Assembly: GCF_020510525.1 (NCBI RefSeq)
Contig: NZ_CP075188.1
Location: 3,596,001 to 3,660,000 of the forward strand
Direction of reading: 5' to 3'
DNA length: 64,000 nt
Source: Quatrionicoccus australiensis
Lineage (GTDB): Bacteria; Pseudomonadota; Gammaproteobacteria; Burkholderiales; Rhodocyclaceae
Under the pieces are notes generated by a model. It saw only the letters and a list, made by a program, of their open reading frames with translations. It searched no databases and was not told where the DNA came from. Shown in pieces: positions 1 through 64,000 of this stretch (within the stretch, counting starts at the first letter, position 1; each line of letters starts with the position of its first letter). A program made the position numbers and the translations under genes.

Positions 1-405
1 CGAGACATCGGCCGGGACGCCCAGTTTCTGGACGGTTTCGAATTCCTTGCGGGCGGTATCGGCTTCGCCGAGCGCCAGATAAGCACGGGCAATCTCGGCC
101 CGCGCCCGGACATGGTTCGGCTCGACAGCGAGCACCCGCTCCAGCGCGAACACGGCGCGGGTATTCTGACCGACATCAATCGCGGCCAGGCCCAGCAGAA
201 AATCGTAATACGGCTCGCCGGCCCGATTGCTTTCCTGCGCTTCGAGCAGGGCAAAAGCCTGCACCGGTTTGCCGGCATCGAGCAGCAAGCGCGCCTGATC
301 GGTCAGCGTGTCGGCTTGCGCCAGGGGCATCTGCAAGGCAAGAAGGAGCACAGCGGCGAGGCCGGCCCGTAGTCGGAACTGCTGGATCAGCGCTGGAGCC
401 CGCAT
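1..405 (-). CDS. TPR-repeat secreted protein, 3' end outside the window
   Basis: The minus-strand frame starts with ATG at 405 and runs off the window edge, giving the first 135 residues. Residues 1-31 form a signal peptide (basic start, long Leu/Ala stretch, cleavage near AQA-D). What follows is alpha-helical with tetratricopeptide-type spacing, including an 'A..E..RVLAVEPNHVRAR.E.A.AYL.LG' pattern around residues 88-115. It lies 4 nt downstream of the FecR-domain gene, so the two are almost certainly co-transcribed. FecR-domain plus TPR protein pairs in betaproteobacteria are often linked to envelope or beta-barrel surface proteins; here that is inference, because the C-terminal part is missing. 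A TPR protein assembling or anchoring an outer-membrane partner is the most natural reading. Confidence 0.75.
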   Translation of the reverse strand, partial: MRAPALIQQFRLRAGLAAVLLLALQMPLAQADTLTDQARLLLDAGKPVQAFALLEAQESNRAGEPYYDFLLGLAAIDVGQNTRAVFALERVLAVEPNHVRARAEIARAYLALGEADTARKEFETVQKLGVPADVS

Positions 406-409
406 GACA

Positions 410-1153
410 CTATTTCCCTGAAGGAGAGGTTATGGGCGAGCGACTGGCCGACATCGGATCGGCCGTTGTCGTGGTCGGGCTCCCCCCTGACACCGGAACA
501 TTAACGACAGTCGGCGCCTGCGGCAAGTCAGGCTGAACGGCTGCACCGGACAGGGCACCACTACGCGGCTCGAATTGCGGCCGCTGGTTGCGCTCGTAAA
601 CCCAGACCGTTTCACCCGGACCGATCTGCTGGCAACCGGCATCGCTGCACACCTCGACCCGCCCGGCATAGGTCGTCACGGCCAGGCCGGTGCCATCAAA
701 GACGGCGCCGTACTCGGTGCCGCGCACGCCGATCGTTGCCACCGAAGTGCCGACGCGGTACTGGTTGTAATCTTCCTTGCCAAGCAGGCCGGTAATGGTG
801 CGCATCGCGCCCTTGATCAGGGTCATCACCACACCATCGCCACTGCTCGCGCGATTGCCGCGGTCGACGAAGCGAAAGGCATCAATCCTGAAATTGCTGC
901 CTGGCTTCAGCGACATGCTGGCACCGTCGGCAAAGCGCAACTGCACCTGGCCATCCAGCGTATTGATCGTGTCGCCGGCCTGCAACTCACTGCCACGAAC
1001 CAGGGGACGGGCAGGCACTCCGGGAACCGTCACGGTTGGCGAGCCGGTGACAAAAACCACTCTCGCCGCCGCTTCGGCAAAGGCCAATGCCGGCATCAAC
1101 AAAATCAGGAGAGCCAGCAAGCAGCTCCATTGTTTCGTCATTGCCGGCATCAT
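410..1153 (-). CDS. FecR-domain periplasmic protein
   Basis: Secreted protein of about 247 residues. The N-terminus has a signal peptide (Leu-rich core ending AFA-EAAA), then a FecR-type beta domain at about residues 35-175. Typical FecR features are visible: 'LQAGDTINT.DGQ.QLRFADGASMSLKPGS' and 'V.T.IGVRGTEYG', followed by 'G.V.V'. In this group the domain usually occurs in stand-alone surface or periplasmic proteins, not in TonB-linked iron sensors, and no FecI sigma factor or TonB receptor is adjacent. The C-terminal 60 residues are Pro/Ser/Thr-rich and probably disordered. I prefer the ATG at 1153 over the frame's first ATG at 1168 because GAGG sits 5 nt before it. It is followed after 4 nt by the TPR gene. 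The precise role is unknown. Confidence 0.8.
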   Translation of the reverse strand: MMPAMTKQWSCLLALLILLMPALAFAEAAARVVFVTGSPTVTVPGVPARPLVRGSELQAGDTINTLDGQVQLRFADGASMSLKPGSNFRIDAFRFVDRGNRASSGDGVVMTLIKGAMRTITGLLGKEDYNQYRVGTSVATIGVRGTEYGAVFDGTGLAVTTYAGRVEVCSDAGCQQIGPGETVWVYERNQRPQFEPRSGALSGAAVQPDLPQAPTVVNVPVSGGSPTTTTADPMSASRSPITSPSGK

Positions 1154-1155
1154 GT

Positions 1156-3384
1156 TTACCTCACACAATCAACGTAATAGCGCCCGTCATCCCCCTTGAC
1201 CAGACCATGGACGTCGGTCTCGAAACCGGGGAATGCCGCATTGAATTCTCGGGCGAATTTCAGATAACTGCAAATGGTCCGATTGAAGCGCTCGCCCGGA
1301 ATCAGCAGCGGAATGCCCGGCGGGTACGGCGTCAGCAACACGGCCGTAACACGCCCTTCCAGTTCATCGACCGGTACGCGCTCGATGTCGCGGTGCGCCA
1401 TCTTGGCGAAGGCATCGGCCGGGCGCATCGCCGGCACCATGTCCGACAGGTACATTTCGGTGGTCAGGCGGGCCACATCGTTCTGCTTGTAAACGCTGTG
1501 GATCTGCGTGCACAGATCGCGCAGGCCGACGCGCTCGTAGCGCGGGTTCTTCTGCACGAACTCGGGCAGCACCTTCCACAGCGGATGATTCTTGTCGTAA
1601 TCGTCCTTGAACTGCTGCAGCGCCGTCACCAGCGTGTTCCAGCGGCCCTTGGTGATGCCGATGGTGAACATGATGAAGAAGCTGTACAGGCCGCACTTCT
1701 CGACGATGACGCCGTGCTCGGCGAGGTACTTGGTGACGATGGCGGCCGGAATGCCGAATTCGTCAGCGAAGTCGCCATCGACATCAAGGCCCGGGGTAAT
1801 GATGGTCGCCTTGATCGGGTCGAGCATGTTGAAGCCGTCGGCCAGATTGATGAAACCGTGCCAGCGCTCGCCCGGCTTCAGCATCCAGGCATCGCGTTCC
1901 TCGATGCCTTCTTCGGACAGGTCGTCCGGACCCCAGACCTTGAACCACCAGTCGGCGCCCCACTCTTCATCGACCTTGCGCATGGCGCGACGGAAATCGA
2001 GGGCCTCGGCGATCGATTCCTCGACCAGTGCGGTACCGGCCGGCTCTTCCATCATCGCCGCCGCCACATCGCAGGAGGCGATGATCGAGTACTGCGGCGA
2101 GGTCGAGGTGTGCATCAGATAGGCTTCGTTGAAGATGTCGCGGTCGAGCTTCTGATTCTCGGCATCCTGCACCAGGATCTGCGAGGCCTGGCTCAAACCG
2201 GCGAGCAGCTTGTGCGTCGATTGCGTCGAGAAAACCATGGACTCCTTGCAGCGCGGGCGATCCGCACCAATCGCGTGGTAATCGCCGTAAAAGTCGTGGA
2301 AGGCGGCGTGCGGCAGCCAGGCTTCGTCGAAATGCAGGGTATCGATCTTGCCGTCGAGCTCTTCCTTGATGTCCTCGACGTTGTAGAGAATGCCGTCGTA
2401 GGTCGATTGCGTAATCGTCAGCACACGCGGCTTGGCCGTCTTGTCGGTAATGAACGGATTGGCGGCAATTTTCTTCTGGATGCTTTCCCAGGCAAATTCG
2501 CTCTTCGGGATCGGGCCGATGATGCCGAAGTTGTTGCGCGTCGGCATCAGGAAAACCGGGATCGCGCCGGTCATCATGATCGCGTGCAGGATGGACTTGT
2601 GGCAGTTGCGGTCAACGACGACGATGTCGTTCGGCGCCACGGTCGAGTGCCAGACGATCTTGTTCGAGGTCGAGGTGCCGTTGGTCACGAAATACAGGTG
2701 ATCGGCATTGAAGATGCGCGCCGCGTTGCGCTCGGAAGCGGCGACCGGGCCGGTATGGTCGAGCAGCTGGCCGAGTTCCTCGACGGCGTTGCAGACGTCC
2801 GCGCGCAGCATGTTCTCGCCGAAGAACTGGTGGAACATCTGGCCGACCGGCGACTTCAGGAAGGCGACGCCGCCCGAGTGGCCGGGACAATGCCAGGAAT
2901 ACGAACCGTCGGCCGCGTAATGCACCAGCGCGCGGAAAAACGGCGGCGGCAGCGAATCGAGATAGGCACGGGCTTCGCGCTTGACGTTGCGGGCGATGAA
3001 TTCCGGCGTGTCCTCGAACATGTGGATGAAACCATGCAGTTCGCGCAGCACATCGTTCGGGATATGGCGCGAGGTACGCGTTTCACCGTGCAGGAAGATG
3101 GGAATCTCGGCGTTGCGATTGCGGATTTCGCTGACGAAGGCGCGCAACTCGGCGAGGGTTTCTTCCGGCTCCAACGCCAGCTCCTCGTCGTCGATCGACA
3201 GGATGAAGGCCGAGGCCCGGCTCTGCTGCTGGGCAAATGAGGTCAGATCGCCGTAGCTGGTCACCCCCAGCACTTCCAAACCTTCCTTTTCGATGGCTTC
3301 GGCGAGCGCCCGGATGCCAAGACCGGAGGTGTTCTCCGAGCGAAAGTCTTCGTCGATGATGATGACGGGAAAGTGGAAGCGCAT
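1156..3384 (-). CDS. PLP-dependent lysine/arginine/ornithine decarboxylase
   Basis: A 742-residue fold-type I decarboxylase of the inducible acid-response class, which makes a polyamine or diamine plus CO2. Residues 1-130 form the response-regulator-like 'wing' domain ('VIIIDEDF...' start). The core carries 'SYSWHCPGHSGG', 'DRNCHKSILHAIMMTGA', 'LHFDEAW', and the PLP Schiff-base lysine K392 in 'STHKLLAGLSQ'. The end shows 'YPPGIPLLIPGERF' and 'FPGFETDVHG', typical of the family. Length matches E. coli AdiA and Pseudomonas LdcA; by eye the 'EKCGLYSFFIMFTIGITKG' section is nearer the LdcA-like group, but lysine, arginine and ornithine cannot be told apart here. No antiporter partner is adjacent. 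A small GC hairpin (3406-3423) lies in the leader. Confidence 0.9.
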   Translation of the reverse strand: MRFHFPVIIIDEDFRSENTSGLGIRALAEAIEKEGLEVLGVTSYGDLTSFAQQQSRASAFILSIDDEELALEPEETLAELRAFVSEIRNRNAEIPIFLHGETRTSRHIPNDVLRELHGFIHMFEDTPEFIARNVKREARAYLDSLPPPFFRALVHYAADGSYSWHCPGHSGGVAFLKSPVGQMFHQFFGENMLRADVCNAVEELGQLLDHTGPVAASERNAARIFNADHLYFVTNGTSTSNKIVWHSTVAPNDIVVVDRNCHKSILHAIMMTGAIPVFLMPTRNNFGIIGPIPKSEFAWESIQKKIAANPFITDKTAKPRVLTITQSTYDGILYNVEDIKEELDGKIDTLHFDEAWLPHAAFHDFYGDYHAIGADRPRCKESMVFSTQSTHKLLAGLSQASQILVQDAENQKLDRDIFNEAYLMHTSTSPQYSIIASCDVAAAMMEEPAGTALVEESIAEALDFRRAMRKVDEEWGADWWFKVWGPDDLSEEGIEERDAWMLKPGERWHGFINLADGFNMLDPIKATIITPGLDVDGDFADEFGIPAAIVTKYLAEHGVIVEKCGLYSFFIMFTIGITKGRWNTLVTALQQFKDDYDKNHPLWKVLPEFVQKNPRYERVGLRDLCTQIHSVYKQNDVARLTTEMYLSDMVPAMRPADAFAKMAHRDIERVPVDELEGRVTAVLLTPYPPGIPLLIPGERFNRTICSYLKFAREFNAAFPGFETDVHGLVKGDDGRYYVDCVR

Positions 3385-3594
3385 TGTGTATCCTTGAAAA
3401 GCGGCGACCCGCCGCAGCGGGTCACAGAATAAGACGGTTTTGTTACAGCCTAGCGAAAATCCGCGGGCATTCCATTTTCAGATCAATTGTGACGCGAAGA
3501 CAAGCCGAAGACGACCATCGGAAGTCCCTGTGGGACAGTGCGATTAGCACGGCGAGGTGAAGTCGACAAAGTCACGGTTGGTCTGAGAATGGAA

Positions 3595-4161
3595 TCAGAT
3601 TTTGGGCAGGGTCACGCCGACCTGCCCCTGGTACTTGCCGCCGCGGTCCTTGTACGAGGTCTCGCAGACTTCGTCGGATTCGAAGAACAGGACCTGGGCA
3701 CAACCTTCGCCAGCGTAGATCTTGGCCGGCAGCGGCGTCGTGTTGGAGAACTCGAGCGTCACGTAGCCTTCCCATTCCGGTTCGAAAGGCGTCACGTTGA
3801 CGATGATGCCGCAGCGCGCATAGGTCGACTTGCCGAGGCAGACGGTCAGCACCGAACGCGGAATGCGGAAATATTCCATGGTGCGGGCCAACGCGAAGGA
3901 GTTCGGCGGAATGATGCAGACATCGGACTCGATCTCGACGAAGGACTTCGGGTCGAAGTTCTTCGGATCGACCACGGTCGAGTTGATGTTGGTGAATACC
4001 TTGAATTCGCGGGCACAGCGGATGTCGTAACCGTAGCTGGAGGTGCCGTAGGAAACGATCTTCTCGCCATTGGCCTCGCGCACCAGTTCCGGTTCAAACG
4101 GCTCGATCATGCCGTGCTCTGCCGCCATGCGGCGGATCCATTTGTCTGATTTGATGGCCAT
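3595..4161 (-). CDS. dcd: dCTP deaminase
   Basis: Converts dCTP to dUTP, the main feeder of dTTP synthesis. The protein is 188 residues, the normal length for the monofunctional proteobacterial enzyme. Recognisable blocks are '[16 protein letters not shown]', '[19 protein letters not shown]', '[32 protein letters not shown]' (with the catalytic Glu in the last block) and '[12 protein letters not shown]'. It lies just downstream of the terminator of apbC, so it probably has its own promoter in the short gap. About 210 nt separate its end from the decarboxylase leader. The downstream side has only a weak hairpin (GTCCC/GGGAC near 3527-3538). Confidence 0.95.
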
Positions 4162-4187
4162 TTTTCCCTGCTACGGTCGACAAAAAT

Positions 4188-4211
4188 AAAGGCGGGATTT
4201 TACCCGCCTTT
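4188..4211 (-). terminator. Rho-independent terminator of apbC
   Basis: Perfect 9-bp stem (AAAGGCGGG / CCCGCCTTT) with a 6-nt loop. On the minus strand it is followed by ATTTTTG. It lies 22 nt past the apbC stop and before the dcd start. Confidence 0.85.
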
Positions 4212-4232
4212 ATGTGGGGTTTTGGCAAAAAC

Positions 4233-5324
4233 TTAGGTGTTCTGCACCACGATGTTCGGGAACTTCGAAGTCATGTCCTTTGCCTTGTCGGCGATCTTGA
4301 CCGCGACCCGGCGGGCGATGCCGCGATAGATCTCGGCCGTGCGGGAATCCGGCGCGCCGACCACGGTCGGCTTGCCGCCGTCGGCCATCTGGCGAATCGC
4401 CATTTCCAGCGGCAGGCTGCCGAGGAACTCGACGTCGTAATCATCGCCCATGCGCTGACCGCCGCCTTCGCCGAAGATGTGCTCGGCATGACCGCAGTTC
4501 GAGCAGATGTGAATGCTCATGTTTTCGACAATGCCGAGAATCGGAATATTCACTTTCTCGAACATCTTCAGACCCTTGCGCGCATCGATCAGGGCGATGT
4601 CCTGCGGCGTGGTGACGATCACGGCGCCGGTTACCGGCACCTTCTGCGCCATCGACAGCTGGACATCGCCGGTACCCGGCGGCATATCGACGATCAGGTA
4701 ATCGAGATCGTGCCAGTTGGTCTGGCCGAGCATCTGGTCAAGCGCCTGGGCGACCATAGGGCCGCGCCAGACCATCGGCGTCTCGACATCGACCATGAAA
4801 CCGATCGACATCGCCTGCAAACCATAGGCCTCGAGCGGCTCCATGCTCTTGCCGTCCTTCGACTCGGGCTGCTCGCCAGCCAGGCCAAGCATCTGCGGCT
4901 GCGAAGGGCCATAGATATCGGCGTCGAGAATGCCGACGCGGGCGCCTTCCTGAACCAGCGCCAGGGCCAGGTTGACCGCCGTCGTGCTCTTGCCGACGCC
5001 GCCCTTGCCGGAGGCAACGGCAATGATGTTCTTGACGCCGGGTAGCAGCTTGACGCCGACCTGCACACTATGGGCGACGATCTTGCTGTACACATTGGCC
5101 ACAACCTTGCCGACACCCGGCACACCGGCGACGGCCGCTTGCACCTGCTGGCGGATCACTTCGATCTGGGTTTTGGCCGGATAACCGAGCTCGATGTCGA
5201 AGGAGACATCGGCGCCATCAATCCGGATGTTCTTCACCGCTTTGCCGGTGACGAAATCCTTGCTGGTATTGGGGTCGACCGCCGCAGAAAGTGCAGCCTT
5301 GACTTGCTGTTCTGAGAGACTCAT
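4233..5324 (-). CDS. apbC: Iron-sulfur cluster carrier, Mrp/NBP35-type P-loop ATPase
   Basis: Scaffold/carrier ATPase that delivers Fe-S clusters to apo-proteins in the cytoplasm. 363 residues. It has an N-terminal MIP18/DUF59-type domain (about residues 1-90: 'VKNIRIDGADVSFDIELGYPAKTQ'), the deviant Walker A 'GKGGVGKSTTAVNLALAL' near residue 105, 'LDADIYGPSQPQMLG', 'IVDMPPGTGDVQLSM', and the conserved CxxC 'ICSNCGH' that binds the bridging cluster. The ATG at 5324 is chosen because GGAG precedes it by about 6 nt and family alignments begin with 'MSLSEQQV'. The longer frame to 5447 has no support. Next to metG but divergent in transcription from it, as in many betaproteobacteria. Confidence 0.93.
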   Translation of the reverse strand: MSLSEQQVKAALSAAVDPNTSKDFVTGKAVKNIRIDGADVSFDIELGYPAKTQIEVIRQQVQAAVAGVPGVGKVVANVYSKIVAHSVQVGVKLLPGVKNIIAVASGKGGVGKSTTAVNLALALVQEGARVGILDADIYGPSQPQMLGLAGEQPESKDGKSMEPLEAYGLQAMSIGFMVDVETPMVWRGPMVAQALDQMLGQTNWHDLDYLIVDMPPGTGDVQLSMAQKVPVTGAVIVTTPQDIALIDARKGLKMFEKVNIPILGIVENMSIHICSNCGHAEHIFGEGGGQRMGDDYDVEFLGSLPLEMAIRQMADGGKPTVVGAPDSRTAEIYRGIARRVAVKIADKAKDMTSKFPNIVVQNT

Positions 5325-5406
5325 GAAAACTCCGGTTGGGGCGCTTTGGACAAGCCGGGAAATACCCGAGCTATTTTGTCCAGTATACCGCAAGCGGCGA
5401 ACTGCT

Positions 5407-6093
5407 TCAGCCTTGCTGCACGGTATCCAGACGATAACCCTGACCATAAACGGAAGTCAGCATCAGGCCGCTTTCGCCGGCCAGGCCGAGCTTCTTGCGC
5501 AGGCGACTGGCGTGCGTGTCGACGGTGCGCGTATCGACTTCGTTGTCGCGTACCCAGACGCTGGAAAGCAGCTCTTCACGCGGCAGGACACGACCGATAT
5601 TGCGCAGCAGGACGACAGCCAGATCGAATTCGCGCTGCGTCAGATCCACTTCGACACCGGCCAGGGTGACACGCCGCCCTTCGAGATCCATTTCGATACC
5701 ACCGATGCGCAGCGGCCCCGGCCGGGCCGACTTGCGCCGGCGCAGCAGCCCCTGGACACGGGCCATGAATTCCATGTAACGGATCGGCTTGGGAATGAAG
5801 TCATCGGCGCCGAGACGCAGAATGTCGGCTGCGCTTTCTTCTTCGGTGCGCGCCGTGCAGAAGACGACCGGCACATCCCAGCCACACTTCTCGCGGATAT
5901 GTTTCAGGACCTCATCACCGCCGATATCCGGCAAGGTCCAGTCGACGACGAAAAAATCGAAGGAGCGGGTCTTCATGGCCTCAATGCAGGCCAGCCCTTC
6001 GCTGAACACCTCGACCTGGTGTCCTTCGCTCTTGAGCAGGGCTTTCAGCACTTCAGCCTGACTACGGCTGTCTTCAATGACGGCAAAATTCAT
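5407..6093 (-). CDS. OmpR/PhoB-type response regulator, orphan
   Basis: A DNA-binding response regulator of 228 residues. The receiver domain (1-120) has the acidic pocket 'IEDS' and the phospho-acceptor D51 in 'VVDWTLP', followed by 'VFCTART' and 'KPIRYMEF'. The C-terminal winged helix (about 130-225) contains 'LTQREFDLAVVLLRNIGRVLPREELL' and 'RTVDTHASRLRKKLGL...VYGQGYRL', the PhoB signature. The start at 6093 is supported by an AAAGGGG Shine-Dalgarno. No histidine kinase lies on either side, so partner and targets are unknown. It reads toward apbC with an 82-nt gap. Confidence 0.9.
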   Translation of the reverse strand: MNFAVIEDSRSQAEVLKALLKSEGHQVEVFSEGLACIEAMKTRSFDFFVVDWTLPDIGGDEVLKHIREKCGWDVPVVFCTARTEEESAADILRLGADDFIPKPIRYMEFMARVQGLLRRRKSARPGPLRIGGIEMDLEGRRVTLAGVEVDLTQREFDLAVVLLRNIGRVLPREELLSSVWVRDNEVDTRTVDTHASRLRKKLGLAGESGLMLTSVYGQGYRLDTVQQG

Positions 6094-6288
6094 GGTATCC
6101 CCTTTAAAGGCGGATTTTGCCGCCTTGCATGCGCATCGGCAATACGCAGACTGACTAATTTTACCAAGCCAACACAATCGTTTACCTTTCTGACACAAGT
6201 CCGGAAATTGGGGGCGCATGCGTTAAACGGCCGGGAAAGTGACGCATCGCGGTAAAATCGCGTTTTATTCATTCGCCTTCCGCCTCCC

Positions 6289-8391
6289 ATGTCGCGCAAA
6301 ATCCTCGTCACCTCTGCCCTGCCTTACGCCAACGGCGCCATTCACCTCGGCCACCTGGTCGAGTACATCCAGACCGACATCTGGGTCCGCTATCAGAAGA
6401 TGGCCGGCAACGAATGCTGGTACGTCTGCGCCGACGACACGCACGGCACGCCTATCATGCTGCGCGCCGAGAAGGAAGGCATCACGCCGGAGCAACTGAT
6501 CGCCCGCGTGCATGGCGAGCACTCGCGCGACTTCGCCGGCTTCCATGTCGGCTTCGACAATTTCTACAGCACGCACTCGCCGGAAACCCGCGAATGCGCC
6601 AACGACATCTACGCCAAGCTGAAAGCCAGCGGCCTGATCGAGACGCGCACCATCGAGCAGTATTACGACCCGCAGAAACAACTCTTCCTGCCCGACCGTT
6701 TCATCAAGGGCGAATGCCCGAAGTGTCACGCCAAGGACCAGTACGGCGACAACTGCGAAGTCTGCGGCGCCGCCTATGCGCCGACCGACCTGATCGAGCC
6801 GTACTCGGCCATTTCCGGCGCCAAGCCGGAGCTGCGCAACTCGGAACACTATTTCTTCAAGCTCTCCGACCCGCGCTGCGAAGCTTTCCTGCGCCAGTAC
6901 ACCAGCAAGGCCAACGGCACGCTGCAGGCCGAAGCCGCCAACAAGATGCAGGAATGGCTGGGCGCGCCGGGCGAAAACAAGCTGACCGACTGGGACATCT
7001 CGCGCGATGCGCCCTACTTCGGCTTCGAAATTCCCGATGCGCCGGGCAAGTATTTCTACGTCTGGCTCGACGCGCCGATTGGCTACATGGGCTCGTTCAA
7101 GAACCTGTGCGCACAAAAGGGCCTCGACTTCAACGAGTGGTTCAAGCCGGACTCGACGACCGAGCTCTACCATTTCATCGGCAAGGACATCCTCTACTTC
7201 CACGCGCTGTTCTGGCCGGCCGAACTGGCCCACGCCGGCTACCGCACGCCGAGCAAGATCTTCGCGCATGGTTTCCTGACGGTCGACGGCGCCAAAATGT
7301 CGAAATCGCGCGGCACTTTCATTACCGCCGAGAGCTTCCTCAAGACCGGCCTCAATCCGGAATGGTTGCGTTATTACTTTGCCGCCAAGCTGTCGAACAC
7401 CATGGAAGACATCGACCTCAACTTCGACGACTTCTGCGCCCGCGTCAATTCCGACCTGGTCGGCAAGTACGTCAATATCGCCAGCCGCTCGGCCGGCTTC
7501 ATCAGCAAGCGCTTCAACGGTCAACTGGCGCCAGCCGATGAAAACCTGCCCGCCATCAAGGCGATCCAGGAAGCGGCCGGACGCATTGCCGATCTTTACG
7601 AAGCCCGCGAATTCGGCAAGGCGATGCGCGAAGTCATGGCCCTGACCGACGGTGCCAACCAGTACGTCGATAGCGTCAAGCCCTGGGAACTCGCCAAGCA
7701 GGAAGGCAAGGAGGCCGAACTGCACGCCGCCTGCTCGAACGCGCTCAACCTGTTCCGCCTGCTCACCGTGTTGCTCAAGCCCATCCTGCCGATCATCGCC
7801 GGCAAGGTCGAAGCCTTCCTCAACATTGCGCCGCTGACCTGGACCGACACGCAAGGCCTGCTTGCCGCCGGGCACGGCATCAACACCTACGAGCACCTGA
7901 TGACGCGCGTCGATCCCAAGCTGATCGAGAAGCTGGTCGAGGCCAACAAGGAGTCTCTGGCCCCGGCCGCCGAAGTCGCAGCGGTCGACGTCAAGAAAAC
8001 GGCAAAAACCGAAGCGGCCGCCGGCAAGAAGGAAGCCGCGCCGGTCGCCGATGGCCTGTGCAGCATCGATGACTTCATGAAGATCGACCTGCGCATCGCG
8101 CGCATTGCCAACGCCGAACATGTCGAAGGCGCCGACAAGCTGATCCGCCTGTCGCTGGATATCGGCGAAGAGCAGCCGCGCCAGGTCTTCGCCGGCATCA
8201 AGGCCGCCTACGACCCGGCAACGCTGATCGGCCGCCTGACCGTGATGGTCGCCAACCTGGCACCACGCAAGATGAAGTTCGGCATGTCGGAAGGCATGGT
8301 CATGGCCGCCTCCGATCCGGATGGCAAGACGCCGGGCATCTACCTGTTGTCTCCCGACTCGGGGGCGCAACCGGGCATGCGAGTCAAATAA
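6289..8391 (+). CDS. metG: Methionyl-tRNA synthetase
   Basis: Charges tRNA-Met. 700 residues, the long form with a C-terminal tRNA-binding domain. Class I signatures are HLGH at residues 19-22 and KMSKS at 336-340. The zinc knuckle shows 'CPKC' and 'CEVCG' around residues 144-161. The C-terminal Trbp111/EMAP-type OB fold starts near residue 592 ('[32 protein letters not shown]'). An Ala/Lys-rich linker precedes it. A strong terminator follows directly. A long open frame on the opposite strand is a composition shadow. Confidence 0.97.
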
Positions 8392-8401
8392 TCCGGAACC
8401 G

Positions 8402-8433
8402 AAAAAAGGGCCTGAATTTCAGGCCCTTTTTTT
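8402..8433 (+). terminator. Rho-independent terminator of metG
   Basis: Long stem AAAAAAGGGCCTGA / TCAGGCCCTTTTTT with a 3-nt ATT loop and T-run, 11 nt after the metG stop. Because of the A-run it could also stop minus-strand transcription. Confidence 0.92.
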
Positions 8434-8791
8434 ATTGCAGCGCAGCAAACCCCGGCCCAAACCTCAAGTAACACTTTAAGTTAGCAAGCCAATCCAGCCT
8501 CCAGTTTTGTCCTTTTCAAACTATCCACAAAAACTGTGGATAAGTCTGTGAATGAATCGTGGGTGAATGCGCTAAGTCACCGTCCCACAAGGCTTTTCCT
8601 TACCCTGCCTCAAACTTGAGCTAAACACTAAGCCATTGATTTAATTGAATATATTAAATCGATATGTAATTTAACAAATCCGTCATCGTCAAGGGGTTGG
8701 CGCAAAAAAATATTGTGCCCACTGTGTATAAGTCGAGGCTTGACTTCATGGTTGTCAAGCGATTTCACAACATTTTTTTACAGTGTCAGGC
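8434..8791. other. AT-rich intergenic stretch with DnaA-box-like sites
   Basis: About 360 nt without a convincing gene, between two terminators (metG and the binding-protein gene), so it should not be a normal promoter region for either neighbour. A perfect 8-bp inverted repeat TATCCACA / TGTGGATA (8522-8542) contains TGTGGATAA at 8535-8543, the exact complement of the consensus DnaA box. A one-mismatch copy TGTGTATAA is at 8723-8731. Between them, 8629-8684 is strongly AT-rich (runs of AATATATTAAAT type). A short frame at 8697-8924 crosses the next gene's terminator and has no ribosome site, so I do not call it. Confidence 0.5.
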
Positions 8792-8835
8792 AAAAAAAAG
8801 CCCGCAGCGCACCGACATCATCGGGCACCGCGGGC
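8792..8835 (-). terminator. Terminator of the ABC binding-protein gene
   Basis: On the minus strand a GCCCGC...GCGGGC stem with further pairing inside (CCGA/TCGG) is followed by eight T residues. It starts 29 nt after the stop of the 8864-10009 gene. Confidence 0.8.
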
Positions 8836-8863
8836 GGCAGCAAGCGCGCTGCGCTGCGTCAGA

Positions 8864-10009
8864 TCAATCCTTGAGCAACACCCACTTGCCACCCTTGACG
8901 GTCATCATCACGCGCGAACGCTGATCCATGCCATTGTGATTCTGGGCCGTCATGTTGAACACGCCCTGCGCACCAACCACCTCCTTCGACTGTTCGAGCA
9001 CATCGCGCAGCGCGATCCGGAACTCCGGCGTGCCCGGCTTGGCCTTTTTGAGCGCCAGGGGAATCGCCTTCTGCAGCAGCAGACCGGCATCCCAGGTATT
9101 GGCGCCGAAGGTGGACATCGTCCCGACCCCGTAGCGACCTTCGTAAGCCTTGATGTAGCCGAGCGCCACCGCCTTGATCGGGTTGCTGTTCGGCAGATCG
9201 TCGGCGGCGAGCAAGGGCCCGCCCGCCATCAGCGTGCCTTCGACCACCTTGCCGCCGAGGCGGATGAAGTCGTTGGTTGCGACGCCGTGCGTCTGGTAGA
9301 TGCGGCCCTTGTAGCCCTTTTCCTGCAAACCGGCCTGCGGCAGCACGGCCGGGCCGCCGGTCGCGGCGATGAACACGGCATCCGGACGCGCCGCAATCAC
9401 TTTCAGCACCTGGCCGGTCACCGACTGGTCGGTGCGGCTGAAGCGTTCGTTGGCAATGATGCTCAGACCGGCCTTTTCAGCCAGGCCGCCGAAGACCTTG
9501 AACCAGTTTTCGCCGTAGGGATCGTTGAAACCGATGAAGCCCAGCGTCTTGACGCCATTGGCCGTCATGTGGGCGATCACCGCCTCGGCGATCAGATCGT
9601 CGTTCTGCGTCGTCTTGAACACCCACTTCTTCTTGTCGTCCATCGGCAGCACCACCGACGAAGAACCGACCGTGGTCAGCAGCGGCGTCTTCGACTCGGC
9701 GACGAAATCGAGGATGGCCAGCGCGGCCGGCGTCGTCGTCGGGCCAATCAGCGCATCGACCTTGTGTTCGGCGAGCAGTTTCTTGACACCGGTCACCGCA
9801 TTGGTCGGATCGGAGGCATCGTCGAGCACGATGTACTCGATCTTCTGGCCGGCGATCTCATTCGGCAGCAGGGCGACGGTGTTCTTTTGGGGAATGCCGA
9901 CCACGGCGGTCGGACCGGTCGACGAAGCGACAACGCCGATTTTGATGTCGGCCTGGGCGACACCGGCCAGAACGAGCAGCGCGGCAAGCAGGGAAAACCT
10001 TGAAAGCAT
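8864..10009 (-). CDS. Branched-chain-amino-acid-type ABC transporter substrate-binding protein
   Basis: Periplasmic type I binding protein of 381 residues, LivJ-like fold. Signal peptide 1-20 with cleavage at AQA-D; mature start 'DIKIGVVASSTGPTA' is typical. Also visible: 'GPTTTPAALA', 'GFNDPYGENWFKVF' and 'F.NTWDAGLLLQKAI'. The family binds branched-chain or related amino acids, but also aromatic acids, urea or amides, so the ligand cannot be assigned. No permease or ATPase gene is adjacent; it is an orphan receptor flanked by its own terminator. It may work with a transporter encoded elsewhere. Confidence 0.88.
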   Translation of the reverse strand: MLSRFSLLAALLVLAGVAQADIKIGVVASSTGPTAVVGIPQKNTVALLPNEIAGQKIEYIVLDDASDPTNAVTGVKKLLAEHKVDALIGPTTTPAALAILDFVAESKTPLLTTVGSSSVVLPMDDKKKWVFKTTQNDDLIAEAVIAHMTANGVKTLGFIGFNDPYGENWFKVFGGLAEKAGLSIIANERFSRTDQSVTGQVLKVIAARPDAVFIAATGGPAVLPQAGLQEKGYKGRIYQTHGVATNDFIRLGGKVVEGTLMAGGPLLAADDLPNSNPIKAVALGYIKAYEGRYGVGTMSTFGANTWDAGLLLQKAIPLALKKAKPGTPEFRIALRDVLEQSKEVVGAQGVFNMTAQNHNGMDQRSRVMMTVKGGKWVLLKD

Positions 10010-10060
10010 GGAAACACCTCTTGAGGCAGAATGAGCGATTCCGCATTATAGCGACCACAA

Positions 10061-10396
10061 ATGTTCAATTCGCCAATTCGCCCGCCCCGCCCGAGCCTGA
10101 CCGGGCCGATTTTTCTCTACGCCCTGGCCGATGTGTTCGGGCTTTCCTGCGTTGCCATCGGCGGCAGCTGGTTTGCCGGCGGCAAGGGCGCGATTTTTAC
10201 CGGTTTTCCGACGTCGACCGCTGAGGCCGTGGCCTGCACGCTGGGCGGCGCGGCCGTGATGTTCTGGGCAATGGGCAAGATCCTGCGCGAGATTGCCAAA
10301 CAGACACCGGCGATGCAGGCCCGCTACGACGCCTATATCGCCGCGCACCATCCGGACAAGGTGCGCCCGAAGGCGCCCGAGTCAAGCGCCGACTGA
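10061..10396 (+). CDS. Small predicted membrane protein
   Basis: 111 residues, not recognised. Two hydrophobic stretches (about residues 14-36 and 52-72) suggest two membrane segments, followed by a charged, Pro-rich cytoplasmic-type tail. The ribosome site is weak ('GCGACCACAA' before the ATG). It starts 51 nt from the divergent binding-protein gene and ends one base before the stop codon of the convergent RHH gene. The two do not overlap. Confidence 0.6.
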   Translation: MFNSPIRPPRPSLTGPIFLYALADVFGLSCVAIGGSWFAGGKGAIFTGFPTSTAEAVACTLGGAAVMFWAMGKILREIAKQTPAMQARYDAYIAAHHPDKVRPKAPESSAD

Positions 10397-10591
10397 CTAT
10401 TCGCCGGCCTTGCCGGCCGGCTTCAGCCAGACCGGCAGCTCGCGTTCGCCGGCATTGTCGAGGATGTACTGCCGGATCAGCCGGCGCACGACCTGCGACG
10501 GCGTCAGGTCCTGGCTCGCACATATTTCTTCGAAAATCTGCTTCTTTTGCGGGTCGATCAACAGGGTCAGGCGGGCGGTGCGCTTTTCCAT
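10397..10591 (-). CDS. Ribbon-helix-helix (CopG/Arc-type) DNA-binding protein
   Basis: Small protein of 64 residues. 'KRTARLTLLIDPQKKQIFEEICASQDLTPSQVVRRLIRQYI' has the RHH pattern: a short amphipathic beta strand (TARLTLLID) and two helices. The ATG at 10591 is chosen over that at 10621 because GGAGG precedes it by 5 nt. Such proteins bind DNA as dimers at short repeated sites. The space between this gene and the SulP gene carries two TTAACAT repeats 11 bp apart, a plausible operator. It is divergent from the transporter, so it may autoregulate and control it; that is inference. Confidence 0.75.
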   Translation of the reverse strand: MEKRTARLTLLIDPQKKQIFEEICASQDLTPSQVVRRLIRQYILDNAGERELPVWLKPAGKAGE

Positions 10592-10622
10592 CGCAGCCTC
10601 CAGGGAATCAGATTGCATCATG

Positions 10623-10640
10623 TTAACATATGATTAACAT
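10623..10640. promoter_or_regulatory. Candidate operator: two TTAACAT direct repeats
   Basis: TTAACAT occurs at 10623-10629 and 10634-10640, an 11-bp period (one helical turn). The first copy is inside the palindrome ATGTTAACAT. The pair abuts the -35 box of the sulP promoter and lies about 30 nt before the RHH gene start. Confidence 0.5.
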
Positions 10641-10667
10641 TGACGAATAACCGGCTGCTCATATAAT
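10640..10667 (+). promoter_or_regulatory. Sigma-70-type promoter of the SulP gene
   Basis: TTGACG, 16-nt spacer, perfect TATAAT. The -10 box ends 27 nt before the ATG, so the leader is short. Confidence 0.75.
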
Positions 10668-10694
10668 CACCGGCTCACTCCCCGAGCGCGCGCC

Positions 10695-12386
10695 ATGAAA
10701 ATCGCCTTCCATCCCAAGTTGCTGGATTGCCTGCCCGGCTACAACCGCGCCCAGTTTGCCAAGGACCTGGCCTCGGGAATCACCGTCGGCGTCCTCGCCC
10801 TGCCGCTCGCCATGGCCTTCGCGATCGCCTCGGGCTGCTCGCCGGCGGCCGGCATCTGGACGGCGATCATCGCCGGTTTCATCACTGCCGCCCTGGGCGG
10901 TTCGCGCGTCCAGATCGGCGGACCGACCGGCGCCTTCATTCCCATCGTTTATGGCATCGTCGCCCTGCATGGCTACGCCAACCTGATGGGCGCCACCATC
11001 CTCGCCGGCATTTTCCTGCTCGCCATGGGCCTGGCACGCATGGGACAGCTGATCCGCTTCATCCCGGTCAGCGTCGTCATCGGCTTCACCAACGGCATCG
11101 CGGTGGTGATCTTCCTCGCCCAGATCAAGGATTTCTTCGGCCTGAAGATCGACAACCTGCCCGCCGAATTCTTCCACCGCATCAAGGCCCTGGCCGCCAA
11201 CGCCCACAGCGTAGACCTGCCGACCCTGGGCCTGGCCAGCGCCTGCTTCATCTTCCTGATTTCCTACAACCGCCTGGCGCAGCACGTCGCTTTGCTGCGC
11301 CGGGCGCCCGGCCCGCTCGCCGTGCTCATCGTCGGCACGCTGGTTTCCTTCCTGTTCGACCTGCCGGTGGAAACCATCGGCAGCCGCTTCCATGGCATCC
11401 CGCAGGAACTGCCGGCGCTCGGCTTCCCCGACCTGTCGATCCACGATTTCGGCAAGCTGATCTCGCCGGCGATCACCATCGCGCTGCTTGGCGCCATCGA
11501 ATCGCTGCTCTCGGCGCGCGTCGCCGACGGCCTGATCGACGACCGCCATGATCCCAACCAGGAACTCGTCGCGCAGGGACTTTCCAACATCGCCGCCCCC
11601 TTCTTCGGCGGCTTCGCGGCGACCGGCGCCATCGCGCGCACCTCGACCAACGTCAAGACCGGCGGCCGCACACCGATTGCCGGCATCATCCACGCCCTCG
11701 TCCTGCTCGGCATCGTGCTGATCGCCGCACCGCTCGCCTCCTACGTACCACTCGCCACGCTGTCGGCGATCGTTATGGTCGTCGCGGTCAACATGGGCGA
11801 ATGGCACGAATTCATGGAGTTGCGCCGCTACACCAATAATTACCGGGTGATCCTGCTCGCCACCTTCCTGGTCACCGTGATCTTCGACCTGACCATTGCC
11901 GTCGAGCTTGGCATGGTGCTGGCCTGCCTGTTCTTCATCTACCGCATGTCGGAATTGACCCGTATCGAGCGTCGACCGCTGCGCGAGGAAGCCGATGATC
12001 CGCATCTGCTCTATCCGGACGGCACGATGCGCGTCGCCGCCTGGCAGATGTTCGGCTCGCTGTTCTTCGGCGCGGTGAACAAGCTGGAAGTCCTGCTCGA
12101 CCCCGCGGCCGGCCACCCGGAAGTCGTCATCCTCGACATGACGCAACTGATCCAGCTCGACACCACCGGCCTCGAAGGTCTGGAAAGCCTGCTCGACAAG
12201 CTGAAGAAGCGCGGCTGCACGCTGCTCGTCTGCGGCATGAACTCGCAACCGGGCTCGCTGCTCCAGCGCTCAGGCTTCATCGATCAACTCGGCGACAACA
12301 ACGTCTGCGCCGATCTCTCCGCCGCCCTCAAGCGCGCCTACATCCTGCTGCCCGATCTGATGGGCGGCAACGAAGAAAATTACTGA
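10695..12386 (+). CDS. SulP-family anion transporter with STAS domain
   Basis: Inner-membrane secondary transporter of 563 residues for sulfate, bicarbonate or similar anions. The N-terminal membrane domain (about residues 15-420) has the SulP signature '[24 protein letters not shown]' and '[13 protein letters not shown]', and continues with '[23 protein letters not shown]' and '[26 protein letters not shown]'. The C-terminal STAS domain (about 445-550) contains '[23 protein letters not shown]'. SulP members include the bicarbonate carrier BicA; substrate cannot be read from sequence alone. It has its own strong promoter, an RHH regulator next to it, and lies near the DabA-type operon, which makes bicarbonate worth testing. 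Confidence 0.9.
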
Positions 12387-12399
12387 AAAGGAAAAACCG

Positions 12400-12738
12400 A
12401 TGTCCCTGCCCAACTGCCCGCAATGCAAGTCCGAATTCACCTACGAAGACGGCGCCATGTACGTCTGCCCGGAATGCGCCCATGAATGGAGCAAGGACGC
12501 CGCAGCCGACGCCGGCGAACAGGCCAAGGTCTGGAAGGACGCCAACGGCAACGTCCTGCAGGACGGCGACACCGTCACCGTGATCAAGGATCTCAAGATC
12601 AAGGGCTCGTCGTCGGTCGTCAAGGTCGGCACCAAGGTCAAGAACATCCGCCTGATCGACGGCGACCACGACATCGACTGCAAGATCGACGGCATCGGCG
12701 CCATGCAATTGAAGACCGAGTTCGTCAAGAAGGTCTAA
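12400..12738 (+). CDS. yjdM: YjdM/PhnA-family zinc-ribbon protein
   Basis: 112 residues, the usual size. N-terminal zinc ribbon with '[12 protein letters not shown]' and 'CPECAHEW' (residues 6-31), then the compact PhnA domain '[60 protein letters not shown]'. Despite the historical name it is not a phosphonate hydrolase and the true role is unclear. Follows sulP by 13 nt with an AAGGA ribosome site, so likely co-transcribed. Confidence 0.92.
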
Positions 12739-12771
12739 GATCCGGAATCAAACCAGGCAAGGAGAACGGCC

Positions 12772-13002
12772 ATGACCGCAGACCAACTGAAGGAAGCTTT
12801 CACTTCACCCTGGCCGTTCTTTGGCGTCAGCCCGCACGGCGACGTGCTGGCGCGCTACGTGCCGTTCGGCCCGGTCTTTCGCTGGAGCCGCAACCAGATG
12901 ATCCCGATGCCTGTCCAGGGCAGCGACCTGTGCTGGCTGCTCCAGGCCGCGGCCGAAGAAGGCCACTCGATCACCGACACCGAAGCGCCCCGCAAGAAAT
13001 AG
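12772..13002 (+). CDS. Small conserved-looking protein, unknown function
   Basis: 76 residues with a strong ribosome site (AAGGAG 8 nt before the ATG). Trp- and Pro-rich ('SPWPFFGVSPHGDVLARYVPFGPVFRWSRNQMIPMPVQG'), no membrane segment, no signal peptide. I do not recognise it. It follows yjdM by 33 nt and is the last gene of the sulP unit, converging on the NuoM-like gene with a 4-nt gap. Confidence 0.7.
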   Translation: MTADQLKEAFTSPWPFFGVSPHGDVLARYVPFGPVFRWSRNQMIPMPVQGSDLCWLLQAAAEEGHSITDTEAPRKK

Positions 13003-13006
13003 GCGC

Positions 13007-14464
13007 TCAGCGCCCGAGCCCGGCCGCCCAGGCTTCCGCCGCCGGGCGGACAATCTCTATCCAGGGTCCGGGATAGATGCCGATCCCGGCCACCATCGCA
13101 ATCAAGGCCACCAGCACCAGCCATTCGCGCGGCCGCAGGTCTTCGGCCTGCGCCACTTCCGGCCGCGTCAGCGGCCCGAAGAAAGCCTTGCGGTAAAGCG
13201 ACAAAAAGCCGCCGGCCGCGATCGACAGCGCGAACAAGGCAGCCAGCCCGGCACCGGTATGGCTGTGCAGGGTCGCGATGATCAGCATGAATTCCCCGGG
13301 AAAGCTGCTCGTTCCCGGCATGCCGACCCCGGCCAGACCGCAGATCAGGAAACCGCTGGCCAACAGCGGCATCGTCTTCGCCGCGCCACCCAAACTATTG
13401 ATATCGGTCGACCCGGTGCGCTGGCGCAAAAACTCGAGCAGGATGAAAGCGCCGCCGGTCGCCACGGCAAAGCTGAGCAGCAGCGAAATCGCGCCCTGCG
13501 CCGCCTGCGCGGTGAACGCCGACAGACCGAGCACGGCAAGGCCGACGTGGCAGATGCTGGCATAGGCCAGACCGACGCGCAGGTTGCTCTGCGCCAGCAT
13601 GCCGACCGCGCCGTAGAGCAGCGCCAGCGTGCCGAGACCGGCAAGCAGCCAGTGCAGATCCTGCGCCGCCAGCGGTGCGAGCGGAATGGCGAAGCGCACC
13701 AGGCCGAAGGCGCCGATTTTCAGGCCGACCAGCAGTGCGGTCAGCGAGCCCGGCGCGGCGAGCGCGAACTGCGGCAGCCAGGTATGCAGCGGCACGAAGG
13801 GCACCTTGAGGCCGAAGCCGAGCAGCAGGAGCAGGAAGACCGCGTACTGGGTCGAGCGTGGCAGGTCGGCGGCGAGCAGCAGGCTCAGATCGAAGGTCGG
13901 CACTGGCTGGCTGGCGGCAAGCAGGATGAAGGCAAGCAGCAGCGGAATACCGCCGGCCAGCATGATCAGGAAATAGCGCGCCGCAACGCGGCCGGCATCG
14001 ACTGTCGCGCCCCAGCGCCCGAGCAGGAAATAGATAGGCAACAGCGTTGCTTCCCAGAAGACGAAGAAGAGCAGCGTGTCGAGGGCGCAGAAAATGCCCA
14101 GCGTCGCGCTCTGCAACAGCAGCAACAGGCTGTAATGCAGGCGGCGATTTTCTTCGATGCTGTTCCAGCAGGCGACCAGCGAGCCGAGGAAGAGCAGCGC
14201 CGTAGCCGGCAAAAAGAGCACGGAAAGACCGTCGACCGCTACGAAATACTGCACATTCAGTCCGGCGATCCATACCGCCCGCTCGACGAACTGGAAAGGC
14301 TCGCCGGTCGGCACGAAAACGAACAGGATCCAGGTCGCGAGCAGCAGGCTCAGCGTCATGCCGGCCGCCACCAGATGCCGGGTCAGGCGCGCCGGCAGCA
14401 GCCAGAGCAGCGCTGCCGTTGCCAACGGCAGGAAAATGAGCAGGGAAAGCAGCGGCAGCTTCAT
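13007..14464 (-). CDS. NuoM-like antiporter subunit (last gene of DabA operon)
   Basis: Polytopic membrane protein of 485 residues in the proton-translocating NuoL/M/N-MrpA/D superfamily. The key charged residues are in place: Glu in 'FFVFWEATLLPIYFLLG', Lys in 'GFGLKVPFVPLHTWLPQ', and Lys in 'VGLKIGAFGLVRF'. The start at 14464 overlaps the previous stop as ATGA, so translation is coupled. Conserved residues argue that it can move protons. No NuoE/F/G or quinone-module gene is nearby, so it is not part of complex I. Confidence 0.85.
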   Translation of the reverse strand: MKLPLLSLLIFLPLATAALLWLLPARLTRHLVAAGMTLSLLLATWILFVFVPTGEPFQFVERAVWIAGLNVQYFVAVDGLSVLFLPATALLFLGSLVACWNSIEENRRLHYSLLLLLQSATLGIFCALDTLLFFVFWEATLLPIYFLLGRWGATVDAGRVAARYFLIMLAGGIPLLLAFILLAASQPVPTFDLSLLLAADLPRSTQYAVFLLLLLGFGLKVPFVPLHTWLPQFALAAPGSLTALLVGLKIGAFGLVRFAIPLAPLAAQDLHWLLAGLGTLALLYGAVGMLAQSNLRVGLAYASICHVGLAVLGLSAFTAQAAQGAISLLLSFAVATGGAFILLEFLRQRTGSTDINSLGGAAKTMPLLASGFLICGLAGVGMPGTSSFPGEFMLIIATLHSHTGAGLAALFALSIAAGGFLSLYRKAFFGPLTRPEVAQAEDLRPREWLVLVALIAMVAGIGIYPGPWIEIVRPAAEAWAAGLGR

Positions 14465-15963
14465 CGCACAAACCTCGTGGCGATCGCCTGACTGGCGGCT
14501 TCCGTCAGATGCAGCCAGGGTTCGGCAAAGAAGCCGATAACCAGCAGGGCAAGCAGCGCAATGCCGCAAACGACGTACTCCATCAGCTGCGTATGTTCGA
14601 CCTCGACCGCCCCCGTCTGCCGCTGGCTGAGGAAGGCGCGCTGGAAAGCCCAGAGCAGGAAGCCGGCGGCAGCGACGTTGCCGAGCGCAGCGGCGACTGT
14701 GGGCAGGGCGCCGAAATTGTCGATGGCTGCTTCGAGCACCAGGTGGGCGGCATCGAAACCGGGCGTGCCGGGCATGCCGACGATGGCCAGACCGCAGCCG
14801 AGGAAGGCAATGGCGAGGAAGGGAATGCGCTCGAACAGGCCGGACAGCTCATGCAGCTCGGTGGTGCCAGTGCGCCGGAAAACAAAGCCGACGATGAACC
14901 ACATGCCGGTCACCGCCAGCCCGAAATTGGCGGCGAGCAGCACGGCACCCTGAATGCCGGATTCGTGCAGGCTAAACACACCGATCACCAGCAGGCTGGT
15001 ATGGCTGACCACGGCAAAGGCAAGCAGCCGGCGCAGGTCGGACTGCTGGAAGGCGAGCGCCGCGGTGAAGAAGATCCCGGCCATCGCGAAGCCGACGACG
15101 TAGGGCTGCCAGTAGGCGACCGCCGTTGGCGTCAGCGGCAGCACGAAGCGCAGCATGCCGTAGATGCCGACCTTGACGCCGACCATCAGCGCCGGCGCGA
15201 CGGCGATCAGCCCGTGCTGCGCCATGTTGGGCAGCCAGCCGTGCAGCGGAAAGAGCGGCGTGCGCACGGCAAGGCCGTAGAACAGCAGGTAGAAGGCGGC
15301 GGTCTGGAACTTCCCGACCGGCAGCGTCTGCTGCAGGTCGAACAGGTCGAAGCTCCAGCGCCCGGCATGCGCCTCGGCATGCCCCCAGCCGAGCACGACG
15401 CAACCGGCGGCAAAGAGCGCCCAGCCGAACGCCTGATACTGGACGAAGCGCGCCAGCGCCTGCGTCTCGACGCGTGAGGCCGCCCAGTGCCGGAGCAGGA
15501 AAACGACCGCCCACAACTCGAGCGCCGAGAAAGCGGCAAACCAGGCCAGGTTCAGGGTCAGCAGCATGCCGACCAAGCCGCCTTCGGCGAGCAGCAGCAC
15601 ACTGAACAGCAGACCCGGCGAGATGCGGCTGCGGCTCATGCCGTACAAGGTCATCAACAGCGTCAGCAAGGCGGCGAGCAGCAAAAAGACCAGACTGATG
15701 CCGTCGACCGCCACATGCCAGGCAAGCGGCGCGAAACGCTCGGCCAGTTGCAGCGCCGGCGAAGTCGGATCGATGCGCCCGACGACGTAGACGAGCAGCA
15801 GCAATTCGGCCAGCGCCAGGCATTTTGCCGCCAGCGCAGCGGTCGACCGCTGGCGCAGGGCCAAAACCAGCGCCGCGCCGAACAGCGGCAGCAGTTGCAC
15901 GAGCAACAGCAGCGGCAGGCTGCCCTGCTGCGTCCAGAAAATTTCAGTCAGCACCGTATTCAC
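14461..15963 (-). CDS. Divergent NuoM-like antiporter subunit
   Basis: 500 residues, about 14 predicted membrane helices. It belongs to the same superfamily but is less canonical: the normally conserved Lys of the 'GxxVKxPxxPLHxWLP' motif is Arg here ('GLAVRTPLFPLHGWLPNMAQHG'), and the helix-5 Glu is displaced ('SALELWAVVFLL'). The other Lys ('VGVKVGIYGMLRF') is kept. GTG start at 15963 overlaps the upstream stop (GTGA). This subunit may have lost or altered pumping and serve a structural role (inference). Confidence 0.82.
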   Translation of the reverse strand: MNTVLTEIFWTQQGSLPLLLLVQLLPLFGAALVLALRQRSTAALAAKCLALAELLLLVYVVGRIDPTSPALQLAERFAPLAWHVAVDGISLVFLLLAALLTLLMTLYGMSRSRISPGLLFSVLLLAEGGLVGMLLTLNLAWFAAFSALELWAVVFLLRHWAASRVETQALARFVQYQAFGWALFAAGCVVLGWGHAEAHAGRWSFDLFDLQQTLPVGKFQTAAFYLLFYGLAVRTPLFPLHGWLPNMAQHGLIAVAPALMVGVKVGIYGMLRFVLPLTPTAVAYWQPYVVGFAMAGIFFTAALAFQQSDLRRLLAFAVVSHTSLLVIGVFSLHESGIQGAVLLAANFGLAVTGMWFIVGFVFRRTGTTELHELSGLFERIPFLAIAFLGCGLAIVGMPGTPGFDAAHLVLEAAIDNFGALPTVAAALGNVAAAGFLLWAFQRAFLSQRQTGAVEVEHTQLMEYVVCGIALLALLVIGFFAEPWLHLTEAASQAIATRFVR

Positions 15964-17486
15964 AGGATCACCACGAAAGTCGCCATCACCGCCATCATCA
16001 AATAGCGCGGTTGTTCAAGCAGGTTTTCCAGCGTCCGCAGGTAGCTGCCCAGATGCTGCAACAGGCGTTCGGCCGTGCCGCCGCGACCGCGCAGCAGCAG
16101 GCGGTTCTCGATCCGTTGCAGGAGGTCGGAAACGCCCGCCAGGGCCCGGCCGGGCAGGCCATCGACGCGCACCAGCGGGCGCTCCGGCTGCACCGCGTGG
16201 CCGGCGCCGGGCTGGCCGATGGCGCGGTCGATGAAATGTTCCTCGAGGCCGCGCACGTCGCGTGCGAAGGATTCGGTCGGCTGCACAAACAGCTTGTCGG
16301 CCAGCGTATCCAGCCAGAAACGCTGTAGCGCGGCGGTGTACAGCCATTGCCGGCGCTGCAGCCAGGCCGGTGGCGGCGCCGGGCGGGCGCGCGTCAGGTC
16401 CAGCCAGGACGGCGCCAGCAGGAAGTGCCAGACGCGCCAGCCGGCATGCAGGCAGAGATGAATCAGCGCCAGCGTCGTCCAGCCGAGGCCGATCTCGACG
16501 AACATCAGGCCGACCTGGAAGACAGTGGCGAAGATCAGCGCCGACTTGACGTCGCTCTGCACCAGGCCGCACAGCCAGGCGTAGATGGCCGTCGCGGCGC
16601 CGGCCACGACCAGCCCGAGCATGACGTCGGGCACTTCGACGAGGAGCGGTTCGAGGCGCAGCATCAGGTAGACGCCGGCATGCACCATGACCGCGCCGTA
16701 GAAGATCGCCGAGGACGGCGTCGGGCCTTCCAGCGCGCGCGTGATCCACGGCGTGAAGGGCAGTTGCGCCGACTTGGCGAGGGCGGCGATAACGAAACCG
16801 ATGATCAGCAGGCGGGCATTGACGACGCTGATCTGGTGCGCCTTCGACAAGGCCGTCCACTCGAAACCGCCGAGCCAGGCCGCGGCAAGCGCCAGCGCCA
16901 GCAGGAAACCGGCATCGCCGCCGCGATTGGTGACGAAGGCGAACAGCGCATTGCCGGTCGCCACCGGCCGGTGCCAGGCGTAACCGATGAGCAGGAAGGA
17001 CGAGACGCCGCACATTTCCCAGCCGACGAAGGCGAGCAGGCCGTTGCCGGCGAGCAGCACGAGCTGGATGCCGGCCAGGAAGAAGGACAGCGCGATGAAG
17101 AAACGATGGAAGCCGGCCTCGCGATGCAGGTAATTGGCCGAGAAGCGCGTCACCAGCCAGCCGATCAGCGCGGTCAGCGTGCCGAGCGTCAGCGACAGCG
17201 GGTCAAGCATGAAGGAGAAGGTCGCCTCCCAGTTGCCGGTGCCGAACCAGTGGCCGAGCCGGTGATGGCCGGGCGCGCCGTGCAGCAGCGCATGCAGGTC
17301 GATGGCGAGGAGCAGCAGCAGGCCGGCGAAAGCGGCCAGCGACGCCAGATTGGCGGTCAGCGGCTCGCTGGCATCGCCTTTGGCGAGACCGAGCAGGACG
17401 CGCGCCGCGTTGACGGCGACAGCGAGCAGCGGCAGGGCCGGCACCAGCCAGATCCAGTCGTGCAGGGCGGCAAGCATTTCCAGCAT
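15960..17486 (-). CDS. dabB: NuoL/DabB-like membrane subunit
   Basis: 508 residues. NuoL-type core: 'GWEMCGVSSFLLIGYAWHRP', 'FVTNRGGDAGFLLAL', 'AKSAQLPFTPWITRALEGPTPSSAIFYGAVMVHAGVYLMLR', the last block close to the pattern seen in DabB partners of DUF2309 proteins. The C-terminal third (from about residue 370) is soluble and charged with 'LHAGWRVWHFL' before it. In Halothiobacillus DabA-DabB and staphylococcal MpsB-MpsA, the NuoL-like protein is the membrane partner that couples a cation gradient to inorganic carbon uptake. It begins one base into the DabA stop (TGATG). The symbol is by analogy. Confidence 0.8.
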   Translation of the reverse strand: MLEMLAALHDWIWLVPALPLLAVAVNAARVLLGLAKGDASEPLTANLASLAAFAGLLLLLAIDLHALLHGAPGHHRLGHWFGTGNWEATFSFMLDPLSLTLGTLTALIGWLVTRFSANYLHREAGFHRFFIALSFFLAGIQLVLLAGNGLLAFVGWEMCGVSSFLLIGYAWHRPVATGNALFAFVTNRGGDAGFLLALALAAAWLGGFEWTALSKAHQISVVNARLLIIGFVIAALAKSAQLPFTPWITRALEGPTPSSAIFYGAVMVHAGVYLMLRLEPLLVEVPDVMLGLVVAGAATAIYAWLCGLVQSDVKSALIFATVFQVGLMFVEIGLGWTTLALIHLCLHAGWRVWHFLLAPSWLDLTRARPAPPPAWLQRRQWLYTAALQRFWLDTLADKLFVQPTESFARDVRGLEEHFIDRAIGQPGAGHAVQPERPLVRVDGLPGRALAGVSDLLQRIENRLLLRGRGGTAERLLQHLGSYLRTLENLLEQPRYLMMAVMATFVVIL

Positions 17487-20400
17487 CAGGCAGCTCCGAG
17501 AATGATGGCCGGGGCCAGCGGCTCTGATTCGCCGGCAAACCAGTCGGCCGAACGCGCCACCTGCGGCAGCGCGCTACCGCCGTCCCAGGGCAACCAGCCA
17601 CGGCGCGGGCAATATTGTTCGAGCGCACCGGTCAACGGGTCGCAGGCGGCCAAAACGACCCAGGCATTGCCGATCAGTTCCTGCAGCGCCGGCTGGCGGT
17701 ACAGGATGGCGGTCAGCACGGCCGGCGTCTGTTCGACGACGACGAGCAGGCGCATCGGCTCGTGGATTTCGACCATTTGCAGCGGTAGGCCGGTACGCAG
17801 GTCGGAATCGGCACCTTCCATGACACCGAACAGGCCGGTGATGTTGTGGGTGATCTTCGAGCCGCAGCCGAAGACATCGTTATTCACCGTCGAGAAGTAA
17901 TATTCGAGCGAAATCCCGGCCCCGACCGGACCGGCCGCAAGCAGGATGCCTTCGACGATTTTTCCTTCGTCGTCGCCGACCGGATCATAGGAAATCAGGA
18001 AGACGCGACGATCGAGGAAGAGGCCGCGGCTCATCGTGCGGCGGCCGATGAAGGCGGCGGCATTGGTCGCATGGCCGAGTTCCGGCCGCGCCTGCGAGAT
18101 GTCGTTGGCGCGGCCGCGCATGTGGCGCAGCGCCAGCCAGGGATTCGGCCGCTCCGGTGCCGAGGCGAGCCGGCGGCAGCGCTCGGCGGCATGCGCCCGG
18201 CAGGCCTCGCCGACTTGCCGGACCAGGGTTTCCAGCGCCCCCTGAAAGACGGTCGGCACGGTGTCGAGGTCGTACCATTCGACGCCGTCGTCGCAGGTGT
18301 TGTGCTCGGCGGCGACGAACCAGCAAGAGTCGGGAATGCTCAGGCCGCGCGCCGCCAGCCCGGCGCGCACTGCCGGCCGGTTGGCCATGCTGGCGAAAAC
18401 GCGGGCATTGGCGCCGCCATGCTTGCCGGAACAGGCGCCGCAGGCGTAGGCCGAGTAATGGGGATTGTTGCGGCTGCCCGAGCCATGGCCGAACATCAGA
18501 ACCAGCGGCGCAAAATTGTCGGTCAGGCCGATCATGCGCAGGAAGGCTTCCACCCGGTCGACCTGCTCCAGATCGGTAAAACCGGCCTGCGGTTGTGCCG
18601 GGGTACCGGGACTCGCCTCTTCGGCGGTCAGCGCCAGTTGCGTCGGCAGGCGCCCTTCGAACCATGTTCGCCAGCGCTTGACGGCAGCGCCGAACCAGCC
18701 CGGCGCCAGCGTCGTTGCGGTCAGCGCGGCGAGTGCCGGCACGCCGGCCAATGCCGTCAGCAGCGGCCCGCCCAAAGCCCGCCGGCGGGTTGCCTGGTAG
18801 AGGCGTTCGCGCCAGCGCAGGCGGCTTTCACGCTGCGCGACATGCCGGGCCAGCCCGGCCACCGCGGCGGGCCGGACGGTCTCGCGCACGAGGTGGGTCG
18901 GTTGCACGACGACCGGGCAGAGCGCACTCTTCTCCGGATCGTCGAGGCCCTGCCACCACATCGGCACGCCGAAGAAACCGGCAGCGCCATAGGTCATGAT
19001 GTCCGGCGCGATTTCCTCGAGATGACGGCGCGTCCCCTCCTCGCGGTCGTCCATGCACATCACGACCTGGGCGGCCGGTGCCGCAATGGGGAAGTGGCGA
19101 TACTGGTTGGCACGCAGGCCGGCGAACAACTGCTCGCGATAATGCCGCTCGTAGGCGAGCAGCCAGAGCTGGCCGCGCTCTGCATCAGAGAGTTCGGCGG
19201 CAACGGCGAGCAGACGCTGCGCCGCAGCCGGCGTCAGCGCGTCGAGCACCGCGGGCGGCAAGGCCAGGTGACGCAGCAGGCCCGCCAGGCGCGAGGCGGA
19301 TGAGACTTCGACCGGGCGAGCCGCGGCGATCTGCGCCGCCATTTCTGCCCATTTCTTCTCGTCGACCGCCTGCTGCTCATCGGCCAGCAACAAACGTCCG
19401 GCAGCATGCTGCAAGGCCTCGTCCAGACCGCCACGGCGAATGGCATCGCGCACGTAGAACTCGGCCGCCTCGGCCAGGTAATAGCCCTGCAGTTCGTCGA
19501 ATTCCATGGCCGAGCCGGTCAGCCGGCGCAGCAGGTCTTCGCAGAGCAGGCGCTCAAGCAGCACACGCACCGCCAGGTAATCGACCATCGCGATGCGGCT
19601 GCCGTCACCGAAGCCGGGATGCCGGTCGCGCCACAGGAACATGCCGGACCAGCCCGGCTGCTCCAGCGCCAGGCGTTCGAGATAGACCGGCCAGTGCGCC
19701 TCGTCCGGCAGCAGGCGGGCCAGTTCGGCGAGCAGCACCTCGCCGGGGTCGTCCGGCAGCTGCGCGATCTCGTCGCGGATACTGTGCAGGTCGCCAATTT
19801 CCCAGAAGGCATCCGACGCCGCCGAGGCGCGCCAGGCGGCATAGAAGCCCTGTTCGCGCGCCGGGTTGCGCCAGGCCGCGACGCCGAGGTCGAGATGCGC
19901 GGCGAGCTGTCGCTGCAGCATGCTGCGCACCGTTTCCAGCACATCCTCGCCACTCAGGTGTTGCAGCAGACTGCGCAGCGTCCACTCCTTGCCGACCCGG
20001 GCACACAGCGCCAGCCAGCGCTGTCTGGCAACGGCAGGCCAGTCCTCGCCAGACGCCGTGTCGGCTGCGCCTGCGGTCAACGCCGTGGCGCGGGCAAAAA
20101 ACGGATCGTCGCGCATGCCTTCCCGCGCCAGCCAGCCCTGGCGACTTGCCGTCGGTGCGTCACCCGGCGTCAGCAAACTGGCGAGCAGCACGTCGCGCCG
20201 CGTACAGCCGGCAGCGATCAATTCGTCCAGACCGCTCAGGCCGAGCTCAGCGAACGCGGCCTGCAGATCGCCGGCGTCGATCCGCCCGGCCGCATATGCC
20301 GCCCGAAAACGCTCTTCCGGCCAGTACATGCGGGCGCCAGTCAGTTCATTGACACTGGCCAACGCTTCGGCAAAAGGCAGATGCTGGAATCCGTGCAGCG

Positions 20401-20512
20401 TGTTGTGATGGACGAAATCGCGGATCGGCGCCTGCGCCGGCAGGATGTGCGTCAGGTGCTCGATCCAGTGCTGCAAACGTTCGCGGATGGGCAGTTCGGC
20501 AGCGACGTGCAT
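17486..20512 (-). CDS. dabA: DUF2309/DabA-type inorganic carbon transporter subunit
   Basis: Soluble, peripheral protein of 1008 residues (DUF2309). Studied DabA proteins have a beta-carbonic-anhydrase-like zinc site made of Cys, Asp, His, Cys. All four positions are present here: C486 and D488 in 'CMDDREEG', H676 in 'FGHGSGSRNNPHYSAYACG', and C691 in 'ACGACSG'; the His-to-Cys spacing is 15, as in Halothiobacillus DabA (H524/C539). The N-terminus starts 'IRDFVHHNTLHGFQHLPF', typical of the family. The ATG at 20512 lies 1 nt after the upstream stop; the longer frame to 20605 overlaps that gene and is unlikely. Predicted role: hydrate CO2 to bicarbonate vectorially, driven by the NuoL/M-like partners. 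Known from family: function; inferred: activity here. Confidence 0.88.
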   Translation of the reverse strand: MHVAAELPIRERLQHWIEHLTHILPAQAPIRDFVHHNTLHGFQHLPFAEALASVNELTGARMYWPEERFRAAYAAGRIDAGDLQAAFAELGLSGLDELIAAGCTRRDVLLASLLTPGDAPTASRQGWLAREGMRDDPFFARATALTAGAADTASGEDWPAVARQRWLALCARVGKEWTLRSLLQHLSGEDVLETVRSMLQRQLAAHLDLGVAAWRNPAREQGFYAAWRASAASDAFWEIGDLHSIRDEIAQLPDDPGEVLLAELARLLPDEAHWPVYLERLALEQPGWSGMFLWRDRHPGFGDGSRIAMVDYLAVRVLLERLLCEDLLRRLTGSAMEFDELQGYYLAEAAEFYVRDAIRRGGLDEALQHAAGRLLLADEQQAVDEKKWAEMAAQIAAARPVEVSSASRLAGLLRHLALPPAVLDALTPAAAQRLLAVAAELSDAERGQLWLLAYERHYREQLFAGLRANQYRHFPIAAPAAQVVMCMDDREEGTRRHLEEIAPDIMTYGAAGFFGVPMWWQGLDDPEKSALCPVVVQPTHLVRETVRPAAVAGLARHVAQRESRLRWRERLYQATRRRALGGPLLTALAGVPALAALTATTLAPGWFGAAVKRWRTWFEGRLPTQLALTAEEASPGTPAQPQAGFTDLEQVDRVEAFLRMIGLTDNFAPLVLMFGHGSGSRNNPHYSAYACGACSGKHGGANARVFASMANRPAVRAGLAARGLSIPDSCWFVAAEHNTCDDGVEWYDLDTVPTVFQGALETLVRQVGEACRAHAAERCRRLASAPERPNPWLALRHMRGRANDISQARPELGHATNAAAFIGRRTMSRGLFLDRRVFLISYDPVGDDEGKIVEGILLAAGPVGAGISLEYYFSTVNNDVFGCGSKITHNITGLFGVMEGADSDLRTGLPLQMVEIHEPMRLLVVVEQTPAVLTAILYRQPALQELIGNAWVVLAACDPLTGALEQYCPRRGWLPWDGGSALPQVARSADWFAGESEPLAPAIILGAA

Positions 20513-20513
20513 C

Positions 20514-21959
20514 TCAGGCTCCGAACAGGCGGGCAAGCTGGCCGACGCTGCCGGCGACCAGTTCGAGCAGCGGGGCCGGCCACAGGCCAAGCCCGACGAT
20601 GGCAAAAGCCAGGATGCCGGCCGCGCTCATCTCGGTGCGCGTCATGTCGGCCAGTTGCATCGGTTCGCCCTTGAGGCAGAGGCGGCCGATCACGCGCAGG
20701 CTGTAGGCGGCGCCGATCAGCATGGCGATGCCAAGCAGCAGCACCCAGCCCTGCCAGCGTGCGAAACCGCCGATCAGCGCATGCAGTTCGGCGATGAAGC
20801 CGGCGCTGCCCGGCAAGCCCAGCGCGGCAAGCAGCGCGAAGGCGATGAAGAAGGCGAAGCGCGGCGCCTGCCCGGTCAACGCGCCGTAATCGGCCAGATC
20901 GCGACTGTGCGTGCGCTGGTACAGCAGGCCGACAAGCAGGAAGAGCAGGCCGGCGGTCAGGCCGTGCGCCACCATCTGCATCACCGCGCCGGTCAGGCCG
21001 GTGACGTTGAGCGTTGCGATGCCGAGCAGCACGATCCCCATGTGCGAGATCGACGAATAGGCGACCATCGCCTTGAGATCCTGCTGCCGCCAGGCAAGAA
21101 TGCCGCCGTAGAGCAGGCTGACGCAGGCGAGCAGGGCCAGCCAGTCCTGCGTCGCGAGCAAGGCGGCAGGCAGCGTTTCGGCAGCGCGGATCAGGCCGTA
21201 GGCGCCCATCTTGAGCAGCACGCCGGAGAGCAGGATGGACACCGGACTCGGCGCCTCGACGTGGGCCAGCGGCAGCCAGCCGTGCAGCGGAAAGACCGGC
21301 ATCTTGACGCCGAAACCGATGAACAGGCCGGCGAAGATCAGCAATTGCATGTTGAGCGGCAAGCCGCGCCCGCCGGCCGCCATGTCGGCCATCGCGAAAC
21401 TGTGGCCGGGTGCCGCGTCGTACAAAAAGAGCAGCGCGACCAGCATGAATACCGAGCCGCCCAAGGTGTACAGGAAGAAATTGAGCGCCGCCTTTTGCCG
21501 GTTCGGCCCGCCCAGGCGGTCGATCAGGAAGAACAGCGGCAGCAGCGTCGCTTCCCAGAACACGTAGAACAGCGACCAGTCACGCGCGGTGAATACGCCG
21601 AACATCGCCGATTCGAGGAGCAGGACGAGCATGAAATAGAGGCGGGCGCCCTCTTCCATACGGCGCGAGACAAGCACCGCGATCAGGGTCAGCAGGGCGG
21701 TCAACAGCACCATGGCGAGCGAAATGCCATCGACGCCGAGCGCAAAATAAGAGCCCAGACGCTTGTTCCAGGCCTGGCTTTCGAACATCTGGATGGCGGC
21801 ACCGGCCGGCTCGAATTGCGCGGCCAACCAACCCGAATAGGCCAGCGCGGCCAGCGCGAAGAGCATGGCCGTCTGCCAAAGCGGCAGGGCGCGCCGGGCC
21901 GGCAGCAAGGCAACGGCTGCCGCCCCGAGCACTGGCATGAAAACCAGCACCTTCAACAC
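20514..21959 (-). CDS. NuoM-like antiporter subunit (first gene of DabA operon)
   Basis: 481 residues, the most canonical NuoM copy of the operon: 'FYVFWEATLLPLFFLIDRLGG' (Glu), 'GFGVKMPVFPLHGWLPLAHVEAPSPVSILLSGVLLKMGAYGLIR' (two Lys), 'YSSISHMGIVLLG'. GTG start at 21959 with GGGGGAA 7 nt upstream. It is the promoter-proximal gene; a weak -10-like CATAAT lies about 50 nt upstream on the minus strand, in the gap shared with the divergent peroxiredoxin gene. Confidence 0.85.
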   Translation of the reverse strand: MLKVLVFMPVLGAAAVALLPARRALPLWQTAMLFALAALAYSGWLAAQFEPAGAAIQMFESQAWNKRLGSYFALGVDGISLAMVLLTALLTLIAVLVSRRMEEGARLYFMLVLLLESAMFGVFTARDWSLFYVFWEATLLPLFFLIDRLGGPNRQKAALNFFLYTLGGSVFMLVALLFLYDAAPGHSFAMADMAAGGRGLPLNMQLLIFAGLFIGFGVKMPVFPLHGWLPLAHVEAPSPVSILLSGVLLKMGAYGLIRAAETLPAALLATQDWLALLACVSLLYGGILAWRQQDLKAMVAYSSISHMGIVLLGIATLNVTGLTGAVMQMVAHGLTAGLLFLLVGLLYQRTHSRDLADYGALTGQAPRFAFFIAFALLAALGLPGSAGFIAELHALIGGFARWQGWVLLLGIAMLIGAAYSLRVIGRLCLKGEPMQLADMTRTEMSAAGILAFAIVGLGLWPAPLLELVAGSVGQLARLFGA

Positions 21960-22052
21960 TCCCAGATTCCCCCGGCGGTTTGTGTAACCGTCATTTTTTG
22001 CATTCCATAATTATGCCAGCGCCCCCACGGCAAAAGGCAAACAGAAAGTGGT

Positions 22053-22081
22053 TTGACAGCCCCTGCCCGCTTCGCTAAATT
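22053..22081 (+). promoter_or_regulatory. Sigma-70-type promoter of the peroxiredoxin gene
   Basis: Perfect TTGACA, 17-nt spacer, TAAATT as -10. It lies about 50 nt before the ATG and reads away from the DabA operon. Confidence 0.65.
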
Positions 22082-22128
22082 GGTTGTTTCCCCCAACCCC
22101 CAGATCACATCTTAATAAGGAGATCACC

Positions 22129-22728
22129 ATGGCCGTTCTCGTCGGCAAGCAAGCCCCGGATTTCACCGCCACCGCCGTCTTTGGCAACAATGAAATCAAG
22201 GACCTGAAACTCTCCGATTTCAAGGGCAAGCCGGTTGTCCTGTTCTTCTACCCGCTCGACTTTACCTTCGTCTGCCCGTCCGAGCTGATCGCCTTCGATC
22301 ACCGCCTGGAAGAGTTCAAGCAGCGTGGCGTTGAAGTGATCGGCGTCTCGATCGACTCCCAGTTCACCCACCTGGCCTGGAAAAACACCGCAATCAAGGA
22401 CGGCGGCATCGGCCAGGTCGGCTACCCGCTGGTTGCCGACGTCAAGCATGACATCTGCCGCGCCTACGACGTCGAACTCGAAAGCGACGGCGTCGCCCTG
22501 CGCGGTTCCTTCCTGATCGACAAGACCGGTGTCGTCATGCACCAGGTCGTCAACATGCTGCCGCTCGGCCGCAACATCGACGAAATGCTGCGCATGGTCG
22601 ATGCCCTGCAGTTCTTCGAAGAACACGGCGAAGTCTGCCCGGCCGGCTGGAACAAGGGCAAACCGGGCATGACCGCCTCGACTGAAGGCGTTGCCGCCTA
22701 CCTCGCGAAGAACGCCAAGAAGCTGTAA
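22129..22728 (+). CDS. Typical 2-Cys peroxiredoxin (AhpC/Prx1 type)
   Basis: Thiol peroxidase of 199 residues that reduces H2O2, organic peroxides or peroxynitrite. Peroxidatic C49 in 'DFTFVCPSE', resolving C170 in 'GEVCPAGW', and the '[19 protein letters not shown]' block are present. Such proteins need a thiol reductase (AhpF, AhpD or thioredoxin); none is adjacent. AAGGAG precedes the chosen ATG; the frame's upstream ATG at 22084 has no ribosome site. Monocistronic: own promoter and terminator. Confidence 0.93.
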
Positions 22729-22758
22729 TTCGCCGCTGTCCCCCTGACGGGACGGAAC

Positions 22759-22803
22759 AAAAAGCCCCGAATGCCGCACCAATGGCAGGCGGGGCTTTTT
22801 TTA
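22759..22803 (+). terminator. Terminator of the peroxiredoxin gene
   Basis: Stem AAAAAGCCCC / GGGGCTTTTT with an inner TGCC/GGCA pairing and a T-run, 30 nt after the stop. Confidence 0.9.
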
Positions 22804-22870
22804 TCCTGACAAAAAATCCCGGAAGGGACTAAAATTTGACACTTTTGCAAGTTCTGGATCAAAAGCAATC

Positions 22871-23458
22871 ATGGCAGACACGGAATTTCTCAGCACCCGC
22901 CAAGCAGCGCTACGCCTTGGCGTATCCCTCGGCACCGTACAGAACATGGTGGAAAGCGGCGCCCTTGACGCCTGGAAGACGGCCGGCGGGCATCGCCGCA
23001 TTCCCGCCACCTCGGTCGAGGCCATGCTGGCCAGGCGCAAGAGTCAGAGCGCCTCACCGGAAACAGTCGCCAGCCTCGACATCCTGATTGCCGAAGACGA
23101 CCCCATCCTGCAAAAGCTTTACCAGGCAACCTTCGAGCGCTGGAACCTGCCGCTCCAGCTGCGCATCGTCGACAACGGTTTTGAAGGTCTGGTCCAGGTC
23201 GGCCAGCGCATGCCCGATGTCCTGATCGCCGACCTGATGATGCCCGGCATGGACGGTTTCGAGATGATTCGTCGCCTTCGCGCCAACCCGGATCTCGCCG
23301 CCATGGACATCGTCGTGATCAGTGCCATCGACAGCGCCGAGATCGCCCAGCAGGGTCTGCCGGAAGACGTCACGGTATTTGCCAAGCCGATTCCCTTCCA
23401 CGAAATCAAGGGCTTCATGCTCGGTCGCCTGGCCTCGCGCCAGCGCCCCGTGCGCTGA
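22871..23458 (+). CDS. Excisionase/MerR-type HTH fused to a receiver domain
   Basis: 195 residues with an unusual order: a small winged-helix domain of the excisionase/helix-turn-helix-17 class at the N-terminus (residues 5-55, 'STRQAALRLGVSLGTVQNMVESGALDAWKTAGGHRRIPATSVEAML') and a full receiver domain at the C-terminus (68-190). The receiver has the 'EDD' pocket, phospho-acceptor D121 in 'IADLMMPGMDG', and 'KPIPFHE'. Most response regulators have the receiver first. It is followed after about 100 nt by a soluble chemoreceptor, so a link between phosphorelay, transcription and taxis is possible. Confidence 0.85.
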   Translation: MADTEFLSTRQAALRLGVSLGTVQNMVESGALDAWKTAGGHRRIPATSVEAMLARRKSQSASPETVASLDILIAEDDPILQKLYQATFERWNLPLQLRIVDNGFEGLVQVGQRMPDVLIADLMMPGMDGFEMIRRLRANPDLAAMDIVVISAIDSAEIAQQGLPEDVTVFAKPIPFHEIKGFMLGRLASRQRPVR

Positions 23459-23560
23459 TCCCGCAGCACAGTGACAGACCGCCAAACGGCGGCGTATTAT
23501 CGGGCGCAACGCTGCCGCCCTATCCCGGTCGCAGCAACACATAATAAGCAGGAGACGAAA

Positions 23561-25078
23561 ATGGGATTTTTTGGCAACAATGGCGCGCTCGACAAGATCG
23601 ACCGCGATATTTCGGCAATTGCCGATGGCAGCGCCGATCTCTCGCTGGCGGTCGGCAACTCCGGCAACGATGCCACCGGGCGCATCTCCGGCAACATCAA
23701 CCGCTTTTTCAGCCGCGTCCGCGATCTGATTTCCCATGCGCGAGTCCGCAGCGTCAGCATTGCCGCCGACGCTGCCCGCATGAATCACCTCGTGCAACAG
23801 ACCGACGATGCCGTGCGCCGCCAGGAATCCCTGGCCGGCGCTGTTTTCGAGTCGAGCAACCGGGTCAACCAGGCGGTCAGCGAGGTAGCGACCAACGCCG
23901 ACGCCATCCAGGCCTCGACCCAGAACAATCTCGATCTCGCGCAACGTTCCCTCGAACAGATGGAAACCGTGGCAAGCACGATGCGCTCGACCAACGAACA
24001 CATCGAACACTTTTCCTCGACGGTCAGCGAACTGCATACCAGCTCGATGAAGATCAACGAGATCGTCTCGCTGATCAACGACATTTCCGACCAGACCAAT
24101 CTGCTCGCGCTCAATGCGGCGATCGAAGCCGCACGCGCCGGCGAAGCCGGGCGCGGCTTCGCGGTGGTTGCCGACGAAGTGCGCAAGCTGGCCGAGAAGG
24201 TCAAGACCGCCACCCAGGTGATCGGCCAGAACACCCAGTCGATGATCAACCTGGTTGCCGACACCTCGAGCAAGACGCAAACCATAGTCGGCGAGGTCAC
24301 GCGCGCCAACGAATACATCGAAACTTCGGCCGCCGACCTGACCACCATGGTCGGTGACTTCAAGCGCACCACCGAACAGCTGACGACGATTGCCGGCGCC
24401 ATCTACAACCTGCGCGAAAGCAACCAGAGCATCCACGGCGAAGTCGAGGAAATCCGCAACCACTCACTGGACATTTCCGGCCGCATGAAACAGTGCCTGG
24501 GTTCGGCCAAGACCTTGCGCGAATCGACCGAAGACCTGCAATGCACGCTGGCCGACTTCCGTACCGGCAACAGCATGTTCGACACCCTGCACGACAAGTG
24601 CACCGGCTTCCGCGATCAGGTGACAGCAGTCCTGCAGCGCCTGAGCGACCGTGGCGTCAATGTCTTCGACCAGGCCTACAAGGACATTCCCGGCTCCAAC
24701 CCGAAACGCTTCACGACCGCCTATGATGGCCAGTGTGACAGCGAGCTGACCCGGATGTACGACGATCTGCTGCGTGACATGCAAGGCCTGACCTATTCGC
24801 TGGCGGTTGATACCAACGGCTACGCGCCGGCCCACAACGGCGTGTTCTCGAACCCGCCCAGCGGCGACCCGGCAATCGACCTGACCAAGTGCCGCCACAA
24901 GCGCATCTTCAACGATCCGGTCGGCCTGAAACTGGCCAAGAACCAGAAGTCTTCGCTGTTCCAGACCTACGTCCGCGACACCGGCGAAATCCTCAACGAC
25001 CTGTCGATGCCCATCATCATCAACGGCCGCCACTGGGGCGCCGTGCGCATCGGCTTCAAGACCGATCTGGTAGTTTAG
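23561..25078 (+). CDS. Cytoplasmic methyl-accepting chemotaxis protein
   Basis: 505 residues, no signal peptide and no membrane segment, so a soluble receptor. Residues about 80-330 form the coiled-coil signalling domain with the conserved tip '[39 protein letters not shown]'. The C-terminal 150 residues form a possible sensory module with Cys residues ('CTGFRDQV', 'QCDSEL', '[10 protein letters not shown]') and end like a Cache-type domain ('[20 protein letters not shown]'). Sensor domain after the signalling domain is also seen in other cytoplasmic receptors. Start at 23561 is set by AGGAG. Ligand unknown. Confidence 0.87.
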
Positions 25079-25138
25079 GATCGAGTTGCCCAGGATCGAG
25101 GGGTTTGAGCTAACAGCTCGATCCTCGATCCTAGGCAA
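25077..25138. repeat. GGATCGAG/CTCGATCC dyad between convergent genes
   Basis: AGGATCGAG occurs at 25077-25085 and 25092-25100; its complement CTCGATCCT occurs at 25117-25125 and 25124-25132. The outer parts GTTGCC and GGCAAC also pair. It fills the gap between the chemoreceptor and dnaE stops and can fold on either strand, so it may act as a two-way terminator. A related copy lies at 57523-57571. Confidence 0.8.
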
Positions 25139-28100
25139 CTAATAAACGATCTCGACGTTTTCCGGCTGCAGCCAGCCCCTGAGTGCTTCGAGCAGCATGT
25201 CGTCGAGGCGCACGCGGTAGTTGTCGCCGAGCATGATGTCGCACTCGGCCTGACCGTTGTTGTAGTGGATGCGCACCGGCGCCGGCCCCGGCGCAAAAGG
25301 TTGCAGCAGCGACTTCAGCTTGCGCGCATCGGCCGTATCCTTCATCTGCAACAGCAGATACTTCGAAAAACGGGCGCGCGCTTCGCCTATGGTCATCAGC
25401 TTGTCGGCAGTCACGCTGTTGCCGCCGGAAAACTCGTCGTAGCGGACGCGGCCTTCGATGATCAGCACTTCGTCGGTGACGATCTTGCTGCGTTCGGCCT
25501 CGAACAATTCATTGAAGACCGTCACCTCGATCATGCCGGTGCCGTCGTCGAGCTGCACGAAGAGCATCTTGCCGCGCCGCGTCATCTGCGTGCGCACGCC
25601 CACCACAACCCCGGCCAGTGCCGTCGTTTCCTTGGACGGCTCGAGGCGGTTCAGCGGTCGCCGGATGAAACGCGACAATTCCTTCTTGCAGGTGTTGTAC
25701 GGGTGGCCCGAGAAGAAGAAACCAAGCGCCGTCTTTTCCTGCATCAGCAGTTCTTTTTCATCCCACGGCTTGACCGTCAGGTACTGCGGCGCATGTTCCT
25801 CGGCGACCGAACCGATGTCGAACAGGCTGGTCTGCATCGCATTGCGCTCGGACTGCTCGGCGAACTCCATGGCAATGCCGACCGAAGCCAGCAACTTGTG
25901 GCGATCCGTATCGATGCAGTCGAAAGCGCCGGCCTTGATCAGCGCCTCGGTGGTGCGCCGATTGACCATGCGCTTGTCGCAGCGCTTGCAGAAGTCGAAC
26001 AGGTCCTTGAACGGCCCGCCGGCATCGCGGGCGCGCAGGATGTCATTGACCGCCTGCTCGCCGGTACCCTTGACGGCGCCCAGACCGTAACGGATGGTCT
26101 GGCGGTCGACCGGCTCAAAACGGTAATTTGAGGCGTTGACGTCCGGCCCGAGCATCTTGAGCTTGTTGGCCGGCCCCACGGCATCTTCGTAGAAGATTTT
26201 CACCGAGTCGGTGTTGTCCATGTCGGACGACATGGTTGCCGCCATGAAGGCGGCGCAGTGGTGCGCCTTTAGCCAGGCAGTGTGATAGGTGACAACGGCG
26301 TAGGCGGCGGTGTGCGACTTGTTGAAGCCGTATTCCGCGAACTTGGTCATCAGGTCGAACAGCTGCTCGGCGAGCGCCGGGTCGTAGCCCTTTTCCTTGG
26401 CACCGGCGGCGATCGTCTCGCGGTGCTTGGCCATTTCCTCGGGCTTCTTCTTGCCCATCGCCCGGCGCAGCATGTCGGCACCACCCAGCGTGTAGCCGCC
26501 GATGATCTGCGAGATCTGCATCACCTGTTCCTGGTACACGATGACGCCGTAGGTCGGCGACAGGCAGGCGGTCAGGTCGGGGTGGAAATAATCAATCTTC
26601 TGCTGGCCCTTTTTCCGCAAAATGAAGTCGTCGACCATCCCGGAACCCAGCGGGCCGGGACGATAAAGCGCGAGCACAGCGATGATGTCTTCGAAACGGT
26701 CGGGGGCCAGCTTCTTGAGCAGCTTCTTCATGCCCTCCGATTCGACCTGGAAGATCGCCGTCGTATTGGCGTCTTTCAGGATCTGGTAAGCGGCCGGGTC
26801 GGTGAAGCCGAGGCTCATCAGGTCGAGCTTCTCGCCGGTCATGCGGCGGATGTACTCGACGGCGAGCTCGATAATGGTCAGATTTCGCAGACCCAGAAAG
26901 TCGAACTTGACCAGACCGACCTTCTCGACATCGTCCTTGTCGAACTGCGACACCGTGGACGCATCGCTGCCGGTCGCCTGGTAGATCGGGCAGAACTCGG
27001 TAATCTTGCCCGGTGCGATCAGCACGCCGCCGGCGTGCATGCCGACATTTCGCGTCAAATCCTCGAGTCGACCGGCGAGGTCGAACAGCTCGCGGATGGT
27101 TTCGCCGTCGCCGTCGCCTTCCATCATTTCCTTGAGCTGCGGCTCCTGCTCCAGCGCCTCGGCCAGCGATACCGGCTTGTTCTGGACGATGGGGATGAGC
27201 TTGGAAATGCGGTCGCACATCGAGTACGGCAGGCCGAATACCCGGCCGACGTCGCGGATCACCGCCTTCGAGGACATGGTACCGAAGGTGGCGATCTGGC
27301 TGACCGCATCCTCGCCGTAGTGTTGACGCACGTATTCGATGACGCGCCAGCGGTTGTCCTGGCAGAAGTCGACGTCGAAGTCGGGCATCGAGACCCGCTC
27401 CGGGTTCAGGAAGCGTTCGAAGAGCAGTGCGTAGGCGAGCGGATCAAGGTCGGTAATGAGCAGGCTGTAGGCGACCAGCGAACCGGCACCGGAACCCCGG
27501 CCCGGCCCGACCGGCACGCCGTTTTCCTTGGCCCACTTGATGAAGTCCGCCACGATCAGGAAGTAGCCGGGGAAGCCCATCTGCAGGATGGTGTTGCATT
27601 CGAACACCAGACGCTCGTCGTACTCCGGACGGCGCTTCAGGCGCTCCTCCGGGTCCGGATAAAGCTGTTCGAGACGGAACTCCAAACCCTTCTTGGCTTC
27701 TGCGACGAGGAATTCGTCGATGGTCATGCCTTCCGGAATCGGGAAGTTGGGCAGGAAGTTCTTGCCCAGGGTCAGCTCGATATTGCAGCGCTTGGCGATT
27801 TCCAGCGTGTTTTCCAGGGCTTCCGGCAGATCGGCGAAGAGTTCGGCCATCTCGGCCTGGGTCTTGAAATACTGTTCTTCCGTGTAAATCTTGGGCCGCC
27901 GGTGATCGCCCAGCACGTAGCCTTCGGCGATGCAGACGCGTGCCTCATGCGCCCGGAAGTCATCGCGGTTCATGAACTGGATGGGGTGCGTCGCGACCAG
28001 CGGAATGCCGGTCTCGCCGGCCAGATCGGCCGTCTGCTGGACGATGGCTTCCTGCTGCGGCTGACCGTAGCGCTGCACTTCGAGATAGAAGGCGCCGGGG

Positions 28101-28588
28101 AAAATCGCTTCCCAGGCCTTGGCGCGCTCACCGGCCAGATCGAAATTGCCGTTGATCAGCGCTTCGCCAACATCGCCGAGATGCGCACCGGACAGCGCGA
28201 TCAGGCCATCGCAGCCGATTTCCGCAAACCACTCGCGGCGGATTTCGGCGCGGTCGCGCCGGCCTTCGACGAGGTAGGCCTTGCTGAGCAGTTCGCACAG
28301 TTGCTGGTAACCGGCACGGGTCCGCACCAGCAGCAGCAAGCGATAGGCATCCTCGGGCGATTCCGGGTTGGCGATCCAGACATCGGCGCCGGCCACCGGC
28401 TTGACGCCCTTGCCGCGCGCGCCGCTGTAGAACTTGACGAGACCGAACAGGTTGGCGAGATCGGTCAGCGCCATGGCCGGCATGCCATCGCCGGCGGCGC
28501 GCTTGACGGCGTCGCCGATGCGGACGATGCCGTCGGTCACGGAGTATTCGGAATGGAGGCGGAGGTGGACGTAGCGCGGCGAATTCAT
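25139..28588 (-). CDS. dnaE: DNA polymerase III alpha subunit
   Basis: Replicative polymerase of 1149 residues, normal for DnaE1. The N-terminal PHP domain starts 'YVHLRLHSEYSVTDGIVRI'; the palm carries 'GPGRGSGAGSLVAY' and 'MPDFDVDFCQDNR' with the catalytic Asp residues; the OB fold is near the end ('LAGVVVGVRTQMTRRGKMLFVQLDDGTGMIEVTVF'). ATG 28588 is used because alignments of the family begin here; the frame extends to 28651 without a ribosome site. It stands alone, its stop falling in the dyad repeat. Confidence 0.96.
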   Translation of the reverse strand: MNSPRYVHLRLHSEYSVTDGIVRIGDAVKRAAGDGMPAMALTDLANLFGLVKFYSGARGKGVKPVAGADVWIANPESPEDAYRLLLLVRTRAGYQQLCELLSKAYLVEGRRDRAEIRREWFAEIGCDGLIALSGAHLGDVGEALINGNFDLAGERAKAWEAIFPGAFYLEVQRYGQPQQEAIVQQTADLAGETGIPLVATHPIQFMNRDDFRAHEARVCIAEGYVLGDHRRPKIYTEEQYFKTQAEMAELFADLPEALENTLEIAKRCNIELTLGKNFLPNFPIPEGMTIDEFLVAEAKKGLEFRLEQLYPDPEERLKRRPEYDERLVFECNTILQMGFPGYFLIVADFIKWAKENGVPVGPGRGSGAGSLVAYSLLITDLDPLAYALLFERFLNPERVSMPDFDVDFCQDNRWRVIEYVRQHYGEDAVSQIATFGTMSSKAVIRDVGRVFGLPYSMCDRISKLIPIVQNKPVSLAEALEQEPQLKEMMEGDGDGETIRELFDLAGRLEDLTRNVGMHAGGVLIAPGKITEFCPIYQATGSDASTVSQFDKDDVEKVGLVKFDFLGLRNLTIIELAVEYIRRMTGEKLDLMSLGFTDPAAYQILKDANTTAIFQVESEGMKKLLKKLAPDRFEDIIAVLALYRPGPLGSGMVDDFILRKKGQQKIDYFHPDLTACLSPTYGVIVYQEQVMQISQIIGGYTLGGADMLRRAMGKKKPEEMAKHRETIAAGAKEKGYDPALAEQLFDLMTKFAEYGFNKSHTAAYAVVTYHTAWLKAHHCAAFMAATMSSDMDNTDSVKIFYEDAVGPANKLKMLGPDVNASNYRFEPVDRQTIRYGLGAVKGTGEQAVNDILRARDAGGPFKDLFDFCKRCDKRMVNRRTTEALIKAGAFDCIDTDRHKLLASVGIAMEFAEQSERNAMQTSLFDIGSVAEEHAPQYLTVKPWDEKELLMQEKTALGFFFSGHPYNTCKKELSRFIRRPLNRLEPSKETTALAGVVVGVRTQMTRRGKMLFVQLDDGTGMIEVTVFNELFEAERSKIVTDEVLIIEGRVRYDEFSGGNSVTADKLMTIGEARARFSKYLLLQMKDTADARKLKSLLQPFAPGPAPVRIHYNNGQAECDIMLGDNYRVRLDDMLLEALRGWLQPENVEIVY

Positions 28589-28693
28589 GGGCGCAATTTT
28601 ACCGCGCCGGGCAGCCTCCTCCGGTCTGCCAATTACATTTTCTCCGGGCATCGGCTAGATTAGCGAACCCGAATAAAAACCATGGAGACCCAG

Positions 28694-29482
28694 ATGACCG
28701 CTGCAGAACCCCTCGTCCTCCGGCACGACCGCGCCGACGGCCTGACCACGCTGACCCTGAACCGTCCGGGCCAGTTCAATTCGCTGTCAAAAGAGATGTT
28801 GACCGCCCTGCAGGCCGAGCTCGACAGCATTGCCGCCAACGACGCCGTGCGTGTCGTCGTGCTCGCCGGTGCCGGCAAGGCCTTTTGTGCCGGCCACGAT
28901 CTCAAGGAAATGCGCGCCAATCACAGCAAGGAATTCATGCAGGCGCTATTCAAGCAGTGCGGCGACCTGATGCTCAGCATCACGCGCATGCCGCAACCGG
29001 TGATCGCGCGCATTCACGGCATCGCCACCGCCGCCGGCTGCCAGCTGGTGTCGATGTGCGACCTGGCGGTCGCCGCCGATGTCGCCCGCTTTGCCGTCTC
29101 CGGCATCAATGTCGGGCTGTTCTGCTCGACGCCGGCAGTCGGCCTGGCGCGCAATCTCGGGCGCAAAAATGCCCTCGAAATGCTGTTGACCGGTGAGTTC
29201 ATCGACGCGCTGGAAGCCAGGGCCAAGGGCCTGGTCAATCGCGTCGTCCCGGCCGACGCGCTGGATACGGAAATCGAGCGCCTGGCCGGCAGCATCATTG
29301 CCAAGAGTGCCGTCGCCGTACGCATGGGCAAGGGGATGTTCTACCAGCAACTGGAAATGGGCCTGGACGAAGCCTATGCCTATGCCGGCGAAGTCATGGC
29401 CTGCAACATGATGAGCGCCGACGCCGGTGAAGGCATCGACGCGTTCATGCAGAAACGCCAGCCGGTCTATACCGGCGCTTAA
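28694..29482 (+). CDS. Crotonase-fold protein, ECHDC3-like
   Basis: 262 residues of the enoyl-CoA hydratase/isomerase superfamily. The oxyanion-hole region 'AGAGKAFCAGHDLKEM' is present. The segment that normally carries the two catalytic Glu residues reads 'GINVGLFCSTPAVGLARNLGRKNALEMLLTGE', which matches the ECHDC3 subfamily and lacks those Glu residues, so ordinary hydratase activity is doubtful. The end 'KGMFYQQLEMGLDEAY...EGIDAFMQKRQPV' also fits ECHDC3. ATG 28694 has GGAG 7 nt upstream; the ATG at 28682 has none. No beta-oxidation neighbours. Confidence 0.85.
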   Translation: MTAAEPLVLRHDRADGLTTLTLNRPGQFNSLSKEMLTALQAELDSIAANDAVRVVVLAGAGKAFCAGHDLKEMRANHSKEFMQALFKQCGDLMLSITRMPQPVIARIHGIATAAGCQLVSMCDLAVAADVARFAVSGINVGLFCSTPAVGLARNLGRKNALEMLLTGEFIDALEARAKGLVNRVVPADALDTEIERLAGSIIAKSAVAVRMGKGMFYQQLEMGLDEAYAYAGEVMACNMMSADAGEGIDAFMQKRQPVYTGA

Positions 29483-32037
29483 GCCGGCCGCTGCCAGTCC
29501 ACCGGCAGCAAGTCGCGGGCCGGACGGCCGATGTAGTAACCCTGGGCGCACTGGATTTCAAGCTTGACCAGTTCGTCCAGGACCTCGGCCGACTCGACGT
29601 ACTCGGCCACCACCGTGATGCCCATCTCGCGCGCCAGCGAGCGGATGCTGGTGACGAAGGTACGGTCCTTCTCGCTGTTCAGCATGTTGGCGATGAAGTC
29701 ACCCTCGATCTTCAGGTAGTCGATCGGGAAGCGGCGCAGGTAGTGGAAGGACGAGAAGCCTGAACCGAAATCGTCGATCGCCAGCTTGAAGCCGTCGGCC
29801 TTCAGGTCGTTCAGGAAGCGTTCGAGCACGGCCAGGCTCTTCACGGTATCGCGCTCGGTAATCTCGAAAACGATGTTGTGCGGCGCAATGCCGCTCGCCT
29901 CGATCAGGCGGCGCAGGTCGCGGGCAAATTCCTTGAGCACCAGCGCGCGCGGCGACAGGTTGATGAAGATTTCGCCGGCATGGCCGCGGGCGGCCAGCGT
30001 GGTCAGCGCCTGTTCGATGACCAGCATGTCGAGGCGATGGATGACCCCCATCTTCTCGGCAATCTCGACGAATTCGTCGGCCCGGATGACATCACCGTTG
30101 AGCTCGATGCGCGACAGCACCTCGTAGGCCACGATGCGGTTTTCCGCCACCGCAAGAATCGGCTGGAAGAAGGGCACGACGCGGCGCGCCTCGATCGCTT
30201 CGAGCACCATGACGCTCTTCAACGAAATGTCGCGGAAGATATCGACGACGTCTTCCTGGGTCGGAATCGCGACCTGATCCTTGCCCGCCGCCTTGGCGCG
30301 ATACATCATGTTGTCGGCAAAAAGCAGCAGGTCCTTGGCGCTGTCGGCATGATCCGGATAGACGGCCAGGCCGATCGAGGCCGTGCCGCGCAAGCGGATG
30401 CCATCCGGCGTCATCACCTCGATTGCCTCGATCGCCATGCGCACGCGCTCGGCCACCATCGCCACGGAGTCGGCCGCCGCTTCCGGCAGCAGGGCGACGA
30501 ATTCGTCGCCGCCATAACGCGCCAGGATGTCGCCATCACGTAGCGCCGCCTGCACCTGGCGGGCAAAGTGCTGCAGATAGGTATCGCCGACCGCGTGGCC
30601 GTAGTTGTCATTGACCAGCTTGAAGTTGTCGAGGTCGATCAAAAGCAGGCCGAAGCTGTAGCCGTGGCGCTGGGCACGGCCGATTTCGTAGGTACTCAGT
30701 TCCCAGAATACGCGCTGGTTGAAGAGATCGGTCAGCGGATCGCGCGTCGCGTAATACTCGAGATCGCGCGTGTATTTGTAGATGGCCTTGACCGAGCCGA
30801 CAACGTTGAGCAGCGTGGACAGGATGCTTTCCATGACCAGGTAGCGGGTCTCGTCCTCGAGCATGCCGGCATGCACGCCGATACCGACGATGCCGCCGAT
30901 CTTCGGCCGGTCGACAAAGAAGGATTTGACGCGCACGGCCACCTCGGCCTCGCTCAACTCGACCACCGGCGCCGTCGGATCGGCGACGTGATGGTGGATA
31001 TTGCAGGCGCCGATATCGGCAAAAGTCGGGACGTTCTTCAGCTCGCGGCGGATATGGCGCTCCATCATCGCCCGCGTCTCCGGCGAGGTCGGGCCGCGCC
31101 AGAAGATTTCCAGGTCGAACAGCTCGTCGTCGATCTTGAATACCGAGAACAGCGTATGCGCCGTAATCACGCCATTGATCTCGGTGAGCAGGCGGCCGAC
31201 GTAATCGCGCCAGTCGCGCACCACTTCGGAGGTGATGACGAATTTCTCGAGCAGGCCGATCTCGAAGGTCAGGATGTCCTTGTCGACGGCAATCGCGCGC
31301 AGCTTTTCGAGCAGGCGGCCGAGGGCGGCAACGACACGATTGAGTTCGACGAAGCCGAGATCGGTCTTGTCGAGCGCGATATGGCGCAGGTCGCCAACCG
31401 CATTGACCTGCTCGAAGCCGGCCAGCAGCCGCCCGACCGAGCCTTCGATGCGACGCCCGACCCACCACACGGCGGCCAGCGCAAGCAGACCGACGATGGG
31501 CAGCAGCACCGCGAAAGCGAGCATCAACTGGTGCCGCGCATCGGCCAGCAGGCCGGCGTATTCCTGGCGCACTTCGACGGCTCCGAGCACCGAACCGACC
31601 TCGGCATTGGTATGACACCCCAGGCAGCGCGTTTCGGCGACCAGCGGGTAAACGTGGCGGGCATAATCGAGGGTATCGCGCCGCAAGGGCTGACCATTGG
31701 CGAAGACGCTGCGCAATTCGTCGTCGAGCGGCGGCTGCTCGATCTCTTTGTAAAGGGCCTCGACCACCGGGCCGCGATAGATCTGCACGGTCAGGCCGCT
31801 GTCCTTGCCCGATTCGGCCATCGCCGAGAGGAAGGCCGTCGCCTGGCTGCGCTGCCAGCCCTGGCTCATCAACTGGTACATCGAGGCAAAGGCAATCCGG
31901 CTGGTTGCCTCCGAGGTACGCGCCGCGTTGGCCCGCACCAGACTGTCGAAAACCCGCTCCAGCGACCAGTAGGCGCCACCGAAAAACAAGGCGGCGACAA
32001 CCGCCGACGCCGCGAACAGAAAATGTTTGATCCGCAT
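29479..32037 (-). CDS. Diguanylate cyclase/phosphodiesterase with periplasmic CXXCH sensor
   Basis: 852 residues. N-terminal membrane anchor (5-22), a periplasmic region of the Tll0287/DUF3365 kind with a c-type haem motif C138-x-x-C141-H142 ('RCLGCHTN'), a second membrane helix near 170-195 followed by a HAMP-like stretch, an uncharacterised cytoplasmic region (about 230-430), then GGDEF at 509-513 ('ARYGGDEFVALL') and an EAL domain from about 620. The EAL motif reads EVL (639-641); 'IDDFGSGFSS', 'EITERD' and 'KIEGDF' are kept, while AEGVE reads AEYVE. The protein should turn a redox or gas signal into c-di-GMP change. It overlaps the crotonase gene end by 4 nt. Confidence 0.9.
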   Translation of the reverse strand: MRIKHFLFAASAVVAALFFGGAYWSLERVFDSLVRANAARTSEATSRIAFASMYQLMSQGWQRSQATAFLSAMAESGKDSGLTVQIYRGPVVEALYKEIEQPPLDDELRSVFANGQPLRRDTLDYARHVYPLVAETRCLGCHTNAEVGSVLGAVEVRQEYAGLLADARHQLMLAFAVLLPIVGLLALAAVWWVGRRIEGSVGRLLAGFEQVNAVGDLRHIALDKTDLGFVELNRVVAALGRLLEKLRAIAVDKDILTFEIGLLEKFVITSEVVRDWRDYVGRLLTEINGVITAHTLFSVFKIDDELFDLEIFWRGPTSPETRAMMERHIRRELKNVPTFADIGACNIHHHVADPTAPVVELSEAEVAVRVKSFFVDRPKIGGIVGIGVHAGMLEDETRYLVMESILSTLLNVVGSVKAIYKYTRDLEYYATRDPLTDLFNQRVFWELSTYEIGRAQRHGYSFGLLLIDLDNFKLVNDNYGHAVGDTYLQHFARQVQAALRDGDILARYGGDEFVALLPEAAADSVAMVAERVRMAIEAIEVMTPDGIRLRGTASIGLAVYPDHADSAKDLLLFADNMMYRAKAAGKDQVAIPTQEDVVDIFRDISLKSVMVLEAIEARRVVPFFQPILAVAENRIVAYEVLSRIELNGDVIRADEFVEIAEKMGVIHRLDMLVIEQALTTLAARGHAGEIFINLSPRALVLKEFARDLRRLIEASGIAPHNIVFEITERDTVKSLAVLERFLNDLKADGFKLAIDDFGSGFSSFHYLRRFPIDYLKIEGDFIANMLNSEKDRTFVTSIRSLAREMGITVVAEYVESAEVLDELVKLEIQCAQGYYIGRPARDLLPVDWQRPA

Positions 32038-32052
32038 GATCCATGCCTTGTG

Positions 32053-32133
32053 TTGATAGCGTGATTATCCCGGAATTGATAGCGTCACAAATTCGCAATA
32101 ACCCGTAATTCCACCGGCAATAACCGGTAATTC
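32053..32133. promoter_or_regulatory. Two pairs of direct repeats in a divergent promoter region
   Basis: TTGATAGCGT at 32053-32062 and 32076-32085 (23-bp period), then CAATAACCCGTAATTC at 32096-32111 and CAATAACCGGTAATTC at 32118-32133 (22-bp period, one mismatch). They lie between the divergent c-di-GMP gene and the BNR-repeat gene. A TAGAAT -10-like box follows at 32145-32150. Likely binding sites for a regulator; none is identified. Confidence 0.5.
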
Positions 32134-32212
32134 ACACTAGCCGCTAGAATCGGGCAATCCTGTTCGGCCTCTTTCCGATGACGCAGCCCCAACACCTCGT
32201 ACTGCCTAGCCC

Positions 32213-33298
32213 GTGAGCCCTGCGCAACCCATGCTCCGCTGGCTGGCTGGCGCCCTCTTTCTCGGCGCGCTGGGCGCTGCCGCCTGGCGCATGCCGCAGC
32301 CCGCGGCGCTGACTTTTGCGCCGCCGCCCGAGGCCCGGCAGCAGCAACTGCCCACCCTGTTTTTGGCACAAAATCTGCCGTCGACCGCCGAGACCCCGCG
32401 CCACGCCAGCCTGACCGAGCTCCCCGGCGGCCGCCTCGCCGCCGCCTGGCTGACCGGCGACGACGACAATACCGGCATCTGGTTCAGCACCTTTGGCCGC
32501 GACGGCTGGCGAGCCGCGCGCCGCATCGCCAGCCGCGAAAGCACGGCGGGCGGCACTTTTGCCTGGAGCAGCCAGGTCGGTCGGCCGCTGCTCCACGCCG
32601 AGGGCAGCTGGCTGCATCTCTGGTACGCCAGCCACAACCCGCTCGGCGGCATTTTGCTCAATCACAGCCAGTCGACCGATGGCGGCGCCACCTGGTACAA
32701 GCCGAGCCGCCGGCCGACCTCGCCGCTCGCCGGCAGCGGCGGCGAGCCGGGCGGACCGCCGCTATTGCTCGCCGATGGCGGGCTGCTCCTGCCGCTGGCG
32801 CGTGAATTCATGACGGCCCGCGGCGAATGGCTGCGTCTGGCGGCGACCGGCGAGGTGATCGGCAAACAACGTCTGCCGGCGGCAGCACCGGCCAGCATCG
32901 CCCTTGATGCGCAACAGGCCCTCGCCGTGCTGCGCGCCGCCGGGCAGGACCAACTGGCCGGCAGCCAGGATGGCGGCCAGACCTGGCAGAACGTCGCCGC
33001 GCTGCCCGGGCTCGCCCCCGCCGCACCGCTCGCGCTGCTCCGCCTGCACAGTGGCAAGCTGCTGCTCGCCGGCCAGACGCCGTCGGGCACGCTGATGCTC
33101 TGGCTGTCGGACGACACCGGGCTGACCTGGCGGGTGAGTCGCACGCTGGAACAGGCGACCGACGCTACTGCCGATCTTGCCGAACCGGCCCTGCTGCAGG
33201 CGCGCGATGCGCGGATTCATCTGCTTTATCGCGGGCCGGCGCAGCACCTGCACCATGCCGTCTTCAGCGAAGCCTGGCTGAACGGGGGTAAGCCATGA
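32213..33298 (+). CDS. BNR/Asp-box (sialidase-like) repeat protein
   Basis: About 361 residues from a GTG at 32213 (or 355 from the ATG at 32231). A hydrophobic N-terminus ('MLRWLAGALFLGALGAAAW') is a signal peptide or membrane anchor. Three Asp-box motifs of the S-x-D-x-G-x-T-W type are visible: 'STDGGATWYK', 'SQDGGQTWQN', 'SDDTGLTWRVS', so the protein is a beta-propeller of the sialidase fold. The catalytic arginine triad of true sialidases cannot be confirmed, so activity is open. It overlaps the next gene by ATGA and probably works with it at the membrane. Confidence 0.8.
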   Translation: MSPAQPMLRWLAGALFLGALGAAAWRMPQPAALTFAPPPEARQQQLPTLFLAQNLPSTAETPRHASLTELPGGRLAAAWLTGDDDNTGIWFSTFGRDGWRAARRIASRESTAGGTFAWSSQVGRPLLHAEGSWLHLWYASHNPLGGILLNHSQSTDGGATWYKPSRRPTSPLAGSGGEPGGPPLLLADGGLLLPLAREFMTARGEWLRLAATGEVIGKQRLPAAAPASIALDAQQALAVLRAAGQDQLAGSQDGGQTWQNVAALPGLAPAAPLALLRLHSGKLLLAGQTPSGTLMLWLSDDTGLTWRVSRTLEQATDATADLAEPALLQARDARIHLLYRGPAQHLHHAVFSEAWLNGGKP

Positions 33299-33837
33299 AT
33301 CTGCCGGCCGCTTACGGTCTACTCGCCCACGCCGTCATTTTTGCCGCGCTGTTCGCGCTCATCCCGTTTGGCGAATTCCGCACCCGCGCCGTGCTGACCG
33401 CCAGCATCACGGCGCTGCTCGCCGGCATCGCGCCCTTCCTGCATGGTGTCTTCGGGCCGCCTTCGCTGACCCTGTTGCAACTGGCCATCCTGCAGATTGC
33501 CGGGCGCACACCATCGCCGCTCTCGCATCGAGCGGCACTCGGTCTACTGGTTTTTGCCCTGTGTTTTTATCCGCTGGCGCTGGGCTGGGGGCCGTTCGAC
33601 CCCTACGCCCTCGGCTACCAGCCGCTCGCCCTGCTCGCCGCACTGCTGCCGCTGGGCGGCCTGCTCTTCTGGCGCCGCCAGAGCCTCTGGCTGTTCATCC
33701 TCGCAGTCGACCTCGCCGGCTATGCCGGCGGCCTGTTCGCCAACCTCTGGGACGCCCTGCTCGACCCCTTGCTGCTCCTGCTCGCGCTGGCCGTCGTGGT
33801 GCGCCGCTGGCGCGCTAGCGGGTCAGCGAATCGCTGA
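33295..33837 (+). CDS. Membrane protein paired with the BNR protein
   Basis: 180 residues with about five or six hydrophobic segments and few charges; not recognised. Translationally coupled to the BNR-repeat gene (4-nt overlap), suggesting a shared envelope role. Its 3' end overlaps the convergent double-receiver gene by 23 nt. Confidence 0.7.
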   Translation: MNLPAAYGLLAHAVIFAALFALIPFGEFRTRAVLTASITALLAGIAPFLHGVFGPPSLTLLQLAILQIAGRTPSPLSHRAALGLLVFALCFYPLALGWGPFDPYALGYQPLALLAALLPLGGLLFWRRQSLWLFILAVDLAGYAGGLFANLWDALLDPLLLLLALAVVVRRWRASGSANR

Positions 33838-34618
33838 TCAGCTTGCGGATATTGCCCGCCTCGAAGGGCTTGTCGCAGATCGCCGAAACACCGGCGCGCT
33901 CGACCGCCGCCAGGCGACCCATATTCTGCTCGCTGGTCACCATCAGGATGGGCACGGTGTTCTGCCAACTCTGCGTGCGGATGTACTCGGTCAGCTCGCG
34001 GCCGTCCATCTCCGGCATGTTGTAGTCGGTGATCACCAGATCGACCATGGTTTCCTGCAGCAAATCGACCGCCTGCTTGCCGTCGACCGCCTCGGTAATG
34101 CGCTGAATGCCCAGTTCTTCAAGCAGCCGGCGCAGGTGGTGGCGCGAAGCCATGCTGTCATCGACAAGCAGCACGCGCAGGCTCTCGACTTCGGCGATAT
34201 CCATGTCTTCCGGCGGATTCAGGTAGTCGGCGGCGGCATACAGGGCGCGCGACAACTGCTGCTCGTTGAAGGGCTTGGCGACGATGCTGCAGGCGCCCGA
34301 CTGGCGCACCGGCTCAAGCACCTGCGGCCGCGTCTCGCTGGAGACGAGGATGAAAGGGATGGTTTCCAGATCGGGATCGCCGCGCATCGCGCAGACCAGT
34401 TCGGTACCCGCCATGTCCGGCAGGTAGAGGCTGCTGATCACGACCCGGCCGACCGCAGCATTTTCGGTCAGTGCAGCGAGCGCCGCGGCAGCGCTGTCGA
34501 CGACCTTGATCTCGATGACGCCCTGATGTTCGAGCATGCGCGTGACCAGATTGGCCTGCATGTGGGAAGGCTCGACGAGCAGGACGGACAGGTCAGCCAG
34601 CGAGGTAGTCATTGCCAT
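33815..34618 (-). CDS. Double-receiver protein with a degenerate first receiver
   Basis: 267 residues consisting of two receiver domains and no output domain. The second (about 147-267) is complete: 'LLVDDS', phospho-acceptor D198 in 'VITDYNMPEMDG', 'VTSE', 'KPFEAG'. The first (about 10-125) lacks the phospho-acceptor: Ser63 stands in its place ('VISSLYLPDMAG') and the acidic pocket is reduced ('LLVEPS'), while 'VSSE' and 'KPFNEQ' remain. Such proteins act as phosphate sinks, CheY-like switches or scaffolds. Start at 34618 has GGAG 7 nt upstream. No kinase adjacent. Confidence 0.85.
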   Translation of the reverse strand: MAMTTSLADLSVLLVEPSHMQANLVTRMLEHQGVIEIKVVDSAAAALAALTENAAVGRVVISSLYLPDMAGTELVCAMRGDPDLETIPFILVSSETRPQVLEPVRQSGACSIVAKPFNEQQLSRALYAAADYLNPPEDMDIAEVESLRVLLVDDSMASRHHLRRLLEELGIQRITEAVDGKQAVDLLQETMVDLVITDYNMPEMDGRELTEYIRTQSWQNTVPILMVTSEQNMGRLAAVERAGVSAICDKPFEAGNIRKLISDSLTR

Positions 34619-34842
34619 GCGCACACTCCGGAAAGCGGGGTAATGCACGCACTATAGCAGCCGGCGGGCGGCAAGGCGCTCGCCTGGTTTCTCGAAGAAT
34701 TGGCGAAAAAGGACGAAATCGAGGCGTTGACCGCCCGGCTGTGAAGGAACTTGCGCCAGAAAGCATTGAAGCAGCGCGATCGCGGGAGGAAAATGGCGCA
34801 TTGCCTTTTCCCCCACCCGCTGTCCATAACAAAGAGACAACC

Positions 34843-35214
34843 ATGATCCCGATCGAACTTTTCTCGCACAAATCCGAAACCGTCCATGTCGCCGCCGGCG
34901 AAGCGCTTTTTCGCGAAGGCGATGAAGGCAGCCTGATGTACGTATTGAACACGGGCAGCGCCGAGGTCTTCATCAAGAGCCGTCTGGTCGAGACACTCGA
35001 GCATGGCAGCATCGTCGGCGAGGTCGGGCTGGTTTCACCGGGGCCGCATTCGGCCAGCGTCATCGCCAAGACCGACTGCGAGTTTGTCGCCGTCGATGAA
35101 AAGCGCTTCCAGTTCCTCGTCCAGCAGACGCCCTTCTTCGCGACCCGGGTCATGCGCATCATGGCCGAACGCCTGCGCGCCACCGACAGGTTGCTCGACG
35201 CGGCAAACGCCTGA
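34843..35214 (+). CDS. Stand-alone cyclic-nucleotide-binding-type domain protein
   Basis: 123 residues, a single CRP-like beta-barrel without a DNA-binding domain: 'AAGEALFREGDEGSLMYVLNTGSAEVFI', then the cassette 'GSIVGEVGLVSPGPHSASVIAKTDCEFVAVDEKRF'. In cAMP binders the phosphate is held by an Arg in 'PRxAT'; here the sequence is 'PHSAS', so binding of cAMP is doubtful. The C-terminal helix has a repeated 'MRIMAERLRATDRLL'. ATG 34843 with AGAG upstream; 225 nt from the divergent double-receiver gene, with which it may form a signalling pair (inference). Confidence 0.8.
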   Translation: MIPIELFSHKSETVHVAAGEALFREGDEGSLMYVLNTGSAEVFIKSRLVETLEHGSIVGEVGLVSPGPHSASVIAKTDCEFVAVDEKRFQFLVQQTPFFATRVMRIMAERLRATDRLLDAANA

Positions 35215-35235
35215 ACGGCGAATGCCGGCGGCGCA

Positions 35236-35631
35236 TCAAAACTCGATCTTGCCCCGCCCCTGCTTGATCGCGCCGCGCTTCACCTTGCTTTCCAGACGCC
35301 GTTTCTGCGAGCCGTAGGTCGGTTTGGTGGCGCGGCGCGGGCGCTGCACGGTGGCGGCGGCTTCGACCAGTTCCTGCAGGCGGGCCAGGGCGGCAGCGCG
35401 GTTCTTTTCCTGGGTGCGGAATTCCTGCGCCTTGATGACCAGCACGCCGTCCTTGGTCAGGCGCTGGTCGCCGAGGGCGAGCAGGCGGGCCTTGACGGCG
35501 TCGGGCAGCGACGAGGCGGCAATGTCGAAGCGCAGGTGCACGGCACTCGACACCTTGTTGACGTTCTGGCCGCCGGCGCCCTGGGCGCGCATGGCGCTGA
35601 ATTCGATTTCGCCGAGCGGGATGTCGATCAT
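35236..35631 (-). CDS. arfB: Alternative ribosome-rescue factor ArfB
   Basis: 131 residues. It hydrolyses peptidyl-tRNA on stalled ribosomes. The catalytic GGQ is in 'AQGAGGQNVNKVSSAVHLRFD' near residue 20, and the basic C-terminal tail ('GSQKRRLESKVKRGAIKQGRGKIEF'), which enters the mRNA channel, is present. The start at 35631 is chosen because the family begins about 15-20 residues before GGQ; the frame upstream overlaps the ParA gene. Confidence 0.93.
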   Translation of the reverse strand: MIDIPLGEIEFSAMRAQGAGGQNVNKVSSAVHLRFDIAASSLPDAVKARLLALGDQRLTKDGVLVIKAQEFRTQEKNRAAALARLQELVEAAATVQRPRRATKPTYGSQKRRLESKVKRGAIKQGRGKIEF

Positions 35632-35650
35632 GTTTTTGCTTTCCGCCACC

Positions 35651-35689
35651 GGTCGACCGGTGAAAAATGGCCTTTTTGCGGCGTTGACC
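35651..35689. repeat. 39-nt GGTCGAC-ended dispersed element, copy A
   Basis: Runs from GGTCGACC to GTTGACC with TGAAAAATGGCCTTTTT in the middle. Same length and 30 of 39 matching positions with the copy at 38687-38725. Lies between arfB and the ParA gene. Confidence 0.6.
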
Positions 35690-35699
35690 GGCTGGCGCC

Positions 35700-36326
35700 C
35701 TAGTCGGCCTCGACCCAGTCGATGATCGCCCGCCACTGCTCGAGATCGCGCTCGGCGCGCGACGGCGGCAGATCGAAGATGGTCATGCCGGCCGCCGTGG
35801 CCTGGACGTAGGTCTGCGTGTCGCGCAGGTAGGCGAGCACCGGCAGGTCGAAGGTGGCGAAGAATTTTTCCAGCTCGCCGGCGGCGCGGGTGCGGGCATC
35901 GACGCGCATGCCGATCACGGCGACATCAGCCTTGCCCTTGCGCACGGCCTTTTCCGAGAGCAGCTCGGTGAGGAAATGGCGCGTCGCCAGCATGTCGAAC
36001 ATCGACGGCTGCACCGGCACGATGACGCGCGTCGACAGCTTGAGCACCTTTTCCAACAGCTTGCCGTGCAGGCCGGCCGGCGTGTCGAGCACGACATGGC
36101 TGGTGCCCTTGGGCGGGCGCGCAATGTTGTCATGACCGATGTCCCAGGTATCGATGCTGGGCAGCTCGAAGGGGCGGATCGCCAGCCATTCGCGCGAGGA
36201 TTGCTGGCGGTCGATGTCGCCGAGCATCACGTCATGGCGTTTCGAGGCGAAATAGCCGGCCAGGTTGGTAGCCAGCGTGCTCTTGCCGGAACCGCCCTTG
36301 GGATTGGCGACGAGAAAGGCTTTCAT
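35700..36326 (-). CDS. ParA/MinD-family ATPase
   Basis: 208 residues, a short ParA-like P-loop ATPase. Deviant Walker A 'PKGGSGKSTLATNLAGYFA' at residues 9-27, 'GDIDRQQSSREWLA' (A'), and Walker B-like 'HVVLDTPAGL'. Small ParA homologues without a ParB partner often position or regulate membrane or cytosolic complexes. It starts inside the stop of the TAXI-protein gene (ATGA), so the two are made together; what it positions is unknown. Confidence 0.88.
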   Translation of the reverse strand: MKAFLVANPKGGSGKSTLATNLAGYFASKRHDVMLGDIDRQQSSREWLAIRPFELPSIDTWDIGHDNIARPPKGTSHVVLDTPAGLHGKLLEKVLKLSTRVIVPVQPSMFDMLATRHFLTELLSEKAVRKGKADVAVIGMRVDARTRAAGELEKFFATFDLPVLAYLRDTQTYVQATAAGMTIFDLPPSRAERDLEQWRAIIDWVEAD

Positions 36327-37648
36327 GCGGTCTTTTCCAGTTTGTGCAGGGCCTGGCGCACCAGGTTGACGTGTTCGCGCAGGGTGTAGACGAGGTCGGT
36401 GAAGCCGAGCGGCACGTGCAACTGGCTGGCTTCGTCTTCCAGCGTATCGAGGCGCAGGCGGTATTCGCCGGCTCGCTCGATATCGGAATGCTGCTTGATG
36501 TCTTCCTCGAGGAATTTCAGCTCGCCGTAGATGCGGAAGATCTTCGAACGCACGCGCCAGGTGTAGATCGCCGGGGCGATCTTGAGCAGCGGGATGAGCA
36601 GGGCGATGATCGGCACCAGCAGCACGATCAGGCGGTCGATCAGCACCGCCAGCCAGAACGGCAGGTAGCGCTGCAGGAAGGGCGAACCGGACTTGAAATA
36701 GCGCGCCGCGTCGGGCGACAGCGGCAGCATCTGGTCCATGTAGGACGGGAACTCGCCGGCATCCTGGAAGAAGCCGGACTTGCCATGCACGTCGCTGAGC
36801 GCCTGCAGGAGCAGGGTTTGCAGCGCCGGATGCAGGTCGTCGCGGATGATCAGGTTGGCAGTCGGCGCCAGCACCTTGATGTCTTCCGGCGGATAGTCGC
36901 GCACCAGGTCGGCAACGCCCTGCGGCAGCGTCAGCCGGGTCAGGAAGGGAAAGCGGCGCTGGTAGGCGTTGGCCTGGGCGAAACTCATCAGGCGCACGCC
37001 GGGCGAGCGCAGCAGCACCTGCACCACCGGCGCGCTTTCGGCGGCAATGATGAAGGCGGCGTCGATGCGGCCCTGCTGCAGTTCTTCGGCGGCCTTCAGG
37101 CCGGCGACCGGCACCAGGTTGCGGCCGAGCGGAATTTCGTTGGCGACCAGCAGTTGCTGCGCCAGCTGGCGCACGCCGGAGCCTTCCTGGCCGATCGCAA
37201 TGCGTTTGCCGCGCAGGTCGGTCAGGCGGTCGAGCTTTTTCTCGCCGCGATAGAACACCCAGACCGGCTCGTAGAACAGGCTGCCCAGCGAGAGCAGGCC
37301 GGAATCGTCTTCGGCATCCGGATCTTCCTTGGGCGGCACGACACCGCCCTGGACGAAACCGATCTGCGCCTCGTCATTCTTGAGACGTTCGAGATTTTCC
37401 AGCGAGCCGGCCGAGGTCTTCACTTCCAGCGTGATGCCGTTCTTGGCGAGGATCGCGGCGTAACGGTTGGCGAACTGGTAGTAGGCGCCGGACTCGCTGC
37501 CGGTGGTGATCACGATGTGTTTGGGCGGAGCCGGCTCGACGAACTGGTAGGCGACGACGAAACCGATGCCGACGATCAGGAAGATCCACCAGGCGGTGGC
37601 AAACAGGTCGCGCAGCGACAGCAGACTGGCTTTGATCCTGGCCATCAT
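36323..37648 (-). CDS. TAXI-family solute-binding protein with membrane anchors
   Basis: 441 residues. N-terminal membrane helix (about 18-35), then the TAXI periplasmic domain ('ITTGSESGAYYQFANRYAAILAKNGI.LEVKTSAGSLENLERL', 'GFVQGG', 'GKRIAIGQEGSGVRQLAQQLL'). Near residue 330-360 there is a second hydrophobic segment ('PFWLAVLIDRLIVLLVPIIALLIPLLK') and then a cytoplasmic, coiled-coil-rich tail of about 90 residues. TAXI proteins normally feed TRAP permeases, but none is present; the tail suggests a sensory or signalling use. Overlaps the quinone-reductase stop and the ParA start. Confidence 0.88.
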   Translation of the reverse strand: MMARIKASLLSLRDLFATAWWIFLIVGIGFVVAYQFVEPAPPKHIVITTGSESGAYYQFANRYAAILAKNGITLEVKTSAGSLENLERLKNDEAQIGFVQGGVVPPKEDPDAEDDSGLLSLGSLFYEPVWVFYRGEKKLDRLTDLRGKRIAIGQEGSGVRQLAQQLLVANEIPLGRNLVPVAGLKAAEELQQGRIDAAFIIAAESAPVVQVLLRSPGVRLMSFAQANAYQRRFPFLTRLTLPQGVADLVRDYPPEDIKVLAPTANLIIRDDLHPALQTLLLQALSDVHGKSGFFQDAGEFPSYMDQMLPLSPDAARYFKSGSPFLQRYLPFWLAVLIDRLIVLLVPIIALLIPLLKIAPAIYTWRVRSKIFRIYGELKFLEEDIKQHSDIERAGEYRLRLDTLEDEASQLHVPLGFTDLVYTLREHVNLVRQALHKLEKTA

Positions 37649-38619
37649 GGAAGCAGTATGGTGGAGCCGGTAGTGCGGCGGGCTTCCAGGTCGCGATGTG
37701 CCAGTTCGGCGTCTTTCAGCGCATAGCGCTGGTTGACTTCGATGCGCACGCGGCCGGAACCGACCATCGCGAACAGCTCGGCGCCCAGCGCCTCGAGATC
37801 AGCCCGCTTGGCGGTGTAGTTCATCAGCGTCGGCCGGGTCACGAATAGCGAGCCCTTCTGCGACAACAGCAGCAGATCGAGCGGCGGCACCGGACCGGAG
37901 GCATTGCCGTAGGCGACCATCATGCCCATAGTCCGCAGGCTGTCGAGCGAGCCGATGAAGGTGTCCTTGCCGACGCCGTCATAAACCACCGCGACACCTT
38001 CGCCGCCGGTGATCTCACGCACGCGCTGGCTGAAATTCTCGCTGCTGTAGTCGATGACGTGGCCGCAACCGTGCGCCTTCGCGAGTTCGCCTTTGGCGGC
38101 GGAGCCCACTGTGCCGATCACCGTCGCACCGAGCGCCTTCGCCCACTGGCAGGCGATCAGGCCGACGCCGCCGGCGGCGGCGTGAATCAGCACGGCATCG
38201 CCGGGCTGCACGCGGTAAGTCTTGCGCAGCAGGTAGGCGGCGGTCAGGCCCTGCAGCATCATCGCGGCGGCCGTTTCGAAGGAAATCGTGTCGGGCAGCT
38301 TGAGCAGGCGATGCGCCGGGATGTTGCGCACTTCGGCATAGGCGCCGACCGGGCCGCCGGCATAGGCGACGCGATCGCCGACCCGGAGATCCGTCACGCC
38401 GTCGCCGAGCGCCTCGACCACACCGGCGCCTTCCAGGCCAAGCCCGGCCGGCATGATCTGCGGATAGAGGCCGGTGCGGTGATAGACGTCGATGAAATTG
38501 AGGCCGACCGCGGCATGGCGGATGGTCGCTTCGCCCGCGGCGGGCGCCGGGACAAGGACTTCCTCCCAGCGCAGGACTTCCGGACCTCCGGCCTGATGGA
38601 TGCGTATGGCGTGGGGCAT
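37645..38619 (-). CDS. qorA: NADPH:quinone reductase / zinc-free alcohol dehydrogenase family
   Basis: 324 residues, MDR superfamily without zinc ligands. 'GLEGAGVVEALGDGV..L.VGDRVAYAGGPVGAYAE' and the nucleotide-binding 'AVLIHAAAGGVGLIACQWAKALGATVIGTVGS' match E. coli QorA. ATG at 38619 preferred (GGAG 6 nt upstream). It is the first gene of a run with the TAXI and ParA genes. Confidence 0.9.
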   Translation of the reverse strand: MPHAIRIHQAGGPEVLRWEEVLVPAPAAGEATIRHAAVGLNFIDVYHRTGLYPQIMPAGLGLEGAGVVEALGDGVTDLRVGDRVAYAGGPVGAYAEVRNIPAHRLLKLPDTISFETAAAMMLQGLTAAYLLRKTYRVQPGDAVLIHAAAGGVGLIACQWAKALGATVIGTVGSAAKGELAKAHGCGHVIDYSSENFSQRVREITGGEGVAVVYDGVGKDTFIGSLDSLRTMGMMVAYGNASGPVPPLDLLLLSQKGSLFVTRPTLMNYTAKRADLEALGAELFAMVGSGRVRIEVNQRYALKDAELAHRDLEARRTTGSTILLP

Positions 38620-38686
38620 GGGGATCTCCGCGTTATCTTTTTTCAAGACAGCGAGATTATCACCCTGCCGATCTGCGATCTAGCGC

Positions 38687-38725
38687 GGTCGACGCCTGAA
38701 AACAGGCATTTTTCCGGCGTCGACC
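38687..38725. repeat. 39-nt GGTCGAC-ended dispersed element, copy B
   Basis: Ends are a perfect 10-bp inverted repeat, GGTCGACGCC and GGCGTCGACC. Interior TGAAAACAGGCATTTTTCC. Lies in the space between the UvrD and quinone-reductase genes and could also act as a terminator for the helicase gene on the minus strand. Confidence 0.65.
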
Positions 38726-38734
38726 GGGTAAAAA

Positions 38735-40876
38735 TCAAACCGGCGTCAGCTTGGCGTACTCCAGGGCCAGCCATTTCATGCCGGCACCGCCGAAATTGAC
38801 CTGGACGCGCGCATCGGCGCCGCGCCCTTCGGTCGATACGATGACGCCGAGACCGAACTTGGCGTGCTCGACGCTCATGCCGATGCGCAGGCCGCCGCTG
38901 ACCGGCTCGGCATAGCCGCCGCCGAACTGGCCGAAGGCCGGTACCGATGACGCCGGCTCGGCCTTCTTGTTGAGCTTCTTGAGCAGGTTTTCCGGGATTT
39001 CGTCGAGGAAGCTGGACGGCACGCAGTAGCGCGTCTGGCCGTGCAGCATGCGGGTCTGGGCGCAGGTCAGGTAGAGACGCTGGCGGGCGCGGGTCACCGC
39101 GACGTACATCAGGCGACGCTCTTCCTCCAGCCCGTCGCGCCCCTGGTTCACCGAATTCTCGTGCGGGAACAGGCCCTGCTCGAGACCGGTGATGAAGACG
39201 ACGTCGAATTCCAGGCCCTTGGCGGCGTGCACCGACATCAGCTGGACAGCCTCCTGGCCTTCGCCCGCCTGATGCTCGCCAGCTTCGAGCGAAGCCAGGG
39301 TGAGGAAGGAGACCAGCGCGCCGCCCTCGCCGATCGCGCCTTCGTCATCGACGAAGGTGGCGGCGGCATTGATCAGTTCGTCCAGATTCTCCAGCCGGTC
39401 CTGGCCTTCCTTCTCGGTGCGGTAATGCTGTGCCAGACCGGACTTCTCGATGACATGCTCGACCACTTCCGGCAACGGCAGGCCTTCCGTCTCGACACGC
39501 AGTTGCTCGACCAGGCGGATGAAGGCACCGACTGTCTGGCCGGCCTTGCCGGTCAGCGAAGCGGCCGCGTTGTAGAGGCTGGAATTCATCTGGTGCGCCG
39601 TGGCCTGCAGGTTTTCCAGCGAACGGGCACCGATGCCGCGCGTCGGGAAATTGACGACGCGCAGGAAGGCGGTGTCGTCGTCCGGGTTGCCGAGCAGGCG
39701 CAGGTAGGCCAGCGCGTGCTTGATTTCCTGGCGCTCGAAGAAGCGCAGGCCGCCATAGACCTTGTACGGCACGTTCTTCGTGAACAACTCGTTTTCGAGC
39801 ACGCGCGACTGGGCGTTGGAGCGGTAGAGCAGCGCGATCTGGGTCGGCGAAATGCCGTCGCGCACCAGTTCGCGGATTTCCTCGACGACGAAGCGCGCCT
39901 CGTCGAGGTCGGAATAGCCCTCGAAACAGCGAATCGGTTCGCCCTCGCCGGCGTCGGTCCACAGGTTCTTGCCGAGGCGCTCGCGGTTGTTCTTGATCAG
40001 CGCATTGGCGGCGGCCAGGATGTTGCCGTGCGAGCGGTAGTTCTGCTCGAGGCGGATGATGTTGTCGCCGGCGTATTCGCGCTCGAAATCGCGCATGTTG
40101 CCGACCTCGGCGCCACGGAAGGCGTAGATGCTCTGGTCGTCGTCGCCGACCGCGAAAACCTTGGCGCCGCCACCGGCCAGGAGTTGCAGCCAGGCGTATT
40201 GCAGCTTGTTGGTATCCTGGAACTCGTCGACCAGGATGTAGCGGAAACGCTCCTGGTAATGCCGGCGCAGCGGCTCGTTGCGCTGCAGCAATTCATAACA
40301 GCGCAGCAGCAGTTCGGCGAAATCGACGACCCCCTCGCGGTTGCACTGGTTTTCGTACTCGGTGTACAGCTCGACGCGCTTCTGCGTGAAATTGTCGTAA
40401 GCCTCGGCCTGCGCGGCACGGATGCCCTGCTCCTTGTGCGCATTGATGAAATGCACCAGTTCGCGCGGCGGATATTTCTCGTCATCAATATTGAGGTTCT
40501 TCAGCAGGCGCTTGACCATCGCCAGCTGGTCGGCCGTATCGAGAATCTGGAAGGTCTGCGGCAGGCCGGCTTCGCGGTAGTGCGCACGCAGCAGGCGGTT
40601 GCACAGGCCGTGGAAGGTACCGATCCACATGCCGCGCGTGTTGATCGGCACCAGCGCTGCCAGGCGCGCCGTCATTTCCTTGGCCGCCTTGTTGGTGAAG
40701 GTCACGGCCAGCAGACCGTGCGGTCCGACCTGGTTGGTGGACATCAGCCAGGCGATGCGCGTGGTCAGCACGCGCGTCTTGCCGCTGCCGGCGCCGGCCA
40801 GGATCAGGGCATGCACGGGGGGCAGCGTAACGGCCTGCAGCTGCGGGGAATTCAGGTTGGCGAGGAGATCGGACAT
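38735..40876 (-). CDS. uvrD: UvrD/PcrA-type DNA helicase
   Basis: Superfamily 1A 3'-5' helicase, 713 residues, for nucleotide excision and mismatch repair and for replication-fork clearing. Motifs: I 'AGAGSGKTRVLTTRIAWL', II 'VDEFQDTNKLQYAWLQLL', III 'VGDDDQSIYAFRGAEVGNM', IV 'LEQNYRSHGNIL', V 'VQLMSVHAAKGLEFDVVFI', VI 'EERRLMYVAVTRARQRLYL'. UvrD fits better than Rep because of the extended C-terminal tail. ATG 40876 is chosen from family length; the ribosome site is poor. Confidence 0.93.
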   Translation of the reverse strand: MSDLLANLNSPQLQAVTLPPVHALILAGAGSGKTRVLTTRIAWLMSTNQVGPHGLLAVTFTNKAAKEMTARLAALVPINTRGMWIGTFHGLCNRLLRAHYREAGLPQTFQILDTADQLAMVKRLLKNLNIDDEKYPPRELVHFINAHKEQGIRAAQAEAYDNFTQKRVELYTEYENQCNREGVVDFAELLLRCYELLQRNEPLRRHYQERFRYILVDEFQDTNKLQYAWLQLLAGGGAKVFAVGDDDQSIYAFRGAEVGNMRDFEREYAGDNIIRLEQNYRSHGNILAAANALIKNNRERLGKNLWTDAGEGEPIRCFEGYSDLDEARFVVEEIRELVRDGISPTQIALLYRSNAQSRVLENELFTKNVPYKVYGGLRFFERQEIKHALAYLRLLGNPDDDTAFLRVVNFPTRGIGARSLENLQATAHQMNSSLYNAAASLTGKAGQTVGAFIRLVEQLRVETEGLPLPEVVEHVIEKSGLAQHYRTEKEGQDRLENLDELINAAATFVDDEGAIGEGGALVSFLTLASLEAGEHQAGEGQEAVQLMSVHAAKGLEFDVVFITGLEQGLFPHENSVNQGRDGLEEERRLMYVAVTRARQRLYLTCAQTRMLHGQTRYCVPSSFLDEIPENLLKKLNKKAEPASSVPAFGQFGGGYAEPVSGGLRIGMSVEHAKFGLGVIVSTEGRGADARVQVNFGGAGMKWLALEYAKLTPV

Positions 40877-41125
40877 GACTCGATTTTCAGTCGGAACTAC
40901 AGGCGCTTCAAGCGCCACGAAATACCACTTGGATAATTGGTATTACCAATTTGTTGCAATTGTGCAACGCAGCAATTCTCACCTAACGTTTTTTTACGCA
41001 CGATGAAAACCGCGCAAGTATACTTGGCAAAAAATATATTGCAGTGCACAAAACTTTTTGCCCACAAGGCAATCGAAGCAACTAGTGGTCACCCCCCACG
41101 AGAATGTAATAAAAGGAGTAACAGC

Positions 41126-41467
41126 ATGAAAGCACCAAAAATACTGCCCTGGATCGCCCGCAAGGCCGGCATCAGCGACGAGCTCGCACTCAAGCTGTGG
41201 CGTCGCGCCGTCTCGGAAGCAGAACACATCACCGGCAAGACCGAAGGCTCGGAATACTGGGGCCTGACCGTCGAACGCTTCCTCTCCATCGTCGAGAACG
41301 AAGTCGGTGGCACACCGCAATACGCCCTGACCCCGGCGCCGCAACTGTCGTGGATGTGGCACCACCAGACCCGCATGTCGCTGCTCTCGCTGGCCGCGGC
41401 CGAGAATGCCTACCGCTTCTGGCAGACATCCTGGGAAACGGTGTACCCGCAAAAAAAAGCGGCCTGA
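41126..41467 (+). CDS. Small conserved-looking soluble protein, unknown function
   Basis: 113 residues with a very strong ribosome site (AAAAGGAG before the ATG). Contains 'LPWIARKAGISDELALKLWRRAVSEAEHITG..EGSEYWGLTVERFLSIVENE' and a Trp-rich end ('LSWMWHHQTRMSLLSL...FWQTSWETVYP'). No membrane segment; not recognised. It sits alone between uvrD (divergent) and the long palindrome. The sequence before it is AT-rich for this genome. Confidence 0.72.
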   Translation: MKAPKILPWIARKAGISDELALKLWRRAVSEAEHITGKTEGSEYWGLTVERFLSIVENEVGGTPQYALTPAPQLSWMWHHQTRMSLLSLAAAENAYRFWQTSWETVYPQKKAA

Positions 41468-41682
41468 CCGGACGCCGCTGAAACCGGTCGCCGGTTGGCG
41501 GGAGCGTGCAGGCTCCGGCTGACTGCGGCGGTTTCTGTAGTGGTTGTTCGGTCTTGATGGACGCCGGCGTCCGGGGGAAGAGTCTTGATGACCGCCCCCG
41601 GAGGCTGGGAGTTCATGGGTTGATGGCTTATTCCTGGGCGGTCGACCTTGGTTTTATAGCGATTTTTCCGGGCCTTGACGCT

Positions 41683-45137
<3,455 letters not shown>

Positions 45138-45149
45138 GGAAAAACCGCC

Positions 45150-45674
45150 ATGCGCGTCCCGTTCAGGCTACTGCTCGCAGTGATCATCGCCGCCGTCCTC
45201 ACCGGCTGCGGCTTCCACCTGCGCGGGACGGTCAGCGGCAATCTGCCCTACAAGACCTTTTACATCGCGCTGCCGGACACCTCCGAAATCAACGTCTGGC
45301 TGCAGCGCTACATCAAGGCGAGCGGCAATACCGAAATCGTCAGCGATGCGCAGAACGCCGAAGCCATCTTCCAGCAGGTCAGCGACGGCCGCCAGAAGAC
45401 CATTCTCAGCGTCAATGCCCAGGGCCGCGTGCGCGAATACCGCCTGCAGATGAATTACACCTTCCGCGTCGTCAATGCCAAAGGGCAGATTCTCGTTGCC
45501 CCGAGCGAGATCAACCTGATCCGCGACATTACCTACAACGACTCCGCGGTGCTCGCCAAGGATCTCGAAGAAGCCATGCTGTGGCGTGACATGAACACCG
45601 ACCTGGTCAACCAGATCATGCGCCGGCTGTCGCTGATCAAGCCGAAGAACCCGGACCAGGAAGAAGACGAGTAA
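45150..45674 (+). CDS. lptE: LPS-assembly lipoprotein LptE
   Basis: 174 residues. The signal peptide ends in a lipobox with lipidated Cys at residue 20 ('AVLTGCGFHLRG'). LptE plugs LptD in the outer membrane and helps insert lipopolysaccharide. 'GCGFHLRG' and position between leuS and holA identify it. 12 nt after leuS; 1-nt overlap with holA (TAATG). Confidence 0.93.
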   Translation: MRVPFRLLLAVIIAAVLTGCGFHLRGTVSGNLPYKTFYIALPDTSEINVWLQRYIKASGNTEIVSDAQNAEAIFQQVSDGRQKTILSVNAQGRVREYRLQMNYTFRVVNAKGQILVAPSEINLIRDITYNDSAVLAKDLEEAMLWRDMNTDLVNQIMRRLSLIKPKNPDQEEDE

Positions 45675-46681
45675 TGCTGCTGCGCGGCGAACAGCTCGCG
45701 GCGCACCTCGAACGCGAGTTGCGCCCGCTCTACGTGCTTTATGGCGACGAGCCGCTGCTCGTCATCGAGGCGGCCGACGCCATCCGCGCCCGCTCGCGCC
45801 AGATGGGCTACAGCGAACGCGAAGTGCTGACCGTGCTGCCGCAATTCGACTGGGGCCAGTTGCTCGCCGCCGGCGGCAACATGTCATTGTTCGGCGACAA
45901 GAAACTGATCGACCTGCGCATTCCCACCGGCAAGCCGGGCAAGGAAGGCAGCGCGGCGCTGCAGCAGTGGTGCCAGAACCTGTCGATGGACAACCTCCTG
46001 CTGATCACCCTGCCCGAACTCGACTGGCGCGAGGAAAAGGCGGTCTGGTTCACGGCCCTGGTCAATGCCGGCGTCGCGATCAAGCTGATGGCGCCGCCGC
46101 TCGCCGAACTGCCGGGCTGGATTGCCGGTCGCCTGCGCCGGCAGCAGCAGAGCGCCGATGGCGAGAGTCTCAAATTCATCGCCGAGCGCGTCGAAGGCAA
46201 TCTGCTCGCCGCGCACCAGGAAATCCAGAAACTCGGCCTGCTCTATCCGGCCGGGCAGTTGAGCGCCGCACAGATTCGCGATGCCGTGCTCAATGTCGCC
46301 CGCTATGACATCGAAGGCCTGCGCGAGGCGCTGCTCGCCGGCGACATCGCCCGCCTGACGCGGACGCTGGACGGCCTGATGCAGGAAGGCGAAGCGCCGC
46401 CGCTGGTGTTGTGGGCGATGAGCGAGGAAATCCGGGCGCTGACGATTATTCGTGCCGGCATGGATGCCGGCCGGCCGGTCGATCAACTGCTCAAGGATGC
46501 GAAAGTCTGGGGACCGCGCGCCAACCCGGTGAAAAAGGCCTTGCAGCGCCTGTCGACCGCTGGCCTCGAAGCCGCACTGCGCCACGCCGGCCAGATCGAC
46601 CGTCTGGCCAAGGGCATCGGCCAGGGCAACATCTGGGAAGAATTCTTGCGACTGGGCCTGCGCCTGAGCACCGGCCGCTAG
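45674..46681 (+). CDS. holA: DNA polymerase III delta subunit
   Basis: 335 residues; opens the beta clamp within the clamp loader. 'PLYVLYGDEPLLVIEAADAIRARSRQMGYSEREVL' at the start and 'RANPVKKALQRLSTAGLEAALRHAGQIDRLAKGIGQGNIWEEFLRLGLRL' in the collar domain match HolA. Coupled to lptE. Its 3' part (about 46530-46570) contains a GTGAAAAAGGCC...TGTCGACCGC run that resembles the dispersed 39-nt element, yet the reading frame is normal. Confidence 0.94.
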   Translation: MLLRGEQLAAHLERELRPLYVLYGDEPLLVIEAADAIRARSRQMGYSEREVLTVLPQFDWGQLLAAGGNMSLFGDKKLIDLRIPTGKPGKEGSAALQQWCQNLSMDNLLLITLPELDWREEKAVWFTALVNAGVAIKLMAPPLAELPGWIAGRLRRQQQSADGESLKFIAERVEGNLLAAHQEIQKLGLLYPAGQLSAAQIRDAVLNVARYDIEGLREALLAGDIARLTRTLDGLMQEGEAPPLVLWAMSEEIRALTIIRAGMDAGRPVDQLLKDAKVWGPRANPVKKALQRLSTAGLEAALRHAGQIDRLAKGIGQGNIWEEFLRLGLRLSTGR

Positions 46682-46688
46682 TCGTTCA

Positions 46689-46946
46689 TTACTTGCCGGC
46701 GGCCTGTTTCGCCACCTCGGCCACGTCGGCCGGCTCGTCGGGATCCAGGTCTTCCCAGATACAGGTGTGCTCGCCGCGCACGTCGTGCAAGCCCGGTTTG
46801 GGCGTTTCCTGCACCAGGCATTCGCCCCGGCACTCGTCGGAAACCACCACCACTTTCATCTCAGCATCGACCTGGCGTTCGCCATCCCAATAGCTGCATG
46901 TTGCGCAAACCTTGACCTCGTTTGGCAATATCAATTTTTCTGCCAT
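46689..46946 (-). CDS. Small Cys-rich protein, unknown function
   Basis: 85 residues with GAGG 5 nt before the ATG. Cysteines fall in pairs: 'VCATCSYWDGERQ', 'DECRGECLV', and 'HTCIWED', a possible metal or Fe-S site. Acidic C-terminus. No signal peptide. It is on the opposite strand between holA and proA, which are usually near each other on the same strand, so it looks like an insertion in an otherwise conserved block. Confidence 0.75.
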   Translation of the reverse strand: MAEKLILPNEVKVCATCSYWDGERQVDAEMKVVVVSDECRGECLVQETPKPGLHDVRGEHTCIWEDLDPDEPADVAEVAKQAAGK

Positions 46947-47025
46947 CTTGTCCTCGATGGAAACCTCGTTGTCGTAGCGAATAAGAGTTTACCCGGTTCC
47001 GGAAGTTCCCTGTTGTTTGTCTGGC

Positions 47026-47031
47026 TATAAT
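47026..47031 (+). promoter_or_regulatory. -10 box of proA
   Basis: Perfect TATAAT 30 nt before the proA ATG; no good -35 is visible at 16-18 nt, so activation or a different start is possible. Confidence 0.4.
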
Positions 47032-47060
47032 GTTTCTTTGCGCTGAAATCCCGGAACATC

Positions 47061-48317
47061 ATGGACATCAAGGAATACATGCAGACCGTGGGCCGCCAGG
47101 CCCGCACCGCTTCCCGCCGGCTGGCCGGTGCGACGACGGCTGAAAAGAATGCCGCCCTGCTCCACATTGCCGCCGCCATCCGTCGCGAAAGTGCCGCACT
47201 GGTCGCCGCCAATGCCGAAGATCTTGCCGCGGCGCGTGCCGCCGGCCTCGAAACCGCCATGCTCGACCGCCTGACGCTGTCGGCCAAGGGCGTAGAAAGC
47301 ATGGCCGAAGGCGTCGAGCAGGTCGCCAAGCTGCCCGACCCGATCGGCGAGATGACCGACATCAAGTACCGTCCGTCCGGCATTCAGGTTGGCAAGATGC
47401 GCGTGCCGCTCGGCGTCATCGGCATCATCTACGAAGCCCGCCCGAACGTCACCGCCGACGCCGCTGCGCTGTGCCTTAAGTCCGGCAATGCCGCCATCCT
47501 GCGCGGCGGCTCGGAAGCCATCCGCTCCAACCGCGCCATTGCCGCGCTGGTCCAGGAAGGCCTGCAAGCGGCCGGGCTGCCGGCGGAATCGGTGCAGGTC
47601 ATCGACACCACCGACCGCGCCGCGGTCGGTGAGCTGATCACCATGCGCGAGTTTGTCGATGTCATCGTGCCGCGTGGCGGCAAGGGCCTGATCGCCCGCC
47701 TGCTCGCCGAAGCGCGCGTACCGATGATCCAGCACCTCGACGGTAACTGCCACGTCTATCTGGAAGAAGAAGCCGACCCGAACAAGGCCCTGCGCATCGT
47801 CGAAAACGCCAAGACGCAGCGCTACGGCACCTGCAACACCACCGAGTCGCTGCTCGTCGACCGTTCGGTCGCCGCCATGCTGCTGCCGCCGATTGCCCAC
47901 ATGCTGACCGGCAAGGGCGTCGAAATCCGCGGCTGCGCCGAAACCCTGGCGATCGTGCCGAATGCCGTCGCCGCGACGGAAGAGGATTACTACACCGAGT
48001 ACCTGGCACCGATCATTTCGGTCAAGGTGGTGGCCGGCATCGACGAAGCAATCGCTCACATCAACCAGTATTCGTCGCATCACACCGAAGCCATCGTCAC
48101 CGACAACCATCCGAAGGCGATGCGCTTCCTGCGCGAAGTCGATTCGGCCTCGGTCATGATCAATGCCTCGACGCGCTTTGCCGACGGTTTCGAATACGGC
48201 CTGGGCGCCGAGATCGGCATCTCGACCGACAAGATCCACGCGCGCGGCCCGGTCGGCCTCGACGGCCTGACCAGCCAGAAGTGGGTCGTCCTCGGCGACG
48301 GTCACGTTCGCGCCTGA
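47061..48317 (+). CDS. proA: Glutamate-5-semialdehyde dehydrogenase (gamma-glutamyl phosphate reductase)
   Basis: 418 residues; second step of proline synthesis. '[40 protein letters not shown]' and the catalytic Cys in '[14 protein letters not shown]' are present, and the C-terminal '[23 protein letters not shown]' is diagnostic. No proB is adjacent. Followed by the haemerythrin gene after 35 nt with no terminator. Confidence 0.96.
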
Positions 48318-48352
48318 ATAATCCACAAAAACAATATTCTGGAGAAAGCAGC

Positions 48353-48808
48353 ATGACCATCACCTGGACGCCCGACCTGAACACGGGCATCGACATCATC
48401 GACCACCAGCATCGCCGCATCGTCGACTTCATCAACGATCTCGAAGCCGCGCAGGTTCTTGGCGACAAGAAGCAGATCCGGCAGGTGATCTACGACTGCG
48501 TCGATTACACCCTGTCGCATTTCGCCTTCGAGGAAAGCATGCAGGAAGAGGCGGGCTACCAGTACTGCAAGCCGCACAAGAAGGTGCATGAACTGTTCAC
48601 GCGCAAAGTCACCGAGTACCAGGAACGCATGGAGCTGGGCGACGATGTGGCCGAGGAGTTGCATGCCATGCTCGCCCGCTGGCTGGTCAACCACATCAAG
48701 CGCGACGATGCCGACTACGTCAGCGTGGTCAAGGCCAACATGAAGACCGAAACCCCGCCGACCGAAGCAAAGAAGCAAACCGGCTGGTTCCGCAAGCTGT
48801 TCGGTTAA
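48353..48808 (+). CDS. Bacteriohaemerythrin
   Basis: 151 residues, a single-domain non-haem di-iron O2-binding protein. Expected ligands are visible: 'IDHQHRRIVDFIN' (His), 'LSHFAFEESMQEEAGY' (His, Glu), 'KPHKKVHELF' (two His), and 'WLVNHIKRDDADY' (His, Asp). Family motif 'W.PDLNTGIDIIDHQH' at the start. Strong ribosome site (CTGGAGAAAG). Bacteriohaemerythrins store or deliver O2 or sense it, common in microaerobic Rhodocyclales. Its stop touches the next start (TAAATG). Confidence 0.93.
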   Translation: MTITWTPDLNTGIDIIDHQHRRIVDFINDLEAAQVLGDKKQIRQVIYDCVDYTLSHFAFEESMQEEAGYQYCKPHKKVHELFTRKVTEYQERMELGDDVAEELHAMLARWLVNHIKRDDADYVSVVKANMKTETPPTEAKKQTGWFRKLFG

Positions 48809-49984
48809 ATGAGCCAGGCCGCCTTCAGCTGGGAAGATCCTTTCCGCCTCGACAGCCAGCTCGCCGCCGACGAGCGCCAGGTGCGCAATGCGGCGCAGAG
48901 CTTCGCCCGCAAGGCGCTGGCGCCGCGCATCCGCGATGCTTTCCGGCACGAGACGGTCGACCCGGCGATTTTCCGCGAAATGGGCGCCATGGGCCTGCTC
49001 GGCTCAACCTTGCCGCCGCAGTACGGCGGCGCCGGGCTGAACTACGTTTCCTACGGCCTGATCGCGCGCGAAATCGAATACATCGACTCGGGCTACCGCA
49101 CCATGCTCAGCGTGCAGTCCTCGCTGGTCATGCTACCCATCTTCGCCTTCGGCAGCGACGAGCAGAAAGAGAAATACCTGCCCCGCCTCGGCCAGGGCGA
49201 GTTGATCGGCTGCTTCGGCCTGACCGAGCCGGACTCCGGCTCCGACCCCGGCAGCCTGAACACGCGCGCCCGCGCCGTGCCCGGCGGCTGGAAGCTGTCC
49301 GGCAGCAAGAACTGGATTTCCAATGCGCCGATTGCCGACGTCTTCATCGTCTGGGCCAAGGACGATGCCGGCAAGATCCGCGGCTTCATCCTGGAAAAAG
49401 GCATGGCGGGGCTGTCGGCGCCGGTCATTCACGGCAAGGTCGGGCTGCGCGCCGCGATCACCGGCGAGATCGTCATGGACGAAGTCTTCGTCCCGAACGA
49501 GAACCTGCTACCCGGCGTCAGCGGCCTGAAAGGGCCGTTTACCTGCCTCAACTCGGCGCGCTACGGCATCGCCTGGGGTGCCCTGGGTGCCGCCGAAGCC
49601 TGCTGGCACACGGCGCGGCAATACACGCTGGAGCGCAAGCAATTCGACAAGCCGCTCGCCGCCAACCAGCTGATCCAGAAAAAGCTGGCCGACATGCAGA
49701 CCGAAATCGCCCTCGGCATCCAGAGCGTGCTGCGCCTCGGCCGGATGATGGATGACGGCAGCGCCGCGCCGGAAAACGTCTCGATGCTGAAACGCAACTC
49801 CTGCGGCAAAGCCCTCGACATCGCCCGCACGGCGCGCGACATGCTGGGCGGTAACGGCATTTCCGACGACTTCGGCGTCATCCGCCACCTGGTCAATCTG
49901 GAAGTGGTCAATACCTATGAAGGCACGCACGACGTGCACGCCCTCATCCTCGGCCGGGCCCAGACGGGAATTTCGGCCTTTTGA
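48809..49984 (+). CDS. gcdH: Glutaryl-CoA dehydrogenase-type acyl-CoA dehydrogenase
   Basis: 391 residues; oxidative decarboxylation of glutaryl-CoA to crotonyl-CoA, in Lys/Trp and benzoate breakdown. The GCDH pattern is clear: '[13 protein letters not shown]', '[15 protein letters not shown]', and the base in '[22 protein letters not shown]'. Starts directly after the haemerythrin stop with no ribosome site of its own, so it relies on coupled translation. 3' end overlaps the convergent MFS gene by 41 nt. Confidence 0.92.
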
Positions 49985-51137
49985 GCACGTAGACCGCCAG
50001 GCAAAAGCCTGCCGCCAGCAGCAGGGCGGCAGGCAGTTCAAACCGGACCGGCTGCAGTAGCGGCAAATACTGCGTCGCCAGGGCAATGCGGGCAAAACTG
50101 CTGATCGCCAGCACGGCAAAAAAGCTGCCCATGAACAAGCCCTCCGCCCCCCGCCTGCCATCTACGCCAGCCTGCTCCATCAGTCCGCCGAAGACCATGG
50201 CCCACCCCGCTCCGGTCAGCAACTGCAGGCCAATCAGCCCGGCCAGCCCGCCGCTCAAGCCGGCACCATAGCTGGCCAGCGCGGTCAGCAACAAACCGGC
50301 CGCAACCACGGACCAGGCGGCAAAACGCTTGACCAGCGCGGACACGGCCAGCAGCGTCGCAAAGAATCCCAGCCAGAGCAGCGGCATCAACCAGGGCAGG
50401 CTGTCCTTGCCGACATGCAGCAAGTACAAGGGCGCGGCATTGACGAAGGCATGCACCTGGAAACCGAAGGCAGCCAGCCCGAGAACCGCCAGCAGGGGCA
50501 GGTAGCTCGCAAACGCAACGGGCTGCTGCCCATCATCTGCCTCGAGATCAGGGGGAACAGGCGCAAGCCGCAGCAGGACCAGCACCGCCCCCAGCAGGGC
50601 CAAGCCGGACAGGGCAAAAACCAGTTGCGGATCAACCCCTTTAAGCCACAACCCGAGGAAAGGCGAAAGCGCCGAAGCCAGCGCCATGCCGCCGGCGTAG
50701 CACAAGACCAGTTGCCCCTGCTGCGCCGCCTTGGCCCGCTTGGCCAGCAACACCATCGTCGGCGCGCGCACGACCGAAGCCGAAATGACCCAGATGGCGA
50801 GCACCAGCAGCAACAAGCCCGGCGACACAGGCGCCAGCGAGGGCAACAGGAGAAAGGCCACGGCCGACAGCGAGGTCAGCCACAGAAGCAGGCGGGCCAA
50901 GCGGCGATAAGTATCGGCCATGCGGTCCGCCGCAATGCCGAAGGCAATGTCCATCGCCGCAAAAATCAACTGGTCGACCATCAGCAACCAGGGCAGCCAG
51001 CTCGCCGCGAGCCCCGCCCCTTTGAGCAAATCCGGCAAATAGAGGGCGTAAACCGTCCAGCCCAGCGTGAAGAAAAACTGCACGCCCGCCAGGGCCAGGC
51101 CGCGGCTCAAACTGTTTTTCCCTGTGGCTACGCTCAT
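49944..51137 (-). CDS. MFS transporter, unknown substrate
   Basis: 397 residues with about 12 hydrophobic segments and a central charged loop ('[12 protein letters not shown]') separating two halves, the major facilitator layout. Motif A-like '[18 protein letters not shown]' follows helix 2. Substrate cannot be inferred; no regulator adjacent. 3' end overlaps gcdH. Confidence 0.8.
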
Positions 51138-51205
51138 GGCTTTCTCATTTCAAGGTCGCTACCGGCGCATGATAATCTAGGCGCCCACGCTGCCAAGGGG
51201 CTGCC

Positions 51206-51685
51206 ATGAGTTCCGTTCATTATCAAGCCATCGTCGCCGCCCCCGGTTTCTGCCTCGGGGTGCAATGTGATGCCGACGAAATCACCGGCATCGATTTTCT
51301 CGAACCCTGCCCGGCGCAGGAAGCAGGCAGCGCCCTGGCCGCCGAAGCGGTGCGCCAGCTGGAAGCCTATCTGGCCGATCCGGCGTACACCTTCAACCTG
51401 CCGCTGCGGCCGGCCGGCACCAGTTTCCAGCGTCGCGTCTGGCAACAGATCGCGGCGATTCCCGGCGGCCGGACCCAGACTTACGGTCAACTGGCAAAAA
51501 ACATCAAAAATGCGCCGCGTGCCGTCGGCCAGGCCTGTGGTGCCAATCCCTACCCGGTCGTTGTGCCCTGCCACCGCGTCATTGCGACCGGCGGCGGCCT
51601 CGGCGGTTTTGCGCGTGAGCGCGGCGGCTTTCTGCTCGACGTCAAACGCTGGCTACTGCAGCATGAACACAGCCTCCCCGGCTGA
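51206..51685 (+). CDS. ogt: O6-methylguanine-DNA methyltransferase (Ogt type)
   Basis: 159 residues; transfers alkyl groups from O6-guanine to its own Cys. Active Cys122 in 'VVPCHRVI', helix 'GTSFQRRVWQQIAAIPGGRTQTYGQLA', and 'GGFARERGGFLLDVKRWLL' are all present. Overlaps xerD by 23 nt. Confidence 0.95.
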   Translation: MSSVHYQAIVAAPGFCLGVQCDADEITGIDFLEPCPAQEAGSALAAEAVRQLEAYLADPAYTFNLPLRPAGTSFQRRVWQQIAAIPGGRTQTYGQLAKNIKNAPRAVGQACGANPYPVVVPCHRVIATGGGLGGFARERGGFLLDVKRWLLQHEHSLPG

Positions 51686-52571
51686 TCTCGCCGAGATCGA
51701 CAATTTCTGCGACGCCCTGTGGCTGGAAGACGGGCTGGCCAGAACGACGCTCGACAGCTACCGTTCCGACCTCGGCCGCCTGGCGCTGTGGCTGGCCACG
51801 CACAGCCACGAGGCCCTGCTCGATTGCCGCGACACGACGCTCACCGGCTTCATCGCCGACCTGTCGCGGACAACGCGCGCTACCTCGCAGGCACGCTACC
51901 TGTCCACGCTGCGCCGCTTCTTTCGCTGGCAACTCGGGCGCGGCCGCATCTTTGCCGATCCGACCCTGAAGCTGGCCAACCCGGCCCGACCGTCGCGCCT
52001 GCCCAAGGTGATGTCGGAAAAGCAGGTCGACCACCTGCTTGCCGCGCCCGACCTCGATACGCCGCTCGGCCTGCGTGACCGCGCCATGCTGGAAACGCTC
52101 TACGCGACCGGCCTGCGCGTTTCCGAACTGGTCAATCTGAAAATCCATGAAGTCGGCTTCAACGAAGGCGTCATCCGCGTCCTCGGCAAGGGCAGCAAGG
52201 AAAGGCTGGTACCGCTCGGCGAAGTCGCCATCGACTGGCTGCAGCGCTATCTCGACGAGGCGCGCAACGACATCCTGAAGAACCAGCAAAGCGAAGCCCT
52301 GTTCGTCACCGGCCGCGGCGGCGCCATGACGCGTCAGGCCTTCTGGCAGTTGATCAAGCGCTATGCGCTGCAGGCCGGCATCGACCCGGCCAAACTGTCA
52401 CCGCACGTACTGCGCCACGCCTTCGCCACCCATTTGCTCAACCATGGCGCCGACCTGCGCGTCGTCCAGCTGCTGCTCGGCCATGCCGACATCACGACAA
52501 CACAGATCTACACCCACGTCGCGCGCGAACGGCTGAAGAGCCTGCACACGCTGCATCATCCGCGCAGCTGA
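51663..52571 (+). CDS. xerD: Tyrosine recombinase XerD
   Basis: 302 residues; resolves chromosome dimers at dif with XerC. Catalytic set: Arg in 'YATGLRVSELVNLK', Lys in 'GKGSKERLVPLG', His-x-x-Arg in 'LSPHVLRHAFATHLL', and the final 'LLGHADITTTQIYTHV' with the Tyr nucleophile. 'RT..T..SY.SDL..L..W' starts the SAM-like domain. The ATG inside ogt has no clear ribosome site, so expression depends on ogt translation. Confidence 0.93.
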   Translation: MNTASPADLAEIDNFCDALWLEDGLARTTLDSYRSDLGRLALWLATHSHEALLDCRDTTLTGFIADLSRTTRATSQARYLSTLRRFFRWQLGRGRIFADPTLKLANPARPSRLPKVMSEKQVDHLLAAPDLDTPLGLRDRAMLETLYATGLRVSELVNLKIHEVGFNEGVIRVLGKGSKERLVPLGEVAIDWLQRYLDEARNDILKNQQSEALFVTGRGGAMTRQAFWQLIKRYALQAGIDPAKLSPHVLRHAFATHLLNHGADLRVVQLLLGHADITTTQIYTHVARERLKSLHTLHHPRS

Positions 52572-52577
52572 ACGTTC

Positions 52578-52913
52578 TCAGGCATAAACGTCGACTTCAG
52601 TGCCAAGTTTGTCATCGGCCGACCTGGCCGGTGCCGCGGCAGGCGACTGCTCGCTGCTTGCTGCTGCCTTGTCCGCCTCCTGCTTCTGCAATTGCGCAAT
52701 CCGCGCCTGCAAGACCTCGATCTGTTGCTGGATCAGTTCGGCCTGCTTGGCAGCGTCTTCCGAGTCGCTCTCCTGCAATTTGGCCAATTTCTTTTGCAAT
52801 GCGGCAATCTGCTTTTCCAGCGCGGCTATGCTGTTCGCCGAACTGCTGCCACCCGCACTGACAGGACTGCTGCCACCACTCCCGCTATTGGTAGGAACGC
52901 TGATATTGCTCAT
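52578..52913 (-). CDS. FlxA-like coiled-coil protein
   Basis: 111 residues. Ser/Gly-rich start, then a coiled coil at about residues 28-80 ('IAALEKQIAALQKKLAKLQESDSEDAAKQAELIQQQIEVLQARIAQLQKQEAD') and an Ala/Ser-rich tail, the FlxA-family layout. FlxA was named for its link to flagellar regulation in E. coli; its function is unknown. Start at 52913 by AGGAG. Converges on xerD with a 6-nt gap. Confidence 0.78.
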   Translation of the reverse strand: MSNISVPTNSGSGGSSPVSAGGSSSANSIAALEKQIAALQKKLAKLQESDSEDAAKQAELIQQQIEVLQARIAQLQKQEADKAAASSEQSPAAAPARSADDKLGTEVDVYA

Positions 52914-53080
52914 GCTGTTTCTCCTGATTGATGGATCTGCTCCTGTTATCGGCCGGCACCGCGAAAAACTTGGCAGCTGAAACGGTAAATCCACGTAAAG
53001 ACAGGTAAAGATGGCCGCTCAGCGGTCGACCTTGTCCGACGCGGTAAAATCAGCCGTCGCCCGCATCCACCGAACTCGCC

Positions 53081-53572
53081 ATGAGCAAAACCGAACACGC
53101 CCCCGAAACCCAGGCCACCAAGTTCCTGAAAGCGCACAAAGTCGCCTTCTCCAGCCACCTCTATGCCTACGAGGAGCATGGCGGCACCAAGGTTTCGGCG
53201 CGCGAACTCAACGTCGACGAGCACGCCGTGGTCAAGACCCTGATTTTCGAGGACGAGAACGCCAAGCCGCTGATCGTGCTGATGCACGGCGACTGCAAGG
53301 TGTCGACCAAGGAGCTGGCACGCCAGGTTGGCTGCAAGAAGATCGAGCCGTGCAAGCCGGAAGTCGCCAACCGGCACAGCGGCTTCCTGGTCGGCGGTAC
53401 CAGCCCGTTCGGCACCAAGAAGGCGATGCCGGTCTTCATCGAGAAAACGATCCTTGACCTGCCGCTGATTTACATCAATGGCGGCCGCCGCGGCTACCTG
53501 GTCGGCATTCATCCGCACGACATCCTGCGCACGCTGGCGGCCAAGGCAGTGGACGCGGCGCTGCCGGGCTGA
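53081..53572 (+). CDS. ybaK: Cys-tRNA(Pro) deacylase YbaK
   Basis: 163 residues. Trans-editing factor that removes Cys from mischarged tRNA-Pro. Family blocks 'YEEHGGTKVSARELNVDEHAVVKTLIFEDE' with the catalytic Lys in 'VVKTL', 'VGGTSPFGTKKAMPVFIE', and 'INGGRRGYLVGIHP' are present. Confidence 0.94.
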   Translation: MSKTEHAPETQATKFLKAHKVAFSSHLYAYEEHGGTKVSARELNVDEHAVVKTLIFEDENAKPLIVLMHGDCKVSTKELARQVGCKKIEPCKPEVANRHSGFLVGGTSPFGTKKAMPVFIEKTILDLPLIYINGGRRGYLVGIHPHDILRTLAAKAVDAALPG

Positions 53573-53664
53573 TTTGCTTTGGCAATGACTGCCATTTAAT
53601 CAATCAACTGGAGCTATGGCGACGCAACCCATAAAGTGACACTCATCGAACCAGGAGTGCCAGC

Positions 53665-54540
53665 ATGAGCCAGATCGTCATCCAGCATTACGCCCGCCCC
53701 GCCGCCCGCCGCCATTTGTGGGTCGGCCTCGCCATGGCCGGCATCGCCGTCGCTTTCGGCATCGAGCAGATCGCTTTCTGGCTGGCCGCCCACCCGATGG
53801 CCGCCAAGGGCCTCGAAGCCAGCCTGTTTGCCGGCCTCGCCACCGGGCTCGGGGCAATTCCGGTGCTTTTCTTGCGTCGACCGTCCGAGCGACTGATGGC
53901 GCCGATGCTCGGCCTGGCCGGCGGCATGATGCTCGCCGCCAGTCTTTTTTCCTTGCTCGTGCCGGCCGTGCAAAGCGTCGCAGCCAGCCCGGCTGCATGG
54001 CCGCTCGGCGTCGTCACCGCGCTGGCCTTCATGGCCGGGGTCGCGCTCATGCAGCAGATGGACCGCCGCACCCAGCACGCCCACGTCGAGAGCATAGACA
54101 GCAACAGCGCCTTGCCGCGGGTCGGCCTCGTGGTTGCCGCGATCGCCTTGCATAACGTGCCGGAAGGGCTTGCCGTCGGCGTCTCGGCCGCCGCCGGCGC
54201 CGATCACGGGATGACGCTGGGCATCGCCATCCAGAATGTACCGGAAGGCTGGATCGTCGCCAGTGCGATGCTGGTGCTTGGTGCGACACCCTTGCGCGCC
54301 GCCGCAATTGCGCTCGCCACCGGCCTCGTCGAGCCGCTCGGCGGCTTGCTCGGTGTCGTCGCCAGCAGCCTGGCCGGCGAAGCCTTGCCGCTCGCCCTCG
54401 CCGCCGCAGCCGGGGCGATGCTCTGGGTGGTCAGCCACGAATTGATCCCGGCCTCGCACAAGCCGGGTCGCGAAGCCGCCGGCACCGCCGGGCTGGCCGC
54501 CGGTTTCGCGATCATGACCGTACTCGCCGCGGCATTCTGA
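53665..54540 (+). CDS. ZIP-family metal transporter
   Basis: 291 residues, about eight membrane helices. The metal-binding helices 4 and 5 carry 'HNVPEGLAVGVSAAAG' and 'QNVPEGWIVASAMLVL'; the His of the second site is Gln here, as in some GufA/ZupT members. Likely imports Zn2+ or other divalent metals; selectivity not readable. A His-poor variable loop lies at about 130-150. Ends at the two-way palindromic terminator. Confidence 0.88.
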   Translation: MSQIVIQHYARPAARRHLWVGLAMAGIAVAFGIEQIAFWLAAHPMAAKGLEASLFAGLATGLGAIPVLFLRRPSERLMAPMLGLAGGMMLAASLFSLLVPAVQSVAASPAAWPLGVVTALAFMAGVALMQQMDRRTQHAHVESIDSNSALPRVGLVVAAIALHNVPEGLAVGVSAAAGADHGMTLGIAIQNVPEGWIVASAMLVLGATPLRAAAIALATGLVEPLGGLLGVVASSLAGEALPLALAAAAGAMLWVVSHELIPASHKPGREAAGTAGLAAGFAIMTVLAAAF

Positions 54541-54548
54541 GCGCGACA

Positions 54549-54588
54549 AAAAAGGCCCAGCGGTCGACGTCGACCGCTGGGCCTTTTT
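54549..54588. terminator. Perfect 40-bp palindrome, two-way terminator
   Basis: 20-nt arms with no spacer (AAAAAGGCCCAGCGGTCGAC and its exact complement), between the converging ZIP and folB genes. A-run on one side and T-run on the other make a terminator for both strands. The centre GTCGACGTCGAC ties it to the GGTCGAC-ended element family. Confidence 0.88.
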
Positions 54589-54600
54589 GCTTGCTGTCTT

Positions 54601-54951
54601 TTAGAGCGAGCGCTCGATGATCACGCCGACGCGCTTGACGCCCGGCATCATGCCGAGCTTGGCAATCGAGACGCGCACCCAGTGCACGGCGAAGGTTTCC
54701 AGGATGTAGCTGGCGACATGTTCGGCCAGCGCCTCGATCAGGTTGAAATGGCTGCCCGCCAGATCGCTGCGCAGGCGCTCGACGACCACGGCGTAGTCCA
54801 CGGTATCGCGGATGTCGTCGCTGGCGCCGGCCGAGACGGTCGACACGCCGATTTGCAGAGAAATCTCGACCGTCTGCGACATGGCCTTTTCGCGCGGATA
54901 GATGCCTATCCACGTCTCGGCGCGCAGTTCTTCGATGAAAATGATGTCCAT
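54601..54951 (-). CDS. folB: Dihydroneopterin aldolase
   Basis: 116 residues; folate pathway, dihydroneopterin to hydroxymethyl-dihydropterin. '[20 protein letters not shown]' (substrate-binding start), '[33 protein letters not shown]' and the Lys in '[11 protein letters not shown]' match FolB. Divergent from plsY with a 67-nt gap. Confidence 0.94.
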
Positions 54952-55018
54952 ACGGGAGTCGAAATGCCTTGGCAGTGTAAAATCCGCCGCGATTGTACTC
55001 CAGCCGGGATATCACCTC

Positions 55019-55615
55019 ATGCAAACCGCACTCGCCATCCTTGCCGCTTATCTGCTCGGCTCCGTTCCCTTCGCGATGATTTCCTCCAAGCTGTTCGGCC
55101 TCGCCGACCCGCGCACCTACGGTTCGGGCAATCCCGGCGCCACCAACGTGCTGCGCAGCGGCAACAAGAAGGCGGCACTGTTCACGCTGCTCGGCGATGC
55201 GCTCAAGGGCTGGGCCGCCGTCTTCGTCGCGCAGCAATACGGCCTGAGCGACAACATGATCGGCCTCGTTGCGCTGGCCGTCTTCCTCGGCCACCTTTAC
55301 CCGGTCTTCCTCAAGTTCAAGGGCGGCAAGGGTGTCGCCACCGCCGCCGGCGTACTGATTGCGCTCGATCCCGCGCTCGGCCTGGCCGTACTTGGCACCT
55401 GGCTGTTCGTCGCCTTCGCTTCCCGCTATTCGTCGCTCGCCGCCGTCCTGGCCGCCGCCCTGGCGCCGGTCTATGCGGCGCTGCTGCATGGCGCTGCGCA
55501 CCCGAGCATCGTCGTCGGCATCATCGCCATGGCCCTGATCGGCAAGCACTGGCAGAACATTCAGCGCCTGCTCGCCGGCCAGGAGTCCAAAATCGGCAGC
55601 AAGAAGAAGGCATGA
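55019..55615 (+). CDS. plsY: Acyl-phosphate glycerol-3-phosphate acyltransferase
   Basis: 198 residues; membrane enzyme of phospholipid synthesis. Motifs '[36 protein letters not shown]', '[24 protein letters not shown]' and '[13 protein letters not shown]' are those of PlsY. Confidence 0.95.
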
Positions 55616-55789
55616 AACCCAAGCGCTTCCGCCCAAAAGCAATGCCGGTTCGCCGGCATTTTTTTTCGCCCACAACAATAGCTATAGGACATCGATAGCA
55701 TTCGATCTATTGACTGGATGAATCAACGACCGCCATCTAGACTGCAGGCATCAGGTCAGAACGACCTGCTTTCAGCCAAGGAGGCCACC

Positions 55790-55882
55790 ATGATTACCCG
55801 TTTCATTGATCGCTGGTTCGACGAACTTGTCGCCTGGGAACCCTGCATCGACGTGCTCGCCACGCTGCCCGACAATTTCTGA
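55790..55882 (+). CDS. Tiny ORF with strong ribosome site (30 residues)
   Basis: ATG 55790 is preceded by AAGGAGG at about 8 nt, one of the best ribosome sites here. Product begins MITRFIDRWFDELVAWEPC and ends with TLPDNF; 30 residues, amphipathic, no Cys pairs. It lies 55 nt before a second small ORF with its own ribosome site. Could be a leader peptide or a small protein. ATAG/CTAT and ATCGAT dyads lie upstream (55684-55712). Confidence 0.5.
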   Translation: MITRFIDRWFDELVAWEPCIDVLATLPDNF

Positions 55883-55937
55883 ACCGTTTCGACACCTCGC
55901 GCCGGATGGCGCGCCACACCATTTCTGGAGAAATCTG

Positions 55938-56204
55938 ATGGGCCGCAAATGCTGCAAGTCCAACCCGCCGTGCAGCAATTGCCCGAAACGCCACAAGAAA
56001 AAGGGGAAAAAGGCGGGCGCAGCGGTCGACACCGCGGCATGGCCGATTTTCTACTGCGCCGTCGCCGACATTTCCATCAGCGGCCAGCGCGGCTGCACGG
56101 CAAAGCTGCCGGCTTCCTTGGCCGGTGTGCCGGACTGCAGGCGCAGGCAACCGGCCAGCGCGATCATCGCGCCGTTGTCGGTACAGAATTCCAGCTCCGG
56201 GTAA
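55938..56204 (+). CDS. Small Cys/Lys-rich ORF overlapping the tsaD 3' end
   Basis: 88 residues from ATG 55938 with GGAG 8 nt upstream. The first 25 residues are striking: '[20 protein letters not shown]', then a Lys run. Four Cys in CC-x6-C-x2-C suggest metal binding. The rest runs antisense over the last 154 nt of tsaD and could be an extension without function; a shorter protein would need a stop that is not present. Conserved short Cys-rich proteins of this look exist in proteobacteria; I cannot name this one. Confidence 0.5.
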
Positions 56205-57082
56205 TAGACGCGGAACTGTTTGCGTTTTGCCTCGCGGTCGAGCGTCGCCCGCAACTGCTTGTTGGCACCGACACCACCGGCCACCACCAGCTGTTTGAGG
56301 CCGGTCTGCTTCATCGCCTTCAGCGACTTCTTGACCAGCACCTCGACGATGGCTTCCTGGAAGGCACGCGCCGCGTCGGCCTTGAAGGATTCGGTGAGCG
56401 ACTCGCCCTGCTCGCGGACCAGTGTCAGCACCGCCGTCTTCAGGCCGGAAAAGCTGAAACTCAGGTCGCCCGAATGCAGCATCGGGCGCGGCAGGCTGTA
56501 TTTCTCCGGATCGCCCTGTTCGGCCAGCTTCGAGAGCAGCGCACCGCCCGGATACGGCAGACCAAGCATCTTGGCACTCTTGTCGAAAGCCTCGCCGGCC
56601 GCATCGTCCAGGGTTTCGCCGAGCAATTCGTATTCGCCAACGCCAGTGACACGCATCAATTGCGTATGACCGCCGGAAACCAGCAGCGCGACAAACGGGA
56701 AGCTCGGCGGCGTGCTCGATAACAAGGGCGACAGCAGATGCCCTTCAAGGTGATGTACCGGGATCGTCGGCTTGCCGATGGAGAGCGCCAGGGCTTCGGC
56801 AAAGGCGCAGCCGACCAGCAGCGCGCCCGACAAGCCGGGACCGCGCGTGTAAGCCACGGCATCGACCTCGGCCAGTTGCCGGCCGGAGCGCACCAGGGCC
56901 TCGCGCAGCAGGGGCACGACGCGCCGGATGTGATCGCGCGACGCCAGTTCCGGCACGACACCGCCGTACTCGGCGTGCATCGCCACCTGCGAATGCAGGG
57001 CATGCGACAAAAGGCCGGCTTCGCTGTCGTAGAGGGCGATTCCGGTTTCGTCGCAGGAGGATTCAATACCGAGGACTAGCAT
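56051..57082 (-). CDS. tsaD: tRNA N6-adenosine threonylcarbamoyltransferase
   Basis: 343 residues; last step of t6A37 synthesis. '[19 protein letters not shown]', '[16 protein letters not shown]', the metal-binding 'HHLEGH', and '[16 protein letters not shown]' are present. Start at 57082 by family alignment; the longer frame lacks a ribosome site. Divergent from rpsU, the classic arrangement. Confidence 0.96.
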
Positions 57083-57219
57083 GGGTGCGCATTTTAACAC
57101 TTGGAACTCAAAGGTCTTTTGCAATATACTGCTCGGCTACCCGCAAACCAGCGGAAAAATTTTGCGCGCACTGCCTTCTACTTGACCTGGCAGGCGCCTA
57201 ACGGAAGGGGGTGATTTAT

Positions 57220-57432
57220 ATGCCAAACATTCGTGTCAAGGAAAATGAGCCGTTCGAAGTTGCCATCCGCCGCTTCAAGCGCACGGTTGAAAAAACTGGT
57301 CTCCTGACCGAGCTGCGTGCCCGTGAGTTTTACGAAAAGCCCACCGCCGAACGCAAGCGCAAGTTGGCTGCTGCCGTCAAACGCCACCACAAGCGTATTC
57401 GCAGCCAGACCCTGCCGCCGAAACTGTACTGA
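57220..57432 (+). CDS. rpsU: Ribosomal protein bS21
   Basis: 70 residues, standard length. '[21 protein letters not shown]', then '[23 protein letters not shown]'. Start at 57220 with GGGGGTGAT 4 nt before it; a GTG three codons earlier would place the ribosome site inside the gene. First gene of the macromolecular-synthesis block, but a terminator lies after it, so downstream genes may be expressed at a lower level. Confidence 0.97.
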
Positions 57433-57459
57433 TCCAGTACGGTGAATGCCGCACCAAAG

Positions 57460-57491
57460 AGCCGCCAGCCTCAACAGCCGGCGGCTTTTTT
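57460..57491 (+). terminator. Terminator after rpsU
   Basis: Stem AGCCGCC / GGCGGCT, loop of 13 nt, T-run. Located 28 nt after the rpsU stop; likely partial, allowing read-through to yqeY-dnaG-rpoD. Confidence 0.82.
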
Positions 57492-57522
57492 ATTTAAATT
57501 CAGGATCCAGGATCCAGTCATT

Positions 57523-57571
57523 AGGATCGAGCAAAGGCAAAACCTCGCGCTTTTACTCGATCCTCGATCCT
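57523..57571. repeat. Second copy of the GGATCGAG/CTCGATCC dyad
   Basis: AGGATCGAG at 57523-57531, CTCGATCCT at 57556-57564 and 57563-57571. The 16-nt stretch CTCGATCCTCGATCCT is identical to that at 25117-25132. Upstream, CAGGATCCAGGATCCAG (57501-57517) looks like a decayed half. Confidence 0.75.
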
Positions 57572-57592
57572 CATAACTAGCAGCTAAAAAAA

Positions 57593-58039
57593 ATGAGCCT
57601 CAAAGCACGCATCACCGAAGACATGAAATCGGCCATGAAGGCCAAGGAAACCGCCAAGCTGGCCGCCATTCGCCTGCTGCTCGCCGCCCTCAAGCAGAAG
57701 GAAGTCGACGAGCGCGTCGAACTTGATGACAACGCTGTCATCGCCGTCATCGAAAAGCTGGTCAAGCAGCGCAAGGACAGCGTCAGCCAGTACGAAGCTG
57801 CCGCCCGCCAGGATCTGGCCGATGCCGAAAAGGCCGAAATCGCCATCCTCGGCGCCTACCTGCCGGAAAAGATGAGCAGCGAAGACACCGCTGCCGCCGT
57901 GGCCGCTGCCGTCGCCGCAACCGGCGCCAAGGGCCCGGCCGACATGGGCAAGCTGATGGCTGTCCTGAAGCCGCAACTGGCTGGCAAGGCCGACATGGCG
58001 GAAGTCTCGAAACTGGTAAAAGCCGCACTTGCCGGTTAA
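57593..58039 (+). CDS. GatB/YqeY domain protein
   Basis: 148 residues. YqeY family ('SLKARITEDMKSAMKAKETAKLAAIRLLLAALKQKEVDER', 'AAVAATGAKGPADMGKLMAVLKPQLAGKADMAEVSKLVKAAL'), related to the tail domain of GatB amidotransferase. Role unclear, presumed tRNA binding. Common between rpsU and dnaG. Confidence 0.94.
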   Translation: MSLKARITEDMKSAMKAKETAKLAAIRLLLAALKQKEVDERVELDDNAVIAVIEKLVKQRKDSVSQYEAAARQDLADAEKAEIAILGAYLPEKMSSEDTAAAVAAAVAATGAKGPADMGKLMAVLKPQLAGKADMAEVSKLVKAALAG

Positions 58040-58045
58040 AGCGCG

Positions 58046-59779
58046 ATGATCCCGGATTCGTTTATCCAGGATCTGCTGGCCCGGATCGACATCGTCGATC
58101 TGGTGGACGGCTATGTGCCACTCAAGAAGGCCGGCGCCAATTACGCCGCCTGCTGCCCCTTCCACAACGAAAAATCGCCGTCCTTCACGGTCAGCCCGAC
58201 CAAGCAGTTCTACCATTGCTTCGGCTGCGGTGCGCACGGCACGGCGATCAGTTTCGTCATGGAATACCAGGGCATGGGCTTCGTCGATGCCGTCAAGGAA
58301 CTGGCCAGCCGCGCCGGCATGCAGATGCCGGAAAGCGAAGGACGCGGCTTCAATGATGAAAAGCCCGGCCAGACCCGCGCCCTGATCGAAATCATGGCGC
58401 GCGCCGCGCAGTACTACAAGGATCAGCTCAAGGCTACACCGCGCGCCATCGAATACTGCAAGAAGCGCGGCCTGTCCGGCGAAATCGCCGCCCGCTTCGG
58501 CATCGGCTACGCGCCGGACGGCTGGCAGAACCTGCAAGCCGTCTTCCCGAACTACAACGCCGACGAACTGAAGACTGCCGGCCTGATTATCGAGAACGAA
58601 GCCGGCCGCCGCTACGACCGCTTCCGCGACCGCCTGATGATTCCGATCATCAACCAGAAGGGCGACATCATCGCCTTCGGCGGGCGCATCATCGACCAGG
58701 GCGAGCCGAAATACCTGAACTCGCCGGAAACGCCGCTCTTCGAGAAGGGCCGCGAACTGTTCGGCCTGCCGCAGGCCCGTCAGGCATTGCGCGATACCGA
58801 CACCGCCATCGTCACCGAAGGCTACATGGATGTCATCGCGCTTGCCCAGAACGGCGTCGGCAATGCCGTCGCCGCGCTCGGCACAGCAACCACGGCGACG
58901 CACGTAAACAAGCTTCTGCGCCAGGTCGACCGTATCGTCTTCTGCTTCGACGGCGACAACGCCGGCCGCAAGGCCGCCTGGCGTGCCCTCGAAAACTCGC
59001 TCGAAGCCCTCGCCGACAACAAGCGCCTCGGCTTCGTCTTCCTGCCCCAGGACGAAGACCCGGACAGCTACATCCGCACCCACGGCAAGGAAGAATTCGA
59101 CCGCCTGGTCATCCAGGCCATGCCGCTTTCCGACTTCCTGCTGCGCGAACTCGCCCAGCGCTGCGACCTGACCAGTTCGGAAGGCAAGGCACAGCTGATC
59201 TACGAAGCCAAACCGCTGCTCCTCAAACTGCCGACGCCGCTGTTGCGCCTGCAACTGGTCAAGCGCCTGGCCGAGGCAAGCGGTTTTGCCCAGAGCGAAG
59301 TCGAGCGCCTGTGCGACCTCAAATCCTACACGCCCGCTGCGCCGGCCAAGGCCCGTCGCACCGCGCCGTCGCTGACCCGCAACCTGCTCCGCCTCGTGCT
59401 GCACAAGCCGCAACTGGCCTCGCAACTGCAGGTCGATTTGCTGCCCGACACACCGGAACGCCCGGCGCTGATCCGCCTGCGCGAACTGGTCAGCGGCGCC
59501 AGCCAAGAGGCCAGCAGCTACGCCGCACTGCGCGAACGCCTGCGCGGCATGCCCGAAGAAGCGCTGATCGAAAATGCTGCAGCGGAACTTCTCGGCCAGC
59601 CCTTTGACGAAGCGGAGTCGGAAACGGAATTTCGCGACACCCTGGAGAAACTGCAGGAAGGCGGCCAGAAAAAGGCCTTTGCCGAATTGCAGATCAAGGC
59701 ACAGCAGTTTGGCGTCGCCGGACTGAGCGCCGCCGAGAAACTGGCTTACATCCAGTTCCTCAGCAACCGGGGAAAATGA
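58046..59779 (+). CDS. dnaG: DNA primase
   Basis: 577 residues. Zinc ribbon 'CCPFHNEKSPSFTV...FYHCFGCGAHG' (about 37-65), TOPRIM region with 'IVTEGYMDVIALAQ' and 'FDGDNAGRKAAWRA', and a helical C-terminus for DnaB helicase. 6 nt after yqeY. Confidence 0.97.
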   Translation: MIPDSFIQDLLARIDIVDLVDGYVPLKKAGANYAACCPFHNEKSPSFTVSPTKQFYHCFGCGAHGTAISFVMEYQGMGFVDAVKELASRAGMQMPESEGRGFNDEKPGQTRALIEIMARAAQYYKDQLKATPRAIEYCKKRGLSGEIAARFGIGYAPDGWQNLQAVFPNYNADELKTAGLIIENEAGRRYDRFRDRLMIPIINQKGDIIAFGGRIIDQGEPKYLNSPETPLFEKGRELFGLPQARQALRDTDTAIVTEGYMDVIALAQNGVGNAVAALGTATTATHVNKLLRQVDRIVFCFDGDNAGRKAAWRALENSLEALADNKRLGFVFLPQDEDPDSYIRTHGKEEFDRLVIQAMPLSDFLLRELAQRCDLTSSEGKAQLIYEAKPLLLKLPTPLLRLQLVKRLAEASGFAQSEVERLCDLKSYTPAAPAKARRTAPSLTRNLLRLVLHKPQLASQLQVDLLPDTPERPALIRLRELVSGASQEASSYAALRERLRGMPEEALIENAAAELLGQPFDEAESETEFRDTLEKLQEGGQKKAFAELQIKAQQFGVAGLSAAEKLAYIQFLSNRGK

Positions 59780-59831
59780 AGCTAAGTTATGGTAAAATCG
59801 GCGGTTTTCCGCATTTTAAGGGATCGTGTTC

Positions 59832-61811
59832 ATGGCCAAGGCAAAAGATACTGCTAAGGAAGCCCCCAAGGCTCGCGTCAGCAAAGCCAAGGAGAAAGCA
59901 GCCGAAAAGGCGCTGCTCGACGGTGCAATAGCAGAAACTCCGGAACCCCTTGACGCCGAAGCGCGCAAGACACGTCTCAAGGCCCTGATCAAGCTCGGCA
60001 AGGAACGTGGTTACCTGACCTACGCCGAAATCAACGACCACCTGCCGGACGACGTGGTCGACGCGGAAAGTATCGAAGCCATCATTTCGACTTTCAGCGA
60101 AATGAGCATCCAGGTGTTCGACGAAGCCCCGGCTGCCGAAGACCTGCTGATGTCCGACACGGCTGCAGCCGCGACCGACGACGAAGAAGTCGAAGCGCAG
60201 GCCGAACAGGCACTGTCTACCGTCGACTCCGAATTCGGCCGCACGACTGACCCGGTCCGCATGTACATGCGCGAAATGGGCTCGGTCGAACTGCTCACCC
60301 GCGAAGGCGAAATCGAAATCGCCAAGCGCATCGAAGAAGGCCTCAAGCACATGGTCCAGGCGATTTCCGCCTGTCCGACCACGATTGACGACATCCTCGA
60401 AATGGCCGCCAAGGTTGAAACCGAGGAAATGCGCATCGACGAACTGGTCGACGGCCTGATCGACCCGAATGCCGTTGAAGCCGCGCCGGCCGCCCCTGAA
60501 GTTGCCGAAGAAATCGAAGAAGACGAAGAAGATGCCGGCGATGACGAAGAAGGTGGTGGCGCAGCCGCTGCCGTTTCCGCCTCGCTGCTGCAGCTGAAGG
60601 TCGACGCCCTCGAGCGTTTCGACATCATCAAGGGTCTGCACACCAAGATGCAGAAGCTGTTGCACAGCAAGGGCCCGCAGGACAAGGCCTACCTCAAGCT
60701 GCAACAGCAGATTTCCGACGAGCTGATGAACATCCGCTTCACCTCGCGCTCGATCGAGCGCCTGTGTGACAGCGTGCGCGGCATGGTCGAGCAGGTGCGC
60801 GGCTGCGAGCGCAAGATCCAGCAAATCTGCGTGGACCGCGTCAAGATGCCGCGCCCGCACTTCATCCAGTCCTTCCCGGGCAACGAAGTCAATCTCGACT
60901 GGGCCGACGGCGAAATCGCTGCCGCCCCCAAGACCTACGTCGCCGTCCTGACCCGCAACGGCCCGGCCATCAAGGAAGAACAAAAAAAGCTGCTCGCCCT
61001 GCAGGACCGCATCGGCATTCCGCTCAAGGACCTGAAAGACATCAACAAACAGATGTCGACCGGTGAAGCCAAGGCCCGTCGCGCCAAGCGCGAAATGACC
61101 GAGGCCAACCTGCGCCTGGTCATCTCGATCGCCAAGAAATACACCAATCGCGGCCTGCAGTTCCTCGACCTGATCCAGGAAGGCAACATCGGCCTGATGA
61201 AGGCGGTGGACAAGTTCGAATACCGCCGCGGCTACAAGTTCTCGACGTATGCCACGTGGTGGATCCGCCAGGCTATCACCCGCTCCATCGCCGACCAGGC
61301 ACGGACCATCCGCATCCCGGTGCACATGATCGAAACGATCAACAAGATGAACCGGATCAGCCGCCAGATCCTGCAGGAAACGGGTGCCGAACCCGATCCC
61401 GCCACGCTGGCCAAGAAGATGGACATGCCGGAAGAGAAGATCCGCAAGATCATGAAGATTTCCAAGGAGCCCATCTCCATGGAAACCCCGATCGGCGACG
61501 ACGACGACTCGCATCTCGGCGACTTCATCGAAGACTCCGGCACTCTGGCTCCGGCCGATGCGGCGATGTACTCCAGCCTGCGTGGCGTCACCAAGGAAAT
61601 CCTGGACACGCTGACGACGAGGGAAGCTAAGGTCCTGCGCATGCGTTTCGGTATCGAAATGAACACCGACCACACGCTGGAAGAAGTCGGCAAGCAATTC
61701 GACGTCACCCGCGAACGCATCCGCCAGATCGAAGCCAAGGCCCTGCGTAAGCTGCGCCACCCGAGCCGCTCCGACAAGCTGCGCAGCTTCGTCGACACCA
61801 ACGGCAACTAA
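59832..61811 (+). CDS. rpoD: RNA polymerase sigma factor RpoD
   Basis: Housekeeping sigma-70, 659 residues. Region 1.1 '[24 protein letters not shown]', a long acidic non-conserved insert (about 195-250), region 2 '[39 protein letters not shown]', region 4 '[31 protein letters not shown]'. ATG 59832 is 9 nt after AAGGG; a GTG at 59826 is the alternative (3-nt spacing). Confidence 0.97.
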
Positions 61812-61819
61812 AGCTTTCC

Positions 61820-61896
61820 GGGCCCGTAGCTCAGTTGGTTAGAGCAGAGGACTCATAATCCTTTGGTCCACGGTTCAAGTCCGTGCGGGCCCACCA
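61820..61896 (+). tRNA. tRNA with CAU anticodon, probably tRNA-Ile2
   Basis: 77 nt with encoded CCA. Acceptor GGGCCCG / CGGGCCC, anticodon loop CTCATAA, T arm CACGG-TTCAAGT-CCGTG. CAU fits Met or, after lysidine modification by TilS, Ile (AUA). The C4-G69 and C5-G68 pairs and the stem GGACTCATAATCC resemble E. coli tRNA-Ile2 rather than elongator tRNA-Met, which has U4-A69 and A5-U68. It starts 8 nt after the rpoD stop. Confidence 0.85.
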
Positions 61897-61899
61897 AAC

Positions 61900-61928
61900 A
61901 AAAAGCCATCCTTGCGGATGGCTTTTTT
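61900..61928. terminator. Terminator after the tRNA; also serves the RTX gene
   Basis: Stem AGCCATCC / GGATGGCT with TTGC loop; A-run on the left and T-run on the right, so it works in both directions. The minus-strand RTX protease stop is 25 nt away. Confidence 0.85.
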
Positions 61929-61953
61929 CTTTCCGGCAATCGCCGGGAAAATG

Positions 61954-64000
61954 TCAGATCAGCACGCAGGCGTGTGTCAGTTGCGTGGTTATGCCGATCA
62001 GTTGCACTTCAAAATCAGCCTTGGCGTCGCCGTTGGTATCGGCCATCAGGACGCCGGATTTGAAGCACAGGTCACCGGCAACGCCGGTGAAGCCGGCATC
62101 GGCCCAGTGCAGGCTTTGGTTGTTGGGCAGGGTGACGCCGGTGAGCAACTGGGTGAGGTCGATGCGGTCGCCCTGGGCGACGCTGAAGTCATAGACGATG
62201 TCGCGTGTCGCACCAGCCGAGGAATCAGTCACGCCAAGGAACCTGAAGATATCGGCACCGATGCCGCCGGTCAGCTTGTCGGCTCCCTGACCGCCAATCA
62301 GGATGTCGTTGCCGGCACCACCGTTCAGGATATTGCTGGCTGCATTGCCAACCAGGATGTTGACCAGATCGTTGCCGGTGCCGGTGCTGGCGACCAGACC
62401 GGTCAGCGTCAGATTCTCGACATTGGCAGACAGGGTGCAACTCACCGACGAGAACACGTTGTCCACGCCCTGATTCAGCAGTTCAACGATCTTGTCGTTT
62501 GGATTGTCGAGCAGATAGGTATCGTTGCCCAGCCCGCCAATCAGCGTGTCCGCACCATCTCCGCCATCAAGTACATTGTTGGCGGCATTCCCGGTCAGCG
62601 TATTGTTGAGCGCATTGCCCGCACCGTTGACCGCTGCCGTTCCGGTCAGCGTCAGATTTTCGATATTGGCCCCCAGAGTCTGGCCGAATGCCGACAGGAC
62701 TGTATCCATACCTTGCCCGACCAACTCGACAACAACATCGCGGGTGCTGTCGAGAAGGTAGGTGTCGTTACCGATACCGCCGGCCATGGTGTCGTTACCG
62801 GCACCACCATCCAGCAGATTGTTGCCACTGTTGCCGATCAGCGTATTGTCCAACGCGTTGCCGGTGCCATTGATCGAGGCCGTGCCGGCCAGGGCAAGCT
62901 TTTCCACGTTGCCGGTCAGGGTATAGCTGACTGCCGACTGCACCAGGTCAGTACCCTGCCCGACCTGCTCGATGACGACATCCAGCGCATTATCGACGAC
63001 ATAGATGTCGTTACCCAGGCCGCCGGCCATGATGTCGGCGCCCGCCAGACCATTCAGGATATTGTCGCCGGCATTGCCGAGCAGACTGTTGGCGACGGCG
63101 CTCCCGGTCGCATTGATATTGGCCGAGCCACTCAGCACCAGATTTTCGAGATTCGCCCCCAGGGTCAGCGAAAGCGAAGCAATCACGGTGTCGTTGCCCT
63201 GTCCGGCCAGCTCGATGGCCTTGTCCTGCAGATTATCGACAACATAAGTGTCATTGCCCAGGCCACCGGTCATGCTGTCGACGCCAGCGCCGCCATTGAG
63301 GATGTTGTCGGCCGCATTGCCGATCAGGATGTCATTGCCGGCACCGCCAACGGCATTTTCGATCACGACATTGCGGGCGATCGAGATGTTGTTGGTCATT
63401 GCATCGCAGTTGGAAAAACTGCCGGCAACCAGCGAAATGCGTGAAGCACCGGCAAAGCCGGAGAGGTCGAGCGTGTCGTTGCCGGCCGCATCATAGATGC
63501 AGAGTACCGGATGGGCGTTGGCGGCAAAGTCGAAAACCGTACCGGTCAACGTGCTGTTAAAGCCATAAACGGTATTGCCACTGCGCGTCGAGGTATCGAC
63601 GCCGTAAAGCGCCTGCAGCGCCATGATGTCGTTCATCATCGGCGTTTGCGCGTAGTGCACCTTGTTGTCGCCGGCAATCCAGTCGGAGCCGGTCTTGGCT
63701 GCGGTGAAGTAAGACATGATGGTGTATTGCTGGCTGTCCTGCATGTACACCGCGCTCATCTCGTAAGTCGGTGAGCCACCGTTGTAGGCACCGGGATGCG
63801 ACAGCCCGAGGGCATGGCCGATTTCATGGCCGATCGCCATGCCGCCCCAGTCGCCCAGCGTCGGATTGACCAGGTTGTTGGTGCCCGAGTTGCTACCGTA
63901 AGCCGGATTCAGATAAACGCCGGCACCATAGCTGCTGGGGTAATACGAATAGGCGTAAGACGGGGCAGAACTGTTGGCCAGCGTGATGTTGGCCTTCGCA
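61954..64000 (-). CDS. Serralysin-type RTX metalloprotease, 5' end outside the window
   Basis: At least 682 residues; the N-terminus lies beyond 64000 (the frame is open past the Met at 63840, with '[29 protein letters not shown]' before it). Zinc motif '[13 protein letters not shown]' and Met-turn 'YTIMSYF' mark a metzincin of the M10 serralysin group. Then come Ca2+-binding GGxGxDx nonapeptide blocks and four 81-residue repeats (62290-63261), ending with 'GADIFRF...[16 protein letters not shown]', typical of type I secretion substrates. Secreted by a T1SS and folded by Ca2+ outside the cell; no T1SS genes are in the window. Confidence 0.92.
62290..63261 (-). repeat. Four tandem 81-residue repeats in the RTX protease
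   Basis: Each unit is exactly 243 nt and begins at 63261, 63018, 62775 and 62532. Pattern: '[10 protein letters not shown]', 'GQGNDTV', '[21 protein letters not shown]...N.L.GGAG.D...GG'. Confidence 0.9.

What the first reader, a model, noticed from the sequence alone, without database searches (positions are those of the whole stretch)
13007..21959. DabA-type protein with four antiporter-like subunits in one overlapping operon
Known DAB/Mps systems are usually one DUF2309 protein plus one NuoL-like protein. Here five genes with overlaps of 1-4 nt or a 1-nt gap are arranged as NuoM, DabA, NuoL/DabB, divergent NuoM, NuoM. DabA keeps C486, D488, H676 and C691 with the expected 15-residue His-Cys spacing. 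No complex I hydrophilic gene is present. That suggests a multi-pump complex in which CO2 hydration is driven by several proton or Na+ paths, or a related energy-coupled anion pump.
Basis: partly seen in the sequence, partly recalled or inferred. Interest (0 to 1): 0.72.

Follow-up and report, generated by a model that had tools for sequence, protein, structure and literature searches.

The report
Five-gene CO2-hydration pump, complex-I-like arm
Some bacteria carry a larger version of a known membrane-powered CO2-capturing enzyme, in which the carbonic-anhydrase-like subunit appears to sit on a row of four proton-channel-like proteins resembling the membrane arm of respiratory complex I, wired differently from the one version whose structure is known.

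Summary
In detail: five tightly packed minus-strand genes (21959-13007) encode NuoM-like Ma, a 1008-aa DabA, NuoL-like DabB, divergent NuoM-like Mc and NuoM-like Md. It is not a one-off: all four antiporter types flank DabA in 58 of 80 loci of a DabA-seeded scan. In a sample of 397 Pseudomonadota genomes, 24 of 26 genomes with a fetched 'large-type' DabA have all four (in two they form a separate cluster); the other two are cut by contig ends. The other 43 of 68 fetched loci are ordinary dabB-dabA pairs. This is a distinct branch of the DAB family: the zinc site is invariant, but DAB2's essential Glu444 is absent (0 of 88) and Leu658 and Ser356 are invariantly His and Glu. DabB has lost NuoL's TM12-15 but keeps complex I's ion-pair switch and a longer lateral rod. 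Ma and Md keep complete proton-channel residues; Mc is rewired. Best reading: a PMF-driven CO2 hydratase on a complex-I-like arm with two intact proton paths, not four, perhaps geared for low PMF. COGNAT (2017) reported the neighbourhood type and the idea that subunit number sets ion number; the dissection here was not found in the library searched. Assembly and activity are untested.

The parts
20514..21959 (-). Ma: NuoM-type antiporter subunit (481 aa), complete proton-path residues
   Evidence: PF00361 and TIGR01972 472 bits; TM5 Glu, TM7 Lys, TM8 Lys, TM12 Glu in 76/76 loci
17486..20512 (-). DabA, large type (1008 aa), beta-CA-like zinc subunit
   Evidence: PF10070 810 bits; start and residues; tree
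19055..19057 (-). codon of C486 (zinc ligand, = DabA2 C351); D488 and R490 follow
19040..19042 (-). codon of E491 (Ser356 in DabA2; Glu in the large-type DabA aligned)
   Evidence: Glu in 86/86 five-gene loci with a letter there (2 gaps) and 11/11 three-gene; Ser in 43/43 two-gene
18752..18754 (-). codon of A587, aligned with the essential finger Glu444 of DabA2
18485..18487 (-). codon of H676 (zinc ligand, = H524)
18440..18442 (-). codon of C691 (zinc ligand, = C539)
18071..18073 (-). codon of H814 (Leu658 in DabA2, transition-state position)
   Evidence: His 88/88 five-gene, 11/11 three-gene; Leu 43/43 two-gene
15960..17486 (-). DabB (Lb): NuoL-type half antiporter, TM1-11 only, 508 aa
16017..16322 (-). 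DabB residues 389-490: lateral rod (HL-like helix of NuoL)
   Evidence: AlphaFold helices 389-423, 443-465, 471-490 (block means of pLDDT 54-76 from residue 411 on); length 104-121 aa in the 71 of 76 loci where the pattern was found, against 59 aa between points matched by eye in the organism's own NuoL
15963..16016 (-). DabB C-terminal membrane helix that ends the rod
14461..15963 (-). Mc: divergent NuoM-type subunit (500 aa), TM5 Glu and TM12 Glu lost, TM7 Lys to Arg, TM12 D404/H407/E411
13007..14464 (-). Md: NuoM-type antiporter subunit (485 aa), complete proton-path residues
10695..12386 (+). SulP-family transporter, convergent neighbour (not in the operon)
   Evidence: PF00916, DauA-like but under NCBIfam cut-off; SulP ORF on 42 of 88 five-gene and 0 of 43 two-gene stretches

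Best explanation
A five-subunit, large-type DAB complex: a PMF-driven vectorial CO2 hydratase. The beta-carbonic-anhydrase-like DabA (zinc by C486, H676, C691; D488/R490 dyad) docks on DabB, a NuoL reduced to its first half-channel. DabB keeps NuoL's lateral rod and end helix, which tie Mc, Ma and Md into a row like the membrane arm of complex I. Inferred steps: inward proton flow through the intact Ma and Md channels is passed along the array by the complex-I-type switch in DabB (E157/R188, D191/K238) and the rewired Mc to DabA, which then hydrates CO2 to bicarbonate in one direction only. Several protons per CO2 would give a strong bicarbonate gradient even at low PMF. Shown by sequence: gene set, zinc site, lost Glu444, H814/E491, channel residues, loss of DabB TM12-15. 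Inferred: assembly, order in the array, proton stoichiometry, ion and substrate.
For: Zinc ligands and Asp-Arg dyad are kept in two-, three- and five-gene types wherever the column has a letter. All four antiporter types are present in 24 of 26 sampled genomes with a fetched large-type DabA, the other two being cut by contig ends, and also where dabA is unlinked: L195 and L196 hold the four together elsewhere. Each subunit is one clade and the main groups recur in the subunit trees and the DabA tree. Ma and Md keep TM5 Glu, TM7 Lys, TM8 Lys, TM12 Glu; DabB keeps NuoL's E/R/D/K ion pairs, whereas two-gene DabB has Ile, Val and others for the Glu; in DAB2 that loss is an adaptation needed for optimal coupling (PMC13144422), and that it goes with the absence of partner subunits is my inference. 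The DabB model superposes on E. coli NuoL with residues 9-410 on 1-558, about 392 aligned, rmsd about 2.5, which with the sequence means that TM12-15 are skipped. Energetics: one proton at 0.18 V supports a 10^3 gradient, at 0.06 V only 10^1; three at 0.06 V give 10^3.
Against: No experiment. Glu444, essential in DAB2, is absent in 88 of 88 five-gene loci (Asp in 17) and no position of the finger helices is acidic throughout, so the known coupling route does not apply as it stands. The rod and end helix (from residue 411) are of low to middling model confidence. No model of the whole complex was made. True RuBisCO occurs in only 4 of 24 five-gene genomes, against 79 of 397 in the sample, so no tie to Calvin-cycle autotrophy is seen. 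The own genome has three beta-CA matches, so DabA need not be its only source of bicarbonate. The planctomycete K23_9 does without Ma and Md, so they are not needed by every large-type DabA.
Confidence: 0.6

Rival explanations
1. Sodium-coupled or bicarbonate-transporting version, as argued for MpsAB: the array imports Na+ (or exchanges Na+ and H+) and DabA handles bicarbonate.
For: MpsAB was proposed to be a Na+/HCO3- symporter and, unlike DAB2, rescues a sodium-transporter-deficient strain, as told in PMC13144422. Antiporter-like subunits are also found in Na+/H+ systems.
Against: DAB2 could not rescue the sodium-sensitive strain and worked without sodium. Ma and Md score best as complex I NuoM and far below cut-off as Mrp D. 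No residue test here tells H+ from Na+.
Confidence: 0.12
2. Different chemistry: H814 and E491 beside the zinc mean that large-type DabA hydrates or activates another small substrate, or is an ordinary reversible carbonic anhydrase.
For: 11 type-determining columns, two of them by the zinc site, separate it from the two-gene type.
Against: All zinc ligands, D488, R490 and H737 are kept, and 61 columns are near-invariant and the same in both types.
Confidence: 0.13
3. The four antiporters form their own Mrp-like or complex-I-arm-like unit that is only co-regulated with DabA.
For: In two genomes the four sit apart from dabA.
Against: Those genomes still have both parts; dabA lies inside the cluster in the other complete large-type loci; DabB is the DabA partner by homology and belongs to the four. 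No room in the operon for MrpB, C, E, F or G.
Confidence: 0.08
4. DabA runs an exergonic reaction that drives ion export, as COGNAT proposed in 2017.
For: Intact complex-I-type channel residues in Ma and Md; the proposal is in print.
Against: CO2 hydration at pH 7.6 yields about 7 kJ/mol, under half of what one proton costs at 0.18 V (about 17 kJ/mol); DAB2 is argued to be PMF-driven.
Confidence: 0.05

Closest known systems
DAB2 (DabA2-DabB2) of Halothiobacillus neapolitanus, PDB 9rd0
   Same: PF10070 subunit with identical zinc ligands and Asp-Arg dyad; PF00361 partner related to NuoL; TM11 histidines and equivalents of K238, D191, R188
   Different: DabA2 chain of 870 residues with finger Glu444, Leu658, Ser356; DabB2 has 15 TM, a short axial helix and Ile151 for Glu; no further antiporters (in the two-gene loci sampled here dabB is upstream of dabA)
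'Clade C' ybcC-nuoL neighbourhoods of the COGNAT paper (PMC5700660)
   Same: dabA upstream of dabB, additional NuoM genes and a SulP neighbour; idea that subunit number sets ion number
   Different: The passages read give no subunit count, residue analysis by type or DabB truncation, and propose an exergonic reaction pumping ions out; its supplementary figure could not be read here
Three-gene loci, mostly planctomycete (DabA, DabB, Mc-like)
   Same: Large-type DabA with His/Glu; DabB groups with Lb; second subunit groups with Mc
   Different: No Ma or Md at the locus (nor elsewhere in K23_9); DabB lacks the rod's end helix in the six sequences looked at
Membrane arm of respiratory complex I (NuoL-M-N)
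   Same: Homologous antiporter subunits and a NuoL-type lateral rod; ion-pair switch kept
   Different: No hydrophilic-arm genes; a carbonic-anhydrase-like subunit instead; DabB lacks TM12-15
Cyanobacterial NDH-1MS CO2-hydrating complexes
   Same: CO2 hydration coupled to a complex-I-type membrane complex (as described in PMC13144422)
   Different: NDH-1MS is driven by ferredoxin oxidation; no redox genes here. That its CA-like subunit is unrelated to DabA is from memory

Membership tests
DAB/DAC family (PF10070 + PF00361) | PF10070 over the gathering score, full length | tested here: met
   810 bits, 1-747/747
DAB/DAC family (PF10070 + PF00361) | Zinc ligands C351, H524, C539 and D353-R355 dyad | tested here: met
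   C486, H676, C691, D488, R490
DAB/DAC family (PF10070 + PF00361) | NuoL-like DabB partner next to DabA | tested here: met
DAB/DAC family (PF10070 + PF00361) | Rescue of a carbonic-anhydrase-free strain and PMF-dependent accumulation of inorganic carbon | not testable with these tools
   needs an experiment
DAB2-type two-subunit complex | Finger Glu444 in DabA | tested here: not met
   Ala587 in the window; Glu in 43/43 two-gene loci and 0/88 five-gene loci, of which 17 have Asp; the finger is less surely aligned than the zinc site
DAB2-type two-subunit complex | Leu at the transition-state position (658) | tested here: not met
   His in 88/88 five-gene loci
DAB2-type two-subunit complex | DabB with TM12-15 and no Glu at position 151 | tested here: not met
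   TM12-15 absent, Glu157 present
Respiratory complex I | Hydrophilic arm and NuoH/A/J/K genes with the antiporters | tested here: not met
   none among the flanking ORFs scanned; the genome's own complex I antiporter genes lie elsewhere
Mrp Na+/H+ antiporter | Seven-gene set with MrpB, C, E, F, G (recalled) | tested here: not met
   gene gaps of at most 1 nt leave no room inside; the neighbours on either side are AhpC-type and SulP genes; short ORFs were not scanned
COGNAT clade C neighbourhood | dabA upstream of dabB with NuoM and SulP neighbours | tested here: met

The most novel reading that the evidence does not exclude
A carbonic anhydrase mounted on a purpose-built complex-I-like arm: proton flow through two full antiporter channels is relayed along a half-NuoL with an extended rod, replacing DAB2's finger-glutamate coupling by the long-range relay of complex I, and giving several protons per CO2 (a low-gear, high-force CO2 pump). 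Its zinc site, with a His at the transition-state position where DAB2 has Leu, may be catalytically competent by itself, unlike DAB2's.
Probability: 0.4. Interest if true: 0.82.

Novelty: new variant of a known kind. Interest (0 to 1): 0.6.

Why it matters
How complex I's antiporter subunits relay energy over long distances is a long-standing question. A complex with the same kind of subunits but no redox chemistry, driven by PMF and reporting through a simple zinc reaction, would let that relay be studied by itself. It also splits the DAB family into two types: results from DAB2 (Glu444, Leu658) cannot simply be carried over to about a third of the DabA loci fetched from Pseudomonadota (25 of 68 large-type), nor to the five-gene loci of Dechloromonas/Azonexus, Accumulibacter, Methylobacter and Nitrotoga.

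Tried and rejected
Four equal pumps: rejected, since Mc lost TM5 Glu and TM12 Glu and has Arg for TM7 Lys, and DabB lacks TM12-15. I do not call Mc dead: R234, K264, D404, H407, E411 are conserved in at least 71 of 73.

A fragment of complex I or of Mrp: rejected (no hydrophilic genes among the ORFs scanned, no room for the small Mrp genes; separate complex I).

Large DabA without antiporters: L149 and L184 looked like this; the antiporters turned out to be in another cluster of the same genomes.

Tie to Calvin-cycle autotrophy: RuBisCO matches of 385 bits or more in 4 of 24 five-gene and 4 of 43 two-gene genomes against 79 of 397 in all; Fisher p 0.80 for the five-gene set. No association seen. 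The other carbon-fixation pathways were not tested.

DabA fold search: the 1008-aa model (pLDDT 81.7) gave no significant Foldseek match, not even to beta-carbonic anhydrases. DAB2 (9rd0) did not appear; I presume that its release is later than the library's date (8 April 2026). DabA2 was matched by sequence only, so where H814 and E491 sit in space rests on alignment with DabA2, not on a model. DabB2 was not in the listed rows; its absence there shows nothing. Three E. coli or other NuoL rows were aligned over the whole rod only at rmsd of about 14-16, so the rod's course is not supported by the superposition.

Rows dropped or mislabelled: L004, L019 and L063 were left out of the counts. In the 76-locus counts the labels go by gene order in open frames; in L063 overlapping frames swapped DabB and Mc, and in L019 DabB and Mc share one open frame of 1015 aa and Md is in two pieces; these two account for the 2-of-76 outliers of DabB and Mc. 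L004 is cut at the contig end. The 76 loci include near-copies and at least one genome that seems to be in both samples (L038 and L168: contigs of the same length, same gene sizes), so they are not independent. The 80 loci were found with the window's own peptides (154 relatives, best 80 kept) and are biased towards its kind. Of the 74 genomes with a match, six with weak or fragmentary matches were not fetched (G069, G085, G178, G356, G374, G377; G085 and G069 may be large-type). In 5 of 76 loci the rod pattern was not found; in 9 of 76 one of the two patterns failed. The tree is a quick one without an outgroup; L077's second subunit has a very long branch.

Find-protein search gave 1427 relatives of DabA, best 120 listed; it carries no gene context and was not used further.

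Literature: searches for DabA/DabB, DUF2309/NuoM, DUF2309, YbcC/NuoL, 'inorganic carbon transporter subunit', PF10070/COG3002/UPF0753 and DAC titles gave, among what I opened, no paper describing the residues, the DabB truncation or a four-antiporter count. Opened: PMC13144422 (outline, introduction, two result sections, discussion), and passages only of PMC5700660, PMC10880623, PMC13399641, PMC8552792 and PMC12628692; the rest were seen as listings. Only open-licence papers are held, supplements could not be read, and the 2019 DAB paper and the J. Bacteriol. DAC paper did not come up.
Full report
What is there. Five genes lie head to tail on the minus strand between 21959 and 13007: Ma (481 aa), DabA (1008 aa from the ATG at 20512), DabB (508), Mc (500) and Md (485 from the ATG at 14464). 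Junctions are a 1-nt gap, then overlaps of 1, 4 and 4 nt. Pfam gives PF00361 in the four antiporter-like proteins and PF10070 over the full profile in DabA. NCBIfam's NuoM subfamily model TIGR01972 scores Ma 472, Md 380 and Mc 280 bits (cut-off 263.8); DabB is nearest to NuoL but under its cut-off. The genome is one 4.17-Mb contig with this single DabA, a separate complex I, one RuBisCO large-subunit match (410 bits) and three beta-carbonic-anhydrase matches. Its nearest named relatives in the scan are Rhodocyclales such as Dechloromonas and Azonexus.

How general it is. A scan with the window's DabA kept 80 loci. All four antiporter types flank DabA in the window's order in 58 of them (in 4 of the 58 a gene is cut or in pieces: L004, L007, L019, L040), 10 are cut by contig ends, 11 show DabA-antiporter-antiporter (ten planctomycete, one Pseudomonadota bin), and 1 short contig has DabA with a SulP gene alone. 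This set is biased to the query. A sample of 397 Pseudomonadota genomes, drawn evenly by the tool, gave a PF10070 match in 74. Apart from the window's own, the 68 strongest hits were fetched with flanks; six genomes with weak or fragmentary hits were not. Of the 68 loci, 43 are dabB-dabA pairs, most with a DabA of about 780-890 aa; 21 hold a large DabA with all four antiporter types (L160 with Mc in two pieces and Md cut by the contig end); 2 large-type loci are cut at contig ends (L180, L187); and 2 (L149, L184) have a large DabA alone. In both of those genomes all four antiporter types sit together in one other cluster (L196: Ma-Md-Lb-Mc; L195: Ma-Lb-Mc-Md). So, with the window, 24 of 26 genomes with a fetched large-type DabA have DabA plus all four antiporters, and the remaining two are cut. 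That the set holds even when the genes have moved apart is the best evidence that the five form one system.

Descent. In a tree of 126 antiporter proteins (quick method, no outgroup) each of Ma, Lb, Mc and Md is one clade (support 100, 95, 99, 99), planctomycete DabB groups with Lb (99) and the planctomycete second subunit with Mc (97, with long branches), and these DabB join complex I NuoL rather than two-gene DabB (97). Groups such as Azonexaceae + Accumulibacter + G186, Methylobacter + Nitrotoga, and Thiotrichaceae + G362 recur in the subunit trees and in the DabA tree; the first has only 91/99 in the DabA tree and the last only 93 in Ma. The DabA tree splits two-gene (100/100) from large-type (100/100), with the three-gene loci (100/99) beside the five-gene and split loci (100/100). 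With Md as query the planctomycete K23_9 has only two matches in its genome, both at its dab locus, so Ma and Md are absent there; TBK1r has seven, which I did not classify one by one. DabA + DabB + Mc therefore looks like the shared core, to which Ma and Md were added, or from which they were lost.

Active site and coupling residues. Against the solved DabA2 (PMC13144422; outline, introduction, two result sections and discussion read), C351, D353, R355, H524, C539 and H585 are kept in all types wherever the column has a letter. Two neighbours of the site differ by type: Ser356 (43/43 two-gene) is Glu in 86/86 five-gene loci with a letter and 11/11 three-gene loci; Leu658 (43/43) is His in 88/88 and 11/11. 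The DAB2 authors explain the low basal activity partly by Leu658, which replaces the transition-state residue of ordinary beta-carbonic anhydrases. Glu444 of the DabA finger, which is essential in DAB2 and stands in for NuoL's TM12 Lys-Asp, is Glu in 43/43 two-gene loci and in 0/88 five-gene loci, which have Ala 43, Asp 17, Leu 8, Val 7, Asn 4 and others; the window has Ala587. No position of the finger helices is acidic throughout (best 33 of 51, at residue 619, the far end). The finger is less surely aligned than the zinc site, and the 17 Asp mean that part of the five-gene loci may keep an acid there.

How it may work. CO2 hydration at pH 7.6 yields about 7 kJ/mol, and one proton at 0.18 V can hold bicarbonate a thousandfold above equilibrium, at 0.06 V only tenfold. 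Extra proton paths are therefore of little use at high PMF but would matter at low PMF. My reading is a low-gear CO2 pump: protons enter through Ma and Md, the array relays the change through Mc and the DabB switch, and DabA hydrates CO2 one way. Gene set, residues and truncation are shown; assembly, order, stoichiometry, ion and substrate are inferred.

Context and novelty. COGNAT in 2017 (PMC5700660, passages read) already noted that ybcC upstream of nuoL often comes with NuoM and SulP genes, and proposed that the number of membrane subunits sets the number of ions, though with an exergonic reaction pumping outwards. A SulP ORF is on 42 of 88 five-gene, 6 of 11 three-gene and 0 of 43 two-gene stretches; the stretches differ in length, the profile was seeded with the window's SulP, and many of the 42 are close relatives of the window. 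From memory, the DAC literature speaks of complexes of one to three subunits; that paper was not held. I therefore file this as a new variant of a known kind. What is new, as far as the searched library goes, is the four-antiporter composition as a conserved set, the lost Glu444, the invariant His and Glu by the zinc, and the half-NuoL DabB with a long rod.

Noticed in passing
L149 (G113) and L184 (G362): Large-type dabA alone among unrelated genes, with the four antiporter genes in a separate cluster of the same genome, in two different orders.
   Followed up: yes
L019:7981-11028: DabB and Mc lie in one open frame of 1015 aa in an Azonexus bin, with Md in two pieces; a real fusion or a sequencing error.
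   Followed up: partly
L140 (G338): One open frame of 1367 aa matches both the antiporter and the DabA profile: a possible dabB-dabA fusion of the two-gene type.
   Followed up: no
L075:1072-9679: Thiotrichaceae contig with a second DabA ORF (1096 aa) on the opposite strand just upstream of the five-gene cluster.
   Followed up: no
L128 and L180 (both G262): One genome holds both a two-gene dabB-dabA pair and a large dabA at a contig end.
   Followed up: no
L041, L044, L048, L062: Methylobacter (Methylococcaceae) and Candidatus Nitrotoga (Gallionellaceae) share a clade in all four subunit trees and the DabA tree, which suggests transfer of the whole five-gene block between distant families.
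   Followed up: partly
window 12486-13076 (+): 196-aa ORF without any Pfam or NCBIfam match, overlapping the 3' end of Md on the other strand; probably not a gene.
   Followed up: no
window 22084-25078 (+): AhpC-type peroxiredoxin, response regulator and chemoreceptor (MCP) genes upstream of the operon on the other strand; no link to the operon was tested.
   Followed up: no
L121 (G016): Two-gene locus with the longest branch among the two-gene DabB and DabA in the trees; possibly a further subtype.
   Followed up: no
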